DNA of 64,000 nucleotides. Source: Tetraselmis striata. Lineage: Eukaryota; Chlorophyta; Chlorodendrophyceae; Chlorodendrales; Chlorodendraceae. The translations under genes and the position numbers were made by a program. Shown here in pieces: positions 1-64,000 of this stretch. How positions within the stretch are numbered: the first letter of the stretch is position 1; every line of letters begins with the position of its first letter. The stretch is taken from the NCBI GenBank assembly GCA_006384855.1, contig VCJN01003039.1, positions 301,655-365,654 of the forward strand, written 5' to 3'. Below the pieces are notes generated by a model that saw only the letters and a list, made by a program, of their open reading frames with translations, did no database searches and had not been told where the DNA came from.

Positions 1-641
1 CTGATACATGGGCACCATGTGGGATTGATCGTTGCATAATGTGGTACTCAATATGTGCTGCATTTAATTCATGAACTGGGGGGGAGCCGCAGTCCTTGGC
101 TTACAAGTGGTGAATGTAATAATGCATATAGACATGGCGTGAAAACTGGGCCCGATGTGGGATACATAATGTGGTACTAATGTGGTACTCATTGTTTGTT
201 GCATGTACTTCATGATGTGCCTAGCAGCTCATAGGTGGAAAATGTAATACATATCATTAATTATCACATCCCCCCCCCCCCCCCCCCCCCCCCCCCGCGG
301 CGCTACCGTGCCGTCGCGGCGCCCCCGCGCCATTGCGGCGCCCAGATCGCGGATCGCGGCGAACTTGCGGTTGGTTAAATTGCCGGTCAATGAGGACCTA
401 TAAGCATGATATAAGGTCCTTATATCGTGTTGATATACCCCCATGCCCCCCAAGTTGTAGGCTATGTTGATATGTCCACAGGGCCCCTCCGGGAGGAGAC
501 CCTCATGAGAGGGTCCCGTCCTAGGAGGGTCCCAACCTGTTGGGAGGGTCCCCTCCGGGGAGGGCCACCCGCCGCATTGTATCAAGAACTCATCCGGACG
601 AGATGTGGCATGTTGGAGCGTGTTACCCCCATCCAATACAT
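1..641. other. Intergenic, no gene seen
   Basis: No coding stretch is convincing. The interval holds a poly-C run at about 268-296 and, at about 478-568, a cluster of GGGTCC/GGACCC repeats that can fold on themselves (AGAGGGTCCC, AGGAGGGTCCC and similar). A comparable GGGTCCCCTCC cluster lies at 20630-20705. Confidence 0.6.
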
Positions 642-662
642 ACTGTGAGATTCAGATGTGAC
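642..662 (+). repeat. Left arm of a 21-bp perfect inverted repeat
   Basis: This stretch, beginning ACTGTGAGATTC, is the exact reverse complement of 9334-9354. A further 9 bp (GGTGACGAA, 668-676) matches 9309-9317 in the same inverted sense. A chance perfect 21-mer is very unlikely in 64 kb. The pair may be the terminal inverted repeats of an 8.7-kb DNA element, although I see no clear target-site duplication. Confidence 0.6.
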
Positions 663-1370
663 ATACGGGTGACGAAGCACTACCGTACCGGTACCACTAT
701 TATCCGTGAAAGCTGCTGCTGGTGGCGGCATGTCCATCCAGTTACGTGCGAGTACATCCGGCGTTATTGCCGGCGGGCGATAAATCCTTTTTGTAATCAT
801 TGAGGTATTCGTACATGACGTGTGATGTGCTACATGGCACTGAAGTAAAAGGTGCGAGGTTGTCCGTGTGGTACCGGGTAGTACCGGGTGGTACCTGGTA
901 GTACGCGATATATTTATTAAGCCGGTACCGGGTATCTAGTACGAACCCGGGCGTGATGGCGAGTCGTCCTGTGGATAACTACGACTATTAGTACATGGGA
1001 GCGCAAATAGCAGCCGTACTATTCGGTAACACTGGGGAATTTTGTGTACATTATAGCTAGTACTGCTGAACGGGCCTGCCAGCCGTCCGATCAAAGGTCA
1101 TCAGATGGGCGGTTTGGTTGCCATGTTTTGCCAAAGAGTGCTCACGTTACATAAATATTCGCGAGGGGGGGGGCGGGGGCAGGCAGCGGTTTGCCGAAGA
1201 ATGTTTGAATTACAATATTCGCGACAGCTGCCATCGGGGAATGTGGCCCCGGGGGGGGGGGGGGGGGAGGCGGGCCGGGCGTGGTTCCCCCGCCGCCCCC
1301 CCCCCCCCCCCCCCCCCCCCCCCGCCGCTCCCGCCGGGGGAGTGAGGGGAGGGGGGTAAGGGGGCGGGGG
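663..1370. other. No gene seen; GTAC-rich tract and homopolymers
   Basis: The stretch contains a short GTACCGGGT/GTACCTGGT repeat at about 868-905, a poly-G run near 1250-1267 and a poly-C run near 1297-1323. The open frames at 1105-1359 run through these homopolymers and show no recognisable domain. Confidence 0.55.
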
Positions 1371-2018
1371 CTACTGCTTGTTCTTGTTCTTGCGTGCCCG
1401 GGGGACCCTCCGCTTCGACGATCTCGCTGCCTCCGCCTCCGCCTGCGCCTGCGCCTGCGCCTGCGCCTGCGCCTGCGCCTCCGACTCCGCGACCGTCAGT
1501 TTCTTACCTCGGCGTTTCTTCACTGGCCTCTTCCGCTTCTTGTCATCCGTCAGTGTCTTCACCACCCCGGGAGGCTGTGCCGTCGACGACGCCGCCATGA
1601 GCTTCCTTACCTTCGCGTCGGGACGTCCCCTGTGCCCAGACACCCACAACAAGCCACAATCGTTTCGCCTTTAAGCGGCTGAGGATGCGGCCTCCTCGGC
1701 CACCACGAGTTGCGCCGCTGGCACTGTGGAAGCCTTGGCGTTGAGGTGGGCCTTATGGCGCTCCCGGACGAACCTGCGCGCGGCACAAGTTAGCCACGAG
1801 TGGGTGCGTGCTAATGTGGAGGATGGAGTGTTTTGTTGCGCGCCCACCTTGTCACGCGTTTCCTCATGTCTTTCTCGTCCTCCTCGATGCCGGCGGCGCG
1901 GACACGCGAGACAACAAGGCTCGCCGCCCACTTTTGCCCGGGGGGGGCGAGGTCGGCCATGGCGCTGTGAGCGGTGAAGGGGGGGGGGGGGGGGCGGCCG
2001 AGGTGGAGAAACTAACAC
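1371..2018 (-). pseudogene. Possible decayed Lys/Arg-rich coding region
   Basis: Two minus-strand frames (2018-1671 and 1652-1371) have a plausible but unrecognised composition. The downstream one has the basic cluster KKRKRPVKKRRGKK, an (EA/QA)n run caused by a GCCTGC microsatellite at about 1440-1484, and a basic C-terminus KRRVPRARKNKNKQ. No start or splice signal ties them together. They could be the tail of a decayed nuclear or transposon protein, or chance frames in GC-rich DNA. Confidence 0.2.
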
Positions 2019-2317
2019 CCAGTCGACGACCGCCTTCCGCAGCAGTCAACGACACATCGGAGGCGAGGAGCAGCGCGCCACTACTATTTATATGCACGTA
2101 TTGTCAAGAGCTAGTCGGTGCGGCATTGTGTCGGTGTAATCTCGCAATGTTTATTGTTGAAGTAGCACGGCGTAATGGATACGGCGAGTGAATCCGGGAT
2201 AATGTGTGCGGTAGGAAGCGCGTATATGTGCGCGACGAATGTGCGCGCGCAGCGTTGTGCGGCGGTGTGCGGCGGTGTGCGGCGGTGTGCACCGATGTTA
2301 ATATAGTGTGAATATTA

Positions 2318-4300
2318 TATCGGCCGTAGACGATCAGGTCTTGCAGCACCGCCCGTGCTTGTAAATAAGCGACAATGGATCTAGTCTCCCGCTAGTCTGT
2401 GCACCGCCAGTGCACTCCGCAAGCCTCGCCTCCATCCGCGTCGGAACCGGTAGTAAGTGTTGTTGTGTGCGCACATCGTGACAACATTACATGGTGGCAA
2501 TTGCAATTAGCGGTGGATATTGTGAAGGCGTTTTCGAAATCGACAGAGAATGAGGCGGTGCTGGCGGAGTGCATTGGCGGTGCATAGAATAGCGTGTTGC
2601 TGGGGTTTTGGCTGCATCGGACGCCGTATTCCCACCCATCCGGCACGGAATGTCCGGTTTTCACACATTTGTGTGTTAATAAAGTGTGAATATTACGCGT
2701 CTTTTACGCCGGGTGGATGGGCATCCGGCGTCCGATGCACCCCAATTATTTGCAGCACGCTACTCTACGCACCGCCAACGCACTCCGCAAGCCCCGCCTC
2801 CATCCGCGTCGGAACCGGTAGTAAGTGTTGTTGTGTGCGCACATCGTGACAACATTACACGGTGGCAATTGCAATTATTAGCGGTGGATAATGTGAAGGC
2901 GTTTTCGAAATCGACAGAGAATGAGGCGGTGCTGGCGGAGTGCATTGGCGGTGCATAGAATAGCGTGTTCCTGGGGTTTTGGCTGCATCGGACGCCGTAT
3001 TCCCACCCATCCGGCACGGAATGTCCGGTTTTCACACATTTGTGTGTTAATATAGTGTGAATATTACGCGTCTTTTACGCCGGGTGGATGGGCATCCGGC
3101 GTCCGATGCACCCCGAATTATTTGCAGCACGCTACTCTACGCACCGCCAACGCACTCCGCAAGCCCCGCCTCCATCCGCGTCGGAACCGGTAGTAAGTGT
3201 TGTTGTGTGCGCACATCGTGACAACATTACACGGTGGCAATTGCAATTATTAGCGGTGGATAATGTGAAGGCGTTTTCGAAATCGACAGAGAATGAGGCG
3301 GTGCTGGCGGAGTGCATTGGCGGTGCATAGAATAGCGTGTTCCTGGGGTTTTGGCTGCATCGGACGCCGTATTCCCACCCATCCGGCACGGAATGTCCGG
3401 TTTTCACACATTTGTGTGTTAATATAGTGTGAATATTACGCGTCTTTTACGCCGGGTGGATGGGCATCCGGCGTCCGATGCACCCGAATTATTTGCAGCA
3501 CGCTACTCTACGCACCGCCAACGCACTCCGCAAGCCCCGCCTCCATCCGCGTCGGAACCGATAGTAAGTGTTGTTGTGTGCGCACATCGTGACAACATTA
3601 CACGGTGGCAATTGCAATTATTAGCGGTGGATAATGTGAAGGCGTTTTCGAAATCGACAGAGAATGAGGCGGTGCTGGCGGAGTGCATTGGCGGTGCATA
3701 GAATAGCGTGTTGCTGGGGTTTTGGCTGCATCGGACGCCGTATTCCCACCCATCCGGCACGGAATGTCCGGTTTTCACACATTTGTGTGTTAATATAGTG
3801 TGAATATTATGCGTCTTTTACGCCGGGTGGATGGGCATCCGGCGTCCGATGCACCCCAATTATTTGCAGCACGCTACTCTACGCACCGCCAACGCACTCC
3901 GCAATCCTCGCCTCCATCCGCGTCGGAACCGGTAGTAAGTGTTGTTGTGTGCGCACATCGTGACAACATTACACGGTGGCAATTGCAATTAGCGGTGGAT
4001 AATGTGAAGGCGTTTTCGAAATCGACAGAGAATGAGGCGGTGCTGGCGGAGTGCATTGGCGGTGCATAGAATAGCGTGTTGCTGGGGTTTTGGCTGCATC
4101 GGACGCCGTATTCCCACCCATCCGGCACGGAATGTCCGGTTTTCACACATTTGCGTGTGAATATATATAGTGTGAATATTACGTACGCGTCTTTTACGCT
4201 GGGTGGATGGGCATCCGGCGTCCGATGCACCCCGAATCTCACCAACACGCTACTCTACGCACCCCCAACGCACTCCGCCAGCCCCGCCTCTTTCCGCGCA
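2318..4300. repeat. Satellite array, ~371-bp unit, about 5 copies
   Basis: The landmark TATTACGCG or its variant recurs at 2691, 3062, 3434, 3805 and 4177, giving steps of 371, 372, 371 and 372 bp. Copies are nearly identical inside the array and diverge at both edges. Each unit carries two inverted pairs. One is GCACCGCCAACGCACTCCGC (3141-3160) facing its near-exact complement at 3307-3326. The other is TGCATCGGACGCCG (3356-3369) facing 3469-3482. A CACACATTTGTGTG hairpin lies between them. The parallel long frames on both strands simply reflect the repetition. Confidence 0.9.
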
Positions 4301-5077
4301 GGTCCTACGTTCCATTGTATGTATATACATACGTACATGTACTGCTCCGAAACCAGCCCAAACTTAATGAGTGCACAAGTGTAAATGGGGGGGGGGGGGG
4401 GGGGGGATGTGGCGGCGGGGCATCCACTCACACATACCCCGGCGATGCATGACAGATATTACATGCCGTGGCGGGTCGGCGGGCCGACCCGGCGGGGGGG
4501 GGGGGGGGGGGGGGGGGGTCTATTCAACTACACGTGCGACAGTGTCGTTTCGTGGAGCAGTATATGTGCCCGGCCTCATTTATACCGCCCCCTACCTGCG
4601 CTGCATGGTCCACCCCTACGAATTACTTAGCACAAACCGCCATTACTTAATAGGAACCTAGCACAGCCAGGCTTATATGCCCGCTTTGCCGATCAACTTC
4701 TACGCACTTTCCGTCCCTCAACCGCCGGACATGGGGGTTAAGCCGCCAGCCTCGGCAGTTGATTAGCCAGACTTGGCATCCCGTACCGTGTCCATGGCTT
4801 CGCAGCTCTGCCGCCGGCACACGCCGAGTCCGGCGCTTGCTGCCGCGGGGTTGCGCACGCATGCACGCACGGTAATACGCCGCCGACGCCGCCACGCTTA
4901 CTTCCACCACCTTCGCCAGCCGCAGCTTCGCACGCCTTTCCGCCGACATACGAAACGCACGAATCCCCCCCCCCCCCCCCCGTCCCCGCGTCATGTATAT
5001 TATATTCGAGGCGACTATGCGGGGCGCAGCACACGCCGCGGCGTGGGTCGGCGGAGCGGCAGGCGGCGGGAGCCCTA
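4301..5077. other. No gene seen; poly-G tracts
   Basis: Long poly-G runs occur at about 4387-4407 and 4493-4519, and a poly-C run at about 4967-4981. Minus-strand frames from 5273 to 4647 are open but show no domain I recognise. Confidence 0.5.
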
Positions 5078-5695
5078 ATGGCCGGGCAGTATCCACACCC
5101 ACACAGGCACCGCCGCTCACCTCCGACGCGGATGAACCGCCTCCCAAAGGAAACATGCCGGTTGGTGGTAAGCCCAGCAGGCGTGGGGTGCCGGCGCCGG
5201 TACTGGTGCGACGGAGCTGTCGCGTCAGGAACGGCACCGCATGTGGAGCAACACATGGCGGTGCCGGCCCCACCTATGTCTAGGGCCACCTCCTCACAGC
5301 ACCCCGCCACGACGGCGTCGGCCACCGCCGACGGCGCCGTTGCGGGGGGGGACGCCCTGCCAGGCGACGATGATGCGCCTGGTGCGCCGCGTCAGGAGGC
5401 GGAGGAGGCCGTGGTCGAGGCGACTGATCGGGCTGAGGGGGTTGTCGAGGCGAGCGAGGCTGCGCTCGCGCCACCCGCCCCGCAGCCACCTGCGGGACAT
5501 GCCGACTTGCTCGTCGCCATGTTGACCGGAGCACTACGAGCAGTGGCGGGAGGCGGCCACATGCACTATCATGTGCGTGTCCTGGCCGGACGCCCGTCAT
5601 GCGTGGACTGCGGCCAACGGACGGACTGGGAGTGTTGCTGCGACGGCACCCCGGCTTTGTGCGGCCCCAAGTACCCATGCATGGCGACCCATTAG
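5078..5695 (+). pseudogene. piggyBac-like transposase C-terminus
   Basis: A 205-codon frame ends in a cysteine-rich block: CVDCGQR, then ECCCDGTPALC, then PCMATH just before the stop. The pattern C-x2-C ... C-x-C ... LC ... C-x3-H matches the C-terminal cysteine-rich domain that ends piggyBac transposases. The upstream part is low-complexity (Ala, Pro and Glu rich) and no DDD catalytic core is visible nearby, so this is a remnant or a last exon. A second coding-like stretch follows at 5731-5878 in another frame (basic, ending ESETCRQ and a stop), of unknown nature. The piggyBac reading rests on the cysteine pattern alone. Confidence 0.42.
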
Positions 5696-5924
5696 CGGGC
5701 AGGCCCCTGCCCGACCACGGCCACGGTGAGGGCGGAGTTCCGCCATGTCAGGGACGCGTTCCACGACGCGACTCGCGCCGCCGTGTGTGAGGCTTCCGAG
5801 AAGGCACGCGCGGCTGGTAGGGTGCGCAGGGTGAGGCGGCGGACGGCCCAGGAGCTGAAGGAGAGCGAGACATGCCGTCAGTGAGGTCGGGCGCAATGTC
5901 ATTGGGTGGGGCACACGGACGTGT

Positions 5925-6450
5925 AACACTTGCACTTTGCGCGTACTGCTGGGTTACATCCAAGCGGTGTCACACTATGCAACCGGAAAGGCTGCGTTGC
6001 TACTGCAAACGATGCTACGCCTCACTCGGTAGCAACCGCTGCCCCGCCTATCCCACAGCCGCTGCCCCCCCCCCCCCCCCCTTGCGCACCGTCGTGCGAC
6101 CTCGCGTGGATCCACGCCACCAGCAGCTTGCACTTGCACTTTGCGCGTACTGCTGGGTTACATCCAGGCTGCGTCACACTATGCAACCGGAAAGGCTGCG
6201 TTGCTACTGCAAACGATGCGACGCCTCACTCTGTAGCAACCGCTGCCGCGCCTATCCCACAGCCGCTGCCCCCCCCCCCCCCCCCCCTTCGCGCGGGATC
6301 CCCGCCATCAGCAGCTTGCACTTGCACTTTGCGCGTACTACTGGGTTACATCCAGGCGGCGTCACACCGGAAAGGCTGCGTTGCTACTGCAAACGATGCT
6401 ACGCCTCACTCGGTAGCAACCGCTGCCCCGCCCATCCCACTCGGGATGCT
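5925..6450 (+). repeat. Three tandem copies of a ~190-200-bp unit
   Basis: The sequence around TTTGCGCGTACTGCTGGG starts near 5936, 6140 and 6328, with matching downstream sequence (GGAAAGGCTGCGTTGCTACT and beyond). The first two copies end in a poly-C run. The copies keep an open frame, but I see no protein family. Confidence 0.8.
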
Positions 6451-6804
6451 GAGAGCAGCTAAAGGGCACCGGGGGCGGGGCAAGAGGGAGCAGGGCCATT
6501 GATTGTGGAAGAGCGGGGACCCGCTTGCATGCCATCGTATTATATCTTGCACAATATATGTTGCTGCACTCATATCTCACATCACTAGCTTAGCTATAGT
6601 GATCCCCCCCCCCCCCCCCCCCCGGCACCGCGTACGCACAAGCCTGGGTATACGCATCAACTGCCCGCCGGGATGAGAAGCTGGTATTGGTAGTGTGTCT
6701 GTGGGGTGGAGGGGGGGCAAAAGAGCTGCCAATTGCTGCCAAGCTGGTGCGTTACATTGGGGCAGGCGCTGGGCAGACAATTGGGGCTCGCTTCAGAGCA
6801 TTGT
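6451..6804. other. No gene seen
   Basis: The interval contains a poly-C run at about 6605-6624. Nothing else is recognisable. Confidence 0.5.
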
Positions 6805-8726
6805 CTAGTGCCTATGCGGCTGCGCCGCCTCAGCCGCATGCAGACTCTCCGGGCTCACCAGCACCGCCACCTCAGTCATGCGGCCCTGCATCCCGCAGCC
6901 CGCCGCCGCCAGCCAGATCAGAGGTATCCAGAAGCCAGTGCTGGGGTTGTTGCGGCATGACCGCATAGTTTTCAGCGGCTGCCGTCCACAGCTTGTAATG
7001 CATCCCTTTCCGCCGATTCCGCTGTATGCGCTGTCTTGGCGCCGCGCTGCCCCGGCCGCCGCGCCTTGGCGCCGCGCTGCCCCGGCCGCCGCGCCTTGGC
7101 GCCGCGCTGCCCCGGCCGCCGCGCCTTGGCGTCGCGCTGCCCCGGCCGCCGCGCCTTGGCGCCGCGCTGCCCCGGCCGCCGCGCCTTGGCGCCGCGCTGC
7201 CCCGGCCGCCGCGCCTTGGCGCCGCGCTGCCCCGGCCGCCGCGCCTTGGCGCCGCGCTGGGTATCGAGTCCTCCCCTCCCTAGTGAGCGCGTCCACCTGC
7301 GCCTTGCGCTCGGGGCCGTCCTCCTCCGTCACCACATTCTGCAACCCCCACCGCGTGACGAACCACGCAGCTCCTTGCATGCGCTTGTACATGCAATGTG
7401 CCCAAGCACCGCCTAGGGACGCGAAGCTCCTTCTCGGTCATGATCGCCTTCACCCGGGCCTCCTCGAGCAGCGGACCGGCGTTAAGAATGGAAAACGTTT
7501 CCATGTGGTGCAAGCAGTCCTCCATGACCCAGCCGGACTGCACCGTCACCTTGCCTGACCCTGCAGTCATGGAGGGGAATGCCGTCACGCCCACGCCCAC
7601 GCCCACGCCCGGGGGGGGGGGGGGGGGGTTACCTTTCGATTCTTGGACACTGCAAACGAAGGGCGCAACCCGCGTTCAAAGTTGCTGGGTATCGGGACTA
7701 AAGCCTGGCGCCGGTCTTCCTGCTTCATAGCTCGGAATCCAATGTGGCCCTGCACGGTGACAAATTTCCTCCAGAAGTCCCTTCCCAAGCCAAAAAAAAA
7801 CAGGTGGAACGGCGCGAGGGGGAAGAGGTTGACCATGCTGACATAGCCCAGGACCACATGCACATGGCACACGCCATGGCAGCCAGTGTTCTGCTTGGCC
7901 TCCGCCAGCCGGGTTGTGTTGAACGCACGCCGGGCAAGGTGCGTGATTCACTGGACAAGTCATCGCCTTCATGGACGGTTACCAAGCGAGCCTCCCCGTC
8001 CGCATCCACAGGGGGGTGCTCCTGGGCAGCCGCCATAGCCTCCACAACCTGCCACGCCGACCGGGCGGGTGCGTGTGATTCCATACAACCGCAGTTGAGT
8101 GGTGCCACCAGCACGCAGGCCGGGCCCACTCACCTCTGAACGCAGAAGGCCCACAATGTCCCCGTCCTCGAAAACAGCGCGCCACTGGGTCGCCCCGCCG
8201 TAGTCCTCCAACACCCACTCGGTAACGACGCCGGTTATCACGCCGTAGTGCCATACTCCCCGGAACTTCTTGGCGATGACCTTCATGTAGAAGTCGCCGG
8301 GATCGCCTTTCGATATCACGCCCTCATCGCGGGTTCCACGCCCGCCGGCGGCCACGCAGGCGCGTCGATGTCCATACCGTCTTCGCCAACGGGGTCCTCC
8401 CCCACGCCCATCACATCGTCCACCTTCGAGCCGCCGTCGTCCGAGACCGGCGCCGGCGGGCCGTTTCCGACGGCTGCAGCTACTCCTGCTGCCGCCCCTG
8501 TTGTTGCTGCTGCTGCTGCTGCCGCCCCTGCTGCTGCTGCTTGTGATAAGGCGGCCTTGCGGCGCAACTTAGCCGCACGCTTCAACGAGTGGCTACAGTT
8601 CGGGAATTTTAGGAAGTGCCGCTCTCGCGCCATCTTATCACATGTGCCCGTCACGTTGCCCCGGCAGTGCTTGCATGAGTACACGCCATCCTTCGACACA
8701 CTCGCTATCCATCCCTTTGCCGGCAT
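6805..8726 (-). pseudogene. Decayed transposase-like gene with zinc finger and Tudor-like domain
   Basis: Read on the minus strand, the order is as follows. (1) 8726-8316: a C2HC-type finger (YSCKHC ... HFLKFPNCSH), then an Ala-rich linker. (2) About 8355-8134, another frame: KFRGVWHYGVITG ... DYGGATQWRAVFEDGDI, which resembles the Tudor-like domain of PTM/DIR17 proteins, ending at a GAG|GTGAGT donor. (3) From about 8055 after a CAG acceptor, and on to 7585: a segment containing FPLAPFHLFFFGLGRDFW, like the H...G...W block of CACTA/KDZ-type DDE transposases. (4) 7606-7280: KVTVQSGWVMEDCLHHMETF. Frame changes between segments and minisatellite growth inside the 3' part show decay. The exact superfamily is not assigned. 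Confidence 0.42.
7035..7260. repeat. 30-bp GC-rich minisatellite, about 7 copies
   Basis: The unit CCCGGCCGCCGCGCCTTGGC followed by GCCGCGCTGC repeats head to tail with one substitution (GTCGCG) in copy 3 or 4. Because 30 is a multiple of three, several frames stay open across it. It lies inside the decayed transposase-like gene. Confidence 0.9.
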
Positions 8727-9333
8727 GCCTGCTGCCGCGCGCGGGGGGCGGGGGGGGAGGGGGGGGGGGGTGAGAGTTGGGGTGGATGTAACCCACCACC
8801 GGCAGGCAACACAGATGCGAGTGCGCGGCTGTCCGCGCTTGATTCAACGGTGAGCGGCGGTGACCGTGAGGCGACCCCGTACTTCATGCGCGTGCTGGGG
8901 CGTTACACAATCATCAGCAGTTAGGGCGGTGCATGGTTGCATCATGGTTGCATCGCAAAACGCGCACCTACGAACACCACCTACCGCCTACCACCTACCG
9001 TACCACCTACATCCGCCCACACCTCCGCCCGTCGTGCCGCACATCGCCGCACACCGCGGGGTCAGCGGTCAGCGATGTGCGGTCAGCGATGTGCGGCGAT
9101 GTGCAATGAGTGCGTACATCCGCCTGTACTTAGCCCGGGTGCTCCGCATCGGCGGGCGACACGCGAGCCCGCGTGCGCATATCAATTTGATGAAATTATG
9201 GAAACGAGAAATTCATATAGTACTTTACAGGTCGCGCGCGATAGTCGTCGCTACTGGGTATGAAATCCACGTCCCTCGTCCGTCCCGTATCGTCCCCGTA
9301 TGTCGTCGTTCGTCACCAGTAGGGCACATTTAC
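8727..9333. other. No gene seen; short simple repeats
   Basis: The interval holds a G-rich run near 8745-8770, CCACCTACCG-type repeats near 8975-9010 and GGTCAGCGATGTGC repeats near 9060-9100. A 215-codon plus-strand frame (8860-9507) has no recognisable domain. Confidence 0.5.
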
Positions 9334-9354
9334 GTCACATCTGAATCTCACAGT
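9334..9354 (-). repeat. Right arm of the 21-bp perfect inverted repeat
   Basis: Exact reverse complement of 642-662. The two sites could bound one DNA element that would include the satellite and the transposase-like gene. Confidence 0.6.
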
Positions 9355-9469
9355 GCGCATGCTTCCTCATGTGCGCGGCCCATCGAGGCGCTTTGCGGTG
9401 CCTTCGATATAGAACTCATGCGGTGCGTGCAAATACACCATTTCAAAAATAAAGGGCGAAAACACACGC

Positions 9470-9775
9470 AAATGACAACTTCACATCGACGACAGCTCCA
9501 ATTTTAGTCGTGTACATCGCTACACAGTCTCCATAATGAATGTGAGGAAGTGAGTGGGAGCGCGGCTGCAAAGCCGTTATATTAGTTATTGTGTGTTATT
9601 TGCCGTGGGTTTTGTTGTCGTAGCGCGGCGCATATATAGCGGGATAGCGGAGCATATACCGCCAAAGGCACATGCAGATGACCACCTCACATCGAAGACG
9701 GCGCCTCTGATTACATTAGCGTGAAGCGCTACACCCTCTCCATAATATGTGCAAGCAAGTGAGGGAAGTGCGGCG
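9470..9775. repeat. Dispersed ~208-bp tandem repeat family, locus 1
   Basis: Blocks such as CTCCATAAT..GTG..AAGTGAG and GCGGCTGCAAAGCCG, then GCGTGGGTTTTGTTG-like sequence and ATAGCGGGATAGCG, recur about 208 bp apart here. They recur again at 11190-11560. It is non-coding as far as I can see. Confidence 0.65.
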
Positions 9776-11029
9776 CCCGCCGCCAAGAAGCGGCCCACCA
9801 GGAGCGGAGGATCATGGGTGCGGCAGGCCCGGCGGCACCACCCCCACCTCCACGTGGTGGGTGCTGGTAACCACTACGACCCGTGCCCGGCTGGGTGCGG
9901 CAGGGGGCTGAGCGGGGTGGCCGGTTGTGGCGGGTCCTTGGATCTTGCGACGACAGGGAGCCCTGCGGGGGGCTTTTTAAATGATACTCGTAGTCCCGGT
10001 AGTGCCTGCTGACGCCGCCGGGCAGAAGCCCGGTATACGGGGGGCTGCTAAATATAATTTTGCACGACATCGGCCTTGCGTCGGCCTCTCCGATCTCCGC
10101 CTACGGGTGGGGAGGGGGTCTGTACGACTCGGACGGGGGCAGCCTAGCTACTCGCGAGGGCTGCTCGATATCGTGTTCCCGTACCTCGGTACGACCCGCG
10201 ACCAACATGCAGAAGATATGGCGTACCCCCCACCCGTATGTATTCCACCTGTGAATCACTCGAATCCCGGCCTAGTACATCGGAGTGTTCGGCGGCGCCT
10301 TGCGGCCGACCCGTTTGGAACACCCGGGAAACCCTCATCCGTCCAGTGAGAACGGGCGACGCACGGCGGCGAGCGCGAGGAGACACGAGCCCGTCACGTA
10401 GTTAAGGCGGGGCGGGCATTCGGGGGCGGAGAGGCCGGGCATGTCAGCGACTCAGGGCCAAGGAGACAGGAGCCGGAGTGCCCTGAGGGAGTCGCAGTCA
10501 TGCAGCGGGAGGGGTCAGCTGACGGTCAGCTCGGCATGACCCGGACGGACGGCGCCAGCTACGAGGCGCGCTGCGGAGGCGAGCGGCGCGCGGGCGAGCA
10601 AGACCGGCCTGCCGACCACGGAGCGACGACACGCAAACACGGGGGGGGGGGGGGGGGTTGGTGCCCGCCTTTTCAGACCCCCTTGGGGATCCTACCGCAA
10701 GAGCTCATGCGGGCGAGATGGAGGCAGCATCGGCGGACCGCGGCCGAGGCCGGCGGACCGCCACAGCCGGCATGGTGGGGCGATCAGCGCCGCGACCTGC
10801 GGGATGTTTTCAGCGATCGCGGCAGATGCTTGGAGCAAAGACGCACGACGACCGAAGATTGCGTAGTGCCGGTGCATTACCAATGCACAGGAAAACCTTT
10901 TCGGGGGCGGGGCGTGTAATGCATTCGTAATCCCCGTACTGCCAATTAGCTGTAGTCGCTCGTACTGGCGATGACTACCCGTAGTGATCCGAAAATATCA
11001 CAGTAGCTAGTGATCACGTGATGTAAGGA
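9776..11029. other. No convincing gene
   Basis: GC-rich frames exist (for example 10500-10919 plus) but carry no known motif and cross a poly-G run at about 10640-10658. Confidence 0.45.
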
Positions 11030-11190
11030 GGCGTGGCTTGGAAAGAAAGAGGATGGCCGGAAGCTTGAGCTGTACTTACACTATATGTGTTCCCTACAAT
11101 GGATAGAAATGATAGCCCCTAAGAGCAACTCAGTCTGGTCGGTGGAGAGCAGCATACTAGCATATGCGCACGTTGTAATCAATTTCAATT
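11030..11190. repeat. Dispersed repeat, copy 1 (partner at 14190-14350)
   Basis: The GAGGATGGCCGGAAGCTTGAG block, a TGTGTTCCC block, CAACTCAGT and CAGCATACTAGCAT, followed by AATCAATTTCAATT, occur in the same order at 14190-14350 with scattered substitutions and indels. Confidence 0.6.
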
Positions 11191-11560
11191 TGAGGGAAGT
11201 ACGGCTGCAAAGCCGTGAGTAGTGTGCTACTTAGCGTGGACTTTGTTGTTGCACGAGCATAGCGGGATAGCGCGTTCATACCGAGGAGAAGGCATATATA
11301 AATGACCACTTACCAGTGAGGACCGCTCCAATTTCAGTAGTATAAAGCGCTACACTACTCTCCATAACACATGCCAGCAAGTGAGTGGGATTTTGGTTGC
11401 AAAGTCGAGAAATTAGTTGTGTGTTATTTAGCGTGGGTTTGTTGTAGCGCAGGCATAGCGGGATAGCGGGTGCTATATAGCACACAAGGAATATCACAGC
11501 TTTGCAACTTACCATAGTCCCATTCACTTGCTGGCATATGGTGATACGGAGAGAATGTAC
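11191..11560. repeat. Dispersed ~208-bp tandem repeat family, locus 2
   Basis: Two or more diverged copies of the unit seen at 9470-9775, including GGCTGCAAAGCCG, CATAGCGGGATAGCG and CTCCATAACACATGCCAGCAAGTGAG. Confidence 0.6.
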
Positions 11561-11614
11561 CGCTTCGCATCACTATAGCTATATATGTGAATATGAAGTC
11601 GTCGTCGATATCAA

Positions 11615-12390
11615 GTGGCCACTTGCATGTACTTTCACCGGTATGCACCCACTATTCAACATGTTGGCAGTCCTTTAACAAAGGACCGGGCGGACGGTGA
11701 TGAGGAGAGGGCGGAGCGGGTAATGGCTATTTCTGACGGCGATGCCTTCGGGAGGGCGACGACGAAGAACGCGAACCGACTAGATTTCTCTCCACCCTCA
11801 ACGGTAGCGAAAAGGACGAGACGGGGGAAGAGGAGGAGGGACATATGAGGGAGAGGGGGAAGGGGAATCGCGCCTTCAAGACACTGTTGAAGGCGGTGCC
11901 AAAGAGGTAAGCCGTATTACTACACATTTGCTGCTATTCGCATCGCGCGCTTTCACTATGCACTTGGACATAACCCTATCCCGTCTACTTGTTGCTAATT
12001 GTGGTGTTGTTGTGTGCCCTTCTACGGGTTGTGGCGGTGAGCCTGAGCATTGTACCGATGATGACAAGCGCTACGAAGATCTGCCGGACTGCTTCTCCCA
12101 CGAGTTGTTGGGTAAGCCATGCGCCTCCGAAGCGTTCGAGCATCGGGGCTGTGCTCGTCGACATGCTTGGCTTCAAGGCGGACTACGAGCTGCCTATATC
12201 GCCAAGTGTGTGAGCATCTGTGCGATGATACCCAACTCATGTGTAGCAATATACACATGCTGGTTTGTAGGTGGGCGGCTCAGGAGAGGCGTGGCTGCAC
12301 AGCGGGTGAGGTGGAGATGTGCCTCGAGAGGATCTTCTCACTTTCCAGCCGGCCCTTAACACCGGGCGAAGTACTGCGTATGTACTAAAT
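11615..12390 (+). other. Unrecognised coding-like stretches
   Basis: The frame 11615-11848 ends in a basic run (AKRTRRGKRRRD). A second frame to about 11910 ends KTLLKAVPKR at a sequence, AGAG|GTAAGC, that could be a splice donor. Further open frames (11928-12359 and 11989-12213) follow. No domain is recognised and the pieces do not form one clear gene. A decayed transposon protein is possible. Confidence 0.2.
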
Positions 12391-12435
12391 CCGGGCGAGC
12401 CGGCGCGGCCCTACTGGTGATGATAGTATACTGTC

Positions 12436-13341
12436 GTGAAACGGTGGACAGACCGACGACCGGACGACCCACCAGCAGGCCAACTGCCGGCTAGCGCCCA
12501 CACAGGCGTGAAGAGCAGGCTTCACAGGCGACCATCACTACCGCCACAATGGACATCAACAGACCCGAGGAGCAACATAAGGCCGCGGTCGGCGCCACTC
12601 TCGATGCGCCGCGGCGGCATGACCCAACCCCCGAAGACCCGAACAACCATCGCTGCAAAAAACTTCTCAGGCACCCGACTCCGCCCTGTTGCCCGCCCCA
12701 TGTCAACTGCCGGCCAGCGCCCACAGAAGCGTGAAGAGCAGGCTCCACAGGAGACCACCACTACAGCCAACATGCACATCAACATACCCGAGGAGCAACA
12801 TGAGGCCGCGGTCGGCGCCACTATCGATGCGCCGCGCAGCGGCATAGCCCCCCCCCCCCCCCCCCCCCCAGATTCGAGCCATTGCCGGGAAAAAAATCAC
12901 AAGGACCCGACTCCCACCTGTTGTCCTCCGTTTCCTCCGCATTTTGAACCGCCAGTCCCGCCAGCCCCCAATCGATCTCCCTTTGGTGCCGACGGTGCCA
13001 CACAAGTTGCCATGCTATTCAGCGATCTAGTGACCCGCAACCGTGTGACGGGGGTCGACCTGCGCCGCAGATGTATGTTTATGGACCGGATCCGTACCCT
13101 CGGCCCCAAGCTCGGAGTACACACATCAACTCACGACGTCCGGGCGGTGACCCAACGCGCACCTATGCCGGCTGCCGCCGCTCCGGCAGGGGTGAGCAGA
13201 GTTGGACTCGCCACTAACACGGGATCCGACGCGAAACTCGTCGCAGCGAATACGATGCAACTACATGGGCGGGAGAGGATGGCGACTATTCACCAACCGG
13301 CGCCGACAACAGCCGAGCAGTCGGCGATGCACCACGGCTAG
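12436..13341 (+). CDS. Hypothetical ORF with internal direct duplication
   Basis: A 301-codon frame, Pro-, Arg- and Thr-rich, of no known family. It spans a direct duplication of about 145 bp: the segment around AACTGCCGGCTAGCGCCCAC (from 12479) recurs about 223 bp later (from 12702), including PEEQH(K/E)AAVGAT. The two copies sit in different frames relative to the ORF, which argues against a conserved protein. A poly-C run at about 12847-12869 also lies inside it. Confidence 0.2.
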   Translation: MKRWTDRRPDDPPAGQLPASAHTGVKSRLHRRPSLPPQWTSTDPRSNIRPRSAPLSMRRGGMTQPPKTRTTIAAKNFSGTRLRPVARPMSTAGQRPQKREEQAPQETTTTANMHINIPEEQHEAAVGATIDAPRSGIAPPPPPPPDSSHCREKNHKDPTPTCCPPFPPHFEPPVPPAPNRSPFGADGATQVAMLFSDLVTRNRVTGVDLRRRCMFMDRIRTLGPKLGVHTSTHDVRAVTQRAPMPAAAAPAGVSRVGLATNTGSDAKLVAANTMQLHGRERMATIHQPAPTTAEQSAMHHG

Positions 13342-14189
13342 CTCCCCCGGGAGCTCCCGCCACCACCAACTAGCCAGGTACAAGCGGCCCACCCCCCGGC
13401 CGCGGCAGCCCCTCAAAGACACGCAGATGGACGACGACGACCCGCCACGGTAAGTCGATAGCCGGCGACAAGCGTCGATCCAGCCCCGCACCCCAATCCG
13501 GCTCCAACGGCCATAGCCTAAGCCCCCACCGCGGCAAGAGAGGCCGCGGAGGCCACCGCCCCCCTCGAGCATACTTCCACAACCAACACACCAGCCCATG
13601 CGTCCCGCCTAGCCCAGCTCGCGGCCGAGGCCCACCGCCTCCCCCCCCCCCCCCCCCTCCCGCGCCGGGCGATCCCCTTACTTGCAGCAGCCGCAGGTGG
13701 GCCGTCTGCTGATATTCACCACCGGCAAGGCGCCCAACCCCAAGCCGGACGCACGCCCGCGACTATCAGCACCCCAACCCAAGAACTACGGACCTTTTTA
13801 TTTGTTAGCCGATACGCCCGGAATTGCATATTTTCGACTTTACCCGCACTTTTCCCCCGCAAGTGTTACAAACGGCGCATCGCCCGACCCGCGGGCTTGG
13901 TACAGGCACCAAACAAAGTCATCATGCAATTAAACGCGGTATACTGTGTCAAAAATATTAGAGATGGAGGGCATTGTAGCCCCCACCCCATCAAGCTAGC
14001 CGGCTCAGCGGTATATAAATACTGAGCACCATGCAGCTATGCCGGTTAGCTCCCCTCCCACATCACACCTTAGTAGCAGCAGGCGGGACGCCTCTGGCTG
14101 CGTTAGCGTGTCTACTGAGCTCTGGATGGGATGGGTCTTACTAGGTAGGGACGGCAGGGGGGCGCTGATGTCTTAGCTATAGCCCGCTG
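13342..14189. other. No gene seen
   Basis: The interval has a poly-C run near 13640-13657. Frames are short and without recognisable domains. Confidence 0.5.
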
Positions 14190-14350
14190 GACGGAGGAGG
14201 GGCTAGGAAACATAGGAGGATGGCCAAAAGCTTGAGCTGTGATAACACTTCGTGTTCCCCACTGTGGTTAGAGAGGTCCTGAAAACAACTCAGTTTGAGC
14301 CAGTGGATGCAGCATACTAGCATTTTTAATCAATTTCAATTTCAATTTCA
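14190..14350. repeat. Dispersed repeat, copy 2 (partner at 11030-11190)
   Basis: Same ordered blocks as copy 1. Here the CAATTT element is expanded to about three tandem copies (14328-14352). Confidence 0.6.
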
Positions 14351-14999
14351 ATTGCCTCGAGAGGGGGTTGAGCCCCCCCCCCCCCTTCCCCCTTCCTCAC
14401 ACGCTGTGTTTCAAACGAGGCATCTTATGTATCCATTCAGCATCTCATATAATCCTTCTATATTGTCTGTGTGTAGGTTAGATTCTTCTGGAAGATCATC
14501 GTCGGCAAGTGCAGCAAGGATCCGGAGAGGGCTTTTGCTGTCGAGGTCGTGAAGCAGGTCCCCCCCCTCTTTCCTCTGTGCATTGGCCCGCTAGTGTTAG
14601 GCTCTAGCTTAAGCCTGTTCTTTAGGCCCTTTAGGATGCAGCGGAAGGATTTAGAAAGCATGGCCAATCTCTTCTGGTTGCAGGGGTTCCTGGGTTATAG
14701 TTCTGTCTCTGAATTCTACCTGGTAGACTTGTCCGAGGCGGTATTTATACCCGCCGAGGTCATAGTCATACCTGTGCTATGTTAGCCGGGTGTCATGGGA
14801 TACCCGTGCTGTGTTAGCCACGCAAGGCTTGAGTAAGAGAACTCTAGAGAATTCCAGAACAGTCTTCGGCCTTATACTACTAGTATTTATACCCGCAATA
14901 CTAATATATACAGCGACTCCGCGGATGCGTAGTCGTACTACCTTTGCGGGGAGTTATACCTGCTAGTATAGCAGAACATTCTGGCTAAAGGGAAATGGA
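14351..14999. other. No recognised gene
   Basis: A short plus-strand frame (14549-14785) has hydrophobic stretches but no family. A poly-C run lies at about 14369-14387. Confidence 0.45.
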
Positions 15000-15008
15000 G
15001 TATAACAC

Positions 15009-16240
15009 GTGTGTTATTGCATCACATGCTTTCTCACTCTTGGCTGTTGGCGCGGACAGATGCGACTGAAGGACTTCCAGCTCCTCTTCAATGACTTGCT
15101 CGTCCGCATGCGGCGGGATCGGGGTAGTGTGGGGGGATCTGCATCGGTGAAGAATCGCCACGCACGGCAAGATGCGGTGGGTCGCGCAGTCAGCGCGAAG
15201 GTGGTTGAGTAAGCTTCCTGCGAGGAGGGCGTCAATGCGCATGCCCACAATGCCGCTCTCTTCAAGCAGTACGTTGATGAGTATGCCCCCGATGGGCTGC
15301 GGGTACACCAACCGAGGGCTGACACGGCGAACATCCAGTGAGTGCTTTAGATTCCTGCCCGCATGCATGTATGCCTTGTGTGATAGTACAGCAGCATTAA
15401 GAACACACTTACATCAATCATCCGCCGGACTGCTACATGCTGACGTACTATGGCCGGATGATATCGATTAAGCCGGACCAGGAATCCTACAATGTGTACT
15501 GCTCGCGCGCGTACAACCGCTTGCCGAAGGGCAATGCATGGGTGTACATGACCCGGCGGTGGGAGAACGGAGGTGCAGCCCTAGTGCCCCTGGGCTATAA
15601 CATCCCGCATACTGCTCAACTGAGAGCCAGTATGGACTGTGGGCCAACTGGGGCTGCAGAGGAGAGAACCATGATGTGTTTCTGGATATCTTCCAGGTTG
15701 AGGTAAGCTATTTCGTTGTGGCGGAGTGCTACGCCCTAGACAACCCCCTGGCTTCGCCTTCAACTGTCGTGACAGTTGGAGACGCTTACCGTGGGAGTAG
15801 GCTTCCATCAGCCTCAATCAGCGCCAGGATCCGGGAAGGCGATGTGAATGCAATCTTCCGGCCGGACTTCGTCTTCCCACTCAGCATCGTGCAAGGCAGC
15901 CGGGTCACATACACATGGACAGAGACGAATTCCGCCAGCAGTGTTGGCAGGGGTCGGCGGCGCGAGATGGCCGTTGCTGAAGTTGCGCCCATACAGATGA
16001 TGAGGTATGTCAGCAACACCCCCCTGCTGCCCTTTCACCGTTATCTCATGTTTTATTTGGACACTGGCATGATATTGTTGATTTTGCTTTCACCAGGTGA
16101 GCTTCCTATGAAGCACTCTCATGCCAAGCACACCGCCGTTTGCTCTGATCTGGACGATGGCGATGGCGGCGCGGCAGAGCAGCCGCAACAACATCAGCGT
16201 CTTTATTCAACATGCATTGCGGATCACAAGCATGCATGAT
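15009..16240 (+). pseudogene. Spliced-looking coding remnant, family unknown
   Basis: Coding-like segments follow one another. From 15061, MRLKDFQLLFNDLLVRMRRD leads to VSAKVVE and then an in-frame TAA. The same frame continues as HAHNAALFKQYVDEYAPDG up to a CCA|GTGAGT donor near 15340. A second segment (15437 to about 15690) contains QESYNVYCSRAYNRLPKG. A third (15676-16001) contains VEVSYFVVAECYALDNPL and DFVFPLSIVQG and ends at a GGTATGTC that could be a donor. I do not recognise the family. The in-frame stop suggests decay, and a transposon protein is the likeliest source. Confidence 0.3.
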
Positions 16241-16890
16241 TAGCGCTTCAAATGTCTGTGGGGTATGGCAGCGCAGGGTAGGCTGATGTCCTGAGTGTTA
16301 GTACATAGTTGCTGTATGTTCACGTAGAATAATATGGATGGCGCAGGAAACAAATAAACATAAGCGTCGTGTGGGTCTGGGGTTCCCGACTGCAACGGAA
16401 GGACGTATTTCCTCCAAAACCTTGTCTGCCAATTGCATTCATATATATACGCTTCATTAATGATTTTTCAGGCATGTCATACATGAGGCATCTTGCCGCG
16501 AAATGTGCGTTGTCATTACGGGTGACGCGATAGAGCATCACACCTCATCGACCGTTGTAACCAAACAATGATATATGTGCATGTACTCTGCGGTGTTGAT
16601 TATTTCCTGTCATGCCATAATTGTTTCGATCGTGTGTTGGTGCATCTGCATATTGCTAGTAGTTCACAGCATTCTTTAAGGGTTGTGGTATTGTGCGTCA
16701 GCATGCATCATGACTGATTTGTGTCGGCCCGGGTACCCAAGTATTACCATGTACCGTAATCACAATAAGGTATTGATAAACAGTACACTAACACTACACC
16801 GCATCACTTCTTGCCGGGTTCCATATCACTTAGTCACTCAGTGATAATGACAGCAACAATTTAAACTAATATACCGCCCGTAGTCATCGC
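16241..16890. other. AT-richer stretch, no gene seen
   Basis: No convincing frame, repeat or RNA structure was recognised. Confidence 0.5.
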
Positions 16891-16895
16891 ACAAC

Positions 16896-18345
16896 TTGCT
16901 GGAGTCAGCAAGCACTTCACCACCGCCATCGCCCCCCCCCCCCCCCCCCCCCGCCACCATGACGACGTATGGAGGCACAACGTTTCTCTCCGCCGCCGGA
17001 GACAGCCCCCCCCCCCCCCCCCCCCCGCCCCGACCCGAAGTATGGGCCGCCTCAGGATCTTCCCCTACCGCAGGGGCCGCCCCTCCTCTACCATGTGACG
17101 TGCGTCAAGTTGTCGTCAGCCGAGGATGCTGAGGTCAAGGACGGTGTCAAGGTAGGCGGGCCGTTGACTCATGCACGCCTCTGCGCTCTCAACAACACCG
17201 AACGCGAGGCAGTGCAAGGGGTGAACGTGTACACGTGCCTAGAGGACGTTGAAGACTCGACGCACGAGGGATACGAAGCACGTTTCGTGTGCCACTGGGG
17301 TGAGGAGCAGCTGGCGGCAGCTGGATTTTGCTTAGCTGCCGGCAATAGGTTCCAACTCTACACCCGCCTGACCGCGGTATCGCGTCCGTCATCGGCTTCG
17401 GCGCCCGGACACGGCAGCGCCGTGAAAGCTTTCACTGACGGCATAACGGCACCGGACGGCACGGGCAGGAAGCGGGTTGCATGCGATATCCCAGGTACCA
17501 CTCCTCCCGCCCGTCCCGTGCCTGCAAACCAACTAGTAGATGGTATTATTTGTGATAAATTCATCCAAGTCGACAAACTCCGCCCCCCCCCCCTCGAGCA
17601 GCGCTACTGAAACAACCGTTCGACAAAGCCATCGCGTCGTTCTACCCCATCGATGGTGTTTCCGGCTTGCCCATGTTGGACAACGAGATCTCGGAGTACA
17701 CAAAGGGCCACATAATCAAGTTGTTCAAGGAGCTCGCGGTGGCTTGCGCCCGCTGTCCGTATGACCGCTGGTCAGCCCACCGACGCCACCCTGCGCAAGC
17801 AGATTCAGAAGGCGGCTCGCAGCCGCAGGCAGAACTGTCCGCACTTCAAAAAGTGGGCGGAGAAAAAGGTTGAGGGCATATCCAGCTATGGAACTTGTCG
17901 TGGTGGGGCAAGTATTTCGCAGAGTCGGTGCGAAACGGGAATTCCGACCACCCAGCACCGCCTACTTGACCAAGGCCGAGGAAGGTGCCGCTTTGAATCG
18001 CAGTGCTCTCTCCCCGGCGGGGAAAGGCGATGTCAACCCTACCAAAACCCCCGCCGTGGAAAGGCGAGTCCGAGATTTCAGTGCAGTTGGTGTTGGCTGC
18101 TTGCACGAATGCTGCCGTACGCACGTGGTGACGACGTCACAACGACTGAATTATTTGTCTTTTGTAATTACAACTTAGGGTCCGGCATCGACATGAGCGG
18201 CAACCCACTGCATGAGCAGTCTATCGGCTCCAGCCCCCTCCCCCGTTTAGTCGTCCAGCTCCCGTCCCCCGTGCTGCTCGAGCCCCCCCGCTGCATGATA
18301 CAACCAACATGCAAACGGCTTCACCTAAGCGCGTGCATGTGACCC
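16896..18345 (+). pseudogene. Unrecognised decayed coding region
   Basis: A 213-codon frame (16969-17610) includes VTCVKLSSAEDAEVKDG and YEARFVCHWGEEQLAAAGF. Further coding-like pieces follow in other frames: LPMLDNEISEYTKGHIIKLF (from about 17660) and ATLRKQIQKAARSRRQNC with FKKWAEKKVEGI (from about 17785). The frame changes, and poly-C runs at about 16933-16952, 17007-17027 and 17583-17593, suggest decay by homopolymer slippage. No domain is recognised. Confidence 0.3.
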
Positions 18346-18752
18346 TTAAACTTCGTTGATACGGCGAGGATGCAAGCCCGGCGTCAACAAAAGCAAGCGC
18401 GTCTGCGAGCGACAACAACAGCCAAGCAGCCCACGCGCAGCGAGCACCTTAGCCGTGGGCAGCGGATGGCTTGCATAGTGATGGACAACATCACCCCACA
18501 AGCCGCAGCCACAGGGGGGAGGCAGAAAGGGCAGAAGAGGCCCGCCGCAGCGCAGCCCTTGGGCAGCAGTAGCGGGCCGCCGCGCCGCGGCGGCTGTCGC
18601 GGGCACTAGAGATCCCATGTAATTACATTTTCTGGCTTGTTTTTTCAGTACTTTCGCACAGTGTCCGACCCCACCCGCATAAAACTGAAAGTGACCGATA
18701 CTCACCTGTCAAAATTGCCAGATAAGATTAAGCGTGCTTAAATGCGCTTACT
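18346..18752. other. No gene seen
   Basis: Short frames only; nothing recognised. Confidence 0.45.
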
Positions 18753-19499
18753 GCCTCGCTAAGACCGATGAAGGAAAATTGGCACCTATTTTCCTCGTAT
18801 TTCGCGCGAAGCCCCTGTCACGTCGGCACCTCCCGCCCCCCCGTCATGCCACTGCTGGCCGCGGCAAGCCGCCCTACTCCACTCCGCCGCCACCCGCAGC
18901 CGCCACCACCCGCCGCCAAGCGCCCGGCCCGCCCAAGATGGACTCCGCCAGCAACTCCCCCGTCTCTCGAAGGCGCATCGCAGCGCTAGTAGTTTTACAG
19001 CATACCCAGAGCCTCCTACTCGGCTTGACATCCGCTACCCAGCTTGGCAGCTCTGGCGCCTTCGCTGTCGGAATGGCGGCGGCATCGCTGGCGTCCGCCG
19101 GCGGAGCCACCGCCGGCGCGTTTGCAATGGTGGTGGCTGGTGTACAGTTTGTACAGGCGGATCTGCTGTGCTCCAGTTCAAAAATGGGGGCGGGGAGAGA
19201 GAGAGAGAGAGAGGGGGGGGGGGATTGGTGGGGGGGGGGGGGGGGGGGGGGGGGGGCTCTCCGGGGTATTTCGTGAATGCCGAACAGTAGACGGGACACA
19301 TAACGGAATCTACGCGGGCACCGATTCGTAGATGGAATAAATAGTTAAGATCTGCGACCCCCCCCCCCCCCCCCCTCCCAACGAATATCTTTTATTCGTT
19401 ACGAGGACCGGCTCGCGACTACGAGGAATGTATGGAAAATCGGGTACGAGGAAAATAGGTTCGGCGGCACCTATTTTCCTTCATCGGTCTTAGCGAGGC
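18753..19499. mobile_element. Non-autonomous DNA element with ~50-bp TIRs
   Basis: The left arm (18753 to about 18800) begins GCCTCGCTAAGACCGATGAA and continues AGGAAAAT..GGCACCTATTTTCC. The right arm (19446-19499) is its reverse complement with a 6-nt difference in the middle. Each arm contains its own small AGGAAAAT/ATTTTCCT palindrome. The 747-bp interval carries no transposase, so it would be a MITE-like passenger. No clear target-site duplication was found. Confidence 0.6.
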
Positions 19500-20029
19500 G
19501 GTTAATTACATTAATAAGCTCCACTCTCATTGGCTGTTGGGTTGGCCACATCAAGCTTGGCGCTTCTGCTTTGACAAAACCTCAAACCACCCGCCGCATT
19601 TGTGAAATTCATTTCCGTTGTCTTCATCACGTTGTCGGTATGTGGCGAACAGTAATGAAGCTCCCGCCCGTTACGTTTGAACCCCCGCCGTGACCACTCG
19701 CGAGTAGTCGCGGAGTAATTGCGCGTACTGCCGCGCTTTTGTGATTTTCTAGAGTATCGCAAAGTACTGTACTCGTGCCACTCCGCCGCACCTAAGTACC
19801 TTGTAGTGATGACTCGCGACGTCTGGTGCCCTATGGTGATGACTCGCGACTACTCGTTGCGCTACTCATCCCGCTATTCTCTAGTACTCAATGCAAGACA
19901 TCGCTGCAATACACATGCCTCCAGCCGGAAATAAAGTACTGCGGCGCTTAGCTTAACGTTAAGTGGGGGTTAAGCTTGCTACATACTTGCGCTTACTAGT
20001 TGGTAAGCGCGATTAAGCGGACCACGTTT
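19500..20029. other. No gene seen; CG- and GTAC-rich repeats
   Basis: Repeated GTGATGACTCGCGAC motifs occur at about 19806-19850. No coding support. Confidence 0.45.
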
Positions 20030-20510
20030 CGACGAGTGACGATCTACGATAGGGACCGGCGGTAGGGATGCTCCACCAACAAGAAATTGCACGCCCGACT
20101 CTTGAGGTCCGCGATGTTGAAGTTGCAATTGCAATCGAAATCGTTCTTCGCGAGGAACTCGTCGATGTACGTAGAACTCGGTCCACATGAGGTAACTCCG
20201 CCTCTCTTAGCAAAGCGTAGTTGTACATGTTATACCTGCTGCGGGACGGGCCGGCACATGTGCGCCCAGTAGGAGTAAATATAGCGACACACGCAATAAC
20301 AACGAAGTGGTGACAATTCATTAGGTGCTCACCCGTTGTCGTAACTGATTTCGTCGGGTGAATTCGGATACAAGGCCAAGAAGTGGTCGAACGCAGTCTC
20401 GGGTCCCTCGAAGCATCCATGACCGCAAACATATGACGCATGCCTTGCACCGCAAACACCTGCACCAAACATGCAATATGAATACACATACGCGCTACAC
20501 TCTATTCTCC
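20030..20510 (-). pseudogene. KDZ-like transposase fragment
   Basis: On the minus strand, 20415-20335 reads GPETAFDHFLALYPNSPDEI then SYDNG and ends at a GTGAGC donor. After a possible CCGCAG acceptor near 20245 the next piece reads YNMYNYALLREAELP. A third piece in another frame (20170-20045) reads TYIDEFLAKNDFDCNCNFNI then ADLKSRACNF. The order YDN(G/A)C-like, then R.PE.., then (I/V)D.F..KN...C.. matches the core of Kyakuja-Dileera-Zisupton (KDZ) transposases. At least one frame change is needed inside the last exon, so the copy is broken. Confidence 0.5.
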
Positions 20511-21160
20511 TCTCCAGAGGGTACCCTAGGGGGTGGACGTTGCATCGTGGGCACGGCGTGGGTACCGCAAACACCTGCACCATATAGTCAGTGTGAATCC
20601 ATATACGCGCTACATTTTGTCCCTCCCTTTATAGGGTCCCCTCCCTATAGGGCCCCCTTTGTAGAGGGTCCCCTCCCCAGAGGATCCCCTCCTTGGAGGG
20701 TCCGCTGCCCATAGTGGCGTCCCGACAGCTATTAAACCCGTCGCTATCCCTGCCCGCCGCGATCCCCAACCGCGCCTGGATGTCGTCGCGCACTCCGCGG
20801 TCACCCTTAATACGGGTGACCCACCCCTCGCCTTCACTCCATCCGCGTACGTAGACCGTGACATGCGTTCATCGTGGCGTCCGTTCCCGTTCATCGCTAT
20901 ATGTTCGGGGAGTCGTCGTTGTGACTGGTAGTGAGGGCGTCCCGCACTTGCGCACATTTGGCCACCATGCGGAATCCTCCCGGTGGGCGTGTTCCCTTAA
21001 GCGCGTCTCGACGGCGCACAACCAGGCAGGACTAGGTTGAGTCACAGCGTTAGACCCTAGCACTAGGTGCGCGGGGTGCATGACAACGGCATACCGGGGT
21101 ACAGTTCAAAGCCTTTGCGCACAACTGCGCAAGGTGTAACAACGCCCTCGTCATAATGTC
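20511..21160. repeat. GGGTCCCCTCC-rich tract, otherwise no gene
   Basis: About 20515-20530 and 20630-20705 hold several TAGGGTCCC/GAGGGTCCCCTCC repeats with foldback potential, similar to 478-568. No gene was recognised in the rest. Confidence 0.5.
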
Positions 21161-21164
21161 GTTT

Positions 21165-21310
21165 CCGTGTGTGCAAAAACATTAGAAACCCTGGATCCAT
21201 AAATGAAGGACACTTCGGGACGATATTGCCGAAATACATCGACCAGGAATCGATCCTGGACCTCTCGCATACGAGCCGACCGCTCAACCGGGCGGAGAAG
21301 GAGTGTACCT
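21165..21310 (-). mobile_element. tRNA-derived SINE fragment
   Basis: Read on the minus strand, CCGCCCGGTTGAGCGGTCGG (A-box-like), a CTCG..CGAG stem and a 5-bp T-arm CCAGG-ATCGATT-CCTGG (B-box-like GATCGATTCC) are followed by TCGATGTATTTCGGCA. That tail is shared with the copies at 21860 and 39008. The acceptor stem does not pair, so it is tRNA-like, not a tRNA gene. A second A-box-like head lies at about 21440-21490 on the plus strand. Confidence 0.6.
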
Positions 21311-21689
21311 TGTCCAGTAGTTGCTGGTATCCCCTACAAGTACCGGTATTAGTACTGTTTTTGCGGTGGATTTGTTCCCAACACTTATGTATGAGTCATA
21401 CTGTGTAGGCGGTACGTACGGGGTACATACAAGGTGCATCCCTTGTCCGCTCGGTTGAGCGGTAGTCGTCTCGTACGCGAGTAGACGTCCGGGGGGGAGC
21501 GGGGGGGGGGCGCTCTATGCGCAAACCCAGACCGCTCCAGCAGCAGCAGATGCTTACTACCGCCACAGTCCTTAATAGCAGCCGCAGCTGTACGTTTGCA
21601 ACCTACATGGCTAGCTCGCGCATGGTGCACGGCGGCTAGGCCGACACGGGCCCTGCGTGTCATTGGTTGGCGGGCAACAGCACTGGCCT

Positions 21690-21965
21690 CCCGTTAGTCT
21701 TGCGGAATGCTTCGGCAACTTGCTTGATGACTATGACAGAGCGTCGCCCACCCAGGGCTTTCCGTAACTGGATCGCTGCCTAAACGATTCACCGTTGATA
21801 GGCCGCCGTAAAGACGCTGCAAAGGTTTCACTGGTGCCGGTCCGAGGATCGATTCCTTGTCGATGTATTTCGGCAATATCGTCCCGGCGTGTGCTGGGTC
21901 TACCCGGTTGATGCATTAGCCCTTCGGGGTTCGAAGGAGGCAATAGTCTATGGGCTATGCCAGAC
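21690..21965 (+). mobile_element. Dispersed repeat joined to SINE tail
   Basis: 21690-21842 is a copy of the short dispersed repeat (CCCAGGGCTTTCCGTAACTG ... CTGCAAAGGTTTCACTGGTG). It runs straight into the T-arm-like GAGGATCGATTCCTTG, TCGATGTATTTCGGCAATAT and a ~90-bp tail (TACCCGGTTGATGCATTAGC, CTTCGGGG) that also ends the 38840-39115 copy. Confidence 0.6.
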
Positions 21966-23590
21966 CTACGACTGCAGTTGGCGCAAGAGGTCATCAAGTG
22001 CTGGGGCGGCCGATGTCCCCGGGCGAACTTTACTTTTACTTTTACGGGGTATCCCTATAATCCTTATTACCTCTTCGGATGTACCTACTCATGGCGACTA
22101 CTAGGAATCCTCTGAATCCGCTGCATGTTTTTACATCGGTGCTTTAACATATGCGCACTACAAACAGAACTAATAACAGCATGAAAGGTTGCCAGCAAAA
22201 GAGAGACATAAGCCTGAAACCAAGGTCCTCAATCCGAGGTCTAGCAATCCTCATAATTATCCTTAGCAGGTCGCTATATCATCCTTACTGCTCTGACGAT
22301 GATTCGCTGCTTAATATTTGATGCTCTCATCACCACATCATACGCGCGGCGCGGGCGGTGCAATCGCGAGGCGCGCAGTAGGAATCTGCGGTACGGTATG
22401 GAGATACCGTTTAGTACCGTGGCCGTTTTTATTATACGGGCGGCTGGCGGCCGGGCGGCGGCCGCGTCGCGACTCGCCGCGCCGGGCGGACGGGCGGGCG
22501 GCGTGACTGTACTACTACCTTTACGCTGGAAACGACGAGTACAGGTGTGACGAGTACAGGTACAGTATACGTACCAGTTGCATAGTTGCAGGTAGTGTAG
22601 CGACTACTACCTGTTTTGCCTGTCAGCCTGTACGGGCAGCATTACCGGTACGTGTAGCGATTAGCGACGTCCTTATTATTCAGAACATGGATTAGTCGCT
22701 ACTCGTACGCGCTTATGTATAGGCGGCAAGGGGTAGTCGCTACAAGTAGTCGCTAATCCTTCATTCGTCCACTCCCGTAAAAAATTGTGACTGCGCACCG
22801 TGCACTAATTGCATAACAGTGTATCAAACCGATATAAAAGCAGACACGGCATCATATGCCAAGAGCAGCCCCCATGGGGTCAAAGTTAGCCGTTGTATCA
22901 TGCAAAGGCTATGGCCAATCATGGTTGATGGTGGGCATCATTTATCTTGTCAGTCCTCTGGGAGTTGTCGCTGACTCAATCAACATGGGTCGCTGCCTTG
23001 AGGGCGCGCACTTTATGTGCGCGGGGGTCCAAAATGATTGAATTCGAATTACCCGCACACAAACACTCCCCAATCTCGTTAGCCATGGCGTGTGACAGCC
23101 ACCCCCCCCCCCCCCCCATCACATACCGCGACTCCCGGACAACGTTTTGGCCTATACGTGTCCTTTAATTGGTGGGCACATGTGTCGCTGAGTATCTCGA
23201 GTGCGGAGCGATGCTTGCGATGTATGCCGGCCACTGGCCACCCTCGGCTGGTATTTTCACAACCGCAACCCGCAATTTGCACTGGGTCCGCCGACGTCCG
23301 CTGTCCGACGACCGCTCACGCGGATGCCCACTTATTTGTCTCTATCCCATATATATACCGCCCGGACTCCGGTGACATCATGCAATAACAATGCTTCTCT
23401 TATGGTTCATGGCGGACCGCTCGTGTGCGGGTTCTGCCGTTAGTCGCACTGTGCCTACTATCACCGCCATGCTCGAGCAAGCAAGCCGAACATATGTCCG
23501 AGCGCACCGCTTCCATGCAGCTCCGGTTCGACGTTTGACGCTCCTGCCAAGCAAGGCACGATGAACTTCGATCGTCTCTCTCTGTTAGAG
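21966..23590. other. Intergenic, no gene seen
   Basis: The interval holds a GC-rich island at about 22340-22510, GTAC-rich short repeats at about 22540-22760 and a poly-C run at 23103-23117. No convincing frames. Confidence 0.5.
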
Positions 23591-23597
23591 AGGAAGG

Positions 23598-23864
23598 ATG
23601 GGGACTAAAGTATATAGGGCGGCCTCTACCACCAACGTACGGTCTGTCTGTGCTTACCCAGATATCTACGGGGGGGCGCGGCGCACCATCACCACCTTCA
23701 AGATTGCTTTCGGACTTGCGCAACATGATCCAGCACAACAACCCAAGGCGGCGCCCCCATCAATCATGAGAAAGACGTTGGAGCTGTGCCATCGTGTGGA
23801 CGGCCTTCCCTTCGTCAAAAAGGCACTAGCGGTCTTCAATGCCAAGCCATACTCGCCAGGCTAG
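23598..23864 (+). CDS. Short hypothetical frame
   Basis: An 88-codon frame. Its C-terminal half (from PSIMRKTLELCHRVDGLPF to FNAKPYSPG) has a protein-like composition, but no family, splice signal or context supports it. It could be an exon of a decayed element. Confidence 0.15.
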   Translation: MGTKVYRAASTTNVRSVCAYPDIYGGARRTITTFKIAFGLAQHDPAQQPKAAPPSIMRKTLELCHRVDGLPFVKKALAVFNAKPYSPG

Positions 23865-25090
23865 CCATCATGCCGCGCCGGCTCAGCCGCCCCAACTTGC
23901 GCCCCCATCCCACCCGCACCGGCTCGACCGTAGTTTTAACGTAGTTAACTACCTGCCACTGTCCCCACGAGATCCAAGTGAATGTGAGCCATCAATGAAA
24001 TCAGCGTTGACGAGTCCGTGCGGTCAACTAGTGTCGGTGGGCAGGGGTAGTCGCCTACGAGGCAATGGGTCTTGGGCTGGACGAGAGAAAAATAGTGACC
24101 GGCGCAGTTGTGACAATTATACGAGGACGATATACATTCTACGAGTTAGTACCAGTACTATGTGTACGGGCACTAGTACGATGTGTACGTGGGAGTACGA
24201 GTACATGTACCACATACCGCTGCAATGTAGTGGCAAGAGTTGCTATGCTTTTATTGAGATGAACGCCGCCTCGATTGTCACGTAGTTTATTTGTCGCCCT
24301 CATCCCGGGCCGAGTGTGTAAATACTAATTGACTTATTGTCTACACACTCCCACTGTGTCCCACTTGACTACCCAGCCCGTTTTCGTCACCGACTCAGCC
24401 CCCTCACCCGTAAGTTCAGCTCCCAGGCATCGGCATAGAAGTCCAGTGCCTCATAACATAGGAGCATTCGTGGAAGTGGGGCCAGGTCGACCTGCGGTCA
24501 TCCTGGCGGACAGGCAGCAGTGAGATATGTCCAAATGACACACTGCTCACGCAGTCACTGATTTTTGACGGGTTCCTCGTACTCGGTAGCTACACTGTAC
24601 AGGGGAGCGACTAGTGACTAGTTGCTGCTAGCGCACGCGACAGATTGGATTACATGAACAAGATTGGTGATTTCCGATATCGCCTTCTGCTGCTAGCTCA
24701 TGTTAATACCAGTCGCGGATACAGGATTTGTTTGTTTGTGATTACATGAACACGTACACGTACACGCACACATACATATGTACAAAGCTACCCACATCGT
24801 CAGCACGTGCATGTACACGCAACCTTTACACCCGCCGGTGGACGCGTACGTGAGCCAGCGCACACCCGCGGGCGGGAATGATAATACTTGAACAGTGTTG
24901 CCGATCTCTTGCCAGAACCAAAGCGCCGAGGTCCGCCCCCAACGTGGCCACCCTGCGCAAGCCACAGTTCCAGTACAGAGCAGGCAGGGGTTACACGCGA
25001 CTGAGTGAGCCGCGTCACAAGTTACTTCATTCAAAATCCCAAAGACTGCCGCTGTCCCATATCATCCAAAGTTGTCGATAAGACGACGAC
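23865..25090. other. Intergenic, presumptive upstream region of gene A
   Basis: 24160-24215 is rich in GTAC/GTACGAG repeats. No TATA-like or other promoter element could be assigned with confidence. Short frames near 24878-25081 are not supported. Confidence 0.4.
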
Positions 25091-28000
25091 ATGCCGGAGA
25101 CGGAAGTTCTCGCTGCTTGGGGTACCAAGTCGAACGACCCCGCCCGCCCGGCTGCGAAGGCGGGCAAAAGCAAGGACTACGAGCTGAACGCCTTCGGCGC
25201 CAAGGTGTGAACCTGTCACCTATGGCCAAAATTCGGGCCTGCGCCAGGGAAGTTTCCCGGGCCGGTGCGGGCGTTAGCGCTACACGTAGCTCCGTCTAGC
25301 GAGAGGGTGGACACCGAATCGCCACCGAATCGCGCGATCGACGTGAAGATCCCGCCAGCATGCCGACGATGTTGGGCATGCCAGTATTGTGTTTCTCGCG
25401 AAATACTGCTCCGGCAAATTGCTTGATGGCTACAATAGAGCGTCACCTACCCAGGGCTTTCCGTAACTGGGTTGCAACCTAAACGACTCGACGTTGAAAG
25501 GCCCTCATTCGAGCAGACGCAAGGGTTTCACTGGTGCCAGTCCTGTTCCGGGGCGTAAAGACGCGTTCCTTCCATTTGCCCTGCTAGGTCGCCCATACAG
25601 CCATTGTGGCACGGAAAATAACGGCCCGCAGCTCACTTCTGTCGCACTGCGTTCTGCTTCATGACAGATTCGCGACAGATTGGCTTCATTCGATCTGGAC
25701 GGTGATGGGGACGTTGATGTCAACGAGGTAAGCAGCCGCGAGTGTGATCACCCGATCGCGAGGCGATTATTGGACTCCTGCTCGAGGGCAGCAGGGCAGC
25801 CGGGGTGCACATGCCCGCGCACTCATAGTGCTTATGCTATTGCTCAATCATACTGCACGAGGTTATGTCGAGTGCCTCGCGGGCAATGACATGTCTAGCC
25901 GATCCGGGTGATAGCCTATGCGCACAGGCGAAATGTGCTACTCCAGCGTCTGAGAAACCGAACCACCATCTGTTGTGCTATTTTCGGCTTTGCCTCCTGA
26001 TGGGCGCTCACGCCTGTCGTCCGTGGTGACGCGCTTTGTCACAGGTGGCCGCGGCCATCGAATCGCTGATCAAGACGGAATCAAGCCTAAAACAGACGAG
26101 GACCGTGGCGTATGTGCTGGCGGTGGTGGTGCTGGTCATCGTCCTCGCGAACTTTGGGCTCGCGTTCGCCGTCGCGGCCCTGTCCAAAGACGTGGAGTTC
26201 CGAGGCAGTGTGATGCTGAGCAAAGACACGGGGATGCCTGTGGAAGTGGCCTCCGCCGACCTGAAGGTAGAGGGCGGCATGCTAATAGCTCGAGAGACTG
26301 ACGCCGATTCCGAGGGCGCGACCCGCCGCCGCTTGAGCGACGATGGCGGGCAGACGGAGCCGCTGGCCACCGCGACACACCTGTACGAGTTCACGGGCAA
26401 CCCCGCCGATCTTTTCCTCGCCGACGACGCCGCGCTGACTACTTTGCAGTACCTGGAGATGGAAAAGGAAGGCCAGATTCTCAGTCTGAAGTACAAGAGC
26501 CACGATAGGTGAGCGACGGGTACTTTGAACAAGCGGTCACACCCACATGCCTCTGGATTCCCGTGTAATTGCAGTAAGGGCCAGCTGTTTGTTTGATAAA
26601 AGTATCAGGTTTAGCGTTTGACCCTGAAATTCGACTAACTTGTGTGCGCTGCCGTATGCCATGGTCGCCATTCCTTGCGATAGGTACCACATCGACTTCT
26701 ACCCTTACGACACGGAGTTCATAGAGGTGATGGAGTCGCTGGCAAATCTCACTGGCACAGACGGGCTTCCTGACAGCATGAGGATTTCTGCCATCAACAT
26801 CTGGACCTTTCACCCTGTGTGGGAGCTCATCACCCTCACTCAAGTCACATTCATGTATAACAGCACCGAGATCGGTGTCGGCGCTGTGTGGGTGGACGTC
26901 GTTCACACGAGCGAAGTGGACGAGTGGGCGCCACCGAGCGAGGATGCCGGTACCGGCCAGCGTCGTCGCCTCCAGGCCTGCTGTGGCATCAACAAGCTGA
27001 AGAACAAGATCAAGGACCTTCAGAAAGTAAAAGACCAACTCAACGACAAAATCGACGATCTGCAGGACGAAGTGAGCGACCTGAAGGATGACCTGAGCGA
27101 TGCTCTGGACGATCTTGCGGATGCCAAGGACTGGGTGGTGAACAAGGTGCGCATGCCTGGCAAAGACAAGCCGCAACATGCCATGACTGCGATGCTGCAA
27201 ACGCCTAGTTCGCTGTCTATGTTTCCCAGCGTATGCTCAGCCATTGAATGAGCCCACATGACAGCGCTACTGTGTTTTTTGTGCCTACAGGCAACGTCCA
27301 TCACATCCATCCTCAACAACGTCGCCACCAAGCTGGAGAACATCCTGGGCGACGCGAAGATCGCTGAGACCAAGGCAGAGGTCAAGGCGCTGCTGAAGGG
27401 CGAGATTCTGGGCGCACTTGCCGCCTCAGGCGACGTGCTTGCGGAGCTCATGAACGACGCCATTGCCGAGGCTGCGGACTTCGACTGCCCCATCTGCATC
27501 CCTTTCCAGACTCTCATAGACGAGGCCGGCACTGCCGACATCAAGCTGGACTACAGCGCCATGACACCGCTCGATGGGCTCAGCATCAAGCTGGAGCCCA
27601 CCGCATGCGTGGAGATCACAGAGCTGGAGGTGAGCTGTCGACACCTTTGCTGACATTCTGCCAGAACTGCCTCTCTGCCTGCGAGTGATGCAAACTCGGT
27701 CCTTTTGCTGACCGCCGCGCGATCGCTCAGGTTTCGGCTGATGGCCTGGCTTCGCTGGCCACCAAGATTGCTGCCCGGCTGGAGCAGCTGGTGGACGACG
27801 TTCTGGAGGAGCTGTGGGAGCCGGTGCAGGCGCTACTGGATGGCGTGCAGGAGACCGCCGCCGACGTGCTGGGCCAGTTGGACAACGCACAGGACACGGT
27901 GGACGACCTGGACAACGGTTTCCGCCGCCGCCACCTGCTTGCTGCTGCGGACCAGGCGCTGGCCCGCACGCTGTCCGAGGTCCGCCATGCCACCCGGGAC

Positions 28001-29908
28001 GCCACCTTCCGCCGCCTCCGCGGCATTGAGGACCACGGCGCGCCGCAGAGCAAGGTGGCGGCGCTGGTCCACCGGCTGCACGACGCGGTCTACCCCCACG
28101 TCTACATGGGCTACGAGAAGCATGGCGAGGCCGTCATGAAGGAGCACATCGCCCACCTCCGGGAGTCTGCTGCCAAGAGGGCGGCCGCCAACGGCCCCAC
28201 GGTGAGCCTTATGCGCAGTTGACGAAGCCCCTCGCTGAACCTCTAATATGGCATGTGATGCTGCCATCGGGGAAGATGTGATTGTCAGAACTTTGTCAGG
28301 GAGTCCCGGTTGAGAGAATGGAGCAGGGTTGAGGATTGGCTGCACCTTGTGCCACAGAGCCTGGTGGGGTGACGTTCTAGTGGTATCGTGGTATTGCATT
28401 AATCTATTTAGTGGTATTGTATGGACATTGTAGTGGTATTGTGACACTCTAGTGGTATTTCGCACCCACTGCTATCGGACAGTATACCATGCAATTCGAT
28501 AAAGTTTATGACTTCCCCCCTTCCCCGGGCAATGAGGAAAAACTATTATCAAAACGGAATAATAAGTCAGAATACAACACGAATACATCACGATCACTCC
28601 GACACAAAAGTGCGGAACGAGTCATTTTGTTTTTTACTCCGCGGACCGTATTTACTTCTACGGTGTTCTTCACGTCGTTTCCTAAGCACCACAGGCCGCT
28701 GCGTACTCTTGCCTTACAAGCAGCAGTGGAACCGCCTTTTGATTTGGGCGTTTGCTGGCTTGCAGGCAGAGACAGCGTACCGCCGCCGCCTGCAGGGAAG
28801 TCTGGCGGATACCATTGAAGGCATGAGCGACGTGTTTGACGACATCTCCAGCACCAGCAGCCCCATTCAGCTGTCCAAGTTCAAGTTTGCTGTCAGCTTC
28901 GAGTTCCGCATGAAGATGCAGTTTGCGGCTGCGTCGAGCGTCGACCTGGAGCTGGACCTGCTTCAGGACATTCCGAAGGACCAGCTGTCCCAGGACGTCA
29001 TGCTCAAGACGCCCATCCCCGGCGTCATGCTGCACCTCGGCTTCAAGGTCGAGCCGGCGCTGATGCTGCGGTACAAGGCCGAGGCAGCAGTGCACAGCGA
29101 GCTTGTGGTGGAGTGGGAGAACACCGGCGTGACGGTGGATGCCATCGCGGGCACCGTGGCGCAGAGCATCGGCGGCTTTGGGGACAACACGGGCACCACG
29201 GTGACCGGTTACGGCAAGGGCGGCGGCGTGATGTTCCAGAAGCTCAAGCTCTACGTCACCACCGGCCTGTGCCTTGGCGACGCCTGCCTGGACGCGGTGC
29301 ACTACGCGGACGAGGTCGTGAACGTCGGCTTCGACTGGGGCGCCTGCGGCGGTGCTGGCTGCGCCGCGATATCGCCCGTGGGCAGCGAGGACGTATGGCC
29401 GATGTACCACAACTCACGCGTGGCGGCGGGTGGCCCGCGCGGCTCCGCCTCCGGGCCCTCCGCCCCCGTCGAGTACAGCAGCAGCTCGGGCCCGGGCTCC
29501 TGCTTCCCGGCCAGCGATGTCACCGAGGAGGCAGTCGACGCCGCCCGCGACGCCACCTCCACCGCCCTCACCGCCCTGGGGCTGGACGACAGCGACGACA
29601 GCGTGAGGGACGCGGTCCTATGCATGACCGGCACGCAGCCGCCGTCGGGCGCCACAGGCGATGACGGCGTGGTCTACGTCGGCGCTGGCGCCTGGGCATG
29701 GGTGAGCAGCCCCTCGGCCAGCGCCGTGCTCAAGCTCATCATGCCCGCCGGCATCTGCTCCTCCCTGGCCACCGACAGCAGCCTGATCAGCTGGGACTAC
29801 CCCGTGCCCGTCCCGGACGACGGCACCCTCTTCTACGCCAACATGTTCCAGACCTGCACCGAGTTTGATGTCGCCAGCTGGGTGTCCCGGGCGCTGTCTG
29901 ACCTCTAG
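25091..29908 (+). CDS. EF-hand, single-pass membrane protein with coiled coil and large ectodomain
   Basis: Proposed exons: 25091-25204, 25668-25727, 26045-26508, 26684-27146, 27291-27629, 27731-28201, 28766-29908. All introns are GT-AG and phases agree, giving 1017 aa. Seen: one EF-hand with loop DLDGDGDVDVNE (residues 47-58), formed across exons 1-3 by helices NAFGAKIRDRLASF and VAAAIESLIKTE. A single hydrophobic span follows (about 79-102), then LSKDVE. A charged coiled coil lies at about 315-362. The rest is a large C-terminal region of unknown fold with paired cysteines. Four RRRL or RRRHL motifs (about 152, 306, 545 and 643) sit at segment borders. Inference: a cytosolic calcium-binding N-terminus and a long outside domain, possibly a cell-surface or wall protein. 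The start is the first ATG of exon 1, which follows an in-frame stop. The family function is unknown to me. Confidence 0.8.
25398..25556 (+). repeat. Short dispersed repeat copy, in intron 1 of gene A
   Basis: Contains CCCAGGGCTTTCCGTAACTG, the CTAAACGACTC region, CAAGGGTTTCACTGGTGCCA and GTCCTGTTCCGGGG. The same string of blocks occurs at 21690, 31045, 34668, 38474 and, inverted, at 38849. Confidence 0.7.
28370..28460 (+). repeat. TAGTGGTATT repeats in intron 6 of gene A
   Basis: Four spaced copies of TAGTGGTAT(T/C), some followed by GTGGTATT or GTATGG, occur in the 564-bp intron between 28202 and 28765. Confidence 0.7.
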
Positions 29909-30171
29909 CTGCCTGTCTGGACCCCCCCCCCCCCCCCCCCCTTCCCCTCCCTCCCCTGTGCGGGAAGCTTATGCTTGGGAAAGCTATCTATACCAGCCCT
30001 GAGGAAGGGCTGGATTGTGACAAAAATCCTGATGTCCGTTTAGTTATCCACATTGTGGCCACACATTCGCATGCAGTGAGAGGGCACGATGAGCTGAGGC
30101 TACGGCGGAGATGGCTGAGGGAGTCCGTGGCGTGACAGGCTCCCTAGCGCAGTGCCAAGCAGATCCGATCG

Positions 30172-30176
30172 TGTAA
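30172..30176 (+). terminator. TGTAA polyadenylation signal of gene A
   Basis: TGTAA is the standard volvocine polyadenylation signal. It lies 264 bp after the stop codon of gene A, following a poly-C run (about 29922-29941) in the presumed 3' UTR. Confidence 0.5.
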
Positions 30177-33100
30177 GGCTGTGTGTGTATTTATTTCTGT
30201 GCGACGCCCTGCTCATCTAGCAGCAGCCGCTGTCCGCGTCTGCCCAGCTGTGAGTTCATGCTTGACACCGCCGGCAACATCGAAGCATGTTGGCCATTAG
30301 ACGCACCCCCCGCCCCTCCCCCTGCGTGCGCGCGCGCCATCTCCTCGTGCCGCACTTTCTGCGCTTGCCTACTAGTGATAGATACTCTGCTCCCCCCCCT
30401 GATGTTCCAGGCGACAAAGGTAGCAACGCCATGCATCTCGGAAGCTCCAGCCCTTCCGTTTCTCCTTCCAATGGCTAGTTCTTTTTAAATCGGTTGACGA
30501 AAACTTTCCAGCATGAGCGGCGCGACGATGCTGTGTCGCCACCGGGCGACCGGTGCCTGGTCCCAGCCATCGGCGGGTGCTGCGTGTCGGAGACAAGTCC
30601 CCACCGCGCCACCCGGATAGCCCAAGGAGGCAGGGGCCTGGATGGGCAGCAGGGTGCCGGGAGGTGTGCCGATCGGCCGTCGCATTGATTGTCAGCACTC
30701 GGCATGAAGCCTTGCTCCGGACGGAGAGACGCGGCCGTCATTTCTGGCATTACGTGGGGCACGCTTGCGTATGCGAATCTGAAGAGCTATATCTTCAGTG
30801 CGGTCACCGGCGTTGACACTCTTCCAAAAAAAAGTGCTGTGATTTCAGTGCGCATGCACAGAGTGCGGACGGGCATGGTCAGCGCTGAGTGCTGCTGCTG
30901 ATGATGAGAATTGCAAGCTCCAAGTGCTGAGAGAGGAGAATTGTAATTCGCAGTTGATATTTCCTTGCGATGCGAACTGCGATGTGTTACAGGACTGAAA
31001 TTCCATATGAGCCTGATAGTCGATGACTGGCCTCCAATTAGTCTTGCAAAATACTTCGGCAACTCTCTGGATAATTGCAACGGAGCGTCGCCTACCTAAG
31101 GCTTTCGGTTACCGGAGCACTGCCTAAATGATTCGTCATTGATGAAGGGCCGCCGTAGGGATGCTGCAAGGCTTTGGTGCCAATCCGGTGATTGAAGCAC
31201 TCGTCGAGCGCAAGAGCACATCAAGAGCACGAGCAGCGCGACGCCGGATGACGGCGGTGGAGATACTTCACAATTTCGCAGCTAACCGATCCGGGTGTTG
31301 CAAGCTCTTGCTGCTAGATATCGCCGCGCCACCAGTGCGATGCAGGGTCGCCGGTTGACAACAGCAGGGGGTGTCAAATCTAGCTCGCAGTAGTTTCGGA
31401 TATTCTGCGTTGCTGCTGTAGTGTTGGTTTCGGAGCAATAGTGTAGCGTACACCACTGGCAGCGTGCATGCATGATCCAAATATGCAACGAGCACTACGG
31501 CGCTGCTATACTACCGTCCATACCTAGTAGCAACCCAGGGCGGACATTAGCACCCGCATTATATGTGCCTGCTACTCTAGCACCGCTGGACACTGTCTCA
31601 GCGGCATCAGCAACTGACAGGAAGCCCAGCCAAAGCGACCACAAAATGCGTGCGTGGCAGCCGCGCGCTGACACGCCGTGACAAAGAGAAATAGAGATGG
31701 AGGGAGAGAGACTGAGACAGAACAATCTTACGCATGTAGCGGCCGGCCACGGAGGAGTCGTGCAGAGAACACAAGGTGGCTGAGGGGCATCGCCCTTGCC
31801 CAATTGGGTATGCTGTGGCTGCAGTAGTGGTCCCGTATATGACTATGCCACTCGATGTATCAATTCATAGTACTTCATCAGAAAGTCAGTCAGTGTTGAT
31901 TATACAGGTTCTTTATATCGTGACATTTATTACGAACGATGTGCCATGTTTCCCCAGGTCTGGAAATTCAGACATTTCCCCTAAATACCTTACCTACTAT
32001 ACGCATCCAAACAAAATCAATTCTGCAAACATACCATGAGAGGAATCTGATTAACCCACTCAGGGCGGTGGTCTAGCACTTGCGCATATGATACAGTAAC
32101 GGTTACTCAAGAAAGTTGTCAGTGAAACATCGCCCATTACTAACAAAGACAGGGAAGTCCACTACAGCACGGTTATTCCATGCTGCTGTGCTCATTCCAG
32201 CAAGACAGAGTAGGTTACTGCTGTCTTCTGACTTGAGGGTGTCTCGTAGCTTGGGCCAACATGCTGCCTCCTCAGATTAATTGAGGTCTGATGAGAAACA
32301 TCGTATTGCCAAAGTCTTGCAGGATCATCGGAGACCAACTACTACCGTCAGTATGTAGTACCGTACCGCGCATCACTTTTTCAATACTTAACTATGCATC
32401 ACACCTGCTACTACCAGTGATGTCAGACACGCACATACTGATACTCGTCAATAGGAAGATACATCGTCAATACACCATCAGCATGGTGGCTATTTCACTC
32501 TATGCAGAAGTACTGTCTGTACTACCCACGGGCGATTGAGTGGGCCAGCGGCAGCCAGAATTTCGACGATACCAGCGGGTCGTGAACGTTTGGGCCCATG
32601 CGTAGACACAGGTCATAACAAGTGCATCCTGCGGAACAGTAACATATCATGCTGCCGCACAATCATCGCACCAATGCAACACTCGTATTATATTTTACCA
32701 GTAGTAAGGATTAATGTTGACGGTCGATATTCACATGATGCATAATTACGTGCAACGAAAAGTCCTTGCCGCAGTTTACCCCATTCATGGTGACTATTGC
32801 GCACTATACGGGAGTTGCAACACAAAAGATAACTAGAGCGTGTGGCATACCTCACTATGTCGGTAAAGGTCTAGGCAGCTAGTTGCAGTGGCACACATAG
32901 CGACCCAGCGCATACACAGTTGGCGGCACGGAAATCGTGATGAGCTTCCTGCAACGAAAAAAAACCCGTTATATTGATGAGTAGAACACCATCGTAGGTA
33001 CTGCTCAGCATCTATATGTCGACATGCCTGTTGAGACATTGCTCTGAAATGAACAGACTAAATAGTGATGGCACGTAAATGTAAGCCTGAACAGACTACC

Positions 33101-34495
33101 GAGTCCACTATTCGGCTGGAAGTTCGGCAATTAGAAGTAGAAGTAGAATAGAATAGAATAGACCAGAATATGTGTTGATAGATGGGTCATTATGAAAGAA
33201 AACTGACAGACAAACCTCAGTCGTATTGGCATTCGATTTTGGAAAGCACTAAGTGCATTGTTTGAGTTCGTATTGCCCATTTATTATTTCAGGAAAAGTC
33301 CTATAAGTGCATTGTTTGAAATTAGATAGTGGTGCAGGAATGCGGGCCGATGCACAACGATAAGATGGCATTCATCGTACTCGCTACAATACACGTTCTG
33401 CTTTTAAGCGTCGGGTAATCCTTACGCGGTATAAATAATCGCGTATTTAACGCTTCTACGTACAGGTCAAGATTACCTATAGCGCGCTTTGTAAAGATGT
33501 TGCAGACATGCAGGATACATTGCAGCAATATTGCAGATATTAAGGATTGAAAAATCTTTACTATTTCGTCACAAGGTCTATTATGATGGAGCTTCAGCAC
33601 TGGTAAGAAGCGATTGGAGTGATACCTGAATAGAAAGGGGACAACTATGCCAGGAGGGTGGCATAATGCGGCCAGGAAAGCCGTTTAAAATTTTGCCACC
33701 TACGCGCTAATATAATAAATGCCATGCAGACACAGCTTCTACTTGTGGAAGCATATGAGCAAGATCACCCACAACCATCAGTTCGGCTATACCCGGATAA
33801 TATACTCAGCGGTTGGGGTAGAAAGGGGGATGGGGGGGGGGGGGGGGGGGGGGGGCACAACTGGGGGTCACTAAGTACATTCCTTGCACATTGTCCGTAG
33901 CATTAGCTGGTCTGAAGCACACTTTGTCCTTCCACAGGTCGCTGTTATATCCTCCAAACAACATCGCGAATGCATTGCTCAAGATATGAAAAAGCGAATG
34001 TATACCCATCACCACCCAAAATAATGTGCTCCACATACAGATTATATCCACATGCTTCACATGCCAGTCATCACCGTGCTGCGATAGATAAACATTGATA
34101 TAAACAAATGTATATTTAGTGCTAGGAAGTAGTTTCCTCTGCTCTTGCGCTGTAGTGCGCATGCCCCCAACCAGTGTTGCATTTTATCCCGGGCTGTCAA
34201 CCGGCACATCACCGGCTGTGAACCAGCAGCCACGGCATCATCCGGCAAGACGATGATTCACACCCAGCGTAACGTTGGCGATACTCTTTGATTTGCGCTT
34301 GATAAGTTGACGGTCCGCGGCAGAGCACGAGTGGCCGCGTTCCATTTGCTGGTGAGCTGTCAATGCCACTCGCAACGCTTGCTGTGTCGGGCCACATGCG
34401 CAATCGGGTGGCCATCGTATGCACCGTATCACCAACCGGCGGTGCGTTGCAAGTATAGCCAGCCCATACCTGCTCTCAGCCCTATGTCAGCTGCT
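30177..34495. other. Long intergenic stretch, no gene supported
   Basis: The first kilobase is GC-rich with short frames lacking motifs. From about 31700 to 34400 the DNA is AT-richer, with many stops on both strands, an AGAATAGAATAG microsatellite near 33145-33170 and a poly-G run at about 33831-33855. A dispersed repeat copy lies at 31045-31184. No RNA gene was recognised. Confidence 0.55.
31045..31184 (+). repeat. Short dispersed repeat copy
   Basis: A diverged copy: AATACTTCGGCAACT, GGAGCGTCGCCTACC, GGCTTTCGGTTACCGG, ATGCTGCAAGGCTTTGGTGC. Confidence 0.6.
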
Positions 34496-37400
34496 CTACA
34501 GGAACGCCCTACCTCCAGACGCGCCAAAGCGCGACCCCAAGCTCCCAGATTTCTCCATGATCTCCTGCGCAGCGCAACAACGCCGCCGCTCGTCAGAAAC
34601 GCAACTACGATGTGCGCGACACCGCTGGCCAGGGGGCCGAGGCGCCCCGCACGCGTTCAAGCAAGCTGGATCGCTGCCTAAACAGCCGGCGTAGAGACTC
34701 TGCAAGGGTTTTACTGGTGCCACTTCTGTCCCGGGGGCGGGAAAAACCGTGGCCAGGGCTAGGAATGGGCGCACCTTGGCGCTCTTTGGCTTCAGGCTGC
34801 CGCTTGTGCCCAGGTCCCTCTCCCGGTCAAACGGCCTCCACGGGTGCTTGCCCTCCCAGTCCTCGCCCTCGTCATCCGGCATACCCGCCGTGCCCTTGCC
34901 CTTGCCCGTGTCCTTGTCTTTGCCCTTTGCCTTGGCCTTCTCCCTCCTGCGCTTCTCCTTGCGTTCGCGCTTCTCTTTCTCTTGGTTCTGCATTGACACG
35001 CGGGGGAGGGCACCCGAGGGATCGACACGCGGGGGAGGGCGCACTCAGCAGAGGTGCTTGGCCAGTCAGCAGCCACACGCCGGCGCAGTTCGCTGGGCGC
35101 ACCTCCATGTGCTGCTCCAGCAGGGACTTGGCGCGCTTCTGCGTGTTGTAGCTGTCCACCATGGAGGCGACCGCGCTCGTGCGCTTCGCCTCCGCCGCAC
35201 CCCGCGCCGAGGGCAGCGCCAGCGTGGAGGGCCCCCCGAGGCGCAGTCGCTCCGCCCTGCTCTCCGGCGTGTCCGTCCATGCAGAGGTGTCCCCGCGACC
35301 TGTCTGCTCCTGCACGCCCCCCCACCGCAGCATCCCGCGCCAATCGTCAAGAATCCGCAAAGTGGGCATTTGTGGCGTGTGCGTGTGTGATCCGGGTCAC
35401 GCTGCCCCTGCTGGCTGACCTTTTGAGAGAAGGAGGTGACCATGTTGTCCAGGCTGATCCCTGCCTTGACCTGGTGGACAGCGCCAGCTCCACACACCGT
35501 CAGCGCCGAACGCCGCCCGGGGCGGCTCCACCGGGGAAGCCCACCTGCCCCAGCTCCCATCCGCCCGCCGGAGACCACGCCCCCGCGTACCTGCTTCTCC
35601 GGCGGGAGCTCCGTCATCCAGGTGCCGCGCGTCTCTTTCTCCTGCGGCGGCACGTAGCCCTCCGGCATCGGCTCCCCCCGCAGCCGGGCCCACTCTGCGG
35701 CGCGCTCCTGCTCCCGCGCCACCTCCGCGGCGATCTTCATCAGGCGCTCATCCTCGCGCCTGCGCCGGGAGCCCACGCGGGCAGCCAGACGGAGAGCGTC
35801 AGCCCTCCCCACCCACCGCAACAGAAATGACGCCCGTCCCCGCGAGCTGGAAAACGTACTGTAGCACCCAGGTGCAGAGCCAGAGGATAACGCCCATGCA
35901 ATTCCCTGCCCAGAACTGCTGCCTCAGTGTGCCTGACCCTCGTTCCTTGCTCTTGAGGCTACACGTGGAATGCTCTACATGCGTGCTGCAGAGTAACATG
36001 CACACTCGCAACGCACGCGTGGTGCCGGCATATGATGGAATCCAAAGCCTCCACAGCAGGAGGTTGATAGTGAACGTTGCGCAGCATTGGCCCACCTGGC
36101 GTCCAGCTGCCTGCGGCCGGCCTCGTCCTGCAGGGTCTTGGCTGCCTCGTTGACCGCCGCAAAGGCGGCCTGCGCCTTGGGGTGCTCGCACTTGTCCGGA
36201 TGGATCAGCAGCGACAGCTTCCAGTACTTCTTCTTGACCTCCGTCTTGGACATCGAGGGCTCCGCGCCCAGCACCTGCCAGGGGCCATGCGAGCTCAGCC
36301 AGCCAGAGGCGGGAAGAGGCACATTTCCGCCCCGCCTCGCCCAGCCGCAGCCGCAGTGCGGGGGCGGCAGCTCACGTGGTACGCGTCAGGCTGCGTGCCA
36401 GCCTGCGCTGCCTCCGCAAGGGCCTTGATCACGCGGACGACCTCCATCGCACGCGCATCATCGCCCGCGCCCTCCAGGTCGAGCATTATCTCCGGCGGCA
36501 CCGGCCCGATGAGGTCCCACTCCTGCGTCCCACACCTCTGTCAGCCCCCCCCCCCCCCCCCCCCGCCCCAACGCCCCCCCCCCCCCCTTCCCATCTGGCA
36601 GCGCGTCAGGCAACAGGTACATCTCAGCCGCCAGCGCACCTCCTCCTCCTCCTCCTCCTCTTCTGCCCAGTCCTGCGCCGCCGCTGCCGCCGCCGCCGCC
36701 GCCAGCATCTCCTGGGACGGCATGGCCGGCCCAACGGACGGGCCTTTGGGCGCCGGACCCACCGCCTCCTCCTCCTCCTCCTCCTCCTCCTCCATCGCCG
36801 GGGCGGGCACTGCCTGCCCTGGTGGCATCGCGGGCCCGATGCTCGCTGCCGGCCCACCCTCAGCGGCCGCTTCTGCAGTCGCCTCGCCCTTGGCACCCAG
36901 CGCCACCACCTCGTCCGGGTCATCAGGCTCCGCGACCCACTCGTCCTCGTCCTCTCCACCCGCCGGTGCCGCCCCCACTGGCTCCGCGCCGCCCAGCTTC
37001 TCAGGCTTCACACCCTGCGCAGCTCCCTGTGCGCCCTCCGAGGCAGCAGGCTCCTCGACCTTTGGCTGCACCGTCTCCTAGACATGTCCAGCAGTGGCGA
37101 CAGTGCCGGCTGTCAGGTTCCATTTTCGCACCCGTCTCGCCCACCCCTTCATTCGCCCCTGCCTCGCTCCTTGCCGCATGAGAGGCCGCTATACCTGCAG
37201 CACCAGCCCCAGTGTCCCTAAGATGGAGTCCGAGCCCGACATCTTCCTAAACGCCATCTGAAAGTGGTAAGGGGGAGCGGGGGCGGGACTTTAGCCGGTC
37301 CAGCCACCAGAGAACAAGTCGGGGCAAAGGTGCATGGCGACGGCATCGCGCGCGTACCTTGTTGCGCATGAGGGGGAGGTTCCAGAAGAGTGTGCCCAGG

Positions 37401-38213
37401 CGGTTCTGCAGCGCTGCCTCCTGCACGCCTGAGATGTCGACAGCCTCGCCGCTGTCCAGCTGGCGCAGCAGCTGCAGCGTGCGTGAGGTTGCCCATAGCC
37501 TCTTAGCGACTCTTGAGCGAAGGGGGAGGGGGGGGGGGGGTCACAGGAGGGCTGCGGCGGCTCACCTCCCGAAGCTCGCTCTGGATGCCGGCGTGGTAGG
37601 CCATCAGGTCGCGCGTGGCCTGCACAGCTGCCCGCCCTCGCTGCAGCCGTGTATTTCCAGACCACCGCCGCGGGTCGCCGCGCCCGTCGTCGCTGCTGGC
37701 GCCGCTGTCCGACCCCGACCCTGACTCCGAGTCGCCGGAGCTGCCCTGGCGCGCTCGCTTGGCCGGCTTCTTGTCCTGTCCCCACAGGGCGGCAAATCAG
37801 GCAATGGCATTGGATAACGCGGGCAGGAGCAGCTTTGCACCGGAGGTGTGTGGGCGTGTGGGTGGGGACAATCGGGACAATCGCGAGCGTGGTAGGTGCC
37901 ACTCCCCCTGCGCCAAAACCCTGGTCCAGCTGGCCGCTAGTCCCCAATCAGACCCATCCACGCCCACCTTCTTCCGCTTCTCCTCCTTCCGCTTGTGCTT
38001 CTCCTTGCGCTCCTTGCCCTCCTTGTCCCGCTTGCGGCTACCCTTGTCCCCACCCCCTCGCTCGTGGCGCCTGTGCTTGTGCTTCTTATGCGACCTGCCA
38101 CCGTCCGCGTCCCGCTCCCGCTTCCGGTCCGCCGTCTGGCGTTCCTCCACCTCCGCCGCCTCAAAGCGCTGCACCGACTGTAGCGCCGCCTCGAAGTTGC
38201 CGCGCCCGGCCAT
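34496..38213 (-). CDS. J-domain protein with GPALPP motifs and DUF3752-like C-terminus
   Basis: Twelve exons in minus-strand order: 38213-37968, 37775-37566, 37501-37358, 37257-37195, 37077-36640, 36522-36376, 36274-36096, 35759-35591, 35470-35420, 35303-35103, 34987-34775, 34564-34496. All phases agree, giving 709 aa. Seen: MAGRGNFEAALQSVQRFEAA start, a Lys/Arg-rich nuclear-type region (about 30-90), GPALPP-type motifs IGPAMPP (301), VGPAMPS (336) and IGPVPP (372), acidic Glu runs, and a J-domain from about 413 with HPD at 441-443. Then follow the DUF3752 signatures WMTELPPE, WTDTPESR and HPWRPFDRERDL, with the end SGSLGSRFGASGGRAFL. Known: J-domains stimulate Hsp70 ATPase through HPD, and GPALPP/DUF3752 proteins are poorly characterised. 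Inference: a nuclear Hsp70 co-chaperone, perhaps linked to RNA processing. Confidence 0.88.
34668..34739 (+). repeat. Short dispersed repeat copy, in the last intron of gene B
   Basis: GCTGCCTAAACAGCCGGCGT, GACTCTGCAAGGGTTTTACT and GGTGCCACTTCTGTCCCGGG match the core of the family. The copy lies wholly between the donor at 34774 and the acceptor at 34565 of gene B. Reading through it would add an alien C-terminus, whereas splicing it out restores the family-like end. Confidence 0.7.
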
Positions 38214-38473
38214 AGTGCCCACACCGCCCCGCCACGCGCTGCAGCTAAGGAAAGTGCCACGAATCACGGATTAGCACGCAGCGGCACAACTTGCAGCCGC
38301 CGAGCAGGTGGTTGCGGGTTCCAGCTCGTCGACCCACCTCTGCTGGCGCCGACGGTCGTAATCAGTGTTGGTTATAGCAGGGATACCTGCAGCGTCTGGA
38401 GACTGCGCAGAAATTACTAGGGAAGTAAAAAGCCTACATGTTAAAAGCAGAACTACAGGTACCCGTGGCAGGG

Positions 38474-38568
38474 GTTTCCGTGACTGGATTGCTTGCTGCC
38501 AAAACGGCCCTCGTAGAGACGCTGCAAGGGTTTGTTTCACTGCTGGTGCCAGTCCTGTCCCGGGCGCA
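38474..38568 (+). repeat. Short dispersed repeat copy, upstream of gene B
   Basis: GTTTCCGTGACTGGATTGCT, GTAGAGACGCTGCAAGGGTT and CTGGTGCCAGTCCTGTCCCG match the core. It faces an inverted copy about 280 bp downstream. Confidence 0.7.
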
Positions 38569-38839
38569 GCTTCCGGTCCATTGGGCGGTCGTTCCGCGCT
38601 CATCTGACCCACCATCTACTACCTCGTAGTACGTTTGTACATTTCTTGTCCGCTCGGTTGAGCGATGATGGGTTTTGTTACGCGGGGGAGTCGGGCGAAG
38701 GCAAGGTACTACCGGGGGTTACCCTACGGGCGGCAGGCAGGGGGGCGAGCCGGCGGGGGCAAAGCACTACAGACGCTGAGTTACAGGGCCGGCGGAGCGC
38801 GCGTGGCGTCCGCCGGCAGACGAAGAAGGGCTGGCGGTG

Positions 38840-39115
38840 TTTTTTCCTCCCCGCCCCCGGGACAGGGCTGGCACTAGTGAAACCCTTGCAGCGTCTATGA
38901 CTACGGCCGTTTAGGCAGCAATCCAGTTACGGAAAGCCCTTGGTATTAAGCCCTGGCGGTATTCTGCGGTCGTCTCTCATCCCAGAGGTCCCCGGTTCGA
39001 ATCCTGGTCGATGTATTTCGGCACTATCGGCCCGTCGTGTCCCGCCGTGTTAATCTACGGCCCGGTTGATCTCTAGCTCTTCGGGGCTAGAATGAGGCAA
39101 TGGTGTAACGGATTG
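38840..39115 (+). mobile_element. Inverted dispersed repeat joined to a tRNA-like SINE
   Basis: 38849-38947 is the reverse complement of the dispersed repeat core (GACAGGGCTGGCACTAGTGA, AACCCTTGCAGCGTCTATGA). It is followed by a B-box-like GGTTCGAATCC (about 38993-39003), TCGATGTATTTCGGCACTAT and a tail with CGGCCCGGTTGATCTCTAGC and CTTCGGGG that matches 21860-21965. A possible head (TTGTCCGCTCGGTTGAGCG) lies at about 38645-38665. Confidence 0.6.
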
Positions 39116-39229
39116 CCTCAGACCATTGGGACCATTTAGTCTGAGAGATTGCTGCAAATCTCTAATATGCGCGTCATGCTCCTCCGCCATATGCCCTAGC
39201 ACCCCCGCGTTGTCCGTCTCCTCCGGCAC

Positions 39230-39596
39230 TTGATCGACAACGTGCAACAAGTCCTCCAGCCTCATTTTGCCTTCGCCGACTCTCACTTCCGGGATGACGC
39301 TGCTCATGCCGAGCACTCCGCCTTCAGGACAGCCACTACCATGTCGGAGTGCTTCCCTACGGCCGTTCGCCTCATTGGTGAAGCGCCTCCCACGGGCACC
39401 TCATGCGGGAGCTTTCACATTCAGCCTCCGCAAGGGTTTGGCGTTAGCTGCCATGCCATCGGCGCTCCATTGTCTCATGTCTGCTACATGGGCTGTTGGG
39501 CGCGCAACTCCGACGTCGTCATAGACTACATCGACCCGCCCGATATGCTACCATCCTATATGGCCATGGTTCTTCGTCGCCCGCATCGCGAGTCTG
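39230..39596 (+). mobile_element. Tyrosine-recombinase element fossil, left part
   Basis: Plus-strand frames contain RTATTMSECFPTAVRLIGEA, an SLRKG-type block and AIGAPLSHVCYMGCWARNSD followed by VVIDYIDP. The H-S-L-R-K-G ... G.W...S.....YI order is that of the tyrosine recombinases of DIRS-like or Crypton elements. The fossil is broken (at least one break besides the insertion) and old. A short continuation may lie at 46466-46540, beyond the gypsy insertion. Confidence 0.5.
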
Positions 39597-40118
39597 TGCG
39601 ACAGTCTCGGGTGCCTCACGCAGGTCAAGCAGACAAGGCTGTCGTAAACACAAAGAAGGCAGCAGAGAGAGAAAGAAACAATGGTTACAACGTTGTCACC
39701 ACCCGCCGCTATTTATGCGTATGGCTAGCTCACAGCTAGCCACCACCAAGCGGCACGCGCACTGCTAAGCGCGTCACCGTGGAGAGTCGTGCCTTGAAGT
39801 GTCGAACAGGAGGTCGTCGCTTAGAGACCTCCGCACATGTAGTTGACACATCAGTTTATACACAAGTATACAACTGATGTTCCAGAGGCAGGCACATTAT
39901 ACTTGTGCCCGCTACGGGTACGCACATGCGTATTATCCCGTAACTACTACTGAACAGTGTACCGGTACCAGTAGGACTCGTCTCATGATTCATCATCCAC
40001 CAGTACTCGTATTGTGGCGCGTGACACACGCGCGCACACATACGATACAGCAGGTACTCGTACATGAATGATGCTACGATCATACAGTACCCGTACAGAG
40101 TATGCCATTATTGTCACA
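39597..40118 (-). repeat. 3' LTR of the gypsy element
   Basis: 522 bp, TG...CA, nearly identical to 45944-46465. It is rich in GTAC and ACCGGTACC short palindromes. Confidence 0.92.
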
Positions 40119-40137
40119 CTACATCTCTCCCCCCTTG
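40119..40137 (-). other. Polypurine tract of the gypsy element
   Basis: On the minus strand, AAGGGGGGAGAGA lies directly before the 3' LTR, where the plus-strand primer of LTR elements is expected. Confidence 0.7.
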
Positions 40138-40169
40138 ACAACAGTGTGAAATAGCATTCCACAGGCAGT

Positions 40170-43100
40170 TTAATTTGCAGTCGGCACACGTGCCGGGTAT
40201 TTATGCATATGCTCCACAAATTCAGGTGACTTTACAAAGTCCAACCATTTGGGAGTAGCCATAAAATCCTGCAATGCTATTGTCCTTTTAACATCAAACA
40301 AACGATGCCAAACAGGGGCAATAGACTCATCCGCAAAGTGAACAAGAAATTGCAACTGAGTACCACGTAAACCGGGCATGGAACCGATTTTAACGCTGGT
40401 AATCTTGTCAATCTCATACTCATCATCAGAGTCGTCACCGGTACCAACAACAAGAGGTACATGCGGGCGCAACGGCGCAGTGGGACAGGGTCTCAAGTTA
40501 TTAACATGAAATACTGGGTGCAACTTAACACCAGCAGGTAATTTCAGTCGATAACTATGACCGCCAATTTTCTCTACAATAGAAAATGGGCCAAGCTGCT
40601 TGTCCATCAGCTTTTTGCAAGGCTGACCTTTGACCTTAAGCAGACGGGTATCCACAGATACTCTATCTCCAACATTGAAGATAGGAGGATTGCGCTGTTG
40701 CCTAACACTAGGACGAACAGTCAATTCATCTTTATGGACAGCCAACACTGACCGAACCAACTCGTGAATCTCCTTCATATCTTGGATACGTTGCTGAGCA
40801 TCACGAGAGAATGCTATTGTTGGTCTCATACCAAACAATACATCCGGAGGCGTTTCAGGATTGAAACCATACATAACCTCAAATGGTGCATGCTCAATGC
40901 CAAGTGCTTTGTTGGAATTATACGCAAATTCCATCAATGGTAACTGGTCTACCCAGTTTGAACCATCGAAACAACAAAACGCACGAGCCAACGCAGTGAC
41001 TATGGCATTAATGCGTTCGGTCAAACCATCTGTTTCAGGATGTTGGCCACTAGACATGTTCAATTTAGTGCCAAGTCTCCGCCACAGAGTTTGCCAGAAT
41101 GCAGACAGGAACCGTGGATCTCTATCAGAGACGATCACACGAGGTATTCCATGCAGCCTGAATACTTCCTTCAGAAATAATTCAGCTGCCTGTCCACCAG
41201 TCACGTTGACTGTGGTTGGAATAAAATGTGCTTGCCGGGACAGATGGCAACACACAACCAACATAGTATTATAACCATTACTCTCAGGTAACTCGGTTAT
41301 AAAATCCAAACCAACCGTATGCCATGGACGTGGCGGTACTGGTAAGGGCTGTGTTGGTGCAGGTGGCTGCGGACGTGCACGAACACGCCGGCACACCGAA
41401 CATTGTTCACAATAGGTTTTCACGTCATGTCGTATGCGTGTCCACCAAAAACGGTCCAAGGCACGTGCCAAGGTGCTTGCATAAGCACGGTGACCAACAG
41501 AATCATGTAGCTCATACAATATCTTATTGATGATGTCACGATTGGTTGGTATGCAAAGACGTCCATGTCTCCAAAAATAACCATCGTGCTCTACCACATG
41601 ACCGGACTGCTTCCACCCCCCCCATAAGGAGTAGAACGCGTCCTCTGCATATCCAGCCTTAATAAGGTGGAGAATATTGTCATCAAGGCTAAGTGACGAC
41701 GCACTTACAGCCGACAATACCGCAGTACATGGGCGATGTTCACTCACGAGTGATTCAGCCGCGTCCGGCACATCCCCGGTCCAATATAAGCCACCGAAAC
41801 CAATCGGCTTAAAATCCGGTCTACGCGACAACGGATCGGCTTCATTCCACTTGCCCTTTCGGTATGCAAGAGATATGGACCCAACAAACGGCTGCAAGTC
41901 GCGTACATAGCGCACTTGTCGCCGGTTCAACCTTTCTGCCGGTTGCCTGAGCAGATGACGCAGGGTGTCATGATCCTGTCTCTTATACACAACAAGGAAT
42001 CGACAGCACCCTTCAAGGTAACAACGCCAGTGCTTAATTGATTCACAGACAGCCAAAGCTTCCAAATCATAAGCACTGTAGGTATTACCACGCTCAGCTG
42101 CATTCAGCTTTCGCGCCCAGTAACTCACTGGTTGAGGACCTCCTCCTTGGTCCTGCAGTAGTACTGCAGCAAGCCCTACGTTGGACGCATCTGTCGCTAC
42201 GGTGAACGTCGCATCCGCCCCCATGGAAGGAATGGAAAGACACGGAGCGGAAATCAGTCGCAGACGAAGGGTCTCAAAGGCTTCCTGACACGCCGGTGAC
42301 CAGTCAACATGAACTGGTTTAGACTTACGCAATAAGTCAGTCAATGGTGCAGTTAAATCACTGAAATGATGAATAAACTTAGAGTAGAAATTGCAGAATT
42401 GTACGAAACTTCTGACTTCACTCTGAGTTTTAGGGACAGGCCAATCCCTAACTGCAGCCACTTTGGCCTCTGAAACAGACAACTTACCATCAGCGACGGT
42501 ATACCCCAAATAATCCATAGATTGCATGCCAAAGAAACATTTCTTTAATTGCAACCTCAGATTATATTCATTCAGTTTCTCAAAAACTAAACGAAGGTGC
42601 TTTATGTGGTCATCATAATTATCTGAATATATACATATATCATCCAGATACACCACCACAAAGTCACGCAAAAATGGTCTCAAGATGTCATTCATCATGC
42701 GCTGGAAAGTGGCTGGGGCATTGCACAAACCAAATGGCATTGCAGTCCACTCCCATAGACCATCAGGTGTCTGAAACGCTGTCTTGTGGATGTCCTCCTC
42801 TGCAATGGCAACCTGCCAATAACCTGATGCTAAATCCAGATGGGTATAGCAACGGGCATTGCGGAGAGAATCCAACGTTTCATCAATTCGCGGCAAAGGA
42901 TACATATCCTTTCGAGTGACCTCGTTCAGCCCACGAAAATCGACACACAACCGAAGGGATCCATCTGCCTTCTTAACAAAAAGAATAGGCGAACCAAACT
43001 CAGATTGACTAGGACGAACAAGTCCAGCGGCAATCGCATCTTTGAGTTGGCGATCCAATTCAGCACGTTCAGCGGGAGACAAACGATTAAGTCTTTGGCG

Positions 43101-44165
43101 TTTCATTTTGCCAGTTAACTCAATTTTGTGATCCCATGGCCGATGAACAGGCGGCCTGTTGATTGGACGCAAAATTTCAGGAAACTCGTCATACAACAAA
43201 TGACGAATAGCATCCTTTTGCTCTGGTGTCATAGCATTGTCTAAATGCAGGTCAGGATCATCCTTTATAACCGACATTTCAACGACATAGAATTCAGCCA
43301 AAGAATTATGCTTAGACGCACGAGCAGTTTTGCGCATCAACTTTTGTACCCTAGTGGAAGTAATCATGCTACATGCAGGAGTACGACCCACTATTACAAC
43401 AGGTACATGGGTTCCATCCATTAGAGTCATGATACGTTCCGTACCATACTTAATGGTAACTTGCGCTTCATCAAGCCAAGTTAAACCCAATACAATGTCG
43501 GAGACTTTGAGCTCACGCAGTATATAAAATACTCGATTCTCAAATACATGTCCTCCAACAGACAGAGACACAACAGTTGTATGGCAACATGAGACACGTT
43601 GACCATTAGCCAAACGGACAGGTGTTCTGGCTTTCAACTTCTGTATCTGCAAGTTGTTTCTGCGCACAAAGTCCTCAGATATAAAATCTAAAGATGCCGC
43701 ATTATCAACCAGTGCATCCACAACGGCGTCATCGTTAATTGTCACATTAACTTTCAACAATGGCCTGGGGTCATCCCAACGAGTCAAAGAAGCAATCTGA
43801 GGCAAACTTTGCCTTTGCATACTCCAAAATGATGGATCAGTCACATTGACAGCATCACACTCATTTATAGACTCAGATGTACGTTCACCAATACCAACGC
43901 TAGAATCTGCAACTTTTGTAGAGTCCACGTTAAAACTCACATTTGGACTTGTGACAGTTTTAGGTACAAAGTCATCAGGAAAAGCACAGTTAGCATCAAC
44001 TAACCAAATGTTAACCCCATACTTTGGCGGTCTAACATCTTCCTGGACTGTGGCATTTTTATGAGACCACCTGGTGAACAAAGGTGTCTTTGCCGGGTAT
44101 TGCTGCAATAGTTTCCAATGCTTTGTCAAAGCACTGAATCTATCAAATGCAGGCAATACAAACAC
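40170..44165 (-). CDS. gypsy pol polyprotein: protease, RT, RNase H, integrase, chromodomain
   Basis: One frame of 1331 codons. In order: a retropepsin-like protease near residues 145-250 (ALVDNAAS in the active-site position, GLTWL at the flap end); reverse transcriptase with the YLDD box; RNase H beginning TVATDASNVGLAAVL; integrase with an N-terminal zinc-binding region (CEQCSVC) and a DDE core (DFITELPESNGYN, SDRDPRF, HPETDGLTERIN); and a C-terminal chromodomain-like segment (EIDKITSV ... QFLVHFAD). The domain order PR-RT-RH-IN is that of Ty3/gypsy, and the chromodomain points to the chromovirus branch. It looks whole. Confidence 0.92.
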   Translation of the reverse strand: MFVLPAFDRFSALTKHWKLLQQYPAKTPLFTRWSHKNATVQEDVRPPKYGVNIWLVDANCAFPDDFVPKTVTSPNVSFNVDSTKVADSSVGIGERTSESINECDAVNVTDPSFWSMQRQSLPQIASLTRWDDPRPLLKVNVTINDDAVVDALVDNAASLDFISEDFVRRNNLQIQKLKARTPVRLANGQRVSCCHTTVVSLSVGGHVFENRVFYILRELKVSDIVLGLTWLDEAQVTIKYGTERIMTLMDGTHVPVVIVGRTPACSMITSTRVQKLMRKTARASKHNSLAEFYVVEMSVIKDDPDLHLDNAMTPEQKDAIRHLLYDEFPEILRPINRPPVHRPWDHKIELTGKMKRQRLNRLSPAERAELDRQLKDAIAAGLVRPSQSEFGSPILFVKKADGSLRLCVDFRGLNEVTRKDMYPLPRIDETLDSLRNARCYTHLDLASGYWQVAIAEEDIHKTAFQTPDGLWEWTAMPFGLCNAPATFQRMMNDILRPFLRDFVVVYLDDICIYSDNYDDHIKHLRLVFEKLNEYNLRLQLKKCFFGMQSMDYLGYTVADGKLSVSEAKVAAVRDWPVPKTQSEVRSFVQFCNFYSKFIHHFSDLTAPLTDLLRKSKPVHVDWSPACQEAFETLRLRLISAPCLSIPSMGADATFTVATDASNVGLAAVLLQDQGGGPQPVSYWARKLNAAERGNTYSAYDLEALAVCESIKHWRCYLEGCCRFLVVYKRQDHDTLRHLLRQPAERLNRRQVRYVRDLQPFVGSISLAYRKGKWNEADPLSRRPDFKPIGFGGLYWTGDVPDAAESLVSEHRPCTAVLSAVSASSLSLDDNILHLIKAGYAEDAFYSLWGGWKQSGHVVEHDGYFWRHGRLCIPTNRDIINKILYELHDSVGHRAYASTLARALDRFWWTRIRHDVKTYCEQCSVCRRVRARPQPPAPTQPLPVPPRPWHTVGLDFITELPESNGYNTMLVVCCHLSRQAHFIPTTVNVTGGQAAELFLKEVFRLHGIPRVIVSDRDPRFLSAFWQTLWRRLGTKLNMSSGQHPETDGLTERINAIVTALARAFCCFDGSNWVDQLPLMEFAYNSNKALGIEHAPFEVMYGFNPETPPDVLFGMRPTIAFSRDAQQRIQDMKEIHELVRSVLAVHKDELTVRPSVRQQRNPPIFNVGDRVSVDTRLLKVKGQPCKKLMDKQLGPFSIVEKIGGHSYRLKLPAGVKLHPVFHVNNLRPCPTAPLRPHVPLVVGTGDDSDDEYEIDKITSVKIGSMPGLRGTQLQFLVHFADESIAPVWHRLFDVKRTIALQDFMATPKWLDFVKSPEFVEHMHKYPARVPTAN

Positions 44166-44180
44166 TCCTACAGTATGTTC

Positions 44181-45281
44181 TTAAGCCCTACTGCGGCATT
44201 GCTCAAAATGCCTCGCAATAGACTCAGTCATATGCCATGGAGGGTGAATAAACACACGTTCATTCGACAAGTCGCGCGATAATATCGAATCTTGTTCTGA
44301 ACAGAACGGCAAGTTTCGATGGGTATTCAGACCCTCATTATCCGCACAGCCCTCCAGCGTAAACTGGAGCATCTCATGTAAGGGATCGAAGACTCTATCG
44401 ACCAGTCGCCACTCGGCACTGACTGTAGTCTTTCTAGGCATTCGACGCCTCGGAGCCTTTACGCGACGATGAGTCGAAACTTTCCGAGCACCCGTTACAC
44501 AGGCTACTGGCAAAGTCGTACCAGACTCGCGTACACTATTCGAGTTCTCATCAGTAGGCGACTCAACATAGTCGTTACTACTCTCAGAGATGACGACATC
44601 GTCACTCGAACATGTACTCGTCACAGGTATATCGTCATTCAGACGTGCATTAGACAATAATGCGGATACCTCAGGTGCCAATGACATATCGGCAACAGTA
44701 ACTTCGCAATCATGCGACTCGACAGTTACTGGACAGCATGATGTAACACAAACATCACTTACATCCCTATCTACTGAGCTGTCAGCAGCAGAATAAGGGC
44801 ACCCCTATTTCATCTTAGGGCAGTCTTTCAGAAGGTGAGCCTCACCACACTTAAAGCATGTTTTAGCAGCCATGTGCTTAGCATACTTCTCTGGCTCATG
44901 CAGTTTTGTGCCGAGGCGACTTACCGAGAGAACGGGCGCCACTAAAAGACCATAGCAAAGGTCGCCGAACAGCGTGTCGACTCGTTGCTTATCTCCTGTC
45001 GAGATATCGCCGGTATGTCGACATATTCTTGACGCGTACTCAGCGGAAGTTACCGGCACTCCATCAGCACGTCCTGCTGTCATCTGTAGTAACAAACTTA
45101 CCTGCATGCAAACTATAGATGCAAATGCAGGTGCAGATGCTACTATAGATGCAAATGCAGGTGCAAATGCTACTATAGATGCAGATGCAGGTGCAGATGA
45201 TACTATAGATGCAGATGCATATGCAAATGCTGCTATAGATGCAAGCTTCTCGTTGAGGATCTTGTACTTGAGCCGAAACAT
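44181..45281 (-). pseudogene. gypsy gag region with CCHC knuckle
   Basis: Two short frames cover this part. The upstream one has a gag-like stretch and ends with a CCHC knuckle, CFKCGEAHLLKDC. Near its start is a degenerate repeat of ASIV.APAFASIV type, from a GATGCAAATGCAGGTGCAGA repeat at about 45115-45240. The downstream frame is Ser/Thr/Asp-rich. Gag appears short for the family and somewhat broken. Confidence 0.6.
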
Positions 45282-45420
45282 GAACGGCTATACGACGAGC
45301 TCCCAGGTCGCAGTCACAGCAGGTCGTTGATCAGCATGTGCAAGTCCGGCAGTAGTCGTCGACTTCAGTCCCACTGTACCGAGCTGCTCCGGCAGTCCAG
45401 TACAGCATCTACTGGTGCAG

Positions 45421-45864
45421 CTAGGTGCGATATATGACTAGAGCGTGCGACCTTCCTGGCGTGCTCATTTCAGGCGTGCGCATTTCAGGCGTGCGCATCT
45501 CACTGACTATCTTTCTGGATGATAGCTTAGATGCATATAAGAAACATTTCATGCCATCTATGATGAGAACGTCAAACAGTTCTAAGTCGTCCTCAGAGAC
45601 AAGCAGACCAGTTTCCTCGCGGAGTTTCCGCACAGCCGTGCCGCGCACAGTAATGTCAGATGCTGTCGACTTTCCGACTGGTATGAAAAGAGTCGATATA
45701 GCATTTGGCTCAGTCGTTAAGATCACTTGACGTTCGACAGAGTGACCTTTACCATAAGTGACCACTACGGCAGCACAAACCTCAGTAGTCGACAGGTCGA
45801 CTGAACTTTCCTCGTTGAGCAGTTGCTCTCGGCTTTTGCCAGCAGAATTCATCGACTCGGACAT
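45421..45864 (-). CDS. Nudix-like domain frame in the gypsy leader
   Basis: A frame that opens inside the 5' LTR and has a better ATG at 45864. It includes AAVVVTYGKGHSVERQVIL, then FIPVGKS, then GTAVRKLREETGLLV and FDVLIIDGMKCFLYAS. The block R-K-L-R-E-E-T-G-L fits the Nudix box half REUxEExGU with Lys in place of the first Glu. A Gly lies upstream at nearly the right distance, with one extra residue in between. The beta-strand pattern before and after it also fits a Nudix fold. Known: Nudix enzymes cleave nucleoside diphosphates linked to other groups. Inference: a captured host domain carried next to gag. Activity is uncertain because box residues are substituted. Confidence 0.55.
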   Translation of the reverse strand: MSESMNSAGKSREQLLNEESSVDLSTTEVCAAVVVTYGKGHSVERQVILTTEPNAISTLFIPVGKSTASDITVRGTAVRKLREETGLLVSEDDLELFDVLIIDGMKCFLYASKLSSRKIVSEMRTPEMRTPEMSTPGRSHALVIYRT

Positions 45865-45930
45865 GTCGAACTGCTCAGTCGAGGTATCGCAGGTTGAGCA
45901 GTGGAAGCTAGAATAAGGAGCGCAACAGTC

Positions 45931-45942
45931 GCTCCGAAACCA
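45931..45942 (-). other. Primer binding site of the gypsy element
   Basis: TGGTTTCGGAGC, one base inside the 5' LTR, resembles the initiator tRNA-Met primer site TGGTATCAGAGC with two differences. Confidence 0.65.
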
Positions 45943-45943
45943 G

Positions 45944-46465
45944 TGCGACAGTCTCGGGTGCCTCACGCAGGTCAAGCAGACAAGGCTGTCGCAAACACAA
46001 AGAAGGCAGCAGAGAGAGAAAGAAACAATGGTTACAACGTTGTTACCACCCGCCGCTATTTATGCGTATGGCTAGCTCACAGCTAGCCACCACCAAGCGG
46101 CACGCGCACTGCTAAGCGCGTCACCGTGGAGAGTCGTGCCTTGAAGTGTCGAACAGGAGGTCGTCGCTTAGAGACCTCCGCACATGTAGTTGACACATCA
46201 GTTTATACACAAGTATACAACTGATGTTCCAGAGGCAGGCACATTATACTTGTGCCCGCTACGGGTACGCACATGCGTATTATCCCGTAACTACTACTGA
46301 ACAGTGTACCGGTACCAGTAGGACTCGTCTCATGATTCATCATCCACCAGTACTCGTATTGTGGCGCGTGACACACGCGCGCACACATACGATACAGCAG
46401 GTACTCGTACATGAATGATGCTACGATCATACAGTACCCGTACAGAGTATGCCATTATTGTCACA
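45944..46465 (-). repeat. 5' LTR of the gypsy element
   Basis: 522 bp, pairs with 39597-40118. The few differences indicate a recent insertion. Confidence 0.92.
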
Positions 46466-46720
46466 GTCTGCGCCACTTCCAAATACAACTAGAATCCGCA
46501 ACGGTGGCCCTACCGGCCCCTCCTACGCGACCTGGCGCTAATCTTGATTCGTCAATCTGACCTTCTATACTCCGCTCGTCGCGATTATTGCATGCCAATA
46601 CCAGACTCATATTTTAAATGTTTTAATTAGTTCATGGGGTTTCCTCCAAGGTTGCGACAAAGTCAAATTTGAGACTTCATTTCAGGCTAAACTAAATTCA
46701 GAACTTATGGCTGAATTTAG
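46466..46720. other. Flank of the gypsy insertion, no gene
   Basis: Begins with the GTCTG duplication. The first ~75 bp may continue the tyrosine-recombinase fossil. The rest is AT-rich with TTCAG/CTGAA motifs. Confidence 0.45.
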
Positions 46721-46819
46721 CTGAATATTGTTCCGGCTTAATTTCAGCCTGGATTCAGTTCAGTCTCTTTGCCTGAAATGAAGTGAATCCAGGCTGAAAT
46801 TAAGCCGGAACAACATTCA
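46721..46819. repeat. Long hairpin with 37-nt arms
   Basis: 46721-46757 (CTGAATATTGTTCCGGCTTA and on) is the reverse complement of 46783-46819 with one mismatch, around a 25-nt loop. A second, partly overlapping inverted pair (GTTCAGTCTCTTTGCCT at 46758 against 46820-46837) can compete with it. The TTCAGCCTGAA vocabulary recurs at 50620-50710. Confidence 0.85.
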
Positions 46820-46837
46820 GGCCAAGAGACTGAACTG

Positions 46838-47524
46838 AATCCATGGCATGAACTCCAGCCTGAAGCTCCGTGCACTTCAGCCTATTGCATCGCAAAATCA
46901 GCGCGCAAGAACAAAACGTGCGCACACTCAGTGCCGACGGGCGATGATGTTAAGGCAAAATGAAGACACCGTCCTCGCAACATTGTTGGCAATATTTATG
47001 TATGGAACCAAATAAAGCACTTTTCGTGAGGATCCCGTACCCTCCCAGCTTTGCCACATGCTACTATTCGTAAAGGATACGTTTGTTACTTGATCAGGCT
47101 GTTGTGTATCCTGGGTAGACAGATATTTTAATAAATTGATACATCGGACGATACAGGTACGTCGGACGATACAGGTGCATAGCGACTATTTGTATTTCAA
47201 TCCCCATCCCCGATGCGCTCCCATGTACGAGTAGCACTTTCTGAGAATCAAATGTATAGCGGTACCGTACTCGCACCACCAATTGCACCGCCTACAACCC
47301 ATACCCCGCGCCAAGCCCGACTGCCAGCTCGCCGCATGAGACAACACAACGCGCTACCCCAGACACAATCACTTCTCCCACAAGGCCGGTGACGGCAACC
47401 GCTTATCTGGGGTGGGGACCCCGTACGAAGCATAGCGAGGGCGGGACGCTTCAATCGGCTGCCTTAGTCCACCTATGACACAATAGGCCCTCCATTTCGG
47501 GGCACCCAACTCTTAGACGACGGA
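46838..47524. other. No gene seen
   Basis: Mixed composition; a GTACGTCGGACGATACAGGT doublet lies near 47145-47175. Nothing else. Confidence 0.5.
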
Positions 47525-49330
47525 GTGGGCGTCAACATGGCGCCGCCCAAGTTAGACGCCTACCTAAATAGCGGGTCGATTATAGTGTGGGTTTCCCGAC
47601 TAGTGCATCCGAAGTCGTTTTCCGTTTTTGCCCCGGCTTTGCAACCGGGACGTTTTCGGGTGGCTATGCGCACAACAAGGAATTCGAGCTGGGGGGGGGG
47701 GGGGGGGGGGGGGGGGGGAGGGGGGGTCCCGTTAAGGGGTTTAAACCTCAACACCCGAAGCCGAGTTGTGGCACGGTCCTTTGTAAGCTCCCGCAGCGGA
47801 GCACCCTCTCGCAGTGGTCAACTCTTGAGGTTGGGTGAGGTGGACGCGCTCGGCACGATGGCCGCGCTGCTCGTCAGACACGTTGTTAACGACGACGACA
47901 ACTACGCCTACCGCGCGCAACAAATTGGCGCGGACGGAGTAGGATGTCCGTGTCGTAGTCGGGACGGCCGCTTGCCGTCCTGCAAGACACTTCAACCCCG
48001 TCCGCGTGTCCTCGCAGCATGGCGTCGTGGCATCGACGGTCGTTACACGTTGTAGTTTTTCTAAGTTACCCGCGTATTTGGTCCGTTACGGGGATGTCGC
48101 CGCTCATGCGTCTGTGTTTTGAGAGGGCTCTCGCCCTAACCGTGCTGCATCAACGTTCACTATATATTGTGGTCACAATGGAGGAACTTGCGCGGCTTGG
48201 CCCGGCGCGTCTTCGACGCCTCCGCCTATTGCAAAGTCGTCGTCACAAGGACCACAATAGTCTGCAACTGCCCGCCAGGGGGCAGCTCTACCATTTGGCA
48301 TGCTCGACGTCTCGTGGTAACCGTAAATACCGCCCTATCCGACTCCGGGTTTGAAACCTCGGCAACCTTCGCTTGTGCAGTAGCGGCGGCTGCCTCGTCA
48401 TGGCCCTCGTCCCGACAACAATGTCATCGATATGGGCCGGTGTAGGCTGTCAAAGCCTCTACGCCGGCCAACCCGTTCCCGACGTCATGACATCCCACCA
48501 GCATTGACGACACAAGCCGCCCGCCGGGCGGGCGGGGGGGGAGGGGGGGCAAGTCCGCCACTTAACGCGACCTATGCGTTTCGTGGCGTCATCGTAGGTA
48601 TGCGGCGTGCGGGGTGGTCGGCAGCTGGCATTGGTGCGGGAGCGGCGGCGGCCTCGCCCATTATGCGATGCGAGACCAACGAACGCCAACAACTTACCGA
48701 GTCGGCGGGTCTTCTGCGACGACCGACGTCGCCGGCATCCGACCGCGACACACATCATAACCGGTATGGCACGTCCACACTGGCCCCCATGTTCCCGCGC
48801 CCCGATGCGCTATGCGTTCGAGGTGCTGGCCCTCGTGCAAGGCGGCGAAACAACCGCCGTTGGTGTTGGCGCAGTAGCCGTACGTACACCGCCGCTGTCG
48901 AGCGGGGTCACGTGTCCACCCCTCGTAACGTACGCCGCCAGTACAAGTGCACGATTACCGTCGCGTCGCGTACAATGTACCGTGCTTCACCTAGCTGTAC
49001 GCGACGCGCTTGCGCGCATGCGCGCGTGCCGCTCGCTCGTACTCGCCCTACCTTTGCCGCCCTGCTGGGCATTCGTCGCCAACTTGCCCGCTTTTGTTGG
49101 CCTACATTTCCGGTTCATGTCGGGCGCCGCCACGGCGCACGGCAATTGCTGCATGCACGAGCCGCTGAGTGACGGCGCTTTGATTTCGCGACGACACGTC
49201 CGGCATATGTCGGGCCGACGTTCGCGCCGTCCACATCTCCCATATGCGTCCGTTCTGCGCCTGCGCCTTGATCGAGGTTCCTAAACCTCTCGGCACGAGA
49301 CTTCTTCAACAACTCAAGTTAGACATTTCC
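47525..49330 (+). other. GC-rich region with unrecognised open frames
   Basis: Frames 47525-48055, 48167-48445 and 48607-49284 are open and partly protein-like (for example DALGTMAALLVRHVVNDDDN and FEVLALVQGGETTAVG). They carry no family I know, overlap other frames and cross a poly-G run at about 47692-47719. Decayed element sequence is the likeliest content. Confidence 0.2.
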
Positions 49331-49983
49331 GCCTTCGTCTGGTCGGCACGTCTTCCGACTTCCCACGCTCGCAGTCATAAACGAACCGCGTGAAAACAAG
49401 CAAAACCTTACTCGATTTCATGTTTGAAATGATCTAAACCTGTGTATGGGATTTCCCAACAATTTAATTGTCCTAGTGCGCCCCTGTATGTTGGTGGTCT
49501 TAAACGGTTAGGTTACCGGCACCATCGGGTTTCAATACGGGCTGCCCCATCGCGCGCGAGTCCCGCGCTCCCGGCCGGGGTGCTACTTAGGACAGCGACC
49601 AAAACCTCGCCTACCATCTTCCAGCTCGCTACCTTCGGCAGCGGCCCCCCGTTTCCGCCTCCACCATGCGGGCTCCCCCCCCCCCCCCCCCCCCCCACCC
49701 CGCCCCCCGCCGCCCCCCTCTTCCACATGGCCAGACCAACAAGTAGTCTTTAACTTATACCGAAGCTTAGCTTCTATGACCTTGGTTGCAGCGCACCCTC
49801 CAAAACGTCGCGCTGATGCATCATTTTATGCAGTGCTCTTTTACCGCTCACAGTGAAAAATGCCGCTTTTCAACAGAAAATTGCAAAACACGATTGCAAG
49901 GGTTCAGCTTCATGGGGTTACGCATGCCTCCAAGCTTTTACGCATGGGTAATATGATAGTAAATGAATAAATGTGCGATAATG
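49331..49983. other. No gene seen
   Basis: A poly-C run lies at about 49677-49698. AT-richer sequence follows to 49980. Confidence 0.5.
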
Positions 49984-50600
49984 CCTTGTGCGTGTATACA
50001 CAGGTCATGGTCAAAACGCCATGTGTATACACATGGCTTTTAGGTGCTCTGTGTATATACCTAGGGCGTAACCTTGTATGCCATGTGTACAAGTGTACAC
50101 ATAGGTATGCCATGTGTACACATAGGTATTAACTTGCATTGACTTGTGTACACACATGTCATTTTGACCATGACATGTGTATACACATGTCACTTGAAAT
50201 CGCCTTGTGTACACACAGGTCAGAGAAAATGACCCAAGTGCGAACATCGCTGCCTTGTTTGTACACATGTCATATGACATATGACCCAAGTACATGTTTT
50301 CACCCAGGCTATTTCACAGATGCCCCATATGCAAACAAGGTGTCGGGTTTTAGGTATCATTGGTGACCCGTGTATACACATGTCGATACCGTACTGACTT
50401 GTGTGTACATGAGTCATGATCACTTTGACCTGTTTGTACACGGGTAGTAAAAAGTGACATGTGTATGACAGGCAAAATAATGACATGTTTGTACACAGGT
50501 CAATTAAAAATATGACCTGTGTACAAACATGTCAAATTGATGATCTGTATATACCCAGGACGACCTGTGCGTACACATGGCATTTTATTTTGTACATGGG
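49984..50600. repeat. Array of ~20-bp palindromes at ~31-bp spacing
   Basis: About 19 variants of the near-palindrome GACNTGTGTATACACANGTC occur. Clear copies start at 50018, 50047, 50080, 50109, 50141, 50172, 50202, 50252, 50365, 50396, 50427, 50482, 50514, 50542 and 50562. Most steps are 28-34 bp. The sequence between the palindromes is not conserved. GCC and GAC starts alternate with GGC and GTC ends, so each unit stays self-complementary. Confidence 0.85.
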
Positions 50601-50619
50601 TCTTAACCAGGGTTGCCCT

Positions 50620-50720
50620 GAAGGGGCTTCAGTTCCGGCCACTTCAAGCTGAAGTCCCGACTTCAACTGAATTCAGTTCAGGCTGAATACCCAGCGAAAA
50701 TGGCCTGAATACCCCCTACC
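50620..50720. repeat. TTCAG/CTGAA-rich hairpin sequence
   Basis: CTTCAAGCTGAAG, CTTCAACTGAATTCAGTTCAG and GCTGAATACC ... GCCTGAATACC resemble the hairpin at 46721-46837 and suggest a shared small repeat family. Confidence 0.5.
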
Positions 50721-51027
50721 TGAAGTCCCTCTAAACGTACGAGTTTTGAGCGTAGCTGCTAGCGGGAGAATCCATTCGCTCTGATATGTCTGAATCCGCA
50801 GAGAAATTGTATTGTAAGCGCCCCAGGTGTCGCACGTGGCTGCATCCGTACCAGGCCCACATATGGGGCATATTGTACATGGTGGTGCTCCAATAGCATA
50901 TTGCGCAGTGTTAAACGGTGTTCTCACTTTCTATAATGCGTCATCATGCACGTGCTGTATTCTTTGGTGGGGCGGTAACGCAGGCTGGCGCCCGCCGCCA
51001 AGGAATACGGAAAACAGCATCACCAAA

Positions 51028-52201
51028 ATGGCCGCGCACGATTACAGCACTACACTCTCCACTCTCAAGTCTACTCAACTCTCAACCCTACGCTCAGCCA
51101 CCCCCCCCCCCCCCTTCACCCCCGAGCTGACTATGGAAGCCGCGCAGGTCGCCTCGGAGGCCGCCTAGCCTTCCGCCGGCGCTGCGGAGGCCGAAGTCGA
51201 CATGCAGGCCGCCGGCAACGACGAAGAGAGCATGCCGCTGCCGCAACCAGGCTAGCGCCCCGGCCCATCCCGCCATACGAACCGCCGTAACGTTGGCGAC
51301 TCGTCGCAGTCCGCTTTGCCCCGGCCCGACAGTGCCAGCGCTGAACCACCGATATAACTTGACGATGACGACGAGCAAGCATCCGAGGAGGAACCATCAC
51401 ACTTGAAACAGCGCACCGATATGCTCGTGAGAAACTTGAAAGCCACTTGGGGCCTCACTAATAAGACGAAACCTGTATGGTCGCTCTTCGTGCCCCAATC
51501 CCCTCCCAACCCTGACAACGAGGAGGACGAGCATAGCATCGTTAACGCCGCCACCCGCGTCACATGTTTCGTCTGCTACGCTGCCAAGTGTGGGCAGCTA
51601 CATCCGATGTACCCGTCTGCTCCACCAGACGGGGACGAGGGAACTGCGGCGCACGACGCCGATGCCGCGTTCTGCCCCCCCTCTCCCCCCCCCCCCCCCC
51701 CCCCGTTCCTAAAGATAAGCTAGGCCGCGAGGCCAAGCACACGTTCAATTACAAGCCCGATAACGGCAACACGTCCCTGAAATACCACGTGGAACATTAT
51801 CATAAGGAAGACCTCCGCAAGGTCCGCCTCACATCCCCGCTTGCCCCTTATCGTCTTTTTGCGTGTCCGCACGCAAGCTCGGCCTAGTAGTGGCGCTGCG
51901 ACTGACATATATGTCATTATGATTTTCGCGGTACATGTGACACATTATTGTCTCGGCGATCCCGACGCCAACAAAACCTCCTCCAGGAGGAGCGCGGCGA
52001 TAGCTTCCTCTAGAGACCCCAGCAATACCACCATCGCCACGAAACACACTGTCAGGTCGCACTTCATGTCGACGAAGAAGCGCCCCCACGACGACAAGCG
52101 AGTGATTTTCTTCTGGCGGCTGCTGTGCTTGCTCATCGTCTTCTACAGGCTGCCATTCAGCATCATCGCCAACCCAATATTCAAGGCTTTCATATGGTTC
52201 C
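51028..52201 (+). pseudogene. hAT transposase, 5' part, interrupted by a retroelement
   Basis: One frame from ATG 51028 runs through EVDMQAAGNDEESMPLPQPG and HLKQRTDMLVRNLKATWGL to VWSLFV, then VTCFVCYAAKC. The paired KYHVEHYH lies in another frame after a poly-C run at about 51688-51705. Together C-x2-C and H-x3-4-H form a BED-type zinc finger. 51841-52201 then reads KRVIFFWRLLCLLIVFYRLP and NPIFKAFIWFL, the conserved hAT block before the catalytic domain. In-frame stops at 51166, 51253 and 51355 and the poly-C frame change show that it was dead or decaying. The gene resumes at 63807 beyond the insertion. Confidence 0.75.
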
Positions 52202-52270
52202 TGCCGTCGCATGCTCGCATTCCCGCGTCGCTGTCACCAGCTCAATGGGCGGCCCATCCCCCCCCCCTGC
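52202..52270 (-). repeat. B2 terminal repeat
   Basis: TGCCGTCGCATGCTCGCATT and on, through CTCAATGGGCGGCCCATCCC and a poly-C run, repeats 53251-53321 apart from a 4-bp GGGG difference. It forms the outer 3' end of the element, next to the target-site duplication. Confidence 0.8.
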
Positions 52271-52284
52271 GCTGATCTCGTCTC

Positions 52285-53248
52285 GAACGCGAACCTAAGT
52301 CACTACAGGCACCTCTCAGACGCCTATAGGGCTTTAGTTCAGACCAGCGTTGCTGGTCTTGCCCGTACTCAGGGGGGTGAATGCCAGTGGCAATGAAGCC
52401 TCTCACCACAGGTCACTGCCACGCCGTGCAGTACTTTATGCAGTGCTGGTCGCGGCTATCAACCGTTCCTACAGTACTTTACGTCGGTACCGGGTCGAAT
52501 GGTGATGACAACCCAGCACCACCAGCAGCGCGCGCGCACGATGCAGCGGGCAGCACGCGTGCGACCGTACGACAAGCACGCAGGCTACCGTGATTACCTT
52601 TGGCCCTCGTTCCTCAAGCCGATCTCCGTCTCTTACACCGTCTCCGTCCCGTACACAGGCTCTTGCCTATGCCTGTCATAGGCAAACACAGGCACACACA
52701 GGCACACACAGGCAAGACAAGGGGGAAGAGGGACCGCTAGAAGGCGGAGGCCCTCTATAAGCACGCGATCGCGGCCATGGCAAGGCAGCCGCACGTCACG
52801 CTAAGTGCTAATAGCACGCGCGCCGTGCGCGCACCGCGCGCCAGACGCATTACGCACTGCCCTTGTCTAATTGTACTCATCAAGTCCTATACTACTACTC
52901 GGCTGCGGCTACAGTGAGTCTTGCGCCTTGTACCAGCAGCAGTACAGTACTTCGTCTTCTGCAGGTAGTCCACCTTAGGGGTCCCTGTTAGAGGTCCCGA
53001 TTAGAGGTGCCATCTGAGTTCCCTTAGAAGTCCCGCCTAGGTGTGCTTGGGCGGGTCTCTGATCTCCGGTATGTATGTCTCCTTGCGCCTCGCTCAGGGC
53101 TATGGCCAGGGTATGGAACCCTAACCAATCAGGTGCCCTGCCTGTGGTCTCAACCGGGTATGGAACCCTAGCTTTAACCCTAGCCGGCCCGGAAGGGCTT
53201 GGCTGTCCCGTTCTTCACGCGCACGCGGATATGACGGATGCTGCGGCA
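52285..53248 (-). repeat. A2 repeat (LTR-like)
   Basis: About 964 bp, the same as 62836-63806 except for about three substitutions, a 3-bp gap and one fewer 10-bp CACACACAGG-type unit. Seventeen unrelated bases separate it from B2. Confidence 0.9.
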
Positions 53249-53250
53249 GC

Positions 53251-53321
53251 TGCCGTCGCATGCTCGCATTCCCGCGTGGGGCGCTGTCACCAGCTCAATG
53301 GGCGGCCCATCCCCCCCCCCC
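53251..53321 (-). repeat. B1 internal repeat
   Basis: Copy of B2 located between the coding part and A2, two bases (GC) from the A2 edge. There is no corresponding copy next to A1. Confidence 0.8.
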
Positions 53322-53371
53322 AGACGGTTGGTCGCCAGAAGGGTGAACGGCCGCTGGGCGCCAATCGACGC

Positions 53372-56300
53372 TCAGTGATGCTGGTCGCCAGCGCACGCCT
53401 CGGTGTGGAAGTGAATTGACGCCACGGAGTGACGCCACTCAGCTCGCAGTTCTCGCTCTCGCAGCTCGTTGTCGCGGAAGACCGCGAGCCACAGGGTTGA
53501 TCGGCGCGTAGTGCGGTTACGCTGCATGTCGCCGGCAATAATGTGGAGCCGCCCACAGTCGCCTAGATGCCGTAGCCACTGCATGCGCGGGGAAGGTCCC
53601 TGCGCGATGTAGAAGATTGGTACTTGCACGAAAAGGATGTCCGCGCATGACGCCATGATTGGCAGCGCCAGATCAAGTAGTTGGAACCACGGGGAGGTCA
53701 CCACTATGAAAGGGGCCTCTAACCGCGGCTGTGTTGTCGTCATCGTCGTCGTCATCATCGTCGTCATCGCCACAGTTGCGGTTACATCGCGAGCGCACTG
53801 GTACACAAAGGATTCCAGCGCGTCCTCGCACATCTCAGTTTGGTACACCGGATTGAAGTCGTTGTTGATCACTGTCGCACCGCACGGCCGCAAGGCCTCA
53901 GCGGTGCTGCCATGTCCCGCCCACGGATCAAAGATTACTCGGCCGCGCCAGCTGATCACGTTGGCTAGCGCAGCGTACTCGCTCACTTGGTTACTGATTG
54001 CTGGTAGATAGTCATTGGCTGCTTGAAGGTTGTTCATCGTTCTTGTCACAGTTGCTGGGTGCCAGGCGCCAGGCATGCCCCAGTTCAGTCTTGCTGCCAC
54101 TGCCGCTCTTGTCGGCTGCAAAGGCGAGGCAGGGTCTTGAATCTCCTCGTCGCTGTCGTCGTTGTCACTGATTGTTGTGGCGGCTAAAGCCACCGATGTC
54201 CACTGTGCCGGCAACGCTGCGTCATCAGCGCTGCACTCCGCACACCGCCATGCCCCCCGCGGCACACGTGCCACAGGTGGCTGATGACACAACTTGTGCC
54301 AGCCTCGTTCACAGTCTTCGCAGATGATGATTGGGTTGCGCTGGGTGCTGACGCGCCCGTCGCACTCCTCGCACGCCATATTTGGGTCTTCAAATCCTGC
54401 CGGCAACACCACGTATGGAACGGCGCACCGCGCCAGCTCCTCAACGCGCACGCGCGCCGTGTCGCCGTCAGCTCCTTGGATGACCACCACTCCGTTGTCG
54501 TTCACCTCGTAAACCTTGTAGACAGCCGGTCGCACTCGTGGATCGAGCGCGTCTTGCTGCCGCTGTTGCACGTAGACGAAGTCGCCGGGGCTGAAGCGTT
54601 GCACTCCGGGCGCCACCAACCCCGCGCGCCTCCTGCGATAGCGCATCACTTCACGATGCTGCGCCGCTTCCACGTTGTGCATCGCCGTCGGCACCATGAG
54701 CGCCAAACGCTCCGCGCGCACTGTCATCAGCTCCCACATGCCCTCCGGGCTGTTGAAGTCCACGGCGCTCTCCTCAAAGAGCGCTCTTGCCTGCGCGGGA
54801 AACACGGGTGCCCTGCCGTACACCAACTCGTATGGGCTGTACCTGGTGCTGGCTTGCTTGCTGCAACGGTAGCCCAGCTCGATGGAAGGCAGAAAAGTGT
54901 CCCACACGACGCGCTTGCCGGGCTGAACCACATAGCGCATCAGTGCTTCCTTGACTGTTTTCACCATCCCTTCCGCCAACCCATTGGGCTGCGGATGATA
55001 GGGCAGCGGCTTCGGATGATCGATGTCATGCTCCACGAGAAGCTCGTGGAACTCGCCGCTGAACTCGGTACCGCCGTCGGTACACACCTCGCCTGGCGCC
55101 GCGAAACGCGCCAGCACTCTCTCTTGAAAGGCTTGTCGTATGTTGGCTGCCTCCTTGGTGCGCAGCGGCACCAACTCCACCCACTTGCTCGCCGCTTCCA
55201 CCATCACCAACACCCAGACATTGCGACTGCGGGTGGCCTCAAAAGGCCCCGCCAAGTCCAAGTGCCAGCGGTAGAACATGCCGAAGTGCGGCAGCGGCTG
55301 CATGTCCAGCGGTGAGGCTGCCTTTGGGCGACCGCTGGTGCCGCCGGGTCGATGTTGCAGCCGATCGCAGTCCGGACACGCCTTCTTGACTCGGGCTACA
55401 TCCTCCACCATCCCTGGCCAGAAATATGAAGCGGCGATAACACTGCGCAGCCGATCCCGCCCCAAATGGCCCATCTTGACATGCACATCCATAATCACGG
55501 TGTCTCGCTCACTGGGTGGCGGTACCTCGCGGTGCGTGCCGTCCTTGTGTAAATACCACAAGATGTTGTTTCTCCATGTATAGCGGGCATAAGGTTGCGG
55601 CATGTTGACGTTGCCCGCCTGCAGCTCCGCCATCGCCTCCGCGTCCATCCACGGATCGCCTCTCCGCGGTCCCGCCGTCAGCTCGCCGGTAACCGCCACC
55701 AAGTCGCCGTTGGCCGTGCCCTCATGGGCGGTGTCCAGCACGCGGCGTCGCGCCCATGCTGACAGCTCCGGCTGCCGGCTGCTCTGAGCCGTTGCGCACC
55801 AAAAGGCTGCCGCATGTCGCACGGTGCCCTCCGGTGAAAACTCACCGCGCCCATCCAGCTCCGTTGGGTCGCCCTCCACGGGCCCCCGACTCAGACAATC
55901 TGCGTTGACGTGGTGAACGCCCTTCCGATAGCGTACCACGAAGTCGTACTCGCTGAGCCTCATCGCCCACCGCGCCAACTTCCCACGAAGCTGAGCGGTG
56001 TTCATCAGCCATTCCAAAGGCCGATGATCTGTCACCACCACAAACTGCCTGCCAAACAGATAGTATCTGAACTTGTCCATGCCATACAACATGGCAAGAC
56101 ACTCACCCTCATAGCTGGCATAGTTTGGCTCCGCGCCTTGGCAGGTGCGGCTCGCAAACTCCACCACGTACTCCTGTCCTTCGTCGTCCTCCTGCGCCAA
56201 CACCGCGCCCAATCCAGCTCCGCTGAAATCGGTGTGCAGGATGAAAGGGCGGCCCCAATCCGGATTTCTCAGCACGGGAGCTGAAACCAGGTCTGCCTTG

Positions 56301-58675
56301 AGCTGCTCGAAGGCTCGTTGCTGCTCTGATCCCCACTCCCACGGCACCTTGCCAGTGAGCTTGGTCAGCGGCTTGCGCTTGACTGCAACTTGCTCGATGA
56401 ACTTACCGTAGTAGCCCACCATGCCGAGGAAGCGCCGAAGCCCCGCAACGTCAGTCGGCGGCGGCATCTTCACCACAGCCTCCACCTTGGAGTGCTGCGG
56501 GAATACGCCTTCGCCGTCGACCCAATGGCCCAAGAAAGCAATCTGCCTCACGGCCATGCGCCCCTTGCCGGGCGCCAGTCTGATGCCCGCCGTTGCGAGC
56601 CTCTGAAACACCGTCTCCAAATGCTGAAGGTGCTGCTGAAACACCTCAGCGTCGCTCATCTCGGCTGCGCCTGAAAAGACACAGATGTCATCGGCGTAAA
56701 CCGCCACGAACGGCAGATCGCCAAGGGCCTCATCCATGACACGCTGCCATGCTTGGCTGGCGTTCTTGAAGCCCATCGCCATCCGGCACCACTCATACTG
56801 CCGGTCGCTGCCCCAAAAGGCAGTCTTGTGTCGGTCCTCCTCTGCGATGGGCAGCTGATGAAACGCCGACTTGGCGTCAAACCCGCTGTACATGCGCGCG
56901 CCTGCGACCTTGCTGAGTAGCTCGTCTGTCTTGGGCATACAATACGCCCACGACTCAGTGACACTGTTCAACGGGCGAGCGTCCAAACACACCCGGATCC
57001 CGGTCCAGTTGCCGTCGTCGTCCTTCTTCGGTGGACACACTACTGGGATGCTGTAGGGAGATTGGCTCTCGCGGATCGCCCCAGCTGCCAACAGCTCCTT
57101 GCACCAGCTGTCCACGAAGTCCCACTCAGTCTTGCTCAATCGGTACTTGGGTCGCTTGATGGGCTGCGTGTTGGTCGTCGGTATCCTGAACTCCCAGTGG
57201 TTGACGGCCGGTAGGTCGCTGACGGACCACACCCACACGTCATCCCAAAAGCTGTCGCAGAGCTCCACTAGCTGTTGTTGCTGTGAAGCCTCGCACTCGC
57301 GCCCGCACCGCCAGTGTTTCTCAGGATCTTTCAGGCTGCGAACATCCTCCACGTGATCATTCATACTTGCCTGCGTGTAGCCACGATTGGCCCACGCAGC
57401 AGCGCTACTCCGTTCCGCAGTCCCGCCGCCGTCCGACACGGCGTTGGCGCCGAAAGCTCGGCGCCCCGCCCTGCTTGTCGCCGTCACCTCGCGGCGGTAG
57501 CGCGCGCTCGCGCGCACCATCACTGCCACGAACATGGCTAACACCGTGGTGTTGCCGAGACGACTCGCCTCGCCGAAGTGCATTGACGTGCCGCCCAACC
57601 AAATGAGCAGCAGCCAGCAGCATAGCGCCTGTTGACACAGCTGCTGCCATGCTCTCCCGCAGGATCTCTGCATCCTGCGTTGCTCTCGTCTCTCTCGTTC
57701 CGCGCGCTGAGCTGCCTGGGCAGCCCGAGCTGCGCGCTCCAGCTCCTCCAAGTCCCTCAGTCGCTGCTGCTCCACGAAGAGCTGCCCGACGATCCACGCT
57801 ACGCTGTGCAGACCCATGGCATTGCCTATGAGGCGCTCATGGTCCGGCAGCGATATGCCGTGAATTACGTTCGGCTCGTAACCGAAAAGCTCCTCCTTCA
57901 GGTGGACAGTGGGCCGTTCCCACTCGCCCGTGTTGATGTTGAACAACATGCCGGCCCCCTCGCCGGAATAGGCATCTGAGTCCGATCGCGCCAAGATCGT
58001 TGGCAACGCGCGTGGCTGCCCCGGTTTGTTGACGCGAACTCCGTTGGGTGGCGTCGGCAGATTGACATGCGGCCGTAGGTGCGGTGGCAGCACCTCTCGC
58101 AGCAGTCGTGGCTGCATGTCCGCCCGCCTCTCCCACGCCAACTTCAGTCTCTCCACGTCCCCCATGTTCGTCCAGAATCGTCGCACTCGGTGATGATTCG
58201 CTCCACAGCCCGCCTCATCAATCACGAGCGCTCTCCCGATGATCTTCGTGATGTATTTCTCAGACTCTTTGATGTACAGTCTCTCGTCTCCGCTCGTATC
58301 CACGTTCTCCAGCAGCCACCCCACGCCGGTGGGCTGCTTCTCCTCGAGCTTCTCGATGAACGCGGCCACGTGAAAGAGCAAACGTGACCTCCGGTCGCGC
58401 AATCCCAGCGCGTTGCGATTGGCTCTGCTCATGCCTGGGCAAGGCCATCCACACCCCACTATGTCTATGTATGGCAGGCGCCTCACGTCCTCCGTTGTGA
58501 TCGCCGTGATGTCCTGTGGAAACGAGTCCCACCCCTTGATCGCGCTAGCTGGTAGTAGATCCGGATATCTCCTACTGAGCTCCTTGAACACGCTGCCCAG
58601 CGGCCTTGCGGGCTGCCGGGTCGATGTCCGAATGCCGGTATCTGGCCACCTTCTGACCGTTGGCCAGCATGGCAT
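53372..58675 (-). CDS. Retroelement polyprotein: cytosine methyltransferase, RT, RNase H, integrase, PHD, second methyltransferase-like domain
   Basis: 1767 codons. (1) About 1-300: C5-methyltransferase, DNMT3-like: DIVGCGWPCPGMS with the catalytic Pro-Cys at 78-79, LLENVD (121-126), GANHHRVRRFWTN (158-170), LPDHERLIGNAMGLHSV (276-291). (2) About 345-390: hydrophobic linker. (3) RT with YADD near 661. (4) RNase H near 811 (FILHTDFSGAGLGAVL). (5) Integrase: zinc-binding H...C-x2-C (CPDC), then core HLDLAG near 1138, TDGGTEF and NGLAEG. (6) PHD finger about 1436-1490 (CEEC ... CEDC ... HKLCH ... CAEC). (7) About 1570-1700: DPWAGHGSTAEAL and VVTSPWF, like motifs I and IV of N4/N6 DNA methyltransferases. 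Methyltransferase homology straddles the overlap with the first frame. Confidence 0.85.
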   Translation of the reverse strand: MPCWPTVRRWPDTGIRTSTRQPARPLGSVFKELSRRYPDLLPASAIKGWDSFPQDITAITTEDVRRLPYIDIVGCGWPCPGMSRANRNALGLRDRRSRLLFHVAAFIEKLEEKQPTGVGWLLENVDTSGDERLYIKESEKYITKIIGRALVIDEAGCGANHHRVRRFWTNMGDVERLKLAWERRADMQPRLLREVLPPHLRPHVNLPTPPNGVRVNKPGQPRALPTILARSDSDAYSGEGAGMLFNINTGEWERPTVHLKEELFGYEPNVIHGISLPDHERLIGNAMGLHSVAWIVGQLFVEQQRLRDLEELERAARAAQAAQRAERERREQRRMQRSCGRAWQQLCQQALCCWLLLIWLGGTSMHFGEASRLGNTTVLAMFVAVMVRASARYRREVTATSRAGRRAFGANAVSDGGGTAERSSAAAWANRGYTQASMNDHVEDVRSLKDPEKHWRCGRECEASQQQQLVELCDSFWDDVWVWSVSDLPAVNHWEFRIPTTNTQPIKRPKYRLSKTEWDFVDSWCKELLAAGAIRESQSPYSIPVVCPPKKDDDGNWTGIRVCLDARPLNSVTESWAYCMPKTDELLSKVAGARMYSGFDAKSAFHQLPIAEEDRHKTAFWGSDRQYEWCRMAMGFKNASQAWQRVMDEALGDLPFVAVYADDICVFSGAAEMSDAEVFQQHLQHLETVFQRLATAGIRLAPGKGRMAVRQIAFLGHWVDGEGVFPQHSKVEAVVKMPPPTDVAGLRRFLGMVGYYGKFIEQVAVKRKPLTKLTGKVPWEWGSEQQRAFEQLKADLVSAPVLRNPDWGRPFILHTDFSGAGLGAVLAQEDDEGQEYVVEFASRTCQGAEPNYASYEGECLAMLYGMDKFRYYLFGRQFVVVTDHRPLEWLMNTAQLRGKLARWAMRLSEYDFVVRYRKGVHHVNADCLSRGPVEGDPTELDGRGEFSPEGTVRHAAAFWCATAQSSRQPELSAWARRRVLDTAHEGTANGDLVAVTGELTAGPRRGDPWMDAEAMAELQAGNVNMPQPYARYTWRNNILWYLHKDGTHREVPPPSERDTVIMDVHVKMGHLGRDRLRSVIAASYFWPGMVEDVARVKKACPDCDRLQHRPGGTSGRPKAASPLDMQPLPHFGMFYRWHLDLAGPFEATRSRNVWVLVMVEAASKWVELVPLRTKEAANIRQAFQERVLARFAAPGEVCTDGGTEFSGEFHELLVEHDIDHPKPLPYHPQPNGLAEGMVKTVKEALMRYVVQPGKRVVWDTFLPSIELGYRCSKQASTRYSPYELVYGRAPVFPAQARALFEESAVDFNSPEGMWELMTVRAERLALMVPTAMHNVEAAQHREVMRYRRRRAGLVAPGVQRFSPGDFVYVQQRQQDALDPRVRPAVYKVYEVNDNGVVVIQGADGDTARVRVEELARCAVPYVVLPAGFEDPNMACEECDGRVSTQRNPIIICEDCERGWHKLCHQPPVARVPRGAWRCAECSADDAALPAQWTSVALAATTISDNDDSDEEIQDPASPLQPTRAAVAARLNWGMPGAWHPATVTRTMNNLQAANDYLPAISNQVSEYAALANVISWRGRVIFDPWAGHGSTAEALRPCGATVINNDFNPVYQTEMCEDALESFVYQCARDVTATVAMTTMMTTTMTTTQPRLEAPFIVVTSPWFQLLDLALPIMASCADILFVQVPIFYIAQGPSPRMQWLRHLGDCGRLHIIAGDMQRNRTTRRSTLWLAVFRDNELRERELRAEWRHSVASIHFHTEACAGDQHH

Positions 58676-61600
58676 TCAACACGGCAACGTAGCCTCCGCC
58701 ACATGGCTCGTACAGGCTGATGCCCTCTTCGCGGGTGCTCAGCCTCGCCAGCCCGTGACGCTGCAGGCTCTGCACCTCCCGCAAAGGCGGTAGGTCTGCC
58801 GGCTCGCAGGTCTTGGACTCTTGCACGTCACGCCGTGAGGGTTCGTGGGCGGCGTGGCTGTGAGACACGTCACTGCCCCCCCCACTCTCCTCCCCCATCT
58901 CATCATCGCCGAGCTCCACCCCATGGCAGTAGCTCGCTCTCTCCACGCGCACCACAGGTTGGTGCTCGCGTACCCGCCGCTCCCACGCCGTTTGACTGAG
59001 CAGTGGCACTCTGCCGGCCGGTCGGTTGGGTGCGCGGAAAGTGCAGATCCTGGTCGCCGGGTCCGGTCGCAGCCCGAGGGCTGTGATGGTGGGTCCACCG
59101 AGCAGCAAGCCCGGTGCCTCGCCTCCATTCTCGTACACGCGCGGTGCGTGATGAGCTGCCATGATTGAGGTGACGGGGTCCCGAAGCGTGAAGACCACGC
59201 CATCCCGCAATCGTCGTTGTTGCTCGCATGAGCGCTTGCCATTGGCGAGCACCACCACCATGTCGACGTCCACCCACCCGCCAGCGCCCTTCACCACGGC
59301 CTCCGCCGCGCTTGGTTCCATCGCTGACGCGTTCATGCGGGTGTGGCTGCTCCCGCCGTCGGAAATGGTCTCGCACTGCAGCAGGGTATTGTTGGCGTGC
59401 AACTCGCACGTGATGGTGTCAAGCCGAGCCGTCTCCGGCTGCTCCTTCGCCTCAGCCCCCGTGGGCTGAAGGGCAAAAATGCCCTTGTGGGCGACTTCCG
59501 CCTGCTGCTCCAGGCAGCGTCGGGTCTCAGACCCTTTGGGCAGCCGTAGTGCTTGCTCCCTGATGATGTCTGCCTCAGTGGCACTGCGTCGATAGTCAGT
59601 GGCGGGTTCCCACTTGCCGCTGCGGCGACATACTGATGCCTCCTCAACCGCCGTGCTGGCATTGCGCTGCGCATTTGCACGCTTGCGATCTTCCTCCTCC
59701 TCGCGTTGTCTCGCGAGTTGACCTGGCCGGTAAATGGCAAAAGACCGTTCAGTCTCAGCCTCTCCGCCAGCGGTCTTCTCCTCCGCGGTAGACTTGCCGC
59801 CGCTTTGTTGGTCAGCGACCTCCTCCACCATCATCAGCGCTGCCTCGAAGGCGCGCTCCCCGCTCGAGGTCCTGGCTGAGTGAGCGTGGCTGCTGATCGG
59901 CTCGGTACTCAGGGCACCGCCGCCCCATGCTGTTGCCATGACGCTCTCCATCAGCCCGCCGCCGCTGCGCTCGAGCTGGTAAGCCTCCATCAGGCTGATG
60001 GAGACTCGCTTGCTCTCCAGAGCACGCATGACAGCATGCTTCTCCCAGCCATCCTCCACGGGCTCGTGCTTGACCAGCCGCTTGGCGATCTCCATCAGTG
60101 GCATGCGCGGCTGTCCACCGCCGTTGGCCAGTGACACAGGCACCGTGACGCTCTGAGCTGCGCTGGTAAGCTTCGCCGTCAGCTCTGTACGGCTGTGCAT
60201 TTGCTGCGCCATCTCCATCGATGGGGTGGTGAAGCCGCGAGGCAGCCTCCGCTGCCTGGCCTCACGTTCTCCGTCCTCCATGCGCACCGTGTTGACGCCA
60301 TGGCGTTGAGCCTCCGTGCTCTTACGCTGTGGGCGCAACTGGCTGGCTGCTGCCAGCCCCACCACCTCGCCCTCCTCGCTGCCGACGACTTGAGCATAGC
60401 CGTTGAGCGGCGGGTGCTTGGGTTCGTGGCCGTCTGTCGCCTGCAGGTTCGCAACGAACTTGCGCAGCTTCCCGCACTCCTCAGTTGTATGGCCCGCATC
60501 CTTGCCACACATCATGCACGACTTGCGGTCCGGCTTCTTGGGCTCCTCGCGCACTCTGATGTGCTCCCTGGGATTGGTTGCTGCCATGGCGGTCTCCGGA
60601 CGGAGATCAGGGTTGGCCTTCCAGCACCGCTTGGCAATGTGGCCCTTCTTGCCACACTCAGAGCACGTCTTGCTCCACAGAGGGCAGTCGCTCTTGTAGT
60701 GATCTTTCGACCCACAACCATAGCAACCTGCCTCATTGACGTGGCTGCCTCGCCCACCATCATCTCCATCACGGGCGTAAGCGCTCCTCTCCGTGCGCCC
60801 GCCTCCACGATCACCTCCTCCACCTCCACGTCGATGGTAGTTGCCACCCTCTCCGTGGCTGCCTCCACGACCACGGCTGTTGCTGCCGCGACCGCCACCA
60901 CGGCTGTTGTGCTCCTCGTGGTCGAAACCCCGCCTGCCGCCTCCGCTCTGGACGCGCGAGTGAGCGCGCATGTGAATGCTGCCGCGCTCCTGCTTGTCGA
61001 GCCACTCAGCCATCTCCCAGGTCCTGTCCACCTGGGTGTCCATCGTGTAGTCCACGAGTTGTTGTTGTGCGAAGTTGATGCGGGGGCTGAAACGCGTCTT
61101 GCCCCAGGCCCGCTCGATGAACTCCACGTTGACGCGCGATATCTCCACAATGCGTGTCGTCTCCTCGGTGACCAGGTTCTTGACCCTGGTGTGCGTTAGC
61201 AACAGATTGCGGAAGTCGCGCACAGTCTCACCAGGCGAGCGATGGCACTTGCTGTACCGCTCCGAATGCAGCTCGATCTGCTTGGTGATGTTGACGAGCT
61301 CCTCCCACATGCCGTCCAACAACCGGCGGTAGTAGTCGAGCCGTTCTGCGCCTTCCAGCCTCCGTACGATCCTCGAGTCCTCGTACTTGATGCCCCGGCT
61401 GATGAGTGTAGTCTCTAGCGACTCCAAGTACTTTGGCTGAATGCGGCTCCGCAGCACGTGAACCTCGTGGATCTCGTTGAACGGTCTGTTGCGGTCAAAT
61501 GCCTGTTGTTGCTCCTTCTCCATGGCACAGTCCGTAGAGTTCTTCCACGTCTCAAACGTGTGCTCTGAGGTCGCCTTCTCGTGACCCGCCCACAACCTCC

Positions 61601-61679
61601 CGTTGGAGCCCTTGCCCCTCCGCGGCTCCATCTCATCGTCGCTCATTGCGTCGTCCACAAAGTACGCGTGTCCGTACAA
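58572..61679 (-). CDS. Retroelement gag-protease frame, entering the methyltransferase
   Basis: 1035 codons, with the same frame open for some distance upstream of 61679. In order: a helical gag-like region (SRIQPKYLESLETTLISRGI, YYRRLLDGMWEELVNITKQI), a Gly/Arg/Ser-rich RNA-binding-like stretch (RGGGRGSNSRGRGG), zinc knuckles CYGCGSKDHYKSDC, CSECGKKGHIAKRC and CMMCGKDAGHTTEEC, and a retropepsin-like protease (CETISDGGSSHTRM, LLLGGPTITALGL). The end is ISLYEPCGGGYVAVLNAMLA, then RHSDIDPAARKAA, which resembles methyltransferase motif I and the strand after it. It overlaps the next frame by about 100 bp, as gag and pol frames do in this group. Confidence 0.78.
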   Translation of the reverse strand: MYGHAYFVDDAMSDDEMEPRRGKGSNGRLWAGHEKATSEHTFETWKNSTDCAMEKEQQQAFDRNRPFNEIHEVHVLRSRIQPKYLESLETTLISRGIKYEDSRIVRRLEGAERLDYYRRLLDGMWEELVNITKQIELHSERYSKCHRSPGETVRDFRNLLLTHTRVKNLVTEETTRIVEISRVNVEFIERAWGKTRFSPRINFAQQQLVDYTMDTQVDRTWEMAEWLDKQERGSIHMRAHSRVQSGGGRRGFDHEEHNSRGGGRGSNSRGRGGSHGEGGNYHRRGGGGGDRGGGRTERSAYARDGDDGGRGSHVNEAGCYGCGSKDHYKSDCPLWSKTCSECGKKGHIAKRCWKANPDLRPETAMAATNPREHIRVREEPKKPDRKSCMMCGKDAGHTTEECGKLRKFVANLQATDGHEPKHPPLNGYAQVVGSEEGEVVGLAAASQLRPQRKSTEAQRHGVNTVRMEDGEREARQRRLPRGFTTPSMEMAQQMHSRTELTAKLTSAAQSVTVPVSLANGGGQPRMPLMEIAKRLVKHEPVEDGWEKHAVMRALESKRVSISLMEAYQLERSGGGLMESVMATAWGGGALSTEPISSHAHSARTSSGERAFEAALMMVEEVADQQSGGKSTAEEKTAGGEAETERSFAIYRPGQLARQREEEEDRKRANAQRNASTAVEEASVCRRSGKWEPATDYRRSATEADIIREQALRLPKGSETRRCLEQQAEVAHKGIFALQPTGAEAKEQPETARLDTITCELHANNTLLQCETISDGGSSHTRMNASAMEPSAAEAVVKGAGGWVDVDMVVVLANGKRSCEQQRRLRDGVVFTLRDPVTSIMAAHHAPRVYENGGEAPGLLLGGPTITALGLRPDPATRICTFRAPNRPAGRVPLLSQTAWERRVREHQPVVRVERASYCHGVELGDDEMGEESGGGSDVSHSHAAHEPSRRDVQESKTCEPADLPPLREVQSLQRHGLARLSTREEGISLYEPCGGGYVAVLNAMLANGQKVARYRHSDIDPAARKAAGQRVQGAQ

Positions 61680-62834
61680 AGTGTCTCGCCTAGGGTTGCG
61701 TGTTGGCAGCGGGGAAAAGTAGAGCTCGTCCTCGTCGTCTCCGCTGTCCTCTACTTCGCTGCTGCTGTATGCGTACGCGTTCTCGTGATCGCGCTCCTCA
61801 ACCCTCCTGGTTGGATGCGTCTACGTCGTTCAGCAGCCCCTTCACGATCTCCTCGATCAGCTGGTCTTCCTCCAGCTCGTCCAGTGCTGCCCACAGGTCG
61901 CCCAGGGCAAAGCCGCCCTCTGCGCTTTCCAGCGCGTCCACTGGCTGTCGCCCACGCCGGGGCCCTCAAGCTCAGAAGTGGGGCTGCGTCCACGCGGCCT
62001 CAGAAATCTGAGGGCCGCTGCCGCGTCGCCTCGCCGGTGTTGGCGCACACTCGTCTCAAGCCGATACACGAACAGTTCCAACGTCCGGTATAACTCAGTG
62101 CCGATGAACCTCAGATCCACACCACCGCCACGAAGAGGTTGGCACCGAGCTGAGCCACGCACCCGCCAGCCGTCACCCTCGCCGGGGCCCTCAGGCGGCG
62201 ATGCCGCTCCCTCCAAGTGCACTCCGGCACTGACACACGACTGTGAAGCCGGCGCCCTCCCACTCCCGGGCTCACGCCCTGCCTCCCTCCTACCACCTGT
62301 CGTCGTTGAACCGTTGAACTGGAGCAGGTCGTTGAACTGGAGCAGGCCAAAAGAACCGGAGCAGGCCAAAAGAACCGGAGCAGGCCAATTGGTACCCAAA
62401 GGAACACGCCGCTCTCTCACCTCCCGCGGGATGGTGAAAGAGCGTCGGCACTCCGTGGCTCTCACTCAGAGGCCGCGCTTGGTGAAAGAGCCACTCAGCA
62501 ACACACTTAGCTTGGCGTTAGTGCCCTTCGCCCACTCAATGCCCCGTGGTTCACGGCTCGCTCAGGCACAAACACAAAGTGTCCCCAGAGGTGGCAAACC
62601 CTTTGCCTCTCGCTCGTCACCAAACCCAAAAGGAAACTCGAACCACTCCACACCTCGTCACCTCACTAGTCCGAGGGCCTTCCTGGCCCACCCTCTAGTG
62701 GGTTTTGTCCCCTCACCCTTCGAGTCTTATGTACTCTTACGAGCAGTTCCCATATAGGTTTGTCTCCAACACCCCTTAGACCTTTCCTCACCTCTAGCAC
62801 TCACTCTCACCCACGAGAGCTCTTCCCCCTTGTC
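61680..62834 (-). other. Leader region of the methyltransferase retroelement
   Basis: Between A1 and the first long frame. It holds coding-like pieces (for example LDELEEDQLIEEIVKGLLND near 61810-61880) and a GAACCGGAGCAGGCCAAAA repeat at about 62318-62392. Directly after A1 I see no TGG-type primer site of the usual LTR-element kind. Confidence 0.5.
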
Positions 62835-63806
62835 TGAACGCGAACCTAAGTCACTACAGGCACCTCTCAGACGCCTATAGGGCTTTAGTTCAGACCAGCG
62901 TTGCTGGTCTTGCCCGTACTCAGGGGGGTGAATGCCAGTGGCAATGAAGCCTCTCACCACAGGTCACTGCCACGCCGTGCAGTACTTTATGCAGTGCTGG
63001 TCGCGGCTATCAACCGTTCCTACAGTACTTTACGTCGGTACCGGGTCGAATGGTGACAACCCAGCACCACCAGCAGCGCGCGCGCACGATGCAGCGGGCA
63101 GCACGCGTGCGACCGTACGACAAGCACGCAGGCTACCGTGATTACCTTTGGCCCTCGTTCCTCAAGCCGATCTCCGTCTCTTACACCGTCTCCGTCCCGT
63201 ACACAGGCTCTTGCCTATGCCTGTCATAGGCAAACACAGGCACACACAGGCACACACAGGCACACACAGGCAAGACAAGGGGGAAGAGGGACCGCTAGAA
63301 GGCGGAGGCCCTCTATAAGCACGCGATCGCGGCCATGGCAAGGCAGCCGCACGTCACGCGAAGTGCTAATAGCACGCGCGCCGTGCGCGCACCGCGCGCC
63401 AGACGCATTACGCACTGCCCTTGTCTAATTGTACTCATCAAGTCCTATACTACTACTCGGCTGCGGCTACAGTGAGTCTTGCGCCTTGTACCAGCAGCAG
63501 TACAGTACTTCGTCTTCTGCAGGTAGTCCACCTTAGGGGTCCCTGTTAGAGGTCCCGATTAGAGGTGCTATCTGCGTTCCCTTAGAAGTCCCGCCTAGGT
63601 GTGCTTGGGCGGGTCTCTGATCTCCGGTATGTATGTCTCCTTGCGCCTCGCTCAGGGCTATGGCCAGGGTATGGAACCCTAACCAATCAGGTGCCCTGCC
63701 TGTGGTCTCAACCGGGTATGGAACCCTAGCTTTAACCCTAGCCGGCCCGGAAGGGCTTGGCTGTCCCGTTCTTCACGCGCACGCGGATATGACGGATGCT
63801 GCGGCA
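62835..63806 (-). repeat. A1 repeat (LTR-like), 5' end of the element
   Basis: 972 bp starting TG and ending CA, pairing with A2. It includes CACACACAGG-type tandem units at about 63238-63270 and ends exactly at the hAT sequence that resumes with TTCCTCGATTCG. Confidence 0.9.
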
Positions 63807-64000
63807 TTCCTCGATTCGTCGCTGCCTCTGCCCTCTCGGGCGAAACTGACATCGCCGCTACTGCCGGAGCTGAAAAAAGAGGCCAGCAACCGGCTGAAAG
63901 GCCTACAAAAACGTGTGCGTGGAGTGGCTCTCACTTTTGACTTGTGGATGTCCCGCAAAACGGAAGATAATCACTTTTGACTTGTGGATGTCCCGCAAAA
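63807..64000 (+). pseudogene. hAT transposase, continuation after the insertion
   Basis: Reads FLDSSLPLPSRAK, LLPELKKEASNRLKGLQKRV and GVALTFDLWMSRKTEDN. The last block is the hAT catalytic-domain start (T.D.W.S). It follows NPIFKAFIWFL at 52201 in the usual hAT order. The final 70 bases contain a direct duplication that breaks the frame. Confidence 0.75.
63931..64000 (+). repeat. 30-bp direct duplication at the window end
   Basis: TCACTTTTGACTTGTGGATG and the next 10 bases (63931-63960) recur identically at 63971-64000, separated by 10 bases. It may be real or an assembly artefact. Confidence 0.85.

Follow-up and report, generated by a model that had tools for sequence, protein, structure and literature searches.

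A DNMT3-like methyltransferase divided between the frames of a Ty3/Gypsy-type retroelement in Tetraselmis striata, with ends that suggest entry from a DNA circle

One of the retroelements known to carry a captured DNA methyltransferase (DNMT) is KnitGypsy-Dnmt3 of Klebsormidium nitens, which is described as a Gypsy element with a Dnmt3 (de Mendoza et al. 2018, PMC5890265). Its enzyme showed no activity in yeast, a result that the authors themselves termed inconclusive. According to the same paper, the SymbioDIRS-Dnmt3 enzymes of Symbiodinium methylated CG in yeast. DNMT3 has also been reported in LTR Copia elements, in a paper whose main text contains no occurrence of Tetraselmis (PMC12344493). 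A transcriptome survey reported no DNMT3 in green algae (PMC9998398). Another relevant system is the foamy virus, whose integrase is described to cut the palindrome of the 2-LTR junction after CA on both strands, with a 2-nt overhang (Delelis et al. 2005, PMC1180852). A Gypsy element with a DNMT3 is already known from Klebsormidium; what is newer in the element described here is its terminal anatomy, A-coding-B-A-B. Literature searches, with subscription journals mostly outside their coverage, returned no published record of this element or of any Tetraselmis retroelement DNMT.

The window analysed is a stretch of 64,000 nucleotides of Tetraselmis striata (contig VCJN01003039.1). The element occupies 52202-63806 on its minus strand, on which all the coding features and repeats named below also lie, and is 11.6 kb long. 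These limits, proposed in the initial annotation, are correct to the base: a 4-bp target-site duplication, TTCC on the plus strand, is found at 52198-52201, past the coding-strand 3' end, and at 63807-63810, ahead of the 5' end. The annotation had assumed a volvocine host; this does not hold, as the named relatives are jgi/Tetstr1 proteins, i.e. those of T. striata.

The first frame, ORF1 (gag; 58572-61820), is open for 1082 aa and has two zf-CCHC stretches in Pfam (E 6.4e-5), the best being the zinc knuckle at 60681-60728. Such a gag knuckle upstream of Pol is expected of Ty3/Gypsy elements; no aspartic protease was matched by Pfam in ORF1. The second frame, ORF2 (pol; 53372-58675), has 1767 aa. 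It encodes a reverse transcriptase (RT; 56522-57031, residues 549-718; RVT_1, PF00078, E 8.1e-23), an RNase H (55946-56260, residues 806-910; RT_RNaseH, PF17917, E 3.4e-34), an integrase zinc-binding domain (55355-55522, residues 1052-1107; Integrase_H2C2, PF17921, E 2.8e-13) and an integrase core (55016-55273, residues 1135-1220; rve, PF00665, E 5.4e-9). The order of RT, RNase H and rve integrase in Pfam is that of Ty3/Gypsy, and these matches bear out the earlier description of an integrase-bearing, gypsy-type retroelement. The PHD finger proposed after the integrase is also present (54233-54373, residues 1435-1481; PF00628, E 4.2e-6, above the cut-off). This finger would bind a histone tail and guide the insertion.

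The second frame recurs, whole or in part, at no fewer than 27 loci (29 rows) of the same assembly, and 14 of the 21 rows spanning its residues 1-1767 have no internal stop. The possibility that a misassembly had fused host genes onto the element, named in the annotation as what would refute it, can be set aside as having almost no probability. The frame recurs at all these loci, whole or in part; target duplications flank the copies; and P0005, a relative from another data set, shows the same order. The family is young, of Ty3/Gypsy type and probably still mobile.

A predicted DNMT3-like C5 methyltransferase lies between the gag region and the RT; its motif-I half closes ORF1, and its catalytic half opens ORF2. 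The catalytic part (57776-58603, ORF2 residues 25-300) contains PC, ENV, R.RRFW and GN, which we take to be the C5 motifs IV, VI, VIII and X, respectively. All the strings cited in the annotation (PC, LLENVD, RRFW, IGNAMG, DPWAGHGST and TSPWF) are indeed found in the second frame. In Pfam, DNA_methylase reaches 21.9 bits in the whole of ORF2 (cut-off 22); when the frame is restricted to its first 340 residues, the score is 25.1 bits (E 1.4e-5). The likeness to DNMT3, also claimed before, is confirmed by a profile built from the C5 domains of five retroelements, for which DNMT3A is the top match in the PDB (E 9.5e-14), and by a further search for the closest solved relatives, in which DNMT3 again ranked first. 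With a profile of seven sequences, DNMT3A is still first, and HaeIII (2.5e-11) stands above DNMT3B (6.9e-11). In a tree of 11 rows, whose one DNMT3 reference is in pieces, eight retroelement C5 domains together with DNMT3A are split from two other C5 enzymes of the assembly (100/99), and the eight cluster together at 88/87. Among the matches listed, drawn from 7999 candidates, the homologues of the domain in long proteins are Tetstr1 proteins and P0005 only. Related C5 domains are present in Copia (L039, L041, L042, L077, L078) and LINE (L040) elements of the same genome; for L041 against L078, dS is saturated and yields no dN/dS. A PF00145 search of the genome gave at least 123 rows, from which the contig of the window is missing, and the counts from that search are thus lower bounds.

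The motif-I part is formed by the last 55 residues of ORF1 (58575-58739). It aligns with the motif-I end of the LINE-borne C5 domain L040 at a score of 81, against 26.7 (sd 4.3) for shuffled sequences, none of which reached 81 in 500 trials. The open frames overlap inside the C5 domain by 104 nt (58572-58675), with a +1 offset and the ORF1 stop TAG at 58574-58572. Motif I is, therefore, not in one chain with the rest of the enzyme, and the two are joined only if frameshifting occurs. The offset is retained in all 15 loci read, the window included, and the junction is free of indels in 8/8 loci (again with the window) and in 5/5 more. L071 shares the offset, and so does the decayed L073, whose C5 domain is about 65% identical and which has kept the ORF1 stop as well. 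In P0005, with a C5 domain 70% identical, the frame opens at the same point. The division of the domain between frames, like the A-coding-B-A-B repeats, had been overlooked in the initial annotation.

It is proposed that ribosomes would shift by +1 within the 104-nt overlap. As motif I and the catalytic half are in different frames, a complete C5 enzyme would be made only in the frameshifted Gag-Pol and would thus occur solely in particles that contain the RT as well. There, it would methylate the newly made DNA of the element itself. Alternatively, the frames may be joined by splicing, or the break may be a fixed defect with a dead C5 domain. The public gene model P0001 does cross between the frames, as if by a predicted intron, but motif I is missing from its sequence. 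A search for a frameshift signal found GGGCAGCGTGTT and TAGGAGATATCC as stretches kept in L073 and identified no known signal, which would suit splicing or a dead domain, as would a base composition without any methylation scar. Against this, conservation of the offset, of the ORF1 stop and of the two flanking halves extends down to about 65% identity, the dN/dS of the C5 domain is 0.34 (window versus L073) even though L073 is a decayed copy, and P0005 retains PC, ENV, RRFW and IGN. Splicing or a dead domain is thus unlikely, and the +1 shift is the preferred reading.

We infer that the element may write its own marks. CpG decay, sought as a trace of such self-methylation, was not found: CpG o/e is 0.96 in the element versus 0.98 in positions 1-52000 of the window, and CpG sites show no excess of C>T singletons (9 of 25 C>T/G>A, with 30.7% of C/G bases in CpG).

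At its C-terminus, ORF2 carries one more domain (53426-54100, residues 1526-1750), with the strings DPWAGHGST and TSPWF, which is also conserved in other retroelements. The annotation had seen in it a second methyltransferase, of the N4/N6 (Dam-like) kind. Its conservation and its methyltransferase-like character stand: nine aligned sequences, the window's included, all have DPxxG...T, in the manner of the DPxxGxGT-like motif I of N4/N6 methyltransferases, followed by an invariant acidic residue, and SPxF where motif IV would stand. Motif IV of N4/N6 methyltransferases is (D/N/S)PP(Y/F/W). Here, the second Pro is Trp, Leu or His (SPWF, SPLF, SPHF) in all nine. A profile of the nine sequences gave eight matches in the PDB at E<=10, all of them methyltransferases, with a best E of 0.06; the window's sequence alone matched no methyltransferase there, its eight matches being hydrolases and antibodies (best E 0.074). 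One of the nine members matched phrog_799, 'DNA methyltransferase', at E 1.1e-5, but none had a Pfam match at E<=0.05. As the annotation had itself counted a missing profile match against its claim, the N4/N6 half is weakened on its own terms. It is thus doubtful that the domain is an active N4/N6 amino-methyltransferase with which the element would add a second kind of mark. On its motifs and weak profile matches, it may be called methyltransferase-like; it would bind SAM or DNA, for which a working enzyme is not required.

The terminal anatomy, as read from the repeats, is A-coding-B-A-B, with the 4-bp duplication adjoining the TG that starts A and the CA that ends B. The first long-repeat copy, A1, lies at 62836-63806, and the second, A2, which begins TGCCGCAGC, at 52285-53248; the two differ by 4 mismatches and 3 gap openings over 982 columns. 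B1 lies at 53251-53310, beside a run of 11 G (53311-53321) proposed as the polypurine tract. The B1/GC/A2 junction reads CGGCA-GC-TGCCG, a palindromic CA-NN-TG (CGGCAGCTGCCG, 53244-53255), and is the proposed integrase cut site. The 3' end is formed by B2 (52202-52257), which ends GCGACGGCA and is separated from A2 by a joint of 27 nt, G run included (52258-52284), that varies from copy to copy. After GTTC of A1, where a tRNA primer site would lie, comes AGACAAGGGGGAAGAG, which has no TGG start. Identical LTRs with their own TG..CA ends beside the duplication on both sides are not seen. A canonical LTR element with A alone as the repeat was, accordingly, ruled out, as the duplications sit beyond B.

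In the genome, 40 palindromic B/GC/A junctions were counted, against none in the control. Among the 14 copies with both ends read (C470 and six more with a single end read are left out of this count), the 5' end is always the start of A and the 3' end always B, and 13 have a perfect 4-bp duplication adjoining the TG of A and the CA of B. These 13 comprise ten A-coding-B-A-B copies, two A-coding-B copies and one rearranged copy with an inverted A (C2529); in the remaining one, C238, an older A-coding-B-A-B copy, the duplication matches at 3/4 bases. C470 has A2 followed by flank, without B, and its 5' end was not located. The B ends listed number 145; among the first 100, there are 27 same-strand B pairs closer than 2 kb, of which 25 are spaced 995-1067 bp apart, with 21 values, and two further pairs are head-to-head.

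These ends suggest that circular DNA is the form from which the element integrates, a departure from the accepted mechanism of such elements. Plus-strand DNA would start after the G run, in which case the real repeat of the cDNA would be B-GC-A. Careless joining of the cDNA ends would then yield 2-repeat circles; recombination between the repeats would, alternatively, yield 1-repeat circles. We infer that the integrase cuts the palindrome in such end-joined circular cDNA, inserting A...B. With a site ready-made inside each B/GC/A repeat, A-coding-B-A-B would arise from 2-repeat circles and A-coding-B from 1-repeat circles. Insertions resembling linearised 2-repeat and 1-repeat circles account for 11 (C238 with its 3/4 bases among them) and 2 of the 14, respectively; A-B-A-coding-B, which circles also predict, is not found among the 14. 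In five of the 14 joints, B starts with ATGGG, immediately past the G run, and one of these five carries two G. The other way to obtain these ends is the ordinary copying of DIRS-like split repeats, where the whole A-coding-B-A-B is transcribed and copied, and B2 is inherited from the template. The repeats of KnitGypsy-Dnmt3 are described as the same as those of DIRS (PMC5890265), and the repeat order here is the same. Inheritance from a template is, however, at odds with 13 different A2/B2 joints among the 14 read, near-identical copies included, with the many copies in which B2 is shortened or follows unrelated bases, and with the two copies that have a perfect duplication but no A2-B2. An rve integrase is also present, and no tyrosine recombinase was matched in the two frames (Pfam, E<=1). 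Such copying is, therefore, quite improbable. Membership in DIRS proper, with a tyrosine recombinase and no target duplication, was ruled out by the rve integrase and the 4-bp duplications.

For integration from circles, the balance leans moderately towards a stronger statement, namely that an LTR element with a DDE integrase integrates from carelessly end-joined circles and obtains its DNMT3-type enzyme solely via a +1 shift through the SAM-binding region. Taken together, the best explanation, which we hold to be fairly likely on the sequences compared, is a young Ty3/Gypsy-type family with a split DNMT3-like C5 enzyme made via +1 frameshifting, integration from circles and insertion guided by the PHD finger.

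A captured DNMT3 in Gypsy was previously known from one streptophyte, and a chlorophyte genome can now be added in which such C5 domains occur in Gypsy, Copia and LINE elements. T. striata, being culturable, offers a system for asking what advantage DNA methylation would give a retroelement, and the split enzyme raises the question of whether frameshifting gates methylation. If the C5 enzyme does depend on the +1 shift, DNA methylation would be limited to the replicating particle. Entry from circles, if true, would provide a natural case for the old question of repeat circles as integration precursors; and if KnitGypsy-Dnmt3 behaves in this manner too, there may be a link between methylation and circle integration.

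By its description, KnitGypsy-Dnmt3 resembles the Tetraselmis element in its Gypsy-type Pol, its Dnmt3-type C5 enzyme and its DIRS-like repeats. It differs in that the description places its DNMT within the Pol frame and does not mention a frame split, a PHD finger, a second methyltransferase-like domain or a target duplication (PMC5890265). SymbioDIRS-Dnmt3 and SymbioLINE-Dnmt of Symbiodinium are similar in that DNMTs are reported in several retroelement classes of one algal genome; they are, however, tyrosine-recombinase and LINE elements of another host lineage, whereas the Tetraselmis element has an integrase (PMC5890265). The DNMT3 of Copia elements (PMC12344493) has its likeness in the Copia-borne domains of Tetraselmis named above. 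The metagenome elements P0015-P0018 share the order of integrase, PHD finger and the same C-terminal methyltransferase-like domain but have no PF00145 (P0016 and P0018 by scanning, P0015 and P0017 by precomputed domains). With the foamy virus, the element shares a palindromic CA-NN-TG repeat junction, its CA-GC-TG fitting the same cut geometry; the viral palindrome arises on joining of the cDNA ends, whereas that of the Tetraselmis element is built into every B-A repeat (PMC1180852), so that 1-repeat circles would serve it too.

A single retroelement on the minus strand fills positions 52202-63806 of the window. The initial annotation had placed its ends exactly, as TTCC is found at both 52198-52201 and 63807-63810. 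The gag frame, ORF1 (58572-61820, minus strand), is open for 1082 aa and carries a zf-CCHC match (Pfam E 6.4e-5), along with a weak, below-cut-off match to the AviRa methyltransferase at residues 1012-1074 (E 0.047). In the pol frame, ORF2 (53372-58675, minus strand; 1767 aa), Pfam matches RVT_1 (E 8.1e-23), RT_RNaseH (3.4e-34), Integrase_H2C2 (2.8e-13), rve (5.4e-9) and PHD (4.2e-6). The integrase-bearing retroelement described earlier is confirmed, and the interpretation placed upon it is partly supported. DNA_methylase scores 21.9 bits in the whole of ORF2 against a Pfam cut-off of 22, and passes it with 25.1 bits when the first 340 residues are scanned alone. The two long repeats, A1 and A2, show 4 mismatches and 3 gap openings over 982 columns; with so few differences, the insertion is young. 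Just outside the element, at 63931-64000, TCACTTTTGACTTGTGGATGTCCCGCAAAA is directly repeated in two exact copies 40 nt apart. Five related 44-nt copies, GTGTATACACA-like, lie at 49992-50444, where an inverted pair has its arms at 50140-50193 and 50363-50416. A ACTATAGATGCAAATGCAGGTGCAGATGCT-like 30-nt tandem repeat is present at 45112-45261.

When the ORF2 protein was compared with the 224-Mb assembly, at least 29 rows in at least 27 loci were obtained; at least 21 rows cover residues 1-1767, of which at least 14 are free of internal stops. A one-off accident as the origin of the frame is rejected because of this recurrence. Two protein searches with ORF2 listed 15 different proteins, 13 of them named jgi/Tetstr1, a JGI code which we take to be Tetraselmis striata, plus P0005 and P0015. 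The host is not the volvocine alga assumed at first: T. striata belongs to the Chlorodendrophyceae, a class of core chlorophytes. P0005, a 1732-aa protein on a 9-kb contig, has the domain order of ORF2, with identities of 70% (C5 cytosine methyltransferase), 89% (RT), 91% (RNase H), 88% (integrase core), 66% (PHD) and 68% (C-terminal domain).

The C5 domain is DNMT3-like, as had been proposed. When the ORF2 part is searched alone against the PDB, DNMT3A, 3B and 3C head the list (E about 0.001). With a five-sequence retroelement profile, DNMT3A (9.5e-14) and then DNMT3B precede HaeIII, DNMT2 and HhaI; with seven sequences, DNMT3A is again first (1.7e-13), and HaeIII (2.5e-11) stands ahead of DNMT3B (6.9e-11). 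C5 domains recur in the genome: the PF00145 search gave at least 123 rows and a search with the C5 of locus L040 gave 152, many in frames longer than 1000 aa. Copia elements (L039, L041, L042, L077, L078) carry C5 between gag and protease, and a LINE (L076/L040, contig C2687) joins endonuclease, RT, DNMT3-like C5 and RNase H in a single 3505-aa frame; these labels come from reading the translations, the Pfam scan covering four of the C5 domains. In an 11-row tree, with a single DNMT3 reference in pieces, all eight retroelement C5 domains group beside DNMT3A (88/87), the Ty3 pair being separate from LINE plus Copia (96/98). The C5 dN/dS is 0.34 between the window and L073, despite the decay of the latter, 0.18 for two Copia domains, and 0.23 for a third pair with dS near saturation; in a fourth pair dS was saturated. 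Copia-type loci of this build, with DNMT3-like C5, also include L026, L028, L034 and L036-L038; together the Copia loci form several diverged families, and their parts share a single frame, the longest being about 2300 aa. A C5 methyltransferase that stands alone (about 325 aa; FVDLFCGIGG, GGPPC) is repeated at L009-L014, L016-L019 and L025, three copies being on contig C1230, and is not retroelement-like at first sight. L024 (C2009) has a 630-aa C5 frame that looks bacterial or phage-like and may lie on a contaminant contig.

The enzyme had been placed at the start of the second frame. Its catalytic part is indeed there, but the Pfam match starts only at position 49 of the profile, leaving motif I out of ORF2; this motif sits, one frame (+1) away, at the end of ORF1 (..ISLYEPCGGGYVAVLNAMLANGQKVARYRHSDIDPAARKA..). 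Aligned with the motif-I end of L040, a LINE-borne C5 in which this motif is in frame, the ORF1 end scores 81, while shuffles average 26.7 (sd 4.3) and 0 of 500 score as high; for the Copia domains L039, L041 and L042, 0, 16 and 4 of 500 shuffles were equally good. ORF2 is +1 relative to ORF1, and the open frames share 104 nt. No junction indel was found in eight of eight loci, window included, nor in five of five further ones. The offset is identical in L071 and the decayed L073, which also retains the ORF1 stop, and the P0005 frame opens at the same place as ORF2. It may be that the two frames are joined by splicing instead, as the public gene model P0001 crosses from one to the other, though that model leaves out motif I. 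We infer from the sequence a programmed +1 frameshift inside the C5 enzyme; lying within the enzyme, it would leave the complete domain on Gag-Pol only.

A second methyltransferase, of the N4/N6 kind, had been suggested at the end of ORF2. Integrase, PHD and then this C-terminal domain are found in P0016 and P0018 (Pfam scan) and in P0015 and P0017 (precomputed domains), and by the same means no C5 match was seen in these four. Alone, the domain has 166 matches in the assembly, other families included, with identity down to 35% among the matches listed. Nine aligned sequences, the window's among them and three taken from separate frames at other genomic loci (L044 and the mutually close L043 and L045), conserve MPGxW, EY, DPxxG...T, an acidic D, AL, VxSPxF, LD and W. 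The nine-sequence profile met only methyltransferases in the PDB (8/8 at E<=10; best E 0.06), and one member of nine matched phrog_799, a DNA methyltransferase (E 1.1e-5). On its own, the window's domain drew eight weak matches from the PDB, with no methyltransferase among them. Pfam matched none of the nine at E <0.05, and all nine have W, L or H where motif IV would carry its second proline. Taken together, the profile results and the missing proline point to a conserved, methyltransferase-like domain of doubtful enzymatic activity, so that the methyltransferase likeness stands and the N4/N6 assignment does not. The separate frames, of about 230-270 aa, lie in other repeats (L044:363-1181, L045:4859-5554, L043:5077-5673), that of L045 with a 799-aa frame nearby.

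No base-composition trace of methylation was detected: CpG o/e is 0.96 in the element and 0.98 in window 1-52000, and 9 of 25 C>T/G>A singletons from eight copies fall in CpG, against 30.7% of C and G. As the copies are young, base composition is weak evidence for or against self-methylation.

Downstream of ORF2, the alignment of seven copies, window included, reveals a short stretch, B, consisting of a G run and then ATGGGCC...GCGACGGCA. B precedes A2 in all seven and recurs after it in five; L003 (C1687) continues into a tandem copy, and in L006 (C470) the flank follows A2 directly. When the bases before the TG of A1 were compared with those after the CA of the last B, 13 of the 14 copies with both ends read showed a perfect 4-bp duplication: GGAA (window), GCCC (C569), GGTG (C1713), GGAG (C1240), GTGT (C1425), CGAC (C981), GTAG (C1767), GGGC (C927), TGTT (C1431), GTAC (C2011), CATC (C1423), GTGG (C2171) and TAAG (C2529). 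In C238, which is older and contains stops, the two read GATG and GATT. The order A-coding-B-A-B holds in 11 of 14, C238 included, although A2 of C2011 is cut short, at about 625 of 964; C1431 and C2171 are A-coding-B. C2529 (L081, L063, L095) has an inverted A after A2 and nonetheless ends in B with its perfect duplication. C2171 (L087, L094) is a short derivative whose A begins about 1.07 kb before ORF2, with most of the gag part gone and the B end kept. Only one end was read in seven further copies (C2631, C470, C1687, C311, C1950, C1944, C539). The A2/B2 joint, read in 14 copies, has 13 distinct sequences, C1950 and C1944 being the same. B starts at ATGGG, the first base past the G run, in five joints (C1425 with two G); three retain G-run bases, and the other six are either truncated or hold other bases, 56 nt in C1767. 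Genome-wide, with at most one mismatch, 145 B ends and 40 B|A junctions were found (controls 0 and 0). The first 100 B ends listed contain 27 same-strand pairs less than 2 kb apart; in 25 of these the spacing is 995-1067 bp, and it takes 21 values. Two inverted pairs also occur there, both head-to-head B joints (C311, C1219). In these, L084 and L092, B|B is followed by B-GC-A, as though the left ends of two cDNAs were joined.

At the B|GC|A junction, the sequence CGGCA-GC-TGCCG forms a perfect palindrome that includes CA-NN-TG. Plus-strand DNA starting past the G run would give a linear cDNA, B-GC-A...B-GC-A. End joining of this cDNA would create A|B joints, new every time, and homology-based joining would create one-repeat circles; a cut of the palindrome after CA on both strands would then yield exactly the termini observed. 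This model and its predicted forms were set down before C1431, C2011 and C2529, chosen because their A end had not been located earlier, and C2171, taken along, were examined. The predicted A-coding-B form with duplications turned up in C1431 and C2171; the predicted A-B-A-coding-B form was not found among the 14 copies with both ends read.

A DNMT3 Gypsy element as such is of a kind already known. As far as searches of an open-access library can show, several features are new: the splitting of the enzyme, the tail with PHD and methyltransferase-like domain, the presence of C5 in three classes of retroelement in one chlorophyte and, most of all, the circle-like ends. Foamy-virus integrase is described as cutting 2-LTR junctions in vitro after CA on both strands (PMC1180852). 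The CA-NN-TG palindrome is common to both systems, whereas the cut was seen in vitro for the virus and is proposed here for the element. The repeats of KnitGypsy-Dnmt3 of Klebsormidium nitens are likened to those of a DIRS element (de Mendoza et al., PMC5890265); by analogy, the same end arrangement and circle mode may apply to the K. nitens element.
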